Position numbers and translations under genes: made by a program. A stretch of DNA of 43,547 bases from Acidobacteriota bacterium (lineage in GTDB: Bacteria > Acidobacteriota > Vicinamibacteria > Vicinamibacterales > CAVVIG01): the NCBI GenBank assembly GCA_017883165.1, contig JADGOC010000014.1, positions 1 through 43,547 of the forward strand. The letters are read 5' to 3'. Under the pieces are notes generated by a model. That model did not search any database, was not told where the DNA came from, and saw only the letters and a list, made by a program, of their open reading frames with translations. This document shows, piece after piece, positions 1 to 43,547 of the stretch (within the stretch, counting starts at the first letter, position 1; each line of letters begins with the position of its first letter).

Positions 1-11
1 GAAGAAAAGAA

Positions 12-86
12 TGGAGCGGGAAACGGGATTCGAACCCGCGACTTCGACCTTGGCAAGGTCGCACTCTACCACTGAGCTATTCCCGC
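12..86 (-). tRNA. tRNA-Gly (anticodon GCC)
   Basis: On the minus strand the sequence folds as a full cloverleaf. The acceptor stem pairs GCGGGAA (80-86) with its complement at 16-22, the D-loop reads AGCTCAGTGGTAGAG, and the anticodon loop centres on GCC (CTTGCCAAG). The T-arm carries GGTTCGAATCC. The discriminator base is U and the CCA end is encoded in the genome (12-14). The GCC anticodon reads GGC/GGU glycine codons, the dominant glycine codons in this GC-rich sequence. It lies downstream of and on the same strand as galT, with its own likely promoter. Confidence 0.97.
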
Positions 87-96
87 TCGACCTTCT

Positions 97-126
97 AAAG
101 TACCACACGGCCGGGTTGGCTATCAA
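97..126 (-). promoter_or_regulatory. Probable promoter of tRNA-Gly
   Basis: On the minus strand a -35-like TTGATA (121-126) is followed after 18 nt by a -10-like TACTTT (97-102). The predicted transcription start near position 90 is about 4 nt before the mature tRNA 5' end. The -35 box overlaps the galT stop codon (123-125). Motif match only. Confidence 0.5.
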
Positions 127-1127
127 CCCCCGCCCGCTTCCCGCAGCACGCGCGCGGCCTCTTCCGGCGACGTCGGATTGATGTAAAACCCCGTCCCCCA
201 CTCGAACCCCGCCACCTTCGTGAGCTTCGGGATCAACTCCACATGCCAATGGTAGTACTCGGTCGTCTCCTCGGAAAACGGCGAGCTGTGGATGATCAGA
301 TTGTACGCCGGCGTTTCGAGCGCCCGGTCCATCCGCATGAGCACCGACTTGAGGAGCCGCGCGAGCGCCTCGTACTGCTGGCGCGGCGCCTCCTCGAACC
401 GCGCGCCATGACGCTTCGGCAGCAGCCACGTCTCGAACGGAAACCGCGGCGCAAAGGGCGCGAGCGCGACGATCTCGGCGTTCTCCAGGATGACGCGACG
501 CCCCGCCGCCGTCTCCTGATGGATGATGTCGCAGAAGACGCAGCGCTCCTTGGCCGCGAAGTGCCGCCGCGCCCCGTCGATCTCCTCGCGCACGAAGTCG
601 GGCACGATCGGCAGCGCGATGAGCTGCGAATGCGTGTGCTCGAGCGTCGCCCCGGCCGCCGCGCCGTGATTCTTGAAAATGAGGATGTAGCGAAACCGAA
701 TGTCCTTCTTCAGATCGAGCATCCGCTCGCGGTAGGCCCACAGCACGCGCTCGATCTCGGCCTCCGACATCGACGCGAGCGTCTTGCCGTGATCGGGCGT
801 CTCGATGATCACCTCGTGCGCGCCGATCCCGTTCATGCGATCGAACATCCCTTCGGCTTCCCGTTCAAGCCCGCCCTCGACCTTCAGCGCCGGAAACTTG
901 TTGGGCACGACGCGCAGATCCCAGCCCGGCGCGTTCGGCGCGCCGCCGTCGTGCCGGTACGCAAGGACCTCGGGCGGCGTCAGATCCTCGCGGCCGTCGC
1001 AGAAGGGACACTCCTCGGCGCCGAGCGTCGTGGCGCGCTCGAGGCGGAAGTCGCTCGGACGCTTCCGGCGTTCCGTCGAGATGATCACCCAGCGGCCGGT
1101 GATGGGATCTTTGCGAAGTTCAGACAA
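123..1127 (-). CDS. galT: Galactose-1-phosphate uridylyltransferase (HIT superfamily)
   Basis: The 334-aa protein matches the GalT family, which swaps UMP between UDP-glucose and galactose-1-phosphate in the Leloir pathway. Visible features are an N-terminal CPFC pair (about residues 40-43) and a second CVFC pair near 194, consistent with zinc sites. The catalytic histidine motif HTHSQ (about 163-167) is equivalent to HPHGQ of E. coli GalT, and a C-terminal YYHWHVELIPKL block lies near 292. The start is a TTG at 1125-1127; it overlaps the end of yraN by 8 nt, so translation is probably coupled. No other galactose gene is nearby, so a related nucleotidyl transfer on another hexose-1-phosphate cannot be excluded. 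Confidence 0.9.
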   Translation of the reverse strand: MSELRKDPITGRWVIISTERRKRPSDFRLERATTLGAEECPFCDGREDLTPPEVLAYRHDGGAPNAPGWDLRVVPNKFPALKVEGGLEREAEGMFDRMNGIGAHEVIIETPDHGKTLASMSEAEIERVLWAYRERMLDLKKDIRFRYILIFKNHGAAAGATLEHTHSQLIALPIVPDFVREEIDGARRHFAAKERCVFCDIIHQETAAGRRVILENAEIVALAPFAPRFPFETWLLPKRHGARFEEAPRQQYEALARLLKSVLMRMDRALETPAYNLIIHSSPFSEETTEYYHWHVELIPKLTKVAGFEWGTGFYINPTSPEEAARVLREAGGG

Positions 1128-1485
1128 TGTCGAACGCGTTCTGAAAGACCTCGATCGCCGGGCCGCCGGCCTCGAGGTGGATGGAGACGACGTCGAACCG
1201 GCACGGACACCCCGTCAGCCGGTGGCGCGTGAGGTAGTCGAGCGCGAGGCGCATCATCCGCCGCTGCTTGATCATGGTCACCGCTTCCGCCGCGCCGCCG
1301 AACGCCCGGCCGTCGCGCGCTTTCACCTCAACGAACACGAGCGTCGCGCCGTCGCGCGCGATGATGTCCAATTCGCCACCGCGCCGGCGATAGCGCCTGG
1401 CAATAATCTCATACCCGCGCCGCTCGAGCTCGCCGCACGCGAGATCTTCCCCGGCTTTCCCCAACGCGACCCTGGCTCGCGACAC
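1120..1485 (-). CDS. yraN: YraN/UPF0102 family nuclease-fold protein
   Basis: This 121-aa protein has the UPF0102 pattern. It has an N-terminal GKAGEDLACGELERRGYEI block, then GGELDIIARDG followed by LVFVEVKARD, which is the D...ExK arrangement of an endonuclease-like fold. A C-terminal CRFDVVSIH segment follows. The family is widespread and often sits near rnhB or DNA-processing genes; its substrate is not settled. The start is a GTG at 1483-1485. It lies 34 nt downstream of the aminotransferase gene and overlaps galT by 8 nt, so the three are likely cotranscribed. Confidence 0.9.
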   Translation of the reverse strand: MSRARVALGKAGEDLACGELERRGYEIIARRYRRRGGELDIIARDGATLVFVEVKARDGRAFGGAAEAVTMIKQRRMMRLALDYLTRHRLTGCPCRFDVVSIHLEAGGPAIEVFQNAFDIV

Positions 1486-1519
1486 AGTGCCGAAACGACC
1501 AGCAACCCGCGCGCCAGCG

Positions 1520-2866
1520 CTAGCGCCGTGATTTCTCGACCTCCGTCAGCGCCTCGTCGAAGATGCGCGCGGCGGTGTCCGCCTGCGCCTTGCTCAGCAC
1601 GAGCGGCGGAGAAAAGCGGATCGCGTTCCTCCCGGCGCCGAGCAGGAGCAGCCCGCGCTCGAACGCGGCGGTGACGACGGCATCGCGCTCGTCGGTGGCG
1701 CGCTCCTTCGTCTTCCGATCGCGCACGAGTTCCACGCCGATCATCAGCCCGCGCCCGCGCACGTCGCCGATGAGCGGATGCTTGCCCTCGAGCGCCTTGA
1801 GCGCCGCCATCAAATGGGCGCCGACCTCGGCCGCGTTCGCGATCAGCCGCGCCTTGAGCAGCTTGATCGTCGCGACCGCCGCCGCGCACGACACCGGATT
1901 GCCGCCGAACGTGCTCGCGTGCGCGCCCGGCGGCCACGTCATGATGTCGGCGCGCGCCGCCGCCACGCCGAGCGGCATCCCCGACGCAATGCCCTTCGCG
2001 ATGGCGATCATGTCCGGGCGCACGCCGGTGTGCTCGATCGCGAACATCTTGCCGCTGCGCCCCATGCCGGACTGCACTTCGTCAGCCACCAGCAGGATCC
2101 CATGCGTCGTCGTCAACTCGCGCAGCCGCTGGATGAACTTGTCGGGCGGCACCACGTAGCCGCCTTCTCCTTGAATCGGCTCGACCACGATGGCGGCGAC
2201 TTCGTCCGGTGAGACGAGGTGCAGGAAGATCTGATCCTCGATGTAGTCGATGCATTCGGCCGCGCAGCTTTCGGACTTCAACCCGAGCGGGCACCGGTAG
2301 CAGTCGGCATACGGCGCGTGGTAGACGCCCGGCATCATCGGGCCGAACCCGCGGCGCTGAATCGCTTTGCTCGCGGTGAGCGACAGCGCACCCAGCGTCC
2401 GGCCGTGGAAACCGCCGAGGAATGCGATGAGGTTGTCGCGTTTGGTGGCGTAGCGCGCGAGCTTGATGCACGCTTCGATCGCCTCGGTCCCGGAGTTTCC
2501 GAAAAACGATCGCACGCCGCCGTCGATGGGCACGACGGCAGCGAGATCTTCGGCGAGCTTGACCTGCGCCTCGTAGTAGAAATCGGTCCCCGACATGTGC
2601 AGGAACCGCTGCGCCTGCTCGGTGATCGCGTTCACCACGTCGGGATGCGAATGGCCGGTCGCGGTCACCGCGATACCGGCCGCGCAGTCGAGGAAGACGT
2701 TGCCGTCGACGTCCTCGACCATCGCGCCGTATCCGCGCTCGATGACGAGCGGATACCCGCGCGTATAGGAGGGCGAGACGACGTGGGCGTCGCGAGCGAT
2801 GATCGCCTTGGCCTTGGGACCAGGGAGCGGCGTGTTGAGCTGCGGTGTCGTGTTCATCAGGGTCAT
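1520..2866 (-). CDS. Class III PLP-dependent aminotransferase (GABA/acetylornithine type)
   Basis: The 448-aa protein is a fold-type I, class III aminotransferase. It shows the GNVFLDCAAGIAV N-terminal block, SGTEAIEACIKLAR, a GGFHGRTLGALSLTAS PLP-phosphate region, VEPIQGEGGY and LLVADEVQSGMGRSG with the PLP-nitrogen Asp. The Schiff-base lysine lies in IAIAKGIASGMP near residue 290. The family moves an omega-amino group from GABA, acetylornithine or similar onto 2-oxoglutarate; the exact substrate cannot be read from sequence. A cysteine-bearing insert (CYRCPLGL...CAAECIDY, around residues 175-195) is seen in a GabT-like subgroup. The ATG at 2864-2866 overlaps the cysS stop by 4 nt (ATGA), which fixes the start. 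Confidence 0.88.
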   Translation of the reverse strand: MTLMNTTPQLNTPLPGPKAKAIIARDAHVVSPSYTRGYPLVIERGYGAMVEDVDGNVFLDCAAGIAVTATGHSHPDVVNAITEQAQRFLHMSGTDFYYEAQVKLAEDLAAVVPIDGGVRSFFGNSGTEAIEACIKLARYATKRDNLIAFLGGFHGRTLGALSLTASKAIQRRGFGPMMPGVYHAPYADCYRCPLGLKSESCAAECIDYIEDQIFLHLVSPDEVAAIVVEPIQGEGGYVVPPDKFIQRLRELTTTHGILLVADEVQSGMGRSGKMFAIEHTGVRPDMIAIAKGIASGMPLGVAAARADIMTWPPGAHASTFGGNPVSCAAAVATIKLLKARLIANAAEVGAHLMAALKALEGKHPLIGDVRGRGLMIGVELVRDRKTKERATDERDAVVTAAFERGLLLLGAGRNAIRFSPPLVLSKAQADTAARIFDEALTEVEKSRR

Positions 2867-4281
2867 TTCTTCTTCCAGTGCGTCCCGGCGGGACTGTCCT
2901 CGAGCAGCACCCCACGTACCGCGAGGTCGTCGCGAATGCGGTCCGCGGCGGCGAACTCCCGCCGCCGACGCGCCCCGCGGCGGTCTTCGATGAGCCGCTC
3001 GATTTCGGCGACCGGGACCGGCGGCTGCTCGTCCTCGGCGCGGCGCAGGCTCAGCACGCCGAGCACGAGATCGAACTCGTCGAACGCCGCCGTGATTCCC
3101 GGCACGTCGGCGGTGCCAATCTCGCCCGCGTCGATCGCGGAGTTGATCGCGCGCACGAGCTCGAAGATCGCGCCGAGCGCCGCCGCCGTGTTCAGGTCGT
3201 CCCGCATCGCCGCGGCAAACGCCGCGCGCGCCTCGCCCACGCGGGTCGTGACGCCGGGATGCGCCCCGGGGCGCGTCACGGTTCCAACACGCGCCAGGCA
3301 GTCGGTGAGGCGCCGAAGCGCTTCCTCGGCCTGCCCCAGGCTCGCCCACGTGAAATTCAACTGCTTGCGGTAATGCGCCGACAGCAGCAAGTACCGGACG
3401 GCCGACGGCCGGTAGCCCTTCGCGACGACGTCGGGGATCGTGTAGGTGTTGCCGAGCGACTTCGACATCTTCTGCTCGTCGACGATCAAGTACTCGACGT
3501 GCATCCAGAAGCGCGAGAACTGGGTCCCGGTGGCGCCTTCGCTCTGCGCGATCTCGTTCTCGTGATGCGGAAAGATCAGATCGATGCCGCCCGCGTGGAT
3601 GTCGATCGGCGACGGACCGAGCAGCCGCAGCGCCATCGCCGAGCACTCGAGATGCCAGCCCGGCCGGCCCGGCGGATCCACCAGATCCCACGCCGGCTCG
3701 CCTGCCTTGGCGGCCTTCCACAGCACGAAGTCGCGGGCGTCGTCTTTCGCGTAGCTGTCCGAGTCGACGCGGGCGCCCGGCTTCATGCCCTCGACATCCA
3801 GGCGCGCCAGACGTCCGTAGCCGGGCATCGTTGAAATCTTGAAATACACCGAGCCTTCACTGCGATACGTGTGGCCGTTGGCGTCGAGCGCGGCGATCAC
3901 GTCGGCCATCGCGCGCAGGTTCGCTTCGTCTGTCGCGCGAGGCATCTCCTCGACCGCTTCGAGGCCGAGCGCGCGGGCGTCTTCGCGGAACGCGGCGATG
4001 TACTGCTCGGTGTACTCCCGCAGGCCCATGCCCGCCTTTTGCGCGCCGGCGATCGTGCGGTCGTCGACGTCGGTGAAGTTCATCACCTGCCGCACGTGGT
4101 GGCCCTGCAGGTACTTCAGCGTCCGGCGCAGCACGTCGATGCAGATGAAGGTGCGGAAGTTGCCGATGTGGCCGCGTGCGTAGACGGTGAGCCCGCACGT
4201 GTACATCCGGACGGTGTTCTCCAGGGCCGGCGCGAACGGCTCTTCCTGGCGTGTCAGCGTGTTGTACAGACGCATCGTCAT
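2863..4281 (-). CDS. cysS: Cysteinyl-tRNA synthetase
   Basis: The 472-aa protein charges tRNA-Cys in the cytoplasm. The class I signatures are intact: HIGN at 38-41 within the CG-TVY block, and KMSKS near 269-273. Zinc ligands are visible as Cys29, the Cys of WHLECSAM and the His/Glu of HHENEIAQSE. The C-terminal helical DALR-type region is complete and length is normal for the family. The chosen ATG (4279-4281) is followed two codons later by another ATG, so a start two residues later is possible. It is coupled by ATGA overlap to the aminotransferase downstream. Confidence 0.97.
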   Translation of the reverse strand: MTMRLYNTLTRQEEPFAPALENTVRMYTCGLTVYARGHIGNFRTFICIDVLRRTLKYLQGHHVRQVMNFTDVDDRTIAGAQKAGMGLREYTEQYIAAFREDARALGLEAVEEMPRATDEANLRAMADVIAALDANGHTYRSEGSVYFKISTMPGYGRLARLDVEGMKPGARVDSDSYAKDDARDFVLWKAAKAGEPAWDLVDPPGRPGWHLECSAMALRLLGPSPIDIHAGGIDLIFPHHENEIAQSEGATGTQFSRFWMHVEYLIVDEQKMSKSLGNTYTIPDVVAKGYRPSAVRYLLLSAHYRKQLNFTWASLGQAEEALRRLTDCLARVGTVTRPGAHPGVTTRVGEARAAFAAAMRDDLNTAAALGAIFELVRAINSAIDAGEIGTADVPGITAAFDEFDLVLGVLSLRRAEDEQPPVPVAEIERLIEDRRGARRRREFAAADRIRDDLAVRGVLLEDSPAGTHWKKK

Positions 4282-4332
4282 CGGCTTGAAGCGATCTATC
4301 TTATCTCCGGACCGGCCGTTCGCCGAAAACGG

Positions 4333-4626
4333 TCACGGAAGGCAGCGCGAGACGCGGAGGATGCGGCGGCCGGCCTGCCACACGACGATCTCGATCTCGC
4401 CGTCGCGTGCCTCGAACTGGACGTTGATCTCGGGGATCTCGGCAGGCCCGGCCCCGCCCACCTTGCCGGGCGGCAGCCCAGCTTGGAGTTCCCCGCTGAT
4501 CTCGGCGATCGCGGCCGGCGTGAAGCCGAGGTCGTGCAGCACGTTCGACGCGAGGTCGGTCACCAGGGCGGCGAATTGGCCGGTACCGGGAAGCCGCAGC
4601 GAGAACAGGAAGACGTGATCGGACAC
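4333..4626 (-). CDS. Small protein, possible truncated HATPase-like domain
   Basis: The 97-aa protein (GTG start at 4624-4626) is not a family I recognise with certainty. It lies in the same direction between ribF (11 nt upstream) and cysS (51 nt downstream), so it is probably translated in that operon. The pattern is a helix (ALVTDLASNVLHDLG), a second helix (AIAEISGELQAGL), then alternating hydrophobic strands (INVQFEARDGEIEIVVWQ). This resembles the N-terminal part of RsbW/anti-sigma-type HATPase domains, but without the ATP-binding N box and G boxes. There is no signal peptide or membrane segment. The resemblance is inference from pattern, not a confident family call. Confidence 0.65.
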   Translation of the reverse strand: MSDHVFLFSLRLPGTGQFAALVTDLASNVLHDLGFTPAAIAEISGELQAGLPPGKVGGAGPAEIPEINVQFEARDGEIEIVVWQAGRRILRVSRCLP

Positions 4627-4637
4627 CGGGCGAGATT

Positions 4638-5576
4638 CTACAGTGAAAGATGGCCGAACAGCACGCGGGCGCGATCGCAGTCGGCCGCAATTTGATCGCG
4701 CAGCGCATCCACAGAGTCGAACGCGCGCTCGTCGCGCAGCCGCAGGACGAAGCCCACGCGAATCGTCGCGCCGTACAGGTCGCGATCGACGTCGAAGATG
4801 TGCGTTTCAATGGTCGTTCGCCCCGAGCGATCGACCGTCGGACGGACGCCGATGTTGGTCACCGACGGACGCACGACGCCGTCGATGGTCGCCGTGGTGG
4901 CATACACGCCGTGCGGCGGCAGCAGCTCGTTTTCGGTGCAGAGATTCGCCGTCGGGAATCCGATCGTGCGTCCGCGGCCGTCGCCTCGAACGGCGGTGCC
5001 GTCAACGTAGTATTGACGGCCGAGCAGCGCCCCGGCTTCATCCACCCGTCCCTCGGCGACCAACCGCCGGATCCGCGTGCTGCTGACGACGAAGTCCTTG
5101 TAGCGGACCGGATCGATCTTCTCCGTCTTGAAGCCATAGCGCGCGCCAAGCGCCCGCAGCAGCGTGAAGTTGCCGGCGCGGTCGTGCCCGAACAGAAAAT
5201 TGGCGCCCACCCAGACCTCGGCGACGTGCAGCCAGTCCACGAGCACCGCCTGAACGAAGGTCTCCGGGCTCCATCGCGACAGCTCTGGCGTGAAGCGCAC
5301 GATCGCGGCGCCCTGCACGCCGGCTCGCGCGAGCGCTTCGAGCTTCTGCGCCTTGGTCATGAGCAGCGGCGGCGCTTTGTCGGGGCGGACGATGCGGGGC
5401 GGGTGGGGATCGAAGATCATCACGACGGACGTGGCACCGCGCTCGGCGGCGACGCGGCGCAGGCGATCGAGGATCTTCTGGTGTCCGCGGTGAAGGCCGT
5501 CGAAATTGCCGAGCGCGAGCACGGGGTTCGACCAGCGCGCGGGACGCGAATCGTCTGGGAAATGGATGACGTCCAT
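4638..5576 (-). CDS. ribF: Bifunctional riboflavin kinase / FAD synthetase
   Basis: The 312-aa protein makes FMN from riboflavin and then FAD. The N-terminal adenylyltransferase domain shows GNFDGLHRGHQ (23-33) and the STRIRRLVAEGRVDEA block near 160-175. The C-terminal riboflavin kinase domain shows GDGRGRTIGFPTANL and PPHGVYAT. Length and domain order are standard. Its ATG (5574-5576) shares one base with the stop of the upstream hydrolase (TGATG), a coupled arrangement. Confidence 0.97.
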   Translation of the reverse strand: MDVIHFPDDSRPARWSNPVLALGNFDGLHRGHQKILDRLRRVAAERGATSVVMIFDPHPPRIVRPDKAPPLLMTKAQKLEALARAGVQGAAIVRFTPELSRWSPETFVQAVLVDWLHVAEVWVGANFLFGHDRAGNFTLLRALGARYGFKTEKIDPVRYKDFVVSSTRIRRLVAEGRVDEAGALLGRQYYVDGTAVRGDGRGRTIGFPTANLCTENELLPPHGVYATTATIDGVVRPSVTNIGVRPTVDRSGRTTIETHIFDVDRDLYGATIRVGFVLRLRDERAFDSVDALRDQIAADCDRARVLFGHLSL

Positions 5577-6409
5577 CAGACGTTCAGCACCAAACCATCA
5601 TAAGCCAGTTCCACGCCGGCCGGCAGCCGCGCGCAGGTCGCCGCGTGCGGCAGGTCGTGGCAGATGTGCGTGAGGTAGGTACGCTTGGGCTGCAGACGCG
5701 CGACGACCTCGAGTGCCTCGGCGACGCTGAAGTGCGTCGGATGCGGACGATCGCGCAGCGCGTCGAGCACGAGCGTGCGCACGCCGGCCAGCAGCGGCCA
5801 CGACGATTCGGGAATGGCGCTGCAATCGGTGAGATAGGCGAATGCGCCGAGCCGATAGCCGAGAATCATCCGGCTGCCGTGCAGGACGGGAATCGGCGTG
5901 ACCTCGACGCCGCCGAGAGAAAACGCGCCGGCCACCGTGAACGGCGACAACCGCGGAATCCCGCCGCCCGACGCAGCCGGCGGCTCGAAGATATAGGCGA
6001 ACATCCGCGTCAGATCGGCGCGCGTGCGCGCGTCGCCGTAACATGCGATCGCGCTCTTCTGCATCGCGTTGAAACGCCGGATCTCGTCGAGTCCCATGAC
6101 GTGATCGGCGTGGCTGTGGGTGAAGAGAATCGCGTCCACGCGGCGGATGTCGTGCCCGAGCGCCTGCGCGCGGAGATCGGTCGAGGTGTCGACGAGAATG
6201 CTCCGCACGCTCTGCGCGAAGGAGGACGCCGCGGCACCCGAGCCGGGCGCCGCGCCGGCGATCTCGATGAGGATCGACGGCCGCAGCCGGCGATCGCGCG
6301 GATCGGCGGAGCGGCAGACCGCGCAGTCGCATCCGATCATCGGGACGCCGTGCGACGTGCCGCTGCCGAGCAGGGTGATTTTAAGGTTCAATGATCCGTT
6401 TGCCGCCAC
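5576..6409 (-). CDS. Metallo-beta-lactamase-fold hydrolase (PhnP-like)
   Basis: The 277-aa protein has the N-terminal LGSGTSHGVPMIGCDCAVC signature seen in PhnP-type phosphodiesterases, with cysteines that can bind structural zinc. The metal motif THSHADH follows near residue 100, then further MBL-fold residues (VLHGSRMILGYRLG, YLTDCS, HICHD). PhnP relatives cleave cyclic phosphodiesters, but no phosphonate genes are nearby, so the substrate is unknown. The first available start is GTG at 6407-6409, which overlaps the DUF1844 gene by 29 nt. A TTG at 6389-6391 would give an 11-nt overlap and begin nearer the conserved strand, so the start is uncertain. Confidence 0.87.
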   Translation of the reverse strand: MAANGSLNLKITLLGSGTSHGVPMIGCDCAVCRSADPRDRRLRPSILIEIAGAAPGSGAAASSFAQSVRSILVDTSTDLRAQALGHDIRRVDAILFTHSHADHVMGLDEIRRFNAMQKSAIACYGDARTRADLTRMFAYIFEPPAASGGGIPRLSPFTVAGAFSLGGVEVTPIPVLHGSRMILGYRLGAFAYLTDCSAIPESSWPLLAGVRTLVLDALRDRPHPTHFSVAEALEVVARLQPKRTYLTHICHDLPHAATCARLPAGVELAYDGLVLNV

Positions 6410-6671
6410 CCGTCACTTCGACGAAGCGCAGGCGGAGCTCGTAGAGGACCTGCTCGAGGATCTGACGCTCTTCGGCGGTGAGGTTGCCGCGCGTTTTCTG
6501 ATCGAGCAGCGAGAGAATCTCGATCATTTGCGCCGCCCCTTCCAGGTTCGGCTCGAAGCGCTGGCCGGTCTCCGGATCGGGCAGGTCGCCGAAATGAATC
6601 GCGGCCGTGCTGGCAAGCGACAGGACGAAGGCATTGAAGGTCAGGGAGGCCTCGACGGGTTGATCGGTCAT
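6381..6671 (-). CDS. DUF1844 family protein
   Basis: This 96-aa protein matches DUF1844, a small family of unknown function found in Acidobacteria, Planctomycetes and related phyla. The recognisable blocks are FNAFVLSLASTAAIHFGDLPDPETGQ, AAQMIEILSLLDQKTRGNLTAEE and LYELRLRFVEV. I placed the start at the ATG at 6669-6671 (MTDQPVEAS). The open frame continues upstream, but there it only translates the GTGATGGG intergenic repeat, giving an artificial proline/histidine-rich leader. It overlaps the hydrolase gene and probably forms the head of the leftward operon. Confidence 0.85.
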   Translation of the reverse strand: MTDQPVEASLTFNAFVLSLASTAAIHFGDLPDPETGQRFEPNLEGAAQMIEILSLLDQKTRGNLTAEERQILEQVLYELRLRFVEVTGGGKRIIEP

Positions 6672-6678
6672 AGAATTT

Positions 6679-6768
6679 GGTGATGGAGTGATGGGGTGAT
6701 GGGGTGGTGGCGTAATGGGGTAATCTTTCCATTTCCATTTCCACATCACCAGCTTACCCCATCATCAC
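6679..6768. repeat. GTGATGGG-family inverted repeat, copy 1
   Basis: The left arm (6679-6722) is a near-tandem 8-nt repeat of the type GGTGATGG-AGTGATGG-GGTGATGG, ending ATGGGGTAA. The right arm (6741-6768) carries the reverse complement (ACCCCATCATCAC and CCACATCACC), separated by a CTTTCCATTTCCATTTCC spacer. The whole gap between the divergent DUF1844 and mazG genes is this element, and the right arm runs directly into the mazG ATG. A second copy lies at 40403-40508. A TAATCT at 6721-6726 could act as a mazG -10 box. Confidence 0.85.
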
Positions 6769-7623
6769 ATGCCAGACTACACCCTCGCCGCCTCGCAGTT
6801 CATACGGCTTCTCGAGATCATGGCGGTGCTCCGGTCGCCCACCGGCTGTCCGTGGGATCGCGAGCAGACGATCGACACTCTGAAGCCGTTCGTGCTCGAG
6901 GAAACCTACGAAGTCCTCGAGGCGATCGATCGGCACGACCACCACGCGCTCCGCGAAGAGCTCGGCGACTTCCTGCTCCAGGCGGTGTTTCTCGCGCAGC
7001 TCGAAGCCGAGGCGGCGCACTTCACGATCGCGGACTCGCTCGAGAGTATCGCGGACAAGCTCGTGCGGCGGCATCCGCACGTGTACGCGCGCGAGTCGGA
7101 AAGCGGGCCGATCACATCAGCCGGCCAGGTGCGCACGCGGTGGGAGGAGATCAAGGCCCAGGAGCCCAGTCATACGGACACCCCGAAGACGCTGCTCGGC
7201 GGCATCCCGGCCGCGTTGCCCTCTCTCCTGCGCGCGCACCACATCGGCGTGCGCGCGGCGTCGGTCGGTTTCGATTGGACGCGCACGAGCGACGTCATCG
7301 ACAAGATTCAGGAAGAGGTCGACGAGCTGCGTGAAGTGGTTGGGGGCGACGCGCTGGATAACCTCGACCGGCTTGACCGCCACGACCGCGCGGAGGAGGA
7401 AATGGGCGATCTCTTCTTCGCCATGGCCAACCTGTCGCGCAAGCTCGGCATCGAGCCCGAAACGGCGCTGCGCAAGGCGAACGAGAAGTTCACCGGCCGG
7501 TTCACCGCGATGGAACGCGCGATTGCCGCCTCCGGCCGAACGATGCGCGATATGACCATTGAGGAACTGGAAGCGGAGTGGCAACGGATTAAGAACCACA
7601 AAGACCACAAAGACCACGAATAA
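6769..7623 (+). CDS. mazG: Nucleoside triphosphate pyrophosphohydrolase MazG
   Basis: The 284-aa protein hydrolyses (d)NTPs to NMP and PPi and has two MazG domains in tandem, as in E. coli. The first has GCPWDREQT, EETYEVLEAID and EELGDFLLQAVF; the second has EEVDELREVV and EEEMGDLFFAMANLSRKLG. Conserved acidic Mg-binding residues are present in both. The natural C-terminus appears to end near EAEWQRIK. The final nine residues (NHKDHKDHE) and the stop come from a CACAAAG-type repeat that overlaps the 3' end. The ATG at 6769 lies at the edge of the GTGATGGG repeat and has no clear Shine-Dalgarno. Confidence 0.95.
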   Translation: MPDYTLAASQFIRLLEIMAVLRSPTGCPWDREQTIDTLKPFVLEETYEVLEAIDRHDHHALREELGDFLLQAVFLAQLEAEAAHFTIADSLESIADKLVRRHPHVYARESESGPITSAGQVRTRWEEIKAQEPSHTDTPKTLLGGIPAALPSLLRAHHIGVRAASVGFDWTRTSDVIDKIQEEVDELREVVGGDALDNLDRLDRHDRAEEEMGDLFFAMANLSRKLGIEPETALRKANEKFTGRFTAMERAIAASGRTMRDMTIEELEAEWQRIKNHKDHKDHE

Positions 7624-7914
7624 AAGCAGGCCACGAAGACGAGGTGTTCGACGGCCTTAATCTCGAGAACGATCTGATTGGCGACCACGATGTCCAGGCG
7701 TTGATGACAGAGCGGCTGGCCTCGCTATGAACCTGGAATGCCTTTTCCTTTCCAAACGGAATGCGTTGGGCTTCGAGTTCCAAGTGCACGATGGACCACG
7801 ATGCAACAACCGATGGTCTGGTGAATCAGAGTCTCGAGTTCGTCTGACAGCTGACTGGGAATCTTCAGCATAGAGACTCTTCCCTCTTCTTCGTGCCTTC
7901 GTGTCTTCGTGGTT
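7591..7914. repeat. CACRAAG-family inverted repeat flanking a decayed gene
   Basis: The left arm (7591-7620) is a 9-nt tandem of ACCACAAAG ending ACCACGAA, with a further CCACGAAGACG at 7630-7640. The right arm (7886-7914) is CTTCTTCGTGCCTTCG-TGTCTTCGTGGTT, the imperfect reverse complement. The arms enclose about 265 nt holding the remnant of a GxxExxY gene. The left arm forms the 3' end of mazG. Two further inverted copies without a gene lie at 10491-10568 and 41012-41117. Confidence 0.85.
7624..7871 (-). pseudogene. GxxExxY (PD-(D/E)XK nuclease superfamily) remnant
   Basis: Three pieces in different minus-strand frames line up, in order, with the roughly 125-residue GxxExxY family. Piece 1 (about 7871-7785) starts MLKIPSQLSDELE and has TIGCCIVVHRALG. 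Piece 2 (about 7789-7720) has LELEAQRIPFGKEKAFQV. Piece 3 (about 7705-7624) has RLDIVVANQIVLEIKAVEHL, including the D...ExK residues of the nuclease fold. The joint between pieces 1 and 2 lacks the dozen or so residues that carry the name-giving G-x-x-E-x-x-Y motif, so a small deletion occurred. A frameshift separates pieces 2 and 3, and the C-terminal third is replaced by the repeat arm. It cannot make a working protein. The family assignment of the pieces is from remembered consensus. Confidence 0.8.
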
Positions 7915-7938
7915 GCATTTGCTCTTTTGACGATCGGT

Positions 7939-10446
7939 TCAGCGTGCGATAAACGTTCTGCCCGTGAACGTGTGGATGTCGATCGCGTATCCATCCGTGT
8001 CGACCGCGACCGCGCCGTCGCGGTCGGTGCGGAAGATCTCGGCGCCGGCGGCGCGATAGCGATCGAGCACGTCCGGCGCGGGGTGGCCGAAATAGTTCCC
8101 GCGCCCCACGCTCACGACGGCGGCTCGAGGCGCGATCGCGCGTACAAAGCCGGGAGTACTGGATGTGAGGCTGCCGTGGTGCGGCACCTTCACGACCCTC
8201 AACCGCGCCGGCGGTATCGTGGCGGCCAACACGCGCTCCGCCTCCTTGCCGATGTCGCCGGGCAACAGCACCGAGACGTCGCGCCAGCGAAGTTCGATCA
8301 CGATCGAATCGTCGTTGCGGACGCGCTGGCGCTCCCAGTCCGCGGCCCCCGGATGCCGCACGATTACCTCAACATCGTCCACCACAATGCGATCGCCGAC
8401 CGTCACGTTCGCCCACTTGAGGCCGAGCACGTGCGCCTCGTCGCGCAGCGCCCGCAACGGCTCGAAGCGCGGCACCGGAATGCCTTCCCACACTTCACCC
8501 GGCCGGAACTCGCGCAGCACGGCGGCGGCGCCGCCAATGTGATCCGGATCGCCATGGGTCAGCCCGACGTAATTCAAGCGGCGGACGCCGGCGTCGCGCA
8601 GGACGGGCGCGACCACGCGATCGCCGATGTCGAACGCCGACGAGGCGGACAGCCCGCCCGCGTCAACGAGCAGTGTGGCGCCGCGCGGGAATCGCACGAA
8701 CGCCGAATCGCCCTGGCCGACGTCGAGAAATGTCACGTGCAGACCTCCGTCGCCGCGTGCGGCGATGAGCCTCCAGGGCTCGGCGAGGATCCAGACGGCG
8801 GCGCAGGCCGCGGCCACACCCGCCGCGCGACGGACGGCGCGCGCCAGCGGCGCTTCCGCGCTGCCGGCGATCTCCCGCCGTCGCCGCCACAACGTCCACG
8901 CGGCGCCGGCGGCCATGTAGTACCCGCAGACCGCGACCCAGTGCGGCGCGGCGACCCGATACGTCACCCACGGTGCCAGGCGCACGAGCTCGGCCGACTT
9001 CACGAGGCCGAGGGCGCCAAGGTGCGCGATGTACCCGACGCCGCTCGCCAGCGGCCGCGACACCAGGGCCAGCGGCACGAGCGCCATCCCGGCGATCTGC
9101 GCGACGCCCATCAAAGGAATGGCCAGAAAGTTCAGCGCGAGGCCGGCGAACGTCACGCGCGAGAACACGAGTGCCCCGACCGGAAACAACATCGCTTCGG
9201 CCGCCGCCGACGCCGTAAACATCGCGACGAGCGGAGCGACGCGCCGCGGCAGGCGCGCCTGCAGCACGATGGGCATGACGAGCAGAATCGCCAGCGTCGC
9301 GCCGAACGTCAGCACGAACGCCGGATCAGCAATCGAGAGCGGCCCCGCCGCGATGAGGCAGCCGGCCACCAGGGCGAGCGTGTTGAGCGGCGGACTCCGG
9401 AGATCGATCGCGCGGCCCGAAAAATAGACGACCGCCATCAACGTCGCGCGATCGACCGACGCGCCACCGCCCACCAGATACCCGTACGCCACGAGCACCA
9501 CGATGGCCGAACACATCGCCGCGCGGCCGAGAAGGCCCGCCACGCGAAACGCTCCGAGCATCAGGCCGGCGAGAATCGCGATGTTGCCGCCCGAAATGGC
9601 GATGACGTGATACGTGCCCGCTTCCTGAAGCGTGCGCTGCACGTCTTCGTCCAACCCCACGCGATCGCCGATGACGATCGCGGCCACGATGGCGGCGGAA
9701 CGGGGACTCCAACGTCCCACCGCGGCGGCGATCGATCGCCTGGAGCAATCGCGGACCGACGCCATGGCTTCGTCGAGCGCGCTGCCGCGCGCCGCCGTCT
9801 CCACGAGCGCGCCGCTTTTCACGATGCCCACAAGCGTCGTTCCGCGCCGCGCGAGCGCACGTTCGTGATCGGGCACGCCCGGATCGAGATACCGCGACGG
9901 CCGGCGCAACTCCACCGGCAGACGCACACGCCGCCCCGCGCGCCAGGCGTCCGCGCGCTCAGGCCCGAGCGATCCCACGACGGTCGCCACGACGCCGCCG
10001 GCCACGGGCCGCCCGCCCATCTCGTCGACCCCGTCGACCCTGTCAACATCGATGCTCAACGACACGCCGGACGGCGTGACCGCCGCGTCGGCGCGCAGCA
10101 CGCCAGAGACGTGCGCGAACGCCTCGGCATCCTCCGGTATCAGACGATGTTCGGTGACGGCGCGTTGGCGTTCGGCGCGCGCGAGCTCGTCGAAGGCTGT
10201 CCGCAGCGTCGGCTGCCAGGCCTCGCGCCACGCGTCAGCGGCGAGCAGCGCGCCGCCGGTGAAGAAGGCGAGGCAGACCGCGCCCGCGAGAACGGCGGGC
10301 CGCGCGACACGCCACGCCCACAGCGCGCCGAGCGCGCACGCGATCAGGAGCGCGCAGGCGAGTGTCTTTGGGATGTCAGGAACGAAGAGGCCGAAGGCGG
10401 AGCCGCCGAGCAACCCGACGGCGGGCACGGCCGCGACAGTGCGCAC
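7939..10446 (-). CDS. comEC: ComEC/Rec2 DNA-uptake channel protein
   Basis: The 835-aa inner-membrane protein is predicted to carry transforming single-stranded DNA across the cytoplasmic membrane. It has N-terminal membrane helices and a soluble DUF4131-like segment. The Competence domain follows, with GTYHVIAISGGNIAIL near residue 273, then many hydrophobic helices. A C-terminal metallo-beta-lactamase domain shows LDVGQGDSAFV (about 573), THGDPDHIGG (about 628), LLPGDIG and KVPHHGS (about 752). All parts are present. The GTG at 10444-10446 is the first plausible start. It is convergent with mazG, and a hairpin repeat lies upstream between it and carB. Confidence 0.95.
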   Translation of the reverse strand: MRTVAAVPAVGLLGGSAFGLFVPDIPKTLACALLIACALGALWAWRVARPAVLAGAVCLAFFTGGALLAADAWREAWQPTLRTAFDELARAERQRAVTEHRLIPEDAEAFAHVSGVLRADAAVTPSGVSLSIDVDRVDGVDEMGGRPVAGGVVATVVGSLGPERADAWRAGRRVRLPVELRRPSRYLDPGVPDHERALARRGTTLVGIVKSGALVETAARGSALDEAMASVRDCSRRSIAAAVGRWSPRSAAIVAAIVIGDRVGLDEDVQRTLQEAGTYHVIAISGGNIAILAGLMLGAFRVAGLLGRAAMCSAIVVLVAYGYLVGGGASVDRATLMAVVYFSGRAIDLRSPPLNTLALVAGCLIAAGPLSIADPAFVLTFGATLAILLVMPIVLQARLPRRVAPLVAMFTASAAAEAMLFPVGALVFSRVTFAGLALNFLAIPLMGVAQIAGMALVPLALVSRPLASGVGYIAHLGALGLVKSAELVRLAPWVTYRVAAPHWVAVCGYYMAAGAAWTLWRRRREIAGSAEAPLARAVRRAAGVAAACAAVWILAEPWRLIAARGDGGLHVTFLDVGQGDSAFVRFPRGATLLVDAGGLSASSAFDIGDRVVAPVLRDAGVRRLNYVGLTHGDPDHIGGAAAVLREFRPGEVWEGIPVPRFEPLRALRDEAHVLGLKWANVTVGDRIVVDDVEVIVRHPGAADWERQRVRNDDSIVIELRWRDVSVLLPGDIGKEAERVLAATIPPARLRVVKVPHHGSLTSSTPGFVRAIAPRAAVVSVGRGNYFGHPAPDVLDRYRAAGAEIFRTDRDGAVAVDTDGYAIDIHTFTGRTFIAR

Positions 10447-10490
10447 GGCCGCGGCGCGTGCAAAGTTCGGGGCGCCGGCTCGTCATGAAG

Positions 10491-10568
10491 TCACGAAGAA
10501 CACGACGCTCACGAAGATCTTCAGCCACAAGACCTTCGTGTCCGTCGTGCTCTCCGTGTCTTCGTGAA
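10491..10568. repeat. CACRAAG-family inverted repeat, empty copy
   Basis: The left arm (10491-10521) reads TCACGAAGAACACGACG then CTCACGAAG. The right arm (10535-10568) is its imperfect reverse complement (TTCGTGTCCGTCGTGC, then TCTTCGTGAA). The short spacer around 10522-10534 could form a loop, giving a hairpin with roughly 30-nt arms. It fills most of the 156-nt gap between carB (stop 10603) and comEC (start 10446), both leftward. No open frame of interest lies inside. Besides possible mobility, it could act as a transcription terminator or mRNA-end stabiliser for carAB. Confidence 0.8.
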
Positions 10569-10602
10569 CAGCAGACCGCTGTATGAAGAATGTGCGCGCG
10601 GG

Positions 10603-13851
<3,249 letters not shown>

Positions 13852-13852
13852 C

Positions 13853-14992
13853 TCAGCGGGACTCTATCAGCGTCAAGAAATCGTCGAACAGATAATCCGC
13901 GTCGTGCGGGCCCGGGGAGGCCTCCGGGTGGTATTGCACGCAGAACACCGGACGCGTGCGATGACGCAGCCCCTCGATCGTGCCGTCGTACAGATTCACG
14001 TGCGTCACCTCCACATCGTCGGGCAGCGATGCCGGATCGACCGCGAACCCGTGATTCTGCGAGGTGATCTCGACCTTGCCCGACGCGAGCTTCTTGACCG
14101 GGTGATTCGCGCCGCGGTGGCCGAACTTCAGCTTGAAGGTCGTGCCGCCCATCGCGAGGCCGAGGATCTGATGGCCGAGGCAGATGCCGAACACCGGCAC
14201 GTTCGAGGCGACGAGCGCCTTCGCGTTGTCGATCGCGTAGGTGAGCGGCGCCGGATCGCCGGGGCCGTTGCTCAGAAAGACGCCGTCCGGGTTGGTGGCG
14301 AGCAGCTCCGACGCGGGGGCGGTCGCCGGATACACGCGGACGTCGCAGCCGTGCGCGCTCAGCCGGCGCATGATGTTCCACTTCATCCCGAAGTCGTACG
14401 CGGCGATCTTCAGCCGGCGCCGCGCACCCCGGGCCTCGGTGCCGGCCGGCACGCCGAACTCGCCGGGATCTTCCTGCGGCCAGTCGAACGCCTCGGCCGC
14501 CGTGACGCCGCGCACCAGATCCGACCCTTCCATCTTCGGCGCCGCCTTGGCGCGAGCGACCAGGGCCTTCGGATCGAGGTCGGCGCCGGTGGCCCCAGTA
14601 GCAATAACGCCGCGCATCACGCCCGCCGACCGCAGCAGGCGCGTGAGCGCCCGCGTGTCGATGTCGGCGATGGCGACAATGCGATGGGCGACGAGATACT
14701 CGCGGAGCGTGCCCGTGGATCGCCAGTTGCTGGCGACCGGCGACTCCTCGCGCATGATGAACCCGGCGACCTGCGGCCCGCGCGACTCGCCGTCGGCGGG
14801 CGCGATGCCGTAGTTGCCGATTTCCGGACAGGTCATCGTCACGATCTGTCCCGAGTAGGACGGATCGGTCAGCACCTCCTGGTAGCCGGTCATGCTCGTG
14901 TTGAACACGACCTCGCCGTACGCCACGCCCTCCGCGCCGGCGGCGACGCCCCGGTACCAGGTGCCGTCTTCCAATGCGAGTATCGCGTTCAT
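13853..14992 (-). CDS. carA: Carbamoyl-phosphate synthase small (glutaminase) subunit
   Basis: The 379-aa subunit supplies ammonia from glutamine to CarB. The N-terminal CPSase domain starts [15 protein letters not shown] and contains [20 protein letters not shown]. The class I glutamine amidotransferase triad is present: the Cys of FGICLGHQ near residue 270, and the His and Glu of [10 protein letters not shown] near 355. The ATG at 14990-14992 overlaps the stop of the upstream pseudokinase gene (ATGA), fixing the start and suggesting coupled expression. Confidence 0.98.
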
Positions 14993-16806
14993 TTTTCCAA
15001 TGATGCCGTGACCCTGTTGCGTTCCCCGGACACGATGCGCACCGACGAGGACCAGGGCTGATAGCCGTCGTGCTCGAGGCGCACGGCGTGCTCGCCGGCG
15101 CCGATCTGCGGCACGACGAGCGGCGTGGCGCCCGCCAGCTTGCCGTCGATGAACACTTTCGCGCCCGGCGGCCGCGAATCGACGCTGAGCGAACCGGCAA
15201 CCGCCGGCGTCGCGCCGCGCGCCCCCATCGGTGATTCGGCCTGGCGCGTCCGTGCGAGCGCCACCGTCAGCGCCTGCGCCGGATGGGACGCGTTGATCAC
15301 CACGCGGCGCTCTTCGGTCGCGTAGCCTTCGCGCACCAGGCGCACGCGGTGCGCGCCGCGCGGCAGGTCGCGGATGGACGCCGGCGTCCGCCCGTGATCG
15401 CGGCCGTCGACGAACACGCGGGCGCCGGCCGGCGTCGTCCGAACGGTGAGGCGGCCGGCGGGCGTCTCGGGCGCCGGCGTCGGCGCGGCGGCCGGCGTCG
15501 GCTTTGGCGCGTCGGCGATCGCCGCATCGGTGAATTCGCGGCCGGCGGGCGGCGGCTGAACGGCCGCGGGGGCGCCTGTCGGCGCAATGGGCGGCGCCGC
15601 GCTGCCGTGATCGCGGCTGCCGATGCCATAGCCGGCGCCAAACCCGAGCGCGATGCCGACGAGCAAGGCCAGCGCGAGCGGCCACATCGCCGATCGGGAG
15701 CGCTCGAGCACCGAGATCGGATCCGGTTCAGAGACCGTGAGAAAGCCCGCAGGCGGCACGGGAATCGGCCGCTCGAGATCGGCATCGATGGCGCGCGAGG
15801 GGCTCAGCGGCCGCCCGCGCGCGATCGACGGCGGCGCGAAGGCGTCCCCTTCAATCGCGGGCGGCTCCTCGATCTCCTGATAACGCGGGGCTTCGGCGGG
15901 GCGAAGCTCGGGCTCCGGGACGTCGAGCGGGAGCAGAGGCTCGCGGCTCTTCACACTCGTGTCTCGATCGTCGACGGCCGACGTTCGACCAACGACTTCG
16001 ACTTCTCCTGGGACTCCGGGAAAGGCGCCTTTGAGCGCCGCGGCAAACTCGAGCGCGGTGTCGAATCGGTCGGCCGGATTCTCCGCGAGCGCGCGGGCGA
16101 ACGCCGCGCGGAGCGCGGACATGTCGGCGTCCGCGATCTCGGTCAACGCGTCAGCGGCCTGCTCGCCGATGGCGGCGATCCGGCGTGCCCACAGCATTTC
16201 GTGCAGAAGCGCAGCGAGGCTGAAGATGTCGGCGCGCCGATCCCAGCCCGCGCCGGCGATGCGCTCGGGCGCGGTGTACGGCCGGCGCAGGGGCGTGGGC
16301 ACGCCGACGCGTGCGAGCGCGCGCACGACGCCCAGGCCCGTCATCCGCGTCTCGTCGGTGGCGATCAGGACGTCGCGCGGGTGCAGCGCGCCATGATCCA
16401 CGTTGAGGGCCGACGCGAAGTCGAGCGCACCCGCCAGTTGGACGGCGAGCCGCAGGGCCGTGGCCGGTGGCGCCGGGCCGTGGTCGCGGACGACGATGTC
16501 GAGCGAGTCGGCGACGGCAAATTCCTGGACGAGATACGCGACGTTGGCGTCGATGCCGGCGGCGAGCGGCGCGGCGATGCCGGGGTGCGTCAACTGCGCC
16601 GCAATCAGGCGCTCGAACTCGGCCACGAGCTGATGGACGCGCTCGGGCGGCAGATCGAGCCGGAATAGTTTGATGGCAACGAGGCGATCGCGATCGGGTT
16701 CGTAGGCGCGAAAGACCGGACCTAGTGTTCCCGCGCCGATCTGATGAAGAACGCGAAACGGACCAAAGGCATCGGGTGGCGAGGAACCAGCAGCGTCCGT
16801 GTGCAG
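14989..16806 (-). CDS. Membrane PEGA-domain pseudokinase
   Basis: Read from a CTG at 16804-16806 the protein has 605 aa. The kinase-like domain keeps the glycine loop (IGAGTLGPV, 23-31) and the VAIK lysine (Lys46). The catalytic loop that should be HRDLKPxN reads HGALHPRD (138-145), with Ala140 in place of the catalytic Asp. The DFG position reads GLG (157-159), so the metal-binding Asp is lost too. It should therefore not phosphorylate. A proline-rich linker, one membrane helix (about 372-397) and two outer PEGA domains (about 447-520 and 535-605) follow. Without the CTG start, the next start (GTG at 16624-16626) would remove the glycine loop and Lys46. The gene is coupled to carA; why is unknown. 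A role as a sensory scaffold is inference. Confidence 0.85.
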   Translation of the reverse strand: MHTDAAGSSPPDAFGPFRVLHQIGAGTLGPVFRAYEPDRDRLVAIKLFRLDLPPERVHQLVAEFERLIAAQLTHPGIAAPLAAGIDANVAYLVQEFAVADSLDIVVRDHGPAPPATALRLAVQLAGALDFASALNVDHGALHPRDVLIATDETRMTGLGVVRALARVGVPTPLRRPYTAPERIAGAGWDRRADIFSLAALLHEMLWARRIAAIGEQAADALTEIADADMSALRAAFARALAENPADRFDTALEFAAALKGAFPGVPGEVEVVGRTSAVDDRDTSVKSREPLLPLDVPEPELRPAEAPRYQEIEEPPAIEGDAFAPPSIARGRPLSPSRAIDADLERPIPVPPAGFLTVSEPDPISVLERSRSAMWPLALALLVGIALGFGAGYGIGSRDHGSAAPPIAPTGAPAAVQPPPAGREFTDAAIADAPKPTPAAAPTPAPETPAGRLTVRTTPAGARVFVDGRDHGRTPASIRDLPRGAHRVRLVREGYATEERRVVINASHPAQALTVALARTRQAESPMGARGATPAVAGSLSVDSRPPGAKVFIDGKLAGATPLVVPQIGAGEHAVRLEHDGYQPWSSSVRIVSGERNRVTASLEK

Positions 16807-16812
16807 TGAAAA

Positions 16813-16819
16813 CCTCTCC
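16813..16819 (-). promoter_or_regulatory. Shine-Dalgarno that supports a CTG start
   Basis: On the minus strand GGAGAGG lies 6 nt before the CTG at 16804-16806. The frame has a stop (TGA) shortly upstream and no ATG, GTG or TTG between that stop and the glycine loop. This ribosome site is therefore the main argument for a non-standard CTG start. Confidence 0.6.
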
Positions 16820-16826
16820 GGGAAGG

Positions 16827-16861
16827 CGGTTCATCGTAACACTGAACCGTTGGCGGTTCAA
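16827..16861 (-). promoter_or_regulatory. Pseudokinase promoter overlapped by CGGTTCA half-sites
   Basis: On the minus strand TTGAAC (16856-16861) and TACGAT (16833-16838) are separated by 17 nt. This predicts a start near 16826 and a leader of about 20 nt before the CTG. The heptamer CGGTTCA occurs three times: at 16827-16833 and 16854-16860 on the plus strand, and at 16843-16849 on the minus strand. The last two form a 7-bp inverted repeat with a 4-nt loop. The copies cover the -35, spacer and downstream edge of the -10, as an operator would. Confidence 0.5.
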
Positions 16862-16882
16862 TCAATTAGCGCCGCGCGCGGC

Positions 16883-16912
16883 TTGACAGGCCGCGAGGCG
16901 CTTTGACAGAGT
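16883..16912 (+). promoter_or_regulatory. Probable leaderless promoter of bshC
   Basis: A consensus -35 TTGACA (16883-16888) is followed after 18 nt by CAGAGT (16907-16912), a weak -10. Exactly 8 nt separate this from the GTG start at 16921, so the mRNA would begin at or next to the start codon. A second TTGACA at 16903-16908 overlaps the -10. There is no Shine-Dalgarno. Confidence 0.45.
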
Positions 16913-16920
16913 AGCTTCGG

Positions 16921-18588
16921 GTGCATTCCAACCAGGCAGGCGCCGCTTCCTCAGAGTCTTCCGTACGGATTCCGGTCGACGTCCGCCGTTTTCCATGGAT
17001 CCGGCGGCTGGCGGCTGACTACGCGTACGATTTTCCGGCTGTCGCGCCGTTCTTCTCCGGCGATCCCGCCGATCGTTCGGCGTGGGCCGCCGCCATCGCG
17101 CGCACACAGGCCCACGAGCGGCGCCGTCAGGACATCGCGGACCTGATCGCCGCGCAGCAGCAGCGCCGGCACGCGCCGCCGGCCGCCGTCGAGGCCGGCC
17201 GGCGCCTCGCGGACCCGCGCACGGTCGCCGTGCTCACGGGCCAGCAGGCGGGACTTTTCGGCGGCCCGCTGTTCACGCTGCTGAAGGCGATCACGGCGTT
17301 GAAGCTCGCCGAGCAGGTGGCGCGCGATCACCACGTCCCGGCGGTCGCCGTCTTCTGGATCGACGCCGAGGATCACGATTGGGAAGAAGTGCGCGCGTGC
17401 ACGGTGTACGACGAGCAGCTGGTGCCGCACACGGTCGCGCTCCCGGCGCGCAGCGGCGATCCGGCGACCATCGCGGCCATCGCGCTGGATGCCGCGATCG
17501 CGAGCATCCTCGACGAGCTCGGAGGGATCCTGCCCGCCACCGAGTTTCGCGCGCCGCTCATCGCCGACCTCCGCCAGATTTACGCGGCCGGTCGGGGCAT
17601 GGCCGACGCGTTCGGGCGCTGGCTCGAACACGTCCTTGGCCACCGCGGCCTCGTCGTCTACGACTCGTCGGATCCCGCGTCGAAACCGCTCGCGAGCGGC
17701 GTGTTCGCGCGCGAGCTGTCGACGGCCGGGCAGACGGCGAAGCTCGCCGCGCTCGCCGGCTCCGATCTCACGGCGCGTGGCTACCACGCGCAGGTATACA
17801 TGCAGGACGACAGCCTCGCGCTCTTTCATCTCGACCGCGTCCACGGCGGACGCCGCGCCATCCGCCTGCAGGACGGCCACTTCCTCATCGGCGATGAGCG
17901 CCATGCGCCGGCGGCGCTCATCCGCCAGGCGGCGGACCGGCCGGCCGACTTCAGCCCGAACGTCCTGCTCCGCCCGATCGTGCAGGATACGCTCTTCCCC
18001 ACCATCTGTTACGTGGCCGGGCCCAGCGAGCTCGCGTACCTCGGCCAGCTGCGCGGCGTGTACGATCACTTCGGCCTCCCGATGCCGCTGATGTATCCGC
18101 GGGCGACCGCGACGCTGCTCGACGCGGCGGCCGTCCGGTTCCTCGCGAAATACGCGCTGCCGCTCGAAGCGCTTCACGCGCAGGACGAAGCCGCGCTGAA
18201 CGACCTGCTCCAGGCGCAGATTCCGCCGGAGGTCGAAGCCTCGTTCACGGAGGCGGCGCGCGTCATCGACGCGCAGATGTCGCGCGTCGCGCAGGTGATC
18301 CCCACGCTCGATCCGACGCTCGAGGGCGCCGCAAAGTCGACGCTCGGACGCATGCAGCACGATCTGCAGACGCTGCACGGCAAGATGATCCAGGCGGCGA
18401 AGCGCCGCGACGAAACCTTGCGCCGGCAGTTCATCCACGCGCGCGCCCTCGCCTTCCCCGGCGGCCACGCGCAGGAGCGCTCGATCGGCTTCGTCGCTTT
18501 TCTTAATCAGTACGGCCCGGCGCTCGTCGAGCGGCTGGACGAAGAGCTCCCGCTCGACATGGGGCGGCATTGGATCGTCACCATCTGA
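16921..18588 (+). CDS. bshC: Bacillithiol synthase (cysteine-adding enzyme) BshC
   Basis: The 555-aa protein resembles BshC, the putative last enzyme of bacillithiol synthesis, which joins cysteine to glucosaminyl-malate. Recognised blocks are IRRLAADYAYDF, TVAVLTGQQAGLFGGPLFTLLKAITALKLAEQ, PAVAVFWIDAEDHDWEEV, LLRPIVQDTLFPTICYVAGPSELAYLGQL and the C-terminal helical region. Length fits the family (about 540). The GTG at 16921 gives a short non-conserved leader before RIPVDVRRFPW. It is divergent from the pseudokinase, and its 3' end overlaps the PBP gene by 19 nt. bshA and bshB are not in the window. Confidence 0.93.
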   Translation: MHSNQAGAASSESSVRIPVDVRRFPWIRRLAADYAYDFPAVAPFFSGDPADRSAWAAAIARTQAHERRRQDIADLIAAQQQRRHAPPAAVEAGRRLADPRTVAVLTGQQAGLFGGPLFTLLKAITALKLAEQVARDHHVPAVAVFWIDAEDHDWEEVRACTVYDEQLVPHTVALPARSGDPATIAAIALDAAIASILDELGGILPATEFRAPLIADLRQIYAAGRGMADAFGRWLEHVLGHRGLVVYDSSDPASKPLASGVFARELSTAGQTAKLAALAGSDLTARGYHAQVYMQDDSLALFHLDRVHGGRRAIRLQDGHFLIGDERHAPAALIRQAADRPADFSPNVLLRPIVQDTLFPTICYVAGPSELAYLGQLRGVYDHFGLPMPLMYPRATATLLDAAAVRFLAKYALPLEALHAQDEAALNDLLQAQIPPEVEASFTEAARVIDAQMSRVAQVIPTLDPTLEGAAKSTLGRMQHDLQTLHGKMIQAAKRRDETLRRQFIHARALAFPGGHAQERSIGFVAFLNQYGPALVERLDEELPLDMGRHWIVTI

Positions 18589-20945
18589 AGATCCGAATCG
18601 CCGCCTTCTGGCGCAAACCCTGGGTGCGCTATGCCGCGCTCGCGGCGGCGATTCCGCTGGTCTTCCTGATTGTGGCGGCCGGCTACTACTACGTCAGCTT
18701 CGCGCGTCTCATCGATGCGCAATTGCACGGCGAGCGCGATCGCGTGCTGCCGCGCGTCCTCGCACGCCCCCTCGAGCTGCGCCGCGGGCAGTCGCTCACC
18801 GAGCGGGAGCTGATCGATCGGCTGAACGATCTCGGATACGCGCAACGCGCGAAGACCGAGAAGGCCGGCGAGTTCGCGATTGGCAGCGGCGCGATCGCGA
18901 TCATGCCGCGCGTCGCCGAGCTACGGGGGCAGACGGTCCGCGTCGTGTTTCAGAAGCCGGCGCCTGTGCTGCCTGGTGCGAAGACGCCCGCCGCCCGCGC
19001 GAAGCCGCCGAAGGCGCCCGACCGGATCGCGCGTCTCGAGCTGGGCGCGCGGCCCAGCGAGCACCTGACGCTCGACACGCCGGTGCTGACCTCGCTCATC
19101 AGCGGGGAGCGCGAGAAGCAGCGGCAGGTGGCGCTGTCGGTGATTCCCAAGCCGATGATCGACGCCGTCCTGACGATCGAGGACCACCGGTTCTACGACA
19201 ACCCTGGCGTCGATCCGATCGGCATCGTCGGCGCGTTCCTCTCGAACATCCGTGGCACCAAGGCGTACACGGCCGGCGGCAGCACCATCACGCAGCAGCT
19301 GGTCCGCAACGTGTTTCTGCCGAAGTTCGCGGGCATGACGCTGCAGACCGCGCGCATGAAGTCGATCAGGCGCAAGCTCCTCGAAGCCTGGGTCGCCGTC
19401 GTCCTCACCCGCCGTGCGTCGAAGGACGAGATCCTCGAGATGTATCTCAACGACGTGCCGCTCGGGCAGCGCGGATCGTTCGCGATCTCGGGCGTGCCGG
19501 AAGCCGCGCGCCTGTTCTTCGGCAAGGACGTCAGCAACCTGTCGCTGGCCGAAGCGGCGACGATCGCCGGCGTCATTCAATCGCCGTCGGCGCTCTCGCC
19601 GTTCACCAACGCCGCCCGCTGCCGCGAGCGACGCAACGTGGTGCTCCACGCCATGGCCGACCTCGGGCACGTGACGTTGGACGCCGCCGATCGCGCCGCG
19701 CACGAGCCGCTCATCGTCGTGCAGCGCGCGCTCGAGGCGGAAGCGCCCTACTTCGTCGACTTCGTCGGACAGACCCTCGCCGACCAGTACCCCGGTCTCA
19801 CCACGACGACGACGCAGGCGGTGGATGTGTATACGACGCTCGATCTGCATCTGCAGCGCATGGCGCAGGATGCGGTGCGCGACGGGCTCACGCACGTCGA
19901 TGAGCTGCTGGCGCACAGAAAGCGCCGCGGCCGCGCGGAAGCCGCGCTCATCAGCCTCGATCCGCGCACCGGCGAGATCCTCGCGTTTGTCGGCGGGCGG
20001 TCCTACAACCAGTCGCAATACGATCGCGCGATCGCCTCGCGCAGGCAGCCGGGATCGGTGTTCAAGCCGTTCGTGTATCTCACGGCGTTCGAGCAGGCGG
20101 CGGCGGACGGCCGGACCGACATCACGCCGGCGTCGATCACCAACGACGAGCCCGAGACCTTCGAATTCGACGATCAGGTCTGGTCGCCGGAGAACTACGA
20201 GAAGACCTACGACGGCCCGATCACGTTCCGGCATGCGCTCGCGCACTCGCGGAACCTGGGGACGATTCACGTGGCGCAGGCCGCGGGATACGATCACATC
20301 GCCGCGTTCTGGAAAAAGCTCGGTCTCGGCACGCCGCCCCAGGCGTATCCCTCGATCGCGCTCGGCGTGTTCGAGGCGACGCCGTACGAGATCGCGACGG
20401 CGTACTCGCTCTTTCCCAACGGCGGCGTCATCCGGCCGTTGAAGCACATTCTGCGGATCACGAGCGGCGGCAAGGACGTGACGAAGCCTACCGGCAACGA
20501 CACGCGGGTCGTCGCCCGGCCCGACACGACGTTCCTCGTCACCAACATGATGCGCAGCGTGCTGAACGAGGGCACGGCGGCGAGCGCGCGCGCGGCCGGT
20601 TTCACGCTCGACGCGGCGGGCAAGACGGGCACCACCAACGATCTGCGCGATGCGTGGTTCGTCGGCTTCACGCCCGAGCTGCTCACGGTCGTGTGGGTGG
20701 GCTTCGACGACAACCAGCCGGTGGGTCTGTCCGGCGCGCAGGCGGCGCTGCCGATCTGGACGCAATTCATGACGCGCGCGCTGGGCGGCCACGAGAGCAT
20801 TCCGTTCGCGGTGCCGGGCGGCATAAGCTTCGTCGACATTGATCCCGACACCGGCAAGCTGGCGACGCCGCTCTGCCCGCGCGTCTTCCGGGAAGCGTTT
20901 CTCGCAGGCACCGAGCCGGTGCTGACGTGCGATATCCATCGATGA
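18570..20945 (+). CDS. Class A penicillin-binding protein (PBP1 family)
   Basis: The 791-aa bifunctional enzyme polymerises and cross-links peptidoglycan. After a short cytoplasmic N-terminus there is one membrane helix (about residues 24-46) and a UB2H-like region as in PBP1B. The GT51 domain follows, with the catalytic Glu in TIEDHRFYDNPGVDP (about 204) and AGGSTITQQLVRN. The transpeptidase domain has SVFK (SxxK, about 494), SRN in ALAHSRNLGTI, and KTGTTND (about 683). The start is a TTG at 18570-18572 inside the end of bshC; the ATGA at its stop couples it to xdhC. I leave the symbol open between mrcA/pbpC-type names, although the UB2H-like segment favours PBP1B. Confidence 0.95.
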   Translation: MDRHHLKIRIAAFWRKPWVRYAALAAAIPLVFLIVAAGYYYVSFARLIDAQLHGERDRVLPRVLARPLELRRGQSLTERELIDRLNDLGYAQRAKTEKAGEFAIGSGAIAIMPRVAELRGQTVRVVFQKPAPVLPGAKTPAARAKPPKAPDRIARLELGARPSEHLTLDTPVLTSLISGEREKQRQVALSVIPKPMIDAVLTIEDHRFYDNPGVDPIGIVGAFLSNIRGTKAYTAGGSTITQQLVRNVFLPKFAGMTLQTARMKSIRRKLLEAWVAVVLTRRASKDEILEMYLNDVPLGQRGSFAISGVPEAARLFFGKDVSNLSLAEAATIAGVIQSPSALSPFTNAARCRERRNVVLHAMADLGHVTLDAADRAAHEPLIVVQRALEAEAPYFVDFVGQTLADQYPGLTTTTTQAVDVYTTLDLHLQRMAQDAVRDGLTHVDELLAHRKRRGRAEAALISLDPRTGEILAFVGGRSYNQSQYDRAIASRRQPGSVFKPFVYLTAFEQAAADGRTDITPASITNDEPETFEFDDQVWSPENYEKTYDGPITFRHALAHSRNLGTIHVAQAAGYDHIAAFWKKLGLGTPPQAYPSIALGVFEATPYEIATAYSLFPNGGVIRPLKHILRITSGGKDVTKPTGNDTRVVARPDTTFLVTNMMRSVLNEGTAASARAAGFTLDAAGKTGTTNDLRDAWFVGFTPELLTVVWVGFDDNQPVGLSGAQAALPIWTQFMTRALGGHESIPFAVPGGISFVDIDPDTGKLATPLCPRVFREAFLAGTEPVLTCDIHR

Positions 20946-21769
20946 ACCGCGAAGTCTTCGCCGCCATCGCCGAAGCGCTCGAGCGGGGTGAAACGGCCGC
21001 GCTCGTCACGATCGTGTCGGCGCGCGGATCGACGCCGCAGCGCGTCGGCGCGAAGATGCTCGTCTTCGCCGACGGCCGCACCATCGGCACCATCGGCGGC
21101 GGCTGTTACGAGAGCGACGCGTTCGGCAAAGCGCGCGAGGCGATCACGGCGCGCAGGCCGCAGCTCGTCCACTACGAGCTCTCCGACGATTTCGCGCAGG
21201 AGACCGGCCTCATCTGCGGCGGCCAGATGGACGTCTACATCGAGCCGATCGAACCGTCGCCCGAGCTGTACATCATCGGCGGCGGACACGTCGGGTATCA
21301 TCTCGCGCGGCTCGCGCACGAGGTCGGCTTCCGCGTGCACGTCGTCGACGACCGCGAGAAGTTCGCGAACCGCGAGCGCTTCCCCACCGCCGAGGAAGTC
21401 GTCGCCGACGACATCCCCACGTGGCTCGCGGCCGCCACGCTGCCGCCGCACGCCTACGCCGTCATCGTGACGCGCGGCCACACCAACGATCTCGAGGCGC
21501 TCCGGGCGCTGGCGCCGCGCGAGCTGCGCTATCTCGGCTTGATCGGCAGCCGCGCCAAGGTCGCGCGCGTGTACGACGCGCTGACCGCCGACGGGGTCCC
21601 GGCCGAGCAGCTCACGCGCATTCACGCGCCGATCGGTCTGGACATCGGCGCCGTCACGCCGCAGGAGATCGCCGTCAGCATTCTGGCGGAGCTGATCGCG
21701 GTCAAGCACGGCAAGATCGCCGGCCGCGACGCCGCAGAATTGTCGATGCGCTGGAACAACCTGACGTGA
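20942..21769 (+). CDS. XdhC/CoxI family molybdoenzyme maturation factor
   Basis: The 275-aa protein has both XdhC domains. The N-terminal XdhC_CoxI domain carries ARGSTPQRVGAKM, TIGGGCYESDAF and GLICGGQMDVYIEP. The C-terminal Rossmann-like domain begins YIIGGGHVGYHLARLA and includes the conserved VVDDREKFANRERFP. Family members bind molybdenum cofactor and insert its sulfurated form into xanthine dehydrogenase-type enzymes. No xdhA or xdhB is in the window. The ATG at 20942 overlaps the PBP stop (ATGA), and the gene ends in a GTGA overlap with the amidohydrolase, so the partner function probably lies in that next gene. Confidence 0.92.
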   Translation: MNREVFAAIAEALERGETAALVTIVSARGSTPQRVGAKMLVFADGRTIGTIGGGCYESDAFGKAREAITARRPQLVHYELSDDFAQETGLICGGQMDVYIEPIEPSPELYIIGGGHVGYHLARLAHEVGFRVHVVDDREKFANRERFPTAEEVVADDIPTWLAAATLPPHAYAVIVTRGHTNDLEALRALAPRELRYLGLIGSRAKVARVYDALTADGVPAEQLTRIHAPIGLDIGAVTPQEIAVSILAELIAVKHGKIAGRDAAELSMRWNNLT

Positions 21770-23094
21770 CGCTCCTCATCCGCGGCGGTCTCGTCCTGAC
21801 GATGAACGACCGGTTCGACACGATTGAGGGCGACGTGTCCATCACAGACGGCCGCATCGCCGCGGTCGGTCCGGCGATCGCCGGCAAGCACGACCGCACC
21901 ATCGACGCGCGCGGCGGCTACATCCTGCCCGGCTTCATCCAGACGCACATTCACCTGTGCCAGACGCTGTTTCGGGGTTACGCCGACGATCTGCCGCTCA
22001 TGGACTGGCTGCGGCGCCGCGTCTGGCCGATGGAAGCCGCGCACACCCCGGCGAGTCTGCGCGCGGCGACGCGGTTGGCGACGACGGAGCTGCTGTCGAG
22101 CGGCACGACCGCGGTGCTGACGATGGAAACCGTGCACGACACCGACGTGGTGTTCGAGACCGTCGCCGAGAGCGGCCTGCGCGCCACCATCGGCAAGTGC
22201 ATGATGGATTCGGCCGCCGACGTGCCGGCGCGGCTGCAGGAAGAGACGCGCGCCTCAATCGACGAGAGCGTGTCGCTTCGCCGGCGATGGGACGGCGCGG
22301 CGAACGGCCGCCTGCATGCCGCGTTCGCCCCGCGGTTCGCCGTGTCGTGCTCGCGGGCGCTCCTCGAAGCGGTGGCCAACTTGTCCGACGAGCAGCACGC
22401 CCTCGTGCACACGCATGCCTCGGAATCGCGCGAGGAGATCGCGATCGTCAAACAGCTCTCCGGGGGCCTGACGAACCTGGAGTACCTCGCGAGCGTGCAC
22501 CTGGCGTCGCCGCACCTCTGCGCCGCGCACTGCGTGTGGGTGGACGATCACGAGCAGGGGCTGCTCGCCGAACACGACGTCAAAGTCCTGCATTGCCCGG
22601 GATCCAACCTGAAGCTCGGCTCCGGCGTCGCGCCGGTGCCGGAGATGCGGGCGCGGGGCATCACGGTGTCCCTGGGCGCGGACGGCGGCGCGTGCAACAA
22701 CCGCCTCGACATGTTCGAGGAAATGCGCCTCGCGGCCGTCCTCCAGGCGATGCGGGTGCATCCGGGCGCCCTGCCGGCGCGCGACGTCGTGTGGATGGCG
22801 ACCCGCGCGGGCGCGCGAACGCTCGGGCTCGAGCAGGACATCGGATCGATCGAAGTCGGCAAACGCGCCGACCTCATCGTCGTCGACCGCGACCGCCCGC
22901 ACCTCGCGCCAGGGCCCGATCCGTATTCGACGATCGTCTACGCGGCGCGCGGCAGCGACGTCCGCTCGACCATCGTTGACGGCGAGGTGCTGGTGGACGA
23001 GTTCGCGCCGGTGCGCGTCGATCGCGCGGAGGTCGCCATCGCGGCGCGCGCGGCCGCGCACGCGCTGGCGTCCCGCGCCGGCGTCCGCGCCTGA
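21766..23094 (+). CDS. ATZ/TRZ-type amidohydrolase (purine or related deaminase)
   Basis: The 442-aa protein is a metal-dependent amidohydrolase. Metal and catalytic residues are visible: the HIH pair in TQTHIHLCQTLFRG, HTHASES, the His pair in CAAHCVWVD, and the Asp in SLGADGGACNN. The N- and C-terminal beta-sandwich segments (LLIRGGLVLTMNDRF; IGSIEVGKRADLIVVD) are intact. The family includes guanine deaminase, S-adenosylhomocysteine deaminase and chlorohydrolases. Coupling to xdhC makes a purine-catabolic deaminase such as guanine deaminase a reasonable inference, not a proof. The GTG at 21766 (GTGA overlap) is preferred because the frame upstream of it is only the shadow of xdhC. Confidence 0.88.
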   Translation: MTLLIRGGLVLTMNDRFDTIEGDVSITDGRIAAVGPAIAGKHDRTIDARGGYILPGFIQTHIHLCQTLFRGYADDLPLMDWLRRRVWPMEAAHTPASLRAATRLATTELLSSGTTAVLTMETVHDTDVVFETVAESGLRATIGKCMMDSAADVPARLQEETRASIDESVSLRRRWDGAANGRLHAAFAPRFAVSCSRALLEAVANLSDEQHALVHTHASESREEIAIVKQLSGGLTNLEYLASVHLASPHLCAAHCVWVDDHEQGLLAEHDVKVLHCPGSNLKLGSGVAPVPEMRARGITVSLGADGGACNNRLDMFEEMRLAAVLQAMRVHPGALPARDVVWMATRAGARTLGLEQDIGSIEVGKRADLIVVDRDRPHLAPGPDPYSTIVYAARGSDVRSTIVDGEVLVDEFAPVRVDRAEVAIAARAAAHALASRAGVRA

Positions 23095-23102
23095 CGATCC
23101 AA

Positions 23103-23127
23103 GCCGGGCGCGCCCGGAGCGCCCGGC
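23103..23127 (+). terminator. Hairpin after the amidohydrolase gene
   Basis: GCCGGGCGC (23103-23111) and GCGCCCGGC (23119-23127) form a perfect 9-bp stem with a 7-nt loop, 8 nt after the amidohydrolase stop. No T-run follows, so it may be a Rho-independent-like terminator without a U-tract, or it may only insulate the hrcA promoter. Confidence 0.5.
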
Positions 23128-23142
23128 TCGGGCCGGACGTTG

Positions 23143-23148
23143 TATAAT
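23143..23148 (+). promoter_or_regulatory. -10 box of the hrcA operon
   Basis: A perfect TATAAT sits just upstream of the CIRCE element. The predicted transcription start (about 23155) lies at the first CIRCE base, so repressor binding would cover it. No good -35 is visible at the expected distance, where the 3' arm of the hairpin lies. Confidence 0.65.
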
Positions 23149-23153
23149 GTCTG

Positions 23154-23180
23154 TTAGCACTCTCGCCATCAGAGTGCCAG
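23154..23180 (+). promoter_or_regulatory. CIRCE operator (HrcA binding site)
   Basis: TTAGCACTC, then 9 nt, then GAGTGCCAG matches the CIRCE consensus TTAGCACTC-N9-GAGTGCTAA at all but two positions in the second arm. It lies between the TATAAT box and the hrcA start. HrcA is expected to repress its own operon here and to be released on heat shock when GroEL is occupied. Confidence 0.93.
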
Positions 23181-23208
23181 CTCGTCCGCGTAAAGCCGGA
23201 CGCTACAG

Positions 23209-24249
23209 ATGAATCCAGAAACGCAGGAACGCTCGAAACGTGTGCTCGCGGCGCTCATCCGCGAATACATCTCGTCCGGCGACCCCGTCCCCTCGTCGCT
23301 GCTCGTCACAGCGGCCGGCTTGGGGGTGTCGTCGGCGACGGTGCGTAGCATTCTCGCGCGGCTCGAGGACGACGGGTTCATCCAGCAGCCGCACACCTCA
23401 TCGGGCCGGATCCCGACCGATCGCGGCTACCGTTTCTACGTCGACCTGCTGCTCGACACCAAGCGCTCGCCGCGCACGGCCAGCGCGGTCGAAGCGCGCC
23501 TGCGGCGCGACAGCTCGGGGCCTCTGCTCGACTCGGTGTTGTCGCACGTCTCGCAGCTCCTCTCGCAGGCGTCGCGTCAGGTCGGCTTCGCGCTGCGTCC
23601 CGAGCATGAGGCGGCGGTGTTCGACCGCGTCGAGTTCATTTCGCTCAGCGCGGCGCGTGTGCTCGTCGTGATCGTCGCCCGCGGCGGCCACGTGATCCAG
23701 AAAGTGGTCGACATCGGCGAGCCGCTCGCCGCGGAAGACCTGCGGGAGGCGGCGAACTACTTGAACACGGAGTTCTCGGGGCTGCCGCTGCACCGCGCGC
23801 GCGAAGCGGTGCTCGACCGCATCAACGAAGAGCGGCTGCTGTACGACGCGCTCATCGCCCGCGCGATGCGGCTCGCCACGTCCACGTTCGCGGACCTGCC
23901 CGACGAGCGGGTGATTTTCGTCGAAGGCACGGCGTCGCTCCTCGAGGAGACGCACGGGCTGACGCTCGACATGCTGCGGACCCTGCTCGAAATGATCGAA
24001 GAAAAGCAGCGCCTCGTGCGCGTGCTGAACGAATACATCGACGGTCCCGGGCTGACCGTCGTCATCGGCGCCGAGCATCTGCACGCCGGCCTGCGGCCGT
24101 TCAGCCTCATCGCGTCGACCTACGAGGACGGCTCGGGCACGGGGACCATCGGCGTCATCGGTCCGACGCGCATGCGGTATTCGCGGGCAATCGCGGTGGT
24201 CGACGGCGCGGCACAAGCGGTCTCCCGCGTGCTGCGCGATCCCAACTAG
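23209..24249 (+). CDS. hrcA: Heat-inducible transcription repressor HrcA
   Basis: The 346-aa protein has an N-terminal winged helix (LIREYISSGDPVPSSLL, GLGVSSATVRSILARLEDDGFI, HTSSGRIPTDRGYRFYVD). The long ligand/dimer region includes VIIARGGHVIQ-like strands and the C-terminal TVVIGAEH and GVIGPTRMRYSRAI blocks. Length is standard. It is preceded by its own CIRCE site and followed 6 nt later by grpE. The ATG at 23209 has little Shine-Dalgarno sequence. Confidence 0.97.
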   Translation: MNPETQERSKRVLAALIREYISSGDPVPSSLLVTAAGLGVSSATVRSILARLEDDGFIQQPHTSSGRIPTDRGYRFYVDLLLDTKRSPRTASAVEARLRRDSSGPLLDSVLSHVSQLLSQASRQVGFALRPEHEAAVFDRVEFISLSAARVLVVIVARGGHVIQKVVDIGEPLAAEDLREAANYLNTEFSGLPLHRAREAVLDRINEERLLYDALIARAMRLATSTFADLPDERVIFVEGTASLLEETHGLTLDMLRTLLEMIEEKQRLVRVLNEYIDGPGLTVVIGAEHLHAGLRPFSLIASTYEDGSGTGTIGVIGPTRMRYSRAIAVVDGAAQAVSRVLRDPN

Positions 24250-24255
24250 GCACCT

Positions 24256-24780
24256 ATGGCTGACAAACCGACCTTCGATCCGGCGGATCTGCCGCCGGAC
24301 GCGAGCGATCCGCCCGACACGCCGGCCGATTCGGGCGCGCTCGCCGTGCTCCAGCGCGAGCGCGACGATTTCTACGATCGCCTGCTCCGCAAGACGGCCG
24401 AGTTCGACAACTACCGCAGGCGCATCGAGCGCGAGCGGCGCGAGCAGGCCGATCAGGCCATCGTCGATCTGCTGCAGGATGTGCTGCTCATCGTCGACGA
24501 CTTCGATCTGGCGCGCAACGTCGAAGCCGGCGACGGCGCGCAGGCCTACAAGAAAGGGATCGAGCTGATTCACGGCAAGCTCCACGATCTGCTCAAGCGA
24601 TATCACGTCCGTCCCATCCAGTCCCTCGGCGCCGACTTCGATCCGAACCTGCATCAGGCCGTGATCCACGAAGTCAGCCCGGAGCACCGCGAGGGCGAGG
24701 TGATCGGCGAACTGCGGCGCGGGTACACGATTGGCGAGAAGCTGCTGCGGCCGGCAATGGTGAAGGTGGCGAAGGCGTGA
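24256..24780 (+). CDS. grpE: GrpE nucleotide exchange factor
   Basis: The 174-aa protein releases ADP from DnaK. An acidic, proline-rich N-terminus precedes the long coiled-coil helix (LQRERDDFYDRLLRKTAEFDNYRRRIERER). The beta-wing domain follows with LGADFDPNLHQAVIHEVSPEHREGEVIGELRRGYTIGEKLLRPAMVKVAKA, the family hallmark. The stop overlaps the dnaJ GTG (GTGA). Confidence 0.97.
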   Translation: MADKPTFDPADLPPDASDPPDTPADSGALAVLQRERDDFYDRLLRKTAEFDNYRRRIERERREQADQAIVDLLQDVLLIVDDFDLARNVEAGDGAQAYKKGIELIHGKLHDLLKRYHVRPIQSLGADFDPNLHQAVIHEVSPEHREGEVIGELRRGYTIGEKLLRPAMVKVAKA

Positions 24781-25922
24781 GCAAGCGGGATTACTACGAG
24801 ATCCTCGGCGTCAGCCGCGCGGCCACCGATGTCGAGCTCAAGAGCGCGTACCGCAAGCTGGCGATGAAATATCACCCGGATCGCAACCCGGGCGACGACG
24901 CGGCCGAGGAAACATTCAAGGAAGGCGCGGAAGCCTACGCGGTGCTCGCCGACACGGACAAGCGCAGCCTGTACGATCGGTTCGGTCATCAGGGCGTGAA
25001 CGCCGCGGGCGGTGGCGGATTCGATCCGACGGTCTTCTCCGGGTTCGAAGACATTCTCGGCGGTCTGGGCGACATCTTCGGGTTCGGCGATCTGTTTGGC
25101 GGCGGCCGCCGCCGCGGCGGGCCGCAACGCGGCGCCGATCTGCGGTACGACCTCGAGATCACGTTCGAAGAAGCCGCACGCGGCGCCGAAACGGCGGTCC
25201 AGATTCCCCGCCAGGAGAACTGCGAGACGTGCCACGGCGCGGGCGCCGCGCCGGGATCGTCGCCGACCGTCTGCCCGCAGTGCCGCGGGCAGGGCCAGGT
25301 ACGGTTCCAGCAAGGCTTCTTCACCGTCGCGCGCACGTGCCCGCAGTGCCGCGGCGCCGGCAAGGTCATCACCAAGCCGTGTCAGGCCTGCCGGGGCGCG
25401 GGCCGCGTCGCGCACGACCGCAAGATCACGGTGAAGATTCCCGCCGGCATCGCGACCGGTCAGCAGCTCCGGCTGCAAGGCGAGGGCGAGGCCGGCTTCG
25501 CCGGCGGCCCCGCCGGCCATCTCTTCGTCGTCGTCCACGTGCAGGAACACGAGTTCTTCCGGCGCGACGGCATGAATCTGTTCTGCGAGATTCCGGTGAA
25601 CTTCACGACCGTCGCGCTCGGCGGCGAGATCCAGGTGCCGACGCTCGACGGAACGGACAACGTGAAGGTGCCCGAGGGCACGCAGACCGGCACGACGCTG
25701 CGGCTGCGCGGCAAAGGCATGCCGGACGTGAACGGCCGCGGGCGCGGCGACCTGTTCGCGACGGTGCAGGTCCTGACGCCGAAGAAGCTCACCAAGGAAC
25801 AGCGCGGCCTGCTCGTTCAGCTCGCGAAGCTCCTGCCGAAGGAGAAATTCGAGCCGCGCGCGCGGGAAGACCAGCAGGACGAGCGCAATCTGTTCGACCG
25901 CGTCAAAGACATGTTCGGATAG
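24777..25922 (+). CDS. dnaJ: Chaperone DnaJ
   Basis: The 381-aa co-chaperone has the J domain with HPD at residues 33-35, a Gly/Phe-rich linker, four CxxCxGxG zinc repeats (CETCHGAG, CPQCRGQG, CPQCRGAG, CQACRGAG) and both beta-rich substrate domains. All zinc cysteines are present. The GTG start overlaps grpE. dnaK is not next to it, so the DnaK partner is encoded elsewhere. It is followed 3 nt later by prmA. Confidence 0.97.
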   Translation: MSKRDYYEILGVSRAATDVELKSAYRKLAMKYHPDRNPGDDAAEETFKEGAEAYAVLADTDKRSLYDRFGHQGVNAAGGGGFDPTVFSGFEDILGGLGDIFGFGDLFGGGRRRGGPQRGADLRYDLEITFEEAARGAETAVQIPRQENCETCHGAGAAPGSSPTVCPQCRGQGQVRFQQGFFTVARTCPQCRGAGKVITKPCQACRGAGRVAHDRKITVKIPAGIATGQQLRLQGEGEAGFAGGPAGHLFVVVHVQEHEFFRRDGMNLFCEIPVNFTTVALGGEIQVPTLDGTDNVKVPEGTQTGTTLRLRGKGMPDVNGRGRGDLFATVQVLTPKKLTKEQRGLLVQLAKLLPKEKFEPRAREDQQDERNLFDRVKDMFG

Positions 25923-25925
25923 TGC

Positions 25926-26720
25926 GTGACGTTTTTCCCTGCACTGCAGGTCCACGGCGCAGAGAGCGACATGATTCTTGCGATCGTGGACGATTACTCG
26001 CCCACGGCCGTTGACGAGCGCGGCCCCGCGATGCGCGTCTTTTTCGCCGCGGCAGGCCCACGCGATGCCGCCCACGCCGCGCTGGCCGCGGCCGGCGTCA
26101 CCGTCGAACGCATCGAAGTGGACGACGAGGACTGGGCGCGCCGTTCGCAGGAGAACCTGGCGCCGATCACGGTCGGCCGCATCACGGTCTATCCGAGCAG
26201 GCACCAGTCACCCGTCGCCATCGTCATCGCGCCATCGATGGGCTTCGGCACCGGCCATCATGCGACGACGAGGCTGTGCCTGGTCGCGCTGCAGACGATC
26301 GATCTTTCACACGCGTTCGTGCTCGACGTCGGGACCGGCTCCGGTGTCCTCGCCATCGCCGCGTCCCGCCTGGGCGCCGCGCGCGCGACCGGCATCGACA
26401 GCGATCCGGATGCCGTGCGATCGGCGCGCGAGAGCCTCGCGCTCAACCCCGACGCCCGCGGCGTCGAGCTCGACGTGAGCAATCTCATGACCGCGCCGCT
26501 TCCTCGAGCGGATGTCGTCACCGCCAATCTGACCGGCGCGTTGCTGGTCCGCGCGGCCGGGCGACTCGTCGAAAGCGTGCGGCCGGGCGGCACGCTCATC
26601 GTCAGCGGCCTGCTCACCGAGGAGCGCGACACGGTCCGCGCCGCGTTCAGTTCAATGGAGTTGATCTGGGAAGCGGAAGAAGATGGATGGGTGGGGCTAG
26701 GCTTTCGAGCCGTTCACTGA
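25926..26720 (+). CDS. prmA: Ribosomal protein L11 methyltransferase
   Basis: The 264-aa S-adenosylmethionine enzyme methylates ribosomal protein L11. Class I methyltransferase motifs are visible: PSMGFGTGHHATTRLCL, LDVGTGSGVLAIAASRLGA, the acidic GIDSDPDAV, and NLTGALL (the N-[LI]-x-x motif of PrmA). The N-terminal substrate domain is present but short. The GTG at 25926 follows the dnaJ stop by 3 nt. dnaJ-prmA order is common; rsmE, which often comes next, is here separated and inverted. Confidence 0.9.
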   Translation: MTFFPALQVHGAESDMILAIVDDYSPTAVDERGPAMRVFFAAAGPRDAAHAALAAAGVTVERIEVDDEDWARRSQENLAPITVGRITVYPSRHQSPVAIVIAPSMGFGTGHHATTRLCLVALQTIDLSHAFVLDVGTGSGVLAIAASRLGAARATGIDSDPDAVRSARESLALNPDARGVELDVSNLMTAPLPRADVVTANLTGALLVRAAGRLVESVRPGGTLIVSGLLTEERDTVRAAFSSMELIWEAEEDGWVGLGFRAVH

Positions 26721-26773
26721 GCGGATCGCTGCCGAAGCCAATGCCGAGCCGCGTAAGCGGCGAAGGCACAGGG

Positions 26774-26787
26774 GGTGGGGCCCCACC
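26774..26787. promoter_or_regulatory. 14-bp perfect palindrome after prmA
   Basis: GGTGGGGCCCCACC is fully self-complementary and lies 53 nt after prmA in a 126-nt gap before the next gene. It could fold as a GGTGG/CCACC stem with a GGCC loop and end the hrcA operon transcript, with GTGAAAAAA shortly after on the same strand. It could instead be an operator. Nothing else is evident in the gap. Confidence 0.35.
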
Positions 26788-26846
26788 GCATGGTGAAAAA
26801 ATGATGGCACGCTGCCGAAGGTCACCTCGGTTCGTCTAATAAGCAT

Positions 26847-28655
26847 ATGGTCCGTCCAGCACTCCTCTCTGCCTTCATCCTCTGCGCCTCACTTTGCGGC
26901 AACCAGACGCCGCCCGCTCAACAACCGGCGCGCGACACGTCGGCGCAAAAGAGCGCGCTCCCGTCCGGCAGCATCAGTGGCCGCGTCGTCGGCACCGACA
27001 ACGGCAAGCCGGTGAAGCGCGCGCGCGTCCTGGTGACCGCGGCCGAACTCCCCGGCGGCCGCGCCGCGATGACCGACGACGCGGGGAGCTTCGAGCTGAC
27101 CGAGCTGCCGGCGGGCCGCTACACGTTGACCGTGTCGAAGACCGGCTACATCGCGTTGTCGTACGGCCAGCGCCGGCCGCTGCAGGCCGGCACACCGCTG
27201 CAGCTCGCCGATGGGCAGCAGATAAAAGGCATCGATTTCCGGCTGCCGCGCGGCGGCGCGATCGCCGGCCGCATTCTCGACGAAGACGGCGAGGCGATGC
27301 CTGGCGCGACGGTGCGGGTGATGCGCTATCAGTACCTACAGGGCGACCGCCGGCTGGTGCCGGTCGTCACGGCGCAAACCGACGACAAGGGCGATTACCG
27401 CGCCTGGAACCTGCTGCCGGGTGATTACTACGTCAGCGCGACCGCGCGCGGCACCGCGCTGCTCGGTATCGCAGTTCTCGATCAACTCGCCCAGGCCGTC
27501 GGACGCGGCGCCGGCGGCGGCCGCGGCGCCGGCGGCGGCGCTGGTAATCAGGGTGGCGGCCGATTCGGCGGCGGAGGAGGACTGGCCAACGCGTTCGTGC
27601 AGGGACAAGACGATCAGGAAGCCGTCGCGTACGCGCCAACGTATTTTCCTGGCGTCGGATCGATCAACGAGGCGAAGGCGATCACCATCGGCGTGAGCCA
27701 GGAAGTGCTCGACGTCACGTTCGGTCTCCAGCTCGTTCGGACATCGCGCGTCGGCGGACACATCATGAACGGCGACGGCACGCCGGTCAGCGCCGGCAAC
27801 GTCACCCTGAGTCCGGAAGGCTCCGGCGCCGGCGGCGGACGCGGGCAGATCGGCGCAACCTACGGCAGCCGCATTCAATGGGATGGCGCGTTCCAGGTGG
27901 CCAACGTGCCGCCGGGCCGCTACACGCTGCGCGCGCGCGGCGCCGACTCCGACACGCCGCAGTTCGCGCAGCAGCCGATCACGATCGGCGGCGGCGACAT
28001 CACCGATCTCGTCGTCGCGCTCGCGCCAGGGGCCACGATCAGCGGCACGATCGCGATTCAGTCGTCCCAGGCGCCGCCCGACCCGAGCCAGGTGCGCATC
28101 ACAGCGCCGGCGGCCGATCCCAACGCCTTCACCAACAACGCCGGAGCGCGCGTCGAGAAGGACGGACGCTTCAGGTTCGACGGCGTCCCGGGCGGTCCCC
28201 ACTTCATCCGTGCGAGTGGGGTACGCGGCTGGACGCTGAAGTCAGTGACCATTGGCGGCCGCGAGATGATCGATACTCCGATCGAGGTGCGCAGCGGCGA
28301 AGCGATCACCGGCGTCACGCTGACCTTCACCGACAAGCTGACACAAGTCTCCGGCACGGTCACCAACGACCAGGGCACGCCGGTGGCCGATTACACCGTG
28401 CTCGCGTTTCCGACCGACGCGACGCTCTGGCGTCCGCAGTCGCGCCAGATCATGACGACGCGGCCGGATCAGAACGGAAAGTATCAGCTGCGCGGATTGC
28501 CGCCTGGCGAGTACTACATGGCGGTTGTCGATCCGGCGGTGCAGGGCGAGTGGTTCGAACCGGCGTTTCTCGACAAGCAGCGCCCGGGCGCGGTGCGGAT
28601 CACGCTGGGCGACGGCGACGCGAAGACGCAGAACTTCAAGGCGTCGTCGCGCTGA
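26847..28655 (+). CDS. Exported carboxypeptidase-regulatory-like (CnaB-type) repeat protein
   Basis: The 602-aa protein begins with a hydrophobic signal-like segment (ALLSAFILCASLC), then a charged, proline-containing stretch. Beta-sandwich repeats of the carboxypeptidase D regulatory-like type follow: SISGRVVGTDNGKPVKRARV near 42, AIAGRILDEDGEAMPGATV near 132, VGGHIMNGDGTPVSAGNV near 305, TISGTIAIQ near 394 and VSGTVTNDQGTPVADYTV near 508. Several end in LPAGRYTL- or LPPGEYYM-like turns. A glycine-rich loop (GRGAGGGRGAGGG) lies near 215-245. No catalytic peptidase residues or membrane anchor are seen. Such proteins are abundant in Acidobacteriota; a cell-surface adhesive or structural role is inference. 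Confidence 0.8.
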   Translation: MVRPALLSAFILCASLCGNQTPPAQQPARDTSAQKSALPSGSISGRVVGTDNGKPVKRARVLVTAAELPGGRAAMTDDAGSFELTELPAGRYTLTVSKTGYIALSYGQRRPLQAGTPLQLADGQQIKGIDFRLPRGGAIAGRILDEDGEAMPGATVRVMRYQYLQGDRRLVPVVTAQTDDKGDYRAWNLLPGDYYVSATARGTALLGIAVLDQLAQAVGRGAGGGRGAGGGAGNQGGGRFGGGGGLANAFVQGQDDQEAVAYAPTYFPGVGSINEAKAITIGVSQEVLDVTFGLQLVRTSRVGGHIMNGDGTPVSAGNVTLSPEGSGAGGGRGQIGATYGSRIQWDGAFQVANVPPGRYTLRARGADSDTPQFAQQPITIGGGDITDLVVALAPGATISGTIAIQSSQAPPDPSQVRITAPAADPNAFTNNAGARVEKDGRFRFDGVPGGPHFIRASGVRGWTLKSVTIGGREMIDTPIEVRSGEAITGVTLTFTDKLTQVSGTVTNDQGTPVADYTVLAFPTDATLWRPQSRQIMTTRPDQNGKYQLRGLPPGEYYMAVVDPAVQGEWFEPAFLDKQRPGAVRITLGDGDAKTQNFKASSR

Positions 28656-28664
28656 GCGCCGCCA

Positions 28665-29423
28665 CTAGAGATCACCCCAGAGAAATTGCAGCACGGCGAT
28701 GGCGGCGATCGGCACCGCGTCGGCGCGCAGCGTGCGGTGGCCGAGCGTGACGAGCCGCACGCCGCGCGCGCGCGCCGCGCCGCATTCCTCGCTTGCCCAC
28801 CCGCCTTCGGGCCCCACCAGCACGGCCGCGTCCGCCGGCGCCTGATCGGCCCGCAGCGCCGAGAGCGGTTCCGACGCGATGGACTCGCCAGGCGCGCCGG
28901 GCTCGACCAGCATCAGCCGCAGCGCGGCCGGCGGCTCCTCGAGATAGGTCTCGAGCGTGAGCGGCATGCGAACGTCGGGTACGACGGCACGGCGCGACTG
29001 CTTGACCGAGGCGAGCGCCACGCGACGCCAGCGCTCGACGCGCGCGCCTCTGACGAGCGCGGCGACGGTCACTTCGGTCCGCTTCGTCACGATCGGTTGG
29101 ATCGCGGCGGCGCCGAGCATGACGGCGTCGCGCACGATCTCGTCCATCTTGTCGCCCTTGAGCACCGCCTGCACGAGCGTGATCGGCACGGCCGGCTCCG
29201 GCGCCGGCTCGATCCGCGAGAGCAGCTGCAAGCGCACCTCGCGCGTCTTTTGTCCCGGGGCGGCGGTGACGCGCGCGAGATACTCGCGGCCGCGGCCGTC
29301 GAACACCGCCACCGTGTCGCCGACGCCGAGCCGCAGCACGCGCGTCAAGTGCTCGGCTTCGTCGCGCGACAGCGTCGTCGTCTCATCGCCGGCGTCAAGC
29401 GAGGGCGCGAAGAAGCGGTGCAT
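28665..29423 (-). CDS. rsmE: 16S rRNA m3U1498 methyltransferase
   Basis: The 252-aa SPOUT-class enzyme methylates U1498 of 16S rRNA. A PUA-like N-terminus (MHRFFAPSL, HLTRVLRLGVGD) precedes the SPOUT core with QAVLKGDKMDEIVRDAVMLGAAAIQP, VGPEGGW near residue 203 and LGHRTLRADAVPIAAIAVLQ, the cofactor-binding knot. Length is normal. The ATG at 29421-29423 lies 8 nt after a TATAAT box, so the message is probably leaderless. It is convergent with the upstream exported-protein gene, with 9 nt between their stops. Confidence 0.96.
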   Translation of the reverse strand: MHRFFAPSLDAGDETTTLSRDEAEHLTRVLRLGVGDTVAVFDGRGREYLARVTAAPGQKTREVRLQLLSRIEPAPEPAVPITLVQAVLKGDKMDEIVRDAVMLGAAAIQPIVTKRTEVTVAALVRGARVERWRRVALASVKQSRRAVVPDVRMPLTLETYLEEPPAALRLMLVEPGAPGESIASEPLSALRADQAPADAAVLVGPEGGWASEECGAARARGVRLVTLGHRTLRADAVPIAAIAVLQFLWGDL

Positions 29424-29431
29424 CCGGCTAA

Positions 29432-29437
29432 ATTATA
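29432..29437 (-). promoter_or_regulatory. -10 box for rsmE, leaderless
   Basis: On the minus strand a perfect TATAAT ends 8 nt before the rsmE ATG, placing the start of transcription at the start codon. Its expected -35 position overlaps the opposing -10 box of the kinase gene. Confidence 0.6.
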
Positions 29438-29448
29438 GGGGCAGCCCT

Positions 29449-29456
29449 GCTATACT
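29449..29456 (+). promoter_or_regulatory. Extended -10 box for the kinase gene, leaderless
   Basis: TGCTATACT is an extended -10 (TGn then TATACT at 29451-29456; TG begins at 29448). It ends 8 nt before the kinase ATG at 29465. The spacing mirrors that of rsmE on the other strand, so the two promoters face apart across only 13 nt. Confidence 0.55.
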
Positions 29457-29464
29457 CGGCCCGG

Positions 29465-30430
29465 ATGTTTTTTCGCGGCCAGATCATCGGCAAATACAAG
29501 ATTCTGTCGACGATCGGCAGCGGCGGCTTCGGCACGGTCTACCTCGCCGAGGACACCTGGATCGACAAGAAGGTCGCGCTCAAGGTCCCGCACAAACAGA
29601 ATCTCGATTTCGGCGAGCTGCTGCGCGAGCCGCGCCTGCTCGCCACGCTCAACCACCCGAACATCGTCGCCATCCTGACGGCGGAAAAGCAGGAGAACGT
29701 CTTTTTCATCGTGATGGAGTTCGTGCCCGGCGAGACGCTCGAGTCGATCATCGCCCGCGACGGCGCCCTCGATCTGCCGCGCGCGCTCGACTACACGTGC
29801 CAGATCTGCAACGCCGTCGATCATGCGCACCGCCAGGGGGTGCTGCACCGCGATTTGCGGCCGTCGAACGTCCTCGTCGCCGACAACGGCCTGATCAAGG
29901 TCGCCGACTTCGGCACCTCTCGCTTTCTGGAGATCGCCGCCCACGGGACGACCGTCATCGGGAGCCCGCCCTACATGGCGCCCGAACAGTTCCAGGGACG
30001 GGCGGTGTTCGCGTCTGATATTTACTCGCTCGGCGTGACGATGTATCAGATGTTCACCGGCGTCCTGCCGTACGACACCCCGTCGCCGGCCGATCTCGAC
30101 CGGCTGATGCGCGGCGACCTCTTGACGGCGCCGCGGCTCAAGAACCCCAAGATTCCAAAGGCGATCAACGACATCGTCCTCAAGGCGATGGCGCCGGAGA
30201 TCACCGCGCGTTACCAGCGTGCGAGCGAGCTGCTCGACGAGGTGCTCGCCGCCCGCGGCGGCAGCGGGCGGCGGACGCCGCGTCCGGGGAGCGACGCCTC
30301 GTCGGACGTCGAGGAGATCCAGACCCGCCTCAAGGCGCGGGAAGCGCCCCAGCCGCGCTTCTGCTGGCAGTGCCGCAAGCCGCTGCACGCCCGATCGGAT
30401 CGCTGTCCCTTCTGCGGCGAAGCACAGTAA
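29465..30430 (+). CDS. Ser/Thr protein kinase with C-terminal zinc ribbon
   Basis: The 321-aa cytoplasmic kinase keeps all catalytic parts: GSGGFGTV (18-25), VALK with Lys40, HRDLRPSN near 127-134, DFGTSR near 147 and APEQ. The usual HRDLK lysine is arginine. After the kinase domain (to about 265) comes a charged linker and a compact zinc ribbon at the end, with Cys300, Cys303, Cys314 and Cys317 (CWQC...CPFC). There is no membrane segment or PEGA/PASTA sensor. It precedes ilvE by 22 nt in the same direction. The substrate is unknown. Confidence 0.92.
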   Translation: MFFRGQIIGKYKILSTIGSGGFGTVYLAEDTWIDKKVALKVPHKQNLDFGELLREPRLLATLNHPNIVAILTAEKQENVFFIVMEFVPGETLESIIARDGALDLPRALDYTCQICNAVDHAHRQGVLHRDLRPSNVLVADNGLIKVADFGTSRFLEIAAHGTTVIGSPPYMAPEQFQGRAVFASDIYSLGVTMYQMFTGVLPYDTPSPADLDRLMRGDLLTAPRLKNPKIPKAINDIVLKAMAPEITARYQRASELLDEVLAARGGSGRRTPRPGSDASSDVEEIQTRLKAREAPQPRFCWQCRKPLHARSDRCPFCGEAQ

Positions 30431-30447
30431 AATACTGGCGAGAGGAG
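30428..30447 (+). promoter_or_regulatory. ilvE -10-like box and Shine-Dalgarno
   Basis: TAAAAT (30428-30433) overlaps the kinase stop codon and could be a -10. AGAGGAG (30441-30447) is a strong ribosome site 5 nt before the ilvE ATG, and it decides the start at 30453. Confidence 0.5.
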
Positions 30448-30452
30448 CGCAC

Positions 30453-31430
30453 ATGCCATTTGCGGGCACCGGCAAGATTTGGATGAACGGGTCGCTGGTC
30501 GATTGGGCCGACGCGAAGATTCACGTCGCGTCGCACGTCCTTCATTACGGCAGCGGCGTCTTCGAAGGCGCGCGATGCTACGCGACGCCCAAGGGATCGG
30601 TCTGTTTCCGGCTCGACACGCACGTCGAGCGCCTCCTTAACTCGGCCAAGATTTACCGGATGGACACGCCGCACACGCGCGCGACGCTTGAGGACGCCAT
30701 CCTCGACACCATCCGCGCGAACGAATTCAAGGCGTGCTACATCCGTCCGATCATCTATCGCGGGTACGACACGCTCGGCGTCAACCCGTTCCCCTGCCCC
30801 GTCGACGTGGCGATCATGCTCTGGCAATGGGGCAAGTACCTCGGCGACGCGGCGCTCGAGCAGGGCGTCGACGCCAAGGTCAGCTCGTGGACGCGCGCGT
30901 CGGCCAACTCGTTCCCGTCGCTCGCCAAGAGCAGCGCCAACTACGCGAACTCCGGGCTGATCAAGATGGAAGCGATCGCCGACGGGTATGCCGAAGGGAT
31001 CGCGCTCGACTCGTCGGGCTATATCAGCGAAGGCAGCGGCGAGAACATCTTTCTGGTTCGCAACAACACGATGTACACGCCGCCCGTGTCGGCGGCGATT
31101 CTGCCCGGCATCACGCGCGACTCGGTGATCACGCTGGCGCACGACATGGGGTACACCGTGCGCGAGGAAATGCTGCCGCGCGAGATGCTCTACATCTCCG
31201 ACGAGGTCTTCTTCGTCGGCACGGCCGTCGAAGTCACGCCCGTGCGATCGGTCGACAAACGGCAGGTCGGCAACGGACGCCGCGGGCCGATCACCGAAGC
31301 CATTCAGCGCGCGTTCTTCGACGTCATCAACGGCGAGGTGCCCGACACGCACGGCTGGCTGACCTACGTCTACCCCGCGGAGGCGGCGCTGCGTGAGCCG
31401 GCCGGTGCGGTGGGAGCGAAGACGAGATAG
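30453..31430 (+). CDS. ilvE: Branched-chain amino acid aminotransferase
   Basis: The 325-aa fold-type IV PLP enzyme transfers the amino group between glutamate and branched-chain 2-oxo acids. Visible blocks are KIWMNGSLVDWADAKIHVASHVLHYGSGVFEG, the lysine-bearing LAKSSANYANS, ALDSSGYISEGSGENIF and a VFFVGTAVEVTPV motif. YGSGVFEGARCY and the IRPIIYRGYDTLGVNP segment favour BCAT over D-amino acid or aminodeoxychorismate types. The ATG follows a strong Shine-Dalgarno. Its TAG stop abuts the pilT ATG with no gap. Confidence 0.94.
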   Translation: MPFAGTGKIWMNGSLVDWADAKIHVASHVLHYGSGVFEGARCYATPKGSVCFRLDTHVERLLNSAKIYRMDTPHTRATLEDAILDTIRANEFKACYIRPIIYRGYDTLGVNPFPCPVDVAIMLWQWGKYLGDAALEQGVDAKVSSWTRASANSFPSLAKSSANYANSGLIKMEAIADGYAEGIALDSSGYISEGSGENIFLVRNNTMYTPPVSAAILPGITRDSVITLAHDMGYTVREEMLPREMLYISDEVFFVGTAVEVTPVRSVDKRQVGNGRRGPITEAIQRAFFDVINGEVPDTHGWLTYVYPAEAALREPAGAVGAKTR

Positions 31431-32582
31431 ATGCACGTCAACGATCTGCTGAAGATTGCGGTCGAGAGCGGGGCGTCCGATCTGCACCTGAAGGTCGGCA
31501 GCTATCCGATGATGCGCGTCCGCGGACAGCTGACGCCGGCCATCCAGGAACGGCGGCTCGACCACGAAGACGTCGTCGCGATGAGCGCGGCGGTGATGTC
31601 CACGGTGCAGCGCGAGAAATTCAAGGACGCGCAGGAAGTCGACCTCGCCTACAGCGTCGCCGGCCTGGGCCGCTTCCGCTGCAACGTCTTCCAGCAGCGC
31701 GGCACCGTCGGCCTCGTGCTCCGCGTCATCCCGATGACGATCCGCACGATCGACGAGCTCGGCCTGCCGCAGGTGCTGAAGAAGATCGCGCAGGAAGAGC
31801 GCGGCCTCGTGCTCGTCACCGGCACGACCGGCAGCGGCAAGAGCACCACGCTCGCGGCGATGATCGACTACATCAACAAGACGCGCACGGCGCACGTGAT
31901 GACGGTCGAGGATCCGATCGAGTTCCTCCACCGCGACCACATGTCGATCATCAACCAGCGCGAGGTCGCCGTCGACACGCGCTCGTTCGCGCAGGCGCTG
32001 CGGAGCGCCCTGCGGCAGGATCCCGACGTCATCCTCGTCGGCGAGATGCGCGACTTCGAGACGATCGAAACGGGGCTGCTCGCCGCCGAGACCGGGCATC
32101 TGGTGTTCTCGACGCTGCACACGCTCGACGCCACGGAAACGATCAACCGCATCATCGCCGTCTTCCCGCCGCATCAGCAGAAGCAGGTCCGCATGCAGCT
32201 GGCGAGCGTGCTCAAGGCCGTGATCTCGCAGCGCCTGATGCCGAGGCCCGACGGCAAAGGGCGCGTGGCAGCCGTCGAGGTGATGATCAGCACCGCCTTC
32301 ATCCGCGACTGCATCGTCGACAAGGAGAAGACGCACCTGCTGCCGGGCGCGATCGCCGCCGGGACGTCGCAGTACGGGATGCAGACATTCGATCAGTCGA
32401 TCTTCGGCCTCTACGAGGAAGGACTCGTGTCGTACGACGAAGCGCTGCGCTGGGCTAGCAACGTCGACGAGTTCAAGCTGAAGGTCCAAGGCATTTCGAC
32501 GACCTCCGACATGAGCCGGGATCAGATGGCGAAACCGGTGGTCAGCGGCCGCGCGCCCGAAATCACCCGATTTGGCGGCTAG
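31431..32582 (+). CDS. pilT: Type IV pilus retraction ATPase PilT
   Basis: The 383-aa hexameric ATPase powers pilus retraction. It has the N-terminal PAS-like region (ASDLHLKVGSYPMMRVRG), Walker A GTTGSGKSTT near 130-139, an Asp box (HVMTVEDPIEFLH), Walker B DPDVILVGEMRD near 196-207 and a His box (GHLVFSTLHTLDATETINR). PilU is a close alternative, but length and single-copy context fit PilT. With comEC in the same window it suggests natural transformation and twitching, as inference. It begins immediately after the ilvE stop. Confidence 0.94.
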   Translation: MHVNDLLKIAVESGASDLHLKVGSYPMMRVRGQLTPAIQERRLDHEDVVAMSAAVMSTVQREKFKDAQEVDLAYSVAGLGRFRCNVFQQRGTVGLVLRVIPMTIRTIDELGLPQVLKKIAQEERGLVLVTGTTGSGKSTTLAAMIDYINKTRTAHVMTVEDPIEFLHRDHMSIINQREVAVDTRSFAQALRSALRQDPDVILVGEMRDFETIETGLLAAETGHLVFSTLHTLDATETINRIIAVFPPHQQKQVRMQLASVLKAVISQRLMPRPDGKGRVAAVEVMISTAFIRDCIVDKEKTHLLPGAIAAGTSQYGMQTFDQSIFGLYEEGLVSYDEALRWASNVDEFKLKVQGISTTSDMSRDQMAKPVVSGRAPEITRFGG

Positions 32583-33045
32583 CCCTCCCAGCCGAACCGC
32601 TTACCTCGACGGGCTCAGGATGCTCGCGCGGCGTGAGCTGTCGGAGGCGCAGGTGCGCCAGCGGCTCGCGCGGCGCGGCCACGACGAAGATGCCATCAAC
32701 TCCGCCGTCGCGCGCCTCATCGAGGAGCGCGCCATCGACGACGAGCGGGTCGCGGCGGCGATCGCGCGGACCGAAACGTCCGTTCGACGCCGGGGCAGGC
32801 TGCGCGTCCGCCGGCAGATCGAGCACGCGGGCATCGCGGCGCCGACCGCGCGGCGCGCCGTCGACGAGGTCTTCGGCGACATCGACAACGACGCGCACCT
32901 CCAAGCATCGCTCGCCAAGCGCCTTCGCGGCCGCGAGATCATCGCTGACGACAAGGCGTTTCAGCGTTTGTATCGGTACCTGGTCGGCCAGGGCTTCGAA
33001 TCCGACCAGGTGGTGCGGGCGCTGAAGGCGCGTTCGGTAAAATAG
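32572..33045 (+). CDS. recX: RecA regulator RecX
   Basis: The 157-aa helical protein matches RecX, which binds RecA filaments and limits their activity. Three-helix repeats are visible: LRMLARRELSEAQVRQRLARRGHDEDAINSAVARLIEERAIDDERVA, then RRRGRLRVRRQIEHAGI, and a C-terminal FQRLYRYLVGQGFESDQVVRALK. The TTG at 32572 overlaps the pilT end by 11 nt. recA is not in the window. Confidence 0.9.
   Translation: MAASPPSRTAYLDGLRMLARRELSEAQVRQRLARRGHDEDAINSAVARLIEERAIDDERVAAAIARTETSVRRRGRLRVRRQIEHAGIAAPTARRAVDEVFGDIDNDAHLQASLAKRLRGREIIADDKAFQRLYRYLVGQGFESDQVVRALKARSVK
33038..33043 (+). promoter_or_regulatory. -10-like box for alaS, leaderless spacing
   Basis: TAAAAT overlaps the recX stop and ends exactly 8 nt before the alaS ATG at 33052. 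There is no Shine-Dalgarno in the intervening AGAGATCC beyond a weak GAGA. It matches the leaderless spacing seen at rsmE and the kinase. Confidence 0.45.
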
Positions 33046-33051
33046 AGATCC

Positions 33052-35724
33052 ATGACGTCCAACGAGATACGCTCATCGTTTTTGGAGTTCTTCGAGCGCA
33101 ACGGCCACCGCATCGTGCCGAGCTCGCCGCTCGTGCCGGGCGACGACCCGACCTTGCTCTTCACGAACGCCGGAATGAACCAGTTCAAGGACCTGTTCCT
33201 CGGCCGCGAGAAGCGCGAGTACCGGCGCGCCGCGACGTCGCAGAAAGTCATGCGCGTGAGCGGAAAGCACAACGACCTCGACAACGTGGGTCCCTCGTTC
33301 CGCCACCACACGTTCTTCGAGATGCTCGGCAACTTCTCGTTCGGCGACTATTTCAAGAAGGACGCGTTGCCGTTCGCGTGGACCTTGCTCACCGACGTCT
33401 GGAAGATGCCGGCCGACCGGCTCGTCGTGTCGGTCTTCAAGGGCGAAGCCGGCATTCCCCGAGACGACGAGGCGTACGAGATCTGGCGCACACTCGGGGT
33501 GCCGCCGGACCGCATCCTCGAGCTCGGCGCCGACGACAACTTCTGGCAGATGGGCGAGACCGGCCCCTGCGGACGCTGCTCGGAAATCTATTACGTGCGT
33601 GGCACGGGCAACGATCCTGAGATCGAAGTCTGGAACAACGTGTTCATGGAGTTCGAGCGCAGCGCGGATGGGACGCTGACGCCGCTGCCGGCGCCGTCGA
33701 TCGACACGGGGATGGGTCTCGAGCGCGTCACCGCGGTGCTGCAGCGGAAGGACTCCAACTACGACACCGACGTGTTCACGCCGCTGCTCACCGAAATCGG
33801 CCGGCTCTCCGGGCACACGTATGCCGGCACGTTGGCCGGCGCGGCGGACGTCTCGATGCGCGTCGTGGCGGATCACATTCGCGCGACGACGTTTCTGATC
33901 GCGGACGGCGTGATCCCGTCGAACGAGTGGCGGGGATACGTGCTGCGCAAGATCATGCGGCGCGCGATGCGGCACGGGAAGCACCTCGGGTTCACCGAGC
34001 CGTTCATGCACCGCCTGGTCGCGGTGCTCGAGCGGCAGATGGGCGACGCGTATCCGGAGCTCCGCACCAACCGCGAGACGATTCAGAAGACGATACTCGC
34101 GGAAGAGAAGCGGTTCGACATCGTGCTGACCGACGGGCTGCCACGCCTTGAGGCCGAGATCGCTAGAGCGCTCGAAACGTCCGACCGCGTCCTGCCGGGC
34201 GAGGCGGCGTTCCGGTTGTACGACACGTTCGGGCTGCCGTACGACTTCATCGAGGACACGGCCGCGACGCAGGACGTCACGGTCGATCGCGCGGCATTCG
34301 ACCACGCGATGGAAGGCCAGCGTGACAAGGCGCGCGCCGGCAGCACGTTTGGCGGCGGGAAGAAGGGCGGGGAGTTTCTCCTTCGAACCCATGAAGACCA
34401 ATTGAGGGGCGTGGGTGAGCAAGGTCAGGATTACTCCTCAATGCGCGCGGTCGCTGTGAACATCGTCGGATTGTTCGACGAAAGGCGCATGGCCGTAACC
34501 CATCTGAGCACCCACCAAGTCGGGTACGTCGCGTTGTCAAGGACGCCCTTCTACCTTGAGTCAGGCGGTCAAGTGTCGGACTCCGGAACGATTTTCAGTG
34601 ACGCAACAGGTGCATCGGCGACTGTTGAGGGAATCGCGCGCATCGGTCCGGGACTTCCTCGCGCACATCGAGTCAGAGTCACTTTTGGCTCGCTCCACCT
34701 CGACGAAATTGTGACAGCCCAAGTCGATGAGACGATCCGGGACGCGACGCGCCGCAATCACACGGCCACGCATCTGCTGCACGCGGCGCTGCGTCAGGTG
34801 CTCGGCGGCCACGTGAAACAGGCCGGCTCGCTCGTGGCGCCCGACCGCTTGCGGTTCGACTTCGTCCACTTCCAGCCGGTGACGCGGGACGAACAGATCC
34901 ACGTCGAGCAGATTGTCAACGAACAGGTCCGCCGCAACACGCCAGTGACGACCGACGTCCGCTCGACGCAAGATGCGATTGCGGCCGGCGCGATGGCGCT
35001 CTTCGGCGAGAAGTACGGCGACTCGGTCCGCGTCGTGAGCGTGCCCGGCTTCAGTATGGAACTGTGCGGCGGTACCCACGTCGGCGCGACGGGCGACATC
35101 GGCTTCTTCGCCATCGTCTCCGAAGGGGGCGTCGCGGCGGGCGTGCGCCGGATCGAGGCGGTGACCGGCGCGGGCGCCGTGGAGTGGGCTCAGCATCAGC
35201 GCGCGTCGCTGCAGCGCATCGTCGAGGCGCTGCACGTGAGCGAGCCGCAGACGGTCGAGGCGATCGAGAAGCTGCAGAGCGAAGCCAAGCGTTTGGCGCG
35301 GGAAGCGACGCAGCTCAGGACGAAGCTCGCGATGGGCGTCGCGGGCGCATCCACCGGTGACGCGGCCGCTCCCGTCGACGATGACACGACTGAGGTCGCC
35401 GGCGTCAGGCTCGCGCGCCGGAAGGTCAGCGATCTGGATAAGGACGCGCTGCGCGGCCTCGCCGACTCACTCAAGGCGAAGATCAAGAGTGGGGTCGTCG
35501 TGATCGTGTCAGCCAACGACGGCAAAGTGCAGATCGTCGTCTCGGTGACGGCGGATTTGACCGGTCGGATCAAAGCCGGCCAGATCGTGAACGAGCTCGC
35601 GCCAATGGTCGGCGGCGCCGGAGGCGGACGCCCCGATTTCGCTGAGGCCGGCGGGAAAGATCCGTCCAAGATTGACGATATGCTCGCGGCCACCCCGGCT
35701 GTGCTCGCGAAGCTCCTCGGTTAG
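33052..35724 (+). CDS. alaS: Alanyl-tRNA synthetase
   Basis: The 890-aa class II synthetase is complete. The catalytic core has FTNAGMNQFKDLFLG, SQKVMRVSGKHNDLDNVG, FFEMLGNFSFGDYF and SIDTGMGLER. The editing domain has HTATHLLHAALRQVLG near 569 and CGGTHVGATGDIG near 671. The C-Ala domain closes with GGAGGGRPDFAEAGG. Between about 34380 and 34735 the base and codon use differ: by hand count 34441-34740 is about 59% G+C, against 72% in the next 60 nt. This segment covers the poorly conserved stretch at the start of the editing region (MRAVAVNIVGLFDERRMAV onward). The reading frame is intact. Confidence 0.97.
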   Translation: MTSNEIRSSFLEFFERNGHRIVPSSPLVPGDDPTLLFTNAGMNQFKDLFLGREKREYRRAATSQKVMRVSGKHNDLDNVGPSFRHHTFFEMLGNFSFGDYFKKDALPFAWTLLTDVWKMPADRLVVSVFKGEAGIPRDDEAYEIWRTLGVPPDRILELGADDNFWQMGETGPCGRCSEIYYVRGTGNDPEIEVWNNVFMEFERSADGTLTPLPAPSIDTGMGLERVTAVLQRKDSNYDTDVFTPLLTEIGRLSGHTYAGTLAGAADVSMRVVADHIRATTFLIADGVIPSNEWRGYVLRKIMRRAMRHGKHLGFTEPFMHRLVAVLERQMGDAYPELRTNRETIQKTILAEEKRFDIVLTDGLPRLEAEIARALETSDRVLPGEAAFRLYDTFGLPYDFIEDTAATQDVTVDRAAFDHAMEGQRDKARAGSTFGGGKKGGEFLLRTHEDQLRGVGEQGQDYSSMRAVAVNIVGLFDERRMAVTHLSTHQVGYVALSRTPFYLESGGQVSDSGTIFSDATGASATVEGIARIGPGLPRAHRVRVTFGSLHLDEIVTAQVDETIRDATRRNHTATHLLHAALRQVLGGHVKQAGSLVAPDRLRFDFVHFQPVTRDEQIHVEQIVNEQVRRNTPVTTDVRSTQDAIAAGAMALFGEKYGDSVRVVSVPGFSMELCGGTHVGATGDIGFFAIVSEGGVAAGVRRIEAVTGAGAVEWAQHQRASLQRIVEALHVSEPQTVEAIEKLQSEAKRLAREATQLRTKLAMGVAGASTGDAAAPVDDDTTEVAGVRLARRKVSDLDKDALRGLADSLKAKIKSGVVVIVSANDGKVQIVVSVTADLTGRIKAGQIVNELAPMVGGAGGGRPDFAEAGGKDPSKIDDMLAATPAVLAKLLG

Positions 35725-35794
35725 CGCCAAAATGCGCAGTTCCGCGTAATCGACGTAATTCCGAGGCGCGCTCGCGCCGATACATCTCCTGTGG

Positions 35795-35824
35795 TTGTTC
35801 CCACCAACGGCCGAGGTGTAAACT
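35795..35824 (+). promoter_or_regulatory. Promoter of the lytic transglycosylase gene
   Basis: TTGTTC (35795-35800) and TAAACT (35819-35824) are spaced by 18 nt in the 107-nt gap after alaS. The predicted start near 35831 leaves a leader of about 10 nt before the ATG at 35841. It is at the base before an alternative TTG start at 35832. The gap also holds a short GGCGC/GCGCC hairpin. Confidence 0.5.
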
Positions 35825-35840
35825 GCTGACCTTGAGGGAG

Positions 35841-36560
35841 ATGCTCATCTGGAACACCGGTCGTAAACGGTTGCGCCATCTGGCGTTGGCGACGCTCTGT
35901 GTCGGACTCGCGGCTCCGGCGAGCGCGCAGATCTACTCGTGGCGAGACGGCAAGGGCAACCTCGTGCTCTCCAGCCATCGGCCGGGTGGCCCGAACGTGA
36001 AGACGTTCGCGGTGCCCCAGACCGATGCGATCCGGGCGACGCGGCCGGTCGCGGTGGCGCACAACGGCTTGTACGACGACCTCATCAGCGAGCATGCGCG
36101 CAACAACGGTCTTCGCGCGGATCTGGTGCGCGCGGTCGTGCAGGTCGAGTCGGCGTTCAACGTGAACGCGCGCTCGCCCAAGGGCGCGCTCGGACTGATG
36201 CAGCTCATGCCGGCGACGATTCAGCAATTCGGCGTGATGAACCCGTTCAACCCCGCCGAGAACCTGCGGGCCGGCGTCGCCTATTTGCGGCAACTGCTCG
36301 ATCGCTACCAGAACAACGAAGAGCTCGCTCTCGCCGCGTACAACGCGGGACCAGCGGCGGTCGATCGTCATGGCCAGACGATTCCCCCGTATCGGGAGAC
36401 ACAGAACTACGTGTCACGAATCAGCCAGATCACGGGACATCCGGTTCAACCGCGCGGCAAGCAGATCTACAAGACCATGGTGGTGGTGGACGGGCAGCCG
36501 GTGTCGCACTATTCGGATCAGAAGCCGGCGAACGGCGGGTACGAAGTCGTCAGTCGCTAG
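35841..36560 (+). CDS. Exported lytic transglycosylase (SLT) with DUF4124-like N-terminus
   Basis: The protein (239 aa from ATG 35841; 242 aa if TTG 35832 is used) has a signal peptide (RHLALATLCVGLAAPASA) with a likely AxA cleavage site. A DUF4124-like segment (IYSWRDGKGNLVLSS) follows. The SLT domain has the catalytic Glu in RAVVQVESAFNVNARSPKGALGLMQLMPATIQQFG, and AAYNAGPAAV and IPPYRETQNYVSRI. It cleaves glycan strands of peptidoglycan in the periplasm. GAGGGAG directly before the ATG supports 35841. The last residues and TAG lie inside an AGTCGCC repeat. Confidence 0.92.
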   Translation: MLIWNTGRKRLRHLALATLCVGLAAPASAQIYSWRDGKGNLVLSSHRPGGPNVKTFAVPQTDAIRATRPVAVAHNGLYDDLISEHARNNGLRADLVRAVVQVESAFNVNARSPKGALGLMQLMPATIQQFGVMNPFNPAENLRAGVAYLRQLLDRYQNNEELALAAYNAGPAAVDRHGQTIPPYRETQNYVSRISQITGHPVQPRGKQIYKTMVVVDGQPVSHYSDQKPANGGYEVVSR

Positions 36561-36590
36561 TCGCCAGTCAGTCGCCAGCCACCAGCCACA
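36552..36590. repeat. AGTCGCC heptad repeat
   Basis: Six units of the form AGTCGCT, AGTCGCC, AGTC, AGTCGCC, AGCCACC, AGCCACA run in tandem between convergent genes. The first unit includes the last codons and TAG stop of the transglycosylase, and the array ends 6 nt before the stop of the ABC permease gene. There is no inverted arm here. Confidence 0.75.
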
Positions 36591-36596
36591 GGCACT

Positions 36597-38342
36597 TCAC
36601 TCCGATCGCTCCACGCCGGACAAATCCAGCCGCTCATAGACAGGACCGAGCACCTCGGTCGCCATCAGCACTTCGATCAACACGATTACGGTGCAGACGG
36701 CAGCTGCGGGTACCAAAACGGCGATCCCGATCAGGCGGTGAAACGCGAACCAGATCAGCCCCCCGGCGAGGGCGCCGGGCAGCATCATCAAGGTGAGCCC
36801 GAGCAGCACGCCGGCGAACATGATCAGGCGCTGCCCCATCGCGTCGATGCCGCGCGGCCGAGAGGTGCCGAGCGGCACCCACGCGGGAAAGAGCACCGCG
36901 GCGGCGTTGTGAATCGTGAACTGCGCGAACACGAGCGCCGGCGTGAGCAGCGCGGCGGCCGCGGCGACCGACAGCCGCACGCCCACCGGCGTCTTCGTGA
37001 AGGCGGCCGCCGATAGGATCGCGGCGCACGCGAGGGCGAGCCACGCGATGAGGATCAGGAACGAGGCCGGCCACACCATCTCGCCTCGCACGACATCCGC
37101 CGCGCGGAGCGGCCACGTCTTCAGCACCTCGAGGTGCAGCAGATCCTGGCGCAGGTCGCTGCGCGCCATCTGCGGCCCCAGGAGCACGGTGTACGCCGCA
37201 ATGATCACGCCCCCTATGCCGAAGATCGCCGCGGCGTTGCTCGAATGCGAGCCGGTCATGAACGCGGCACCCACACCGACGCCGAGCATGAGGAGCGGCA
37301 TGCCGTACCGCAAGAACGACAGGAAGTTGGTTTCGCGCACCATCTGCATCGAGTTCTTCCAGACAAACATCGGCTCGGGCCGTCCCGATAGGGCGAGCGT
37401 CCAGTTGGTGGCGCGGGCGCGCGGAACGGACACCTTCCGCGACTTCTTCGCGGCGCGCCGCGCCGCCGCCTGCGCCGTCGCTTCCTGGAACCCCTCGTCG
37501 CTCTTCAGCACCCACGCGACGTTGACGAGCAGCACGCCGATCGCCAGCGCGAGCGACGTCAGGTAGGGCCAGGGCCACGCGGCGAACAACGGCCACACCA
37601 GCGCCATGAACGGCCACAGAATGATGTGCGGCAGACCGGTCGTCGCCACCGCTCCGAGGCGATCGAACGCATCGAGCGGATGGGCGAGCGGCGGCGAGGT
37701 GAGCGCGTGCACCACGGCCGTGCCGACGATCGCGATGGCGCCCAGCATCAGCGCGAGAGCGCCCCACTGCCGCCGCCGCGCGTCCACCCCGTGCATCGAC
37801 AGGCTCGCGCGCGCCAGCGAGATGCCGGTGAAGTGGACCTTCATCGTCAGCAGCAGCACCCACATGGACAGCGCGAGTCTCAGCCGCCAGAAGATCGAGA
37901 AGCCCGACGGAACGAAGAGCGTCGGCACGATCGCGGCAAACAGCAGGCCGATCTGCGATCGCATCAGACGATGCAGCAGCAGCTGACGGCGGGACACTGG
38001 CGCCACGAAGAGAAACTGGACTTCCGGCTCCGTGAATTCGAGCAGGCCGCTGTCGCTCGGGATGAGCCATGCGAGCGGCATCAACACGAGCAGCGCCATG
38101 CCGACAACGGCCGGCCCGCTCGCACGAAGCGCCTCGAACGACACGCCCGGCGGCAGCGACCGATTGCGGCGCGGGGACGTGCTCGCGTTGCGTCCCCACA
38201 TCCGTGCGAAGATCGTGAAGTAGAAGTACGCCACGCCGACGATCGCGCCGATCAGGTACTTCGGCTCGCGCAGGCGCCGGAGCCGCACGCGGACCCGGTT
38301 CCGCGCGCTGCAGACGATGATGTAGAGGCTGACGCCGAACAT
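36597..38342 (-). CDS. ABC-2 type exporter membrane protein
   Basis: The 581-aa integral membrane protein has many hydrophobic segments, in two clusters. An N-terminal cluster (GAIVGVAYFYFTIFA; VVGMALLVLMPLAWL) and a central pair (ALMLGAIAIVGTAVVHAL; LALAIGVLLVNVAWVL) precede a charged Lys/Arg-rich loop near 285-310. A C-terminal cluster ends with LVPAAAVCTVIVLIEVLMA. It contains no ATP-binding motifs. It is 2 nt downstream of an ABC ATPase gene, so the two likely form one exporter. The substrate is unknown. Confidence 0.85.
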   Translation of the reverse strand: MFGVSLYIIVCSARNRVRVRLRRLREPKYLIGAIVGVAYFYFTIFARMWGRNASTSPRRNRSLPPGVSFEALRASGPAVVGMALLVLMPLAWLIPSDSGLLEFTEPEVQFLFVAPVSRRQLLLHRLMRSQIGLLFAAIVPTLFVPSGFSIFWRLRLALSMWVLLLTMKVHFTGISLARASLSMHGVDARRRQWGALALMLGAIAIVGTAVVHALTSPPLAHPLDAFDRLGAVATTGLPHIILWPFMALVWPLFAAWPWPYLTSLALAIGVLLVNVAWVLKSDEGFQEATAQAAARRAAKKSRKVSVPRARATNWTLALSGRPEPMFVWKNSMQMVRETNFLSFLRYGMPLLMLGVGVGAAFMTGSHSSNAAAIFGIGGVIIAAYTVLLGPQMARSDLRQDLLHLEVLKTWPLRAADVVRGEMVWPASFLILIAWLALACAAILSAAAFTKTPVGVRLSVAAAAALLTPALVFAQFTIHNAAAVLFPAWVPLGTSRPRGIDAMGQRLIMFAGVLLGLTLMMLPGALAGGLIWFAFHRLIGIAVLVPAAAVCTVIVLIEVLMATEVLGPVYERLDLSGVERSE

Positions 38343-38344
38343 CG

Positions 38345-39103
<759 letters not shown>

Positions 39104-39111
39104 GATGTGTG

Positions 39112-39120
39112 TGCTAAAAT
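39112..39120 (+). promoter_or_regulatory. Extended -10 box of rpsT
   Basis: TGCTAAAAT is an extended -10 (TGn then TAAAAT at 39115-39120). It gives a start near 39127 and a leader of about 20 nt containing GGAGG (39132-39136) 11 nt before the TTG start. No clear -35 is seen. Confidence 0.55.
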
Positions 39121-39147
39121 CAGGAGTTTCCGGAGGTTACAGAATAC

Positions 39148-39420
39148 TTGGCTACAAAGCACGCATCAGCGACAAAAGCGCACCGTCAGAGCTTGCAGAA
39201 CCGCGAGCGCAACCGCCAGTTCCGCGCCCGGCTGCGGAACGCCCTCAAGAGCATCCGCGTCGCGGTTGACGGCAAGGATCTCACGGCGGCGAAAACGGCG
39301 CTGAAAGAGACCGTCTCGCTCATCGATCGGATGGCGAGCAAGGGCATCATCCACCGAAACGCCGCCGGACGCTACAAGTCACGCCTGAGCACGCGGCTGG
39401 CGGCACGGTCGAAAGCCTAG
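39148..39420 (+). CDS. rpsT: Small ribosomal subunit protein bS20
   Basis: The 90-aa basic helical protein matches S20: ATKHASATKAHRQSLQNRERN, LRNALKSIRVAV, ALKETVSLIDRMASKGIIHRNAAGRYKSRL. It binds 16S rRNA in the 30S subunit. It starts with TTG at 39148, a start also used for rpsT in E. coli where it helps autoregulation; whether that holds here is inference. It converges with holA, and both stop codons are contained in one CTAG. Confidence 0.97.
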   Translation: MATKHASATKAHRQSLQNRERNRQFRARLRNALKSIRVAVDGKDLTAAKTALKETVSLIDRMASKGIIHRNAAGRYKSRLSTRLAARSKA

Positions 39421-40403
39421 AATCTGGGGGGCGCGAACCCTCGCGCCCGCTTTCCTGCACAGAGTTCCACGACGAGCCGCTCGAGCAGCACGCGTGCATC
39501 GCCGGCCGATCGCTTGAGATCGAGATCGGTACGGAAGACCGCCTCGACGGCCGTGGGTAGATCGTCTGGCGCCACCGCCGGGAATTTCGCCCGCACGAGC
39601 CATCCGAGCTGGCCGAGGATCTTCTCGGCGGGCGCGCCGGCGTCGAGCATCAGCGCCAGTTGCCGCAGCGCGGCGCCGGCCTGCCCCGACTCGATCGCGT
39701 TGGTCATGGCCCAGTCATCCTGCAGCGCGGCCGGCCCGACCAGATCCCGCACGTCCTCGACGGTGATGCTCTTCTGCCCCAGCGCGTACAGCATGAGGCG
39801 ATCGACGTCGCCGCGCAGGCGCTTCACGTCGAGCCCGGCGCGCTCGGCGATGAGCCGCGCAGCGGCCGGATCGATCGCGGCGCCGGCCGCGGCCGCGCGC
39901 GTCCGTACCCACCGCTCCGCGTCCGCCTGATCGGCGATGGCGCCGCATTCGACGAGCGTCGCCTGCCGGGCGAGCAGCTTGTAGAGGCGGCTGCGCTTGT
40001 CGATCGTCCCCGCGACCAGGACGAGCGTCGTCTGCGGCTCGGGCGATTTGAACATGGCCTCGAGGCGATCGAGTGCGCGCGTGGCGGCCTCGCTTTCGCG
40101 CTTGGGCACGAGCAGGGCGTCAGCTTGAAAGACGATCACCACGCGCCGCGGCGCCATCATCGGCAGCGTGCGCACGGCGTCGATGAGCGCCGAAACGCCG
40201 TCGGCCAGCTTGTCGCCCGTCGTCATGTCCCCGGCGTGAATGCGCTCGACGTTGAACGCCTGGAGCCCCTCCTCCACGAGGCCGACGAACTCGGCCGCGA
40301 GCGCCGACTTCTCGACGTCGTCTTCGCCCTGGAGCAGGTAGATCGGATCGGGCGTGCCGGCCTGGATCTGTTCATGAACGGCGGACGGGGTGAGGTTTGG
40401 CAT
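39417..40403 (-). CDS. holA: DNA polymerase III delta subunit
   Basis: The 328-aa clamp-loader subunit opens the beta sliding clamp. The start MPNLTPSAVHEQI precedes PIYLLQGEDDVEKSALAAEF, a typical HolA opening. It continues with MAPRRVVIVFQADALL, LVLVAGTIDKRSRLYKLL, LIAERAGLDVKRLRGDVDRLMLYALGQKSITVEDVRDLVG and the C-terminal helical collar. The ATG at 40401-40403 lies at the border of a GTGATGGG-family repeat, and no Shine-Dalgarno is present. The leuS-lptE-holA order is widely conserved. Confidence 0.93.
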   Translation of the reverse strand: MPNLTPSAVHEQIQAGTPDPIYLLQGEDDVEKSALAAEFVGLVEEGLQAFNVERIHAGDMTTGDKLADGVSALIDAVRTLPMMAPRRVVIVFQADALLVPKRESEAATRALDRLEAMFKSPEPQTTLVLVAGTIDKRSRLYKLLARQATLVECGAIADQADAERWVRTRAAAAGAAIDPAAARLIAERAGLDVKRLRGDVDRLMLYALGQKSITVEDVRDLVGPAALQDDWAMTNAIESGQAGAALRQLALMLDAGAPAEKILGQLGWLVRAKFPAVAPDDLPTAVEAVFRTDLDLKRSAGDARVLLERLVVELCAGKRARGFAPPRF

Positions 40404-40508
40404 GGGGTGATGGAGTGATGTGGTGATGGAATGATGTGATGGGGTGATGGAATGATGGTGATCGCATCACCCCATCACACCATCACCACATCACCCCATC
40501 ACCACATT
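40403..40508. repeat. GTGATGGG-family inverted repeat, copy 2
   Basis: The left arm (to about 40462) is an 8-nt-period array of TGATGGAG, TGATGTGG, TGATGGAA and TGATGTGATGGGG. The right arm (40465-40508) is its reverse complement (CATCACCCCATCACACC, then ATCACCACATCACCCC). They are nearly contiguous, so a long hairpin of about 40-bp arms is possible. It fills almost the whole gap between holA and lptE, and its left edge touches the holA start codon. Confidence 0.88.
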
Positions 40509-40519
40509 CTCCTTTCGTT

Positions 40520-41077
40520 TCAGAATGCCTCGAGGATCGCGCTGACGATCGCGCGCGCGAACTCGTCGCTCAGACGATCGAGCGCGTTGGTCTCGTGTCC
40601 GAAAAAGGCGGCGGCGTCGGCGGCGTTGGCGCCACTCGAGGCTTCGTACTCCTGACGGAAGACGAGGCTCGGGTTCTCCCATAGCATCGCGTTGCCGCGC
40701 GTGTCGCGAAGCTCGATCCGCGCCGTCATCGTGATCGTGTAGCGCGAGGCGAGCTGCGTCGGCGCGAAGCTGACCGGCGTGATGGTGATCGACGTCACCG
40801 TCCCCTTCAACACCGCATCGACGTCGGTGTCCTGCGGGAGGACGGTGTACCTTCCGCGGCCGATGAACTCGCGGCGCACCTTCTCGGTCAGGAGCGTCTC
40901 GACGTTGAACACCGTCGTGCTGTTGACGAAGATCGGGATGCCAATCGTCTTCACGTACGCCGGGAGAAACGATCCGCGCCCGGCGAGCGCGTAGCCGCAA
41001 CCGGCGCTGAATTCACCACAAAGGACACACAGGACACAAAGCCAAATACCGGTAGCTGTCTTTCCATGGAACGACAT
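40520..41077 (-). CDS. lptE: LPS-assembly lipoprotein LptE-like
   Basis: The 185-aa protein has a lipoprotein signal peptide ending SAGC, then GYALAGRGSFLPAYVKTIGIPIF. NVETLLTEKVRREFIGRGRYTVL, LKGTVTSITITPVSF and YTITMTARIELRD follow, matching the LptE/RlpB fold. LptE plugs the LptD barrel that inserts LPS in the outer membrane. Its place between leuS and holA is the conserved one. I use the ATG at 41075-41077, because the longer frame upstream only translates a repeat arm. The hydrophobic core of the signal peptide (LCVLCVLCGE) is itself encoded by the other arm of that repeat. Confidence 0.88.
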   Translation of the reverse strand: MSFHGKTATGIWLCVLCVLCGEFSAGCGYALAGRGSFLPAYVKTIGIPIFVNSTTVFNVETLLTEKVRREFIGRGRYTVLPQDTDVDAVLKGTVTSITITPVSFAPTQLASRYTITMTARIELRDTRGNAMLWENPSLVFRQEYEASSGANAADAAAFFGHETNALDRLSDEFARAIVSAILEAF

Positions 41078-41117
41078 CTTGTAATGACCTGTGTGTCCCT
41101 GGTGTCCTTTGTGGTGA
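41012..41117. repeat. CACRAAG-family inverted repeat inside the lptE 5' end
   Basis: The left arm (41012-41041) reads TTCACCACAAAGGACACA then CAGGACACAAAG. The right arm (41088-41117) is its imperfect reverse complement (CCTGTGTGTCCCTGG, TGTCCTTTGTGGTGA). A 46-nt spacer holds the lptE start codon. The right arm lies in the leuS-lptE gap; the left arm is lptE coding sequence. It is the third copy of the family found at 7591-7914 and 10491-10568. Confidence 0.88.
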
Positions 41118-41135
41118 GTCAGCGCCACTGTGCCG

Positions 41136-43547
41136 CTACTGTACAACGATGCTCACTAGCGGCCCCTTCGCGATCATCACCTTGCGAACGGTCTTGCCGG
41201 TGATATGCGTGCGCACGGCGGCGTCCGACAGCGCGAGCTCCCTCAGATCGTCGTCCGCGATACCGGCCGGCACCGTGAGCCGTGCGCGGACCTTGCCGTT
41301 GATTTGCACGGGCACGACGACCTCATCGGCTTTCGCGACCTCGGCGTCAAACGCCGGCCACTCCGCGTTCGAGAGCCCGTCGGCGTGACCGAGGTTCGCC
41401 CACAGTTCCTCGGCCGTGTGCGGCGCAAACGGCGACAGCATCACGACGAGCGCATCGATCGCCTCGCGCAACACGGCGATCGTCTGCAGCCGATCGGTGC
41501 GGCCGCCGGACGGCTCCACCCGCGCCGGCGCGCCGTGCGCGGTCCCCTCGCTGAACTTGTAGAGCTCGTTGACGAGCTCCATCAGCGACGACACCGCCGT
41601 GTTGAGGTGCATGCGATCTTCGATGTCGGCCGTGACCCGGCGGATCGTCTCGTGCGTCTTGCGACGCAGATCGCGCTCCGCTGGCGTGCAGTCGTCGCCG
41701 CACGCGGGGATGCCTTCCCCGCCGATCGTTTCGGCCCAGTGATCGACCATCCGCCACACGCGCACGAGAAAACGGAAGCTGCCGTCAAGGCCGGCGTCAT
41801 TCCATTCGACTTCCTTCTCGGGTGGCGCCACGAACATCACGTACAGCCGCAGCGGGTCGGCGCCGTACTTCTCGAGCATGTCGTCGGGATCGACGACGTT
41901 GCCCTTCGACTTGGACATGACGTGGCCGTCCTTGAGCACCATGCCCTGGGTGAGCAGGCGCGTGAACGGCTCGTCGAAGTTCACCAGGCCGACATCGCGC
42001 AGCACCCGGGTGAAGAAGCGCGAATACAGCAGGTGCAGAATCGCGTGCTCCACGCCGCCGCTGTAGAAATCAACCGGCATCCAGTACGCCGCCTTGGCCG
42101 GATCGAAGGGCTGCTCTGTGTTCGTCGGATCGCAGAAACGGAGGTAGTACCACGACGAATCGACGAAGGTGTCCATCGTGTCGGTTTCGCGTCGCGCCGG
42201 TCCGCCGCACGTGGGACACGTCGTGTTCACGAACTCCGGCACCTGCGCCAGCGGCGAATCGCCGCGCCCGGTGAACGTCGTCACCGTCGGCAACCTGACC
42301 GGCAGTTGCTCGTACGGCACCGGCACGACGCCGTCCTTGTCGCAGTAGAGCACCGGGATCGGCGTGCCCCAGTAACGCTGGCGTGAGATGCCCCAGTCTT
42401 TCAAGCGATACTGGATCTCGCCCGCGCCGACGCCGCGGCGCTCGGCGTCCGCGATCATCGTCTTGATCACGGCCGGCGCTTCCTGCCCGGTGTACGGACC
42501 GGAATTCACGACGCGCCCGTAGGCGCTCGACGCTTCGGTCAGGCTCTCCACGGATGCCGCCTCGTCGCCTGTCTGCACGGCGATGCGAATCGGGAGCTGG
42601 TACTTGCGGGCGAATTCGAAGTCGCGTTGATCGTGCGCGGGAACGGCCATGATCGCGCCGGTGCCGTACTCGGCCAGCACGAAGTTGGCCACCCAGATCG
42701 GCACGGCCTCACCGGTGAACGGATTGATCGCGGTGCGGCCGGTGTCGAAACCTTCCTTGTCGATCGCGCCGGTGAGCCGCGCGCCGCGATCGAGCGCCCG
42801 GAACCTGGCGACGCGGTCGCGCATGGCCTTCGGATCGGCGCTCTCGTTCGCGAAGCGGTGGACGATGGCGTGCTCGGGCGCGAGCAGAACGAAGGTCGCA
42901 CCGTAGATGGTATCGATGCGCGTCGTGAAGATCTCGATCGCGTCACCCGCCGCTGGCGTCCCGCCGCCCGCCGGGACCACCGGAAACGTGATCCGCGCGC
43001 CTTCCGACCGCCCGATCCAGTTGCGCTGCATCAGGACGACTTTCTCGGGCCACGCCTCGAGCGTGTCGAGCCCTTTCAGCAGCTGGTCGGCGTACTCGGT
43101 GATGCGGAAGAACCACTGCTCCAGCTCGCGCGTCTCGACCGGCGTGCCGCACCGCCAGCACGCGCCGTCGACGACCTGCTCGTTGGCGAGCACCGTCTGG
43201 CAGCTCGGACACCAATTCACTGATGACCGCCGGCGGTACGCCAGGCCGCGCTCGAACATCTTCAGGAAGATCCACTGGTTGAACTTGTAGTACTCAGGCA
43301 GGCAGGTGGCGAGCTCGCGCTCCCACGCGTAGCTGATGCCGAGGCGCTGCAGCTGCCCCTTCATGTGGGCGATGTTGTCGAGCGTGGACGTTTCGGGATG
43401 AATCCCGCTCTTGATCGCGGCGTTCTCCGCCGGGAGCCCGAACGCGTCCCAGCCGAATGGATGGAGCACGTTGAAGCCGCGCAGACGCTTCATCCGCGCC
43501 ATCACGTCGCCGATGATGTAATTGCGCACGTGCCCCACGTGCGCGTG
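41136..43547 (-). CDS. leuS: Leucyl-tRNA synthetase, 5' end beyond window
   Basis: 804 codons are present; the N-terminus lies past the right edge. The frame enters at HAHVGHVRNYIIGD, which contains the HIGH-type motif HVGH, and continues GFNVLHPFGWDAFGLPAENAAIKSG. CP1 editing domain sequence (EIFTTRIDTIYGATFVLLAPEH, YGTGAIMAVPAHDQRDFEFA), zinc-type Cys pairs (CPSC, CWRC), MSKSKGNVVDPD and the anticodon-binding region follow. The C-terminal NGKVRARLTVPAG domain ends normally at the TAG at 41136-41138. Only about 40 residues should be missing. Confidence 0.97.
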   Translation of the reverse strand, partial: HAHVGHVRNYIIGDVMARMKRLRGFNVLHPFGWDAFGLPAENAAIKSGIHPETSTLDNIAHMKGQLQRLGISYAWERELATCLPEYYKFNQWIFLKMFERGLAYRRRSSVNWCPSCQTVLANEQVVDGACWRCGTPVETRELEQWFFRITEYADQLLKGLDTLEAWPEKVVLMQRNWIGRSEGARITFPVVPAGGGTPAAGDAIEIFTTRIDTIYGATFVLLAPEHAIVHRFANESADPKAMRDRVARFRALDRGARLTGAIDKEGFDTGRTAINPFTGEAVPIWVANFVLAEYGTGAIMAVPAHDQRDFEFARKYQLPIRIAVQTGDEAASVESLTEASSAYGRVVNSGPYTGQEAPAVIKTMIADAERRGVGAGEIQYRLKDWGISRQRYWGTPIPVLYCDKDGVVPVPYEQLPVRLPTVTTFTGRGDSPLAQVPEFVNTTCPTCGGPARRETDTMDTFVDSSWYYLRFCDPTNTEQPFDPAKAAYWMPVDFYSGGVEHAILHLLYSRFFTRVLRDVGLVNFDEPFTRLLTQGMVLKDGHVMSKSKGNVVDPDDMLEKYGADPLRLYVMFVAPPEKEVEWNDAGLDGSFRFLVRVWRMVDHWAETIGGEGIPACGDDCTPAERDLRRKTHETIRRVTADIEDRMHLNTAVSSLMELVNELYKFSEGTAHGAPARVEPSGGRTDRLQTIAVLREAIDALVVMLSPFAPHTAEELWANLGHADGLSNAEWPAFDAEVAKADEVVVPVQINGKVRARLTVPAGIADDDLRELALSDAAVRTHITGKTVRKVMIAKGPLVSIVVQ

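Follow-up and report, generated by a model that had tools for sequence, protein, structure and literature searches.

Bacterial GxxExxY genes are normally the sole gene of a ~0.5-0.7 kb unit composed of an arm, the gene and an inverted arm. Inverted repeats flanked 105 of the 129 usable GxxExxY genes (81%) versus 2 of 203 control ORFs from the same loci (1%), and units with inverted arms were present in at least eight phyla. When the gene is lost, a gene-less hairpin remains and then single arms, and the GxxExxY unit seems to be a parent of many of the short hairpin repeats scattered in its genomes. The explanation that we consider best, with a probability of about one half, is a REP/RAYT-like system based on a Cas4-like PD-(D/E)XK nuclease, whereby the nuclease would move or maintain the arms. 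The association of gene and repeat is more general than first proposed, and a second, unrelated gene family has the same architecture.

A decayed GxxExxY unit between mazG and comEC

In the window, which is the entire 43,547-nucleotide stretch of DNA that was analysed, the mazG/comEC intergenic region (7594-7914) contains inverted CACRAAG arrays and, on the minus strand between them, a broken GxxExxY gene (PF13366/TIGR04256). The relevant features are:

6769..7623, plus strand: mazG, the convergent left neighbour (Pfam MazG, E 6e-32)
7594..7644, plus strand: downstream arm of the GxxExxY remnant, inverted relative to the upstream arm (CACAAAG/CACAAAG/CACGAAT/CACGAAG)
7645..7871, minus strand: broken GxxExxY (TIGR04256/PF13366) gene with a start codon near 7871, located by HMM match and DNA alignment with intact orthologues
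7886..7914, minus strand: upstream arm of the GxxExxY remnant, minus-strand reading ACCACGAAGACACGAAGGCACGAAGAAG; the arm and the flank outside it are conserved at the same site in G011, G012 and G024
7939..10446, minus strand: comEC-type gene, the right neighbour, on the same strand as the remnant (Pfam Competence, E 9e-45, and Lactamase_B)
10483..10567, no strand: gene-less hairpin with CACGAAG units (inverted-repeat score 20.5; RNA fold z -8.5)
40991..41139, no strand: gene-less hairpin with CACAAAGGACACACAGGACACAAAG arms (inverted-repeat score 24.5; fold z -6.8 for the core, 41010-41119)

The plus-strand units of the downstream arm span 7597 to 7638, and CTTCGTG occurs three times in the second arm, at 7889, 7897 and 7905. 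Pieces of the GxxExxY protein are encoded on the minus strand between the arms (LKIPSQLSDELETLIHQTIGCCIVVHRALG, LELEAQRIPF..KEKAFQV and RLDIVVANQIVLEIKAVEHL). The window copy was detectable only with a profile built from relatives, which matched the minus strand at 7632-7823 over profile positions 3-81 (E 1e-4 when the whole window was searched and 1e-5 for the 4.4-kb locus). By direct search the ORF at 7725-7994 showed no NCBIfam or Pfam match to the GxxExxY family because the reading frame is broken; DNA alignment with intact same-site genes from five related genomes revealed a ~44 bp internal gap, frameshifts and loss of the 3' third. Thus, the inverted CACRAAG arms around GxxExxY gene pieces that the first-pass annotation described are real, as shown by the arm coordinates, the HMM match and this alignment, and the two empty hairpins of the same repeat kind that it reported are present at 10483-10567 and 40991-41139.

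The arm pair of the remnant has the top inverted-repeat score (15.5) among equally spaced pairs in the 43.5-kb window, with 0 of about 1060 higher, by a small margin only within the window alone since the runner-up scores 15.0. The last codons of mazG (7597-7623) come from the repeat arm, which adds a short tail (...NHKDHKDHE*); arms can therefore become C-terminal coding sequence.

The unit decays at the mazG/comEC site

The mazG/comEC junction was also identified in relatives of the window's genome, some of which carry the intact gene there together with its arms. An intact GxxExxY gene is found at the junction in G003, G004, G010, G011, G012, G016, G022, G024 and G049. An intact gene also adjoins mazG at a contig end in G008, and in G009 mazG is adjoined by a gene of the same GxxExxY clade. 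G026 contains a gene-less hairpin, G013, G014 and G018 each retain a single arm, and G007, G019, G020, G027, G002, G036 and G052 have no recognisable arm at the junction. These states form a decay series that runs from the intact unit to the broken gene (the window), the gene-less hairpin, the single arm and, finally, nothing. The ten mazG-site genes that belong to the window's own family group in a single clade, in which inner support is moderate, so the gene-bearing copies at this site look vertically inherited. The most plausible reading of the window copy is a vertically inherited unit of this kind midway through its decay. At two other loci (L127, L147), GxxExxY genes with two or three in-frame stops lie between intact-looking arms, indicating that decayed GxxExxY genes occur beyond the window.

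Inverted arms flank GxxExxY genes across bacterial phyla

The first-pass annotation had suggested a check of GxxExxY genes against inverted flanking repeats, and the association proved strong (105/129 versus 2/203 control ORFs). Among 85 distinct GxxExxY genes from the window's order, the nearest 100 nt on either side are rich in repeat units, with 11.7 CRCRRAG per kb upstream and 14.2 CTYYGYG per kb downstream; farther out, motif density dropped to about 1 per kb. Exact CACRAAG was discarded as an association marker, as it fails for most elements because the repeat unit varies, and we used a motif-free test instead. This test takes the best inverted repeat between 220-nt flanks, with a score of at least 15 counted as a pass. 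In the window's order the median score was 21.5 for true flanks, 9.0 for mispaired flanks and 9.5 for control windows, and 74%, 5% and 0.4%, respectively, passed. A set of 32 genes from Chloroflexi, Bacteroides, Hymenobacter, Cyanobacteria, Spirochaetota, Verrucomicrobia, Phycisphaeraceae and Proteobacteria gave 91% passes, compared to 0.6% of control windows. Mispaired flanks in this set reached 33% because many of its units share the CACAAAGGA type.

An Rfam search of six loci gave no match, nor did the phage records searched. The open-access literature searched for GxxExxY, PF13366 and the repeat letters contained no relevant description; subscription literature lay mostly outside this search, and the absence is no proof.

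Arms vary between elements and match within them

Each arm consists of 7-9-nt units in tandem, mostly CRCRRAG. Arms vary from element to element and match within one. The CACRAAG repeat of the first-pass annotation is present in the window but is one variant only of this general unit, which is about CRCRRAG at 8-9-nt spacing. Unit variants include CACGAAG, CACAGAG, CGCGGAG, CGCAAAG, AACGGAGG and CACAGATTA, and some elements use quite different units. Protein distance correlated with arm 4-mer distance (Mantel r 0.20 for 112 elements and 0.23 within the order; 0 of 1000 permutations). Thus, arms tend to follow the protein clade, in a correlation that is modest and to which shared ancestry contributes.

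Arms from different Bacteroides species differ at two orthologous sites, yet the two arms of each species match. The match extends to 86-90% of variable columns versus 58-67% when arms are re-paired (permutation fraction at most 0.0014), and the linkers between units also change jointly in both arms. Such matched change indicates that the arms pair, that one is copied from the other, or that both are under selection. A selected sense-transcript stem is expected to have more G-U-compatible inter-arm mismatches than mismatches of the reverse kind. In the arm pairs passing the inverted-repeat test these numbered 118 and 119, respectively, and the absence of a wobble bias speaks against RNA-stem selection. 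The lack of G-U bias argues for action at the DNA level or arm-to-arm copying, with RNA roles possible in single units.

The GxxExxY protein is predicted to be a Cas4-like nuclease

Intact relatives match PF13366 (E 9e-35 to 2e-43) and TIGR04256 above the curated cut-off, and the AlphaFold2 model of the GxxExxY protein has a pLDDT of 95 and a pTM of 0.86. Residues E29, D69, E79-x-K81 and Y97 are invariant, and Q93 is nearly so; this E, D, ExK, QxxxY pattern resembles the RecB/Cas4 motif set. Among PDB entries, the model matches the Cas4 protein SSO0001 best (Foldseek E 1e-3; VIA Z 9.8, 3.9 Å over 99 residues). Matches below Cas4 were in the range of common arrangements and no function was read from them. 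The Cas4 profile itself gave sub-threshold matches only (E 0.003-0.03), and the three annotated neighbourhoods contain no CRISPR/cas gene. By its modelled fold and D...ExK residues the protein is assigned to the PD-(D/E)XK superfamily, and the same residues and fold predict nuclease activity. This PD-(D/E)XK gene (PDDEXK_3) is the only gene between the arms, where no DDE, HUH or serine transposase was found.

Gene-less hairpins have spread in a lineage-specific manner

The pattern CRCRRAGRNCRCRRAG had a median of 40.5 hits in the 62 relatives with a GxxExxY match versus 6 in the 87 without, and the reversed control pattern had a median of 4 in both groups. The repeats are therefore not equally common in genomes that lack the gene, an outcome that the first-pass annotation had named as one that would speak against its proposal. 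There are exceptions in both directions: at least 20 repeats occur in 12 genomes in which no gene was detected, and fewer than 10 in 13 genomes with a match. The 8-nt-spaced CACGAAG form, which gave almost no control hits, is commoner in genomes with a mazG-site gene, intact or broken as in the window (median 22 versus 6.5, p 0.017, within the family). The mazG arm type is also plentiful in G017, G023 and G025, which have no mazG-site gene. The two-unit repeat pattern has 712 hits in G017 and 1218 in G025, far above other relatives, and neither genome contributes a mazG-site gene to the tree. The short-loop pattern CACRAAG-N10-CTTYGTG had no match in the window's own genome.

In Bacteroides, repeats of the radA-site arm types are scattered in all nine genomes tested (9/9), and the reversed pattern had 0 hits. 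One genome, G200, contains ten near-identical 91-bp gene-less hairpins at unrelated sites, and an eleventh is present in G226. Four of these hairpin sites were compared with those in sister species: one is shorter by about the hairpin length, one has another hairpin type and two have other sequence. Lineage-specific spread of gene-less hairpins is thus well supported, and the nuclease is a putative mover. The arms of the one intact GxxExxY gene of G200 were compared with the 91-bp hairpins and are of another type. The 91-bp hairpins at L236-L247 and L254 are bordered by additional conserved sequence resembling imperfect direct repeats of ~26 bp (ATTCCTTTCCGCACCGTTATGAA-like). At sites of the G200 hairpin, sister Bacteroides (L277, L283, L285, L302-L306) have other short tandem repeats, e.g. 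CCCACTACGACTGAAGG.

Gene-bearing copies are mostly inherited vertically

The gene-bearing copies are mostly inherited vertically. Of the 28 placed loci of the Bacteroides radA/FAD site, 13 are occupied. This distribution corresponds to nine changes on the flanking-gene tree, six of which are forced by well-supported branches, and relic arms are also present at the site. Between close Bacteroides species, the gene and inner arms differ and the outer ends (TTCACCACAGA) stay. When occupied G212 and G162 are compared with empty G197, the last 300 nt of radA are identical and the next gene is 5-10% different in its first 200 nt and 0-3% beyond. The occupied alleles are without the old intergenic DNA. 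The raised divergence beside the element, together with the loss of old intergenic DNA, suggests allele replacement by recombination and not clean transposition. No target-site duplication was seen at the sites compared, where the relatives were too distant or the allele had been replaced, leaving no clean, close pair of empty and occupied sites. In Sphingomonas parapaucimobilis a unit separates fabD from fabG; the matched region of S. paeninsulae is shorter by ~436 bp.

These data divide the claim in the first-pass annotation of a small mobile element with an autonomous, gene-bearing form and derivative hairpins. The derivation of gene-less hairpins from gene-bearing units stands, on the basis of the mazG-site decay series and the relic arms at the Bacteroides radA site, as does hairpin spread, given the ten near-identical copies in one genome, with the nuclease a candidate for the mover. 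By contrast, the gene-bearing copies are unlike an active transposon, as those at the mazG site form one vertical-looking clade, no target-site duplication was seen and the Bacteroides alleles look replaced.

Four-helix-bundle units share the architecture

A gene family unrelated to GxxExxY has the same architecture. Of 28 TIGR02436 (S23/IVP) four-helix-bundle genes in the same genomes, 23 are bracketed by inverted tandem heptamers, versus 6% of mispaired flanks. In relatives of the window's genome (L307-L336) these arms are, for example, (CAGTAGG)n and (CGGGAGT)n. A four-helix-bundle unit with GCAATGG-type arms is located at the mazG/comEC site of G001 (L020), beside a CACGAAG relic, as if both unit kinds had used this site. 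In the window, a strong hairpin at 40402-40507 has inverted (GTGATGG)-type heptamers and no gene inside, and is like the four-helix-bundle arms and unlike the CACRAAG type.

The Coxiella 23S rRNA intervening sequence (IVS), which is excised by RNase III, has tandem GACAGAT heptamers before its S23 ORF (PMC4990558). Because of these heptamers it probably belongs to the four-helix-bundle class.

Mechanistic model and alternatives

In the REP/RAYT-like model, the small Cas4/RecB-type nuclease would recognise its own arms as DNA, perhaps in the form of an extruded or lagging-strand hairpin, and would cut there. Repair or recombination after the cut would keep the two arms matched. Occasional copying of the unit, or of gene-less hairpins in trans, could place them in other intergenic sites, often gene ends, and slow turnover would make most gene-bearing copies look vertical. 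We infer that the nuclease itself moves the hairpins. Against this model stand the mostly vertical gene copies, the absence of a visible target-site duplication, the apparent allele replacement in Bacteroides, the repeat-rich genomes without the gene and the arm mismatch in G200. In a broader version, which we propose tentatively and at somewhat less than even odds, these are undescribed phylum-wide minimal elements in which a lone Cas4-like nuclease copies and maintains its own arms and mobilises gene-less hairpins in trans; the S23/IVP units would be a sister class sharing the architecture, and both would account for many dispersed short tandem repeats.

The main rival is homing-like allele conversion, whereby cleavage by the nuclease would fall on empty alleles of its own intergenic site, and homologous recombination via the flanking genes would then copy in the occupied allele. 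The arms would then be processing or recombination ends and the gene-less hairpins deletion products spread by other means. PD-(D/E)XK homing enzymes are known, orthologous sites are shared between genera, and three further observations agree with conversion: the nine or more presence/absence changes at one site, the missing old intergenic DNA of occupied alleles, and an increase in divergence that is confined to the 200 nt next to the element. However, it leaves unexplained the matched tandem-repeat arms, their clade specificity and the ten dispersed near-identical hairpins, and unit loss by recombination would give the same mosaic; we regard it as unlikely. Vertical inheritance, clade-specific arms and the scarcity of repeats where the gene is absent would also be expected of a stationary gene whose arms are its own operators or terminators, as coevolving binding sites, with the dispersed hairpins as regulon sites. 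The linker bases that change together in both arms, the near-identical 91-bp hairpins at unrelated sites and the gene-less relics at the gene's own sites make this quite improbable.

A role at the RNA level, in which RNase III cuts the transcript stem of the arms and the gene rides harmlessly in operons, has a precedent in the 23S rRNA IVS with its RNase III excision (PMC4990558). Annotated examples do lie inside co-directional operons and the stems are strong on folding, but hairpins also occur between convergent genes, as in the window, and there is no excess of G-U-compatible inter-arm mismatches (118:119), so that RNA-level insulation appears distinctly improbable. We give almost no credence to short purine-rich repeats lying beside GxxExxY genes by accident or base composition. 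The window arm pair is barely above the window background and repeats are abundant in some genomes, but such flanks occur at only 1% of the 203 control ORFs and in 0.4-0.6% of control windows, and reversed patterns give background counts.

Comparison with known systems

The GxxExxY protein shares with Cas4/RecB-type nucleases the fold and the catalytic pattern of E, D, ExK and QxxxY, but has only about 120 residues. The association with inverted short-repeat arrays in at least eight phyla gives GxxExxY, a common family without a settled function, a candidate DNA substrate, namely its own arms. The allele-replacement pattern in Bacteroides is compatible with a homing endonuclease element. Like miniature elements of the MITE type, the gene-less forms are short inverted-repeat elements in many copies; however, no DDE transposase or target-site duplication was found for GxxExxY units, and their arms are tandem units that vary between loci. 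The 23S rRNA IVS similarly places a small ORF within a hairpin (PMC4990558), but is located in rRNA and has a four-helix-bundle ORF, whereas GxxExxY units are intergenic and encode a nuclease-fold protein. The four-helix-bundle units would connect this unexplained IVS to the same principle.

The GGGAATC and TAACTGA heptamers of Xanthomonas, Nostoc and Beggiatoaceae are dispersed, intergenic, short tandem repeats (PMC4692102, PMC4679880), and those of Xanthomonas form many inverted pairs without a known source (PMC4692102). They differ from the arms described here in that they were described without an associated gene or mobile element. We propose that they may originate from small-gene units; dispersed short tandem repeats and hairpins for which previous studies had identified no mobile element (PMC4692102) would thus gain a possible source.

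In REP/RAYT systems one small enzyme gene lies between inverted repeats with which it coevolves and which are numerous in its genome (PMC2817692), and gene-less palindromes, the REPINs, form populations (PMC3116915, PMC8049555). The parallel to REP hairpins and their transposases with another enzyme fold, drawn in the first-pass annotation, is a good fit in architecture. The GxxExxY gene likewise lies between two inverted repeats (105/129 versus 2/203 control ORFs), the repeats are overrepresented where the gene is present (40.5 versus 6, with exceptions both ways) and enzyme and repeat coevolve, modestly and in part through shared ancestry (Mantel r 0.20-0.23). By contrast, the GxxExxY enzyme is a PD-(D/E)XK nuclease and that of REP/RAYT a Y1/HUH tyrosine transposase, and the GxxExxY arms are tandem CRCRRAG-like 7-9-nt units whereas a REP is a palindrome with a GTAG-type head. 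Enzyme and repeat structure thus place the units outside REP/RAYT proper, which is nonetheless the best working model in the sense that GxxExxY units may work like one. If the nuclease does maintain or move its arms, another kind of enzyme would stand beside transposases in building bacterial repeat populations.
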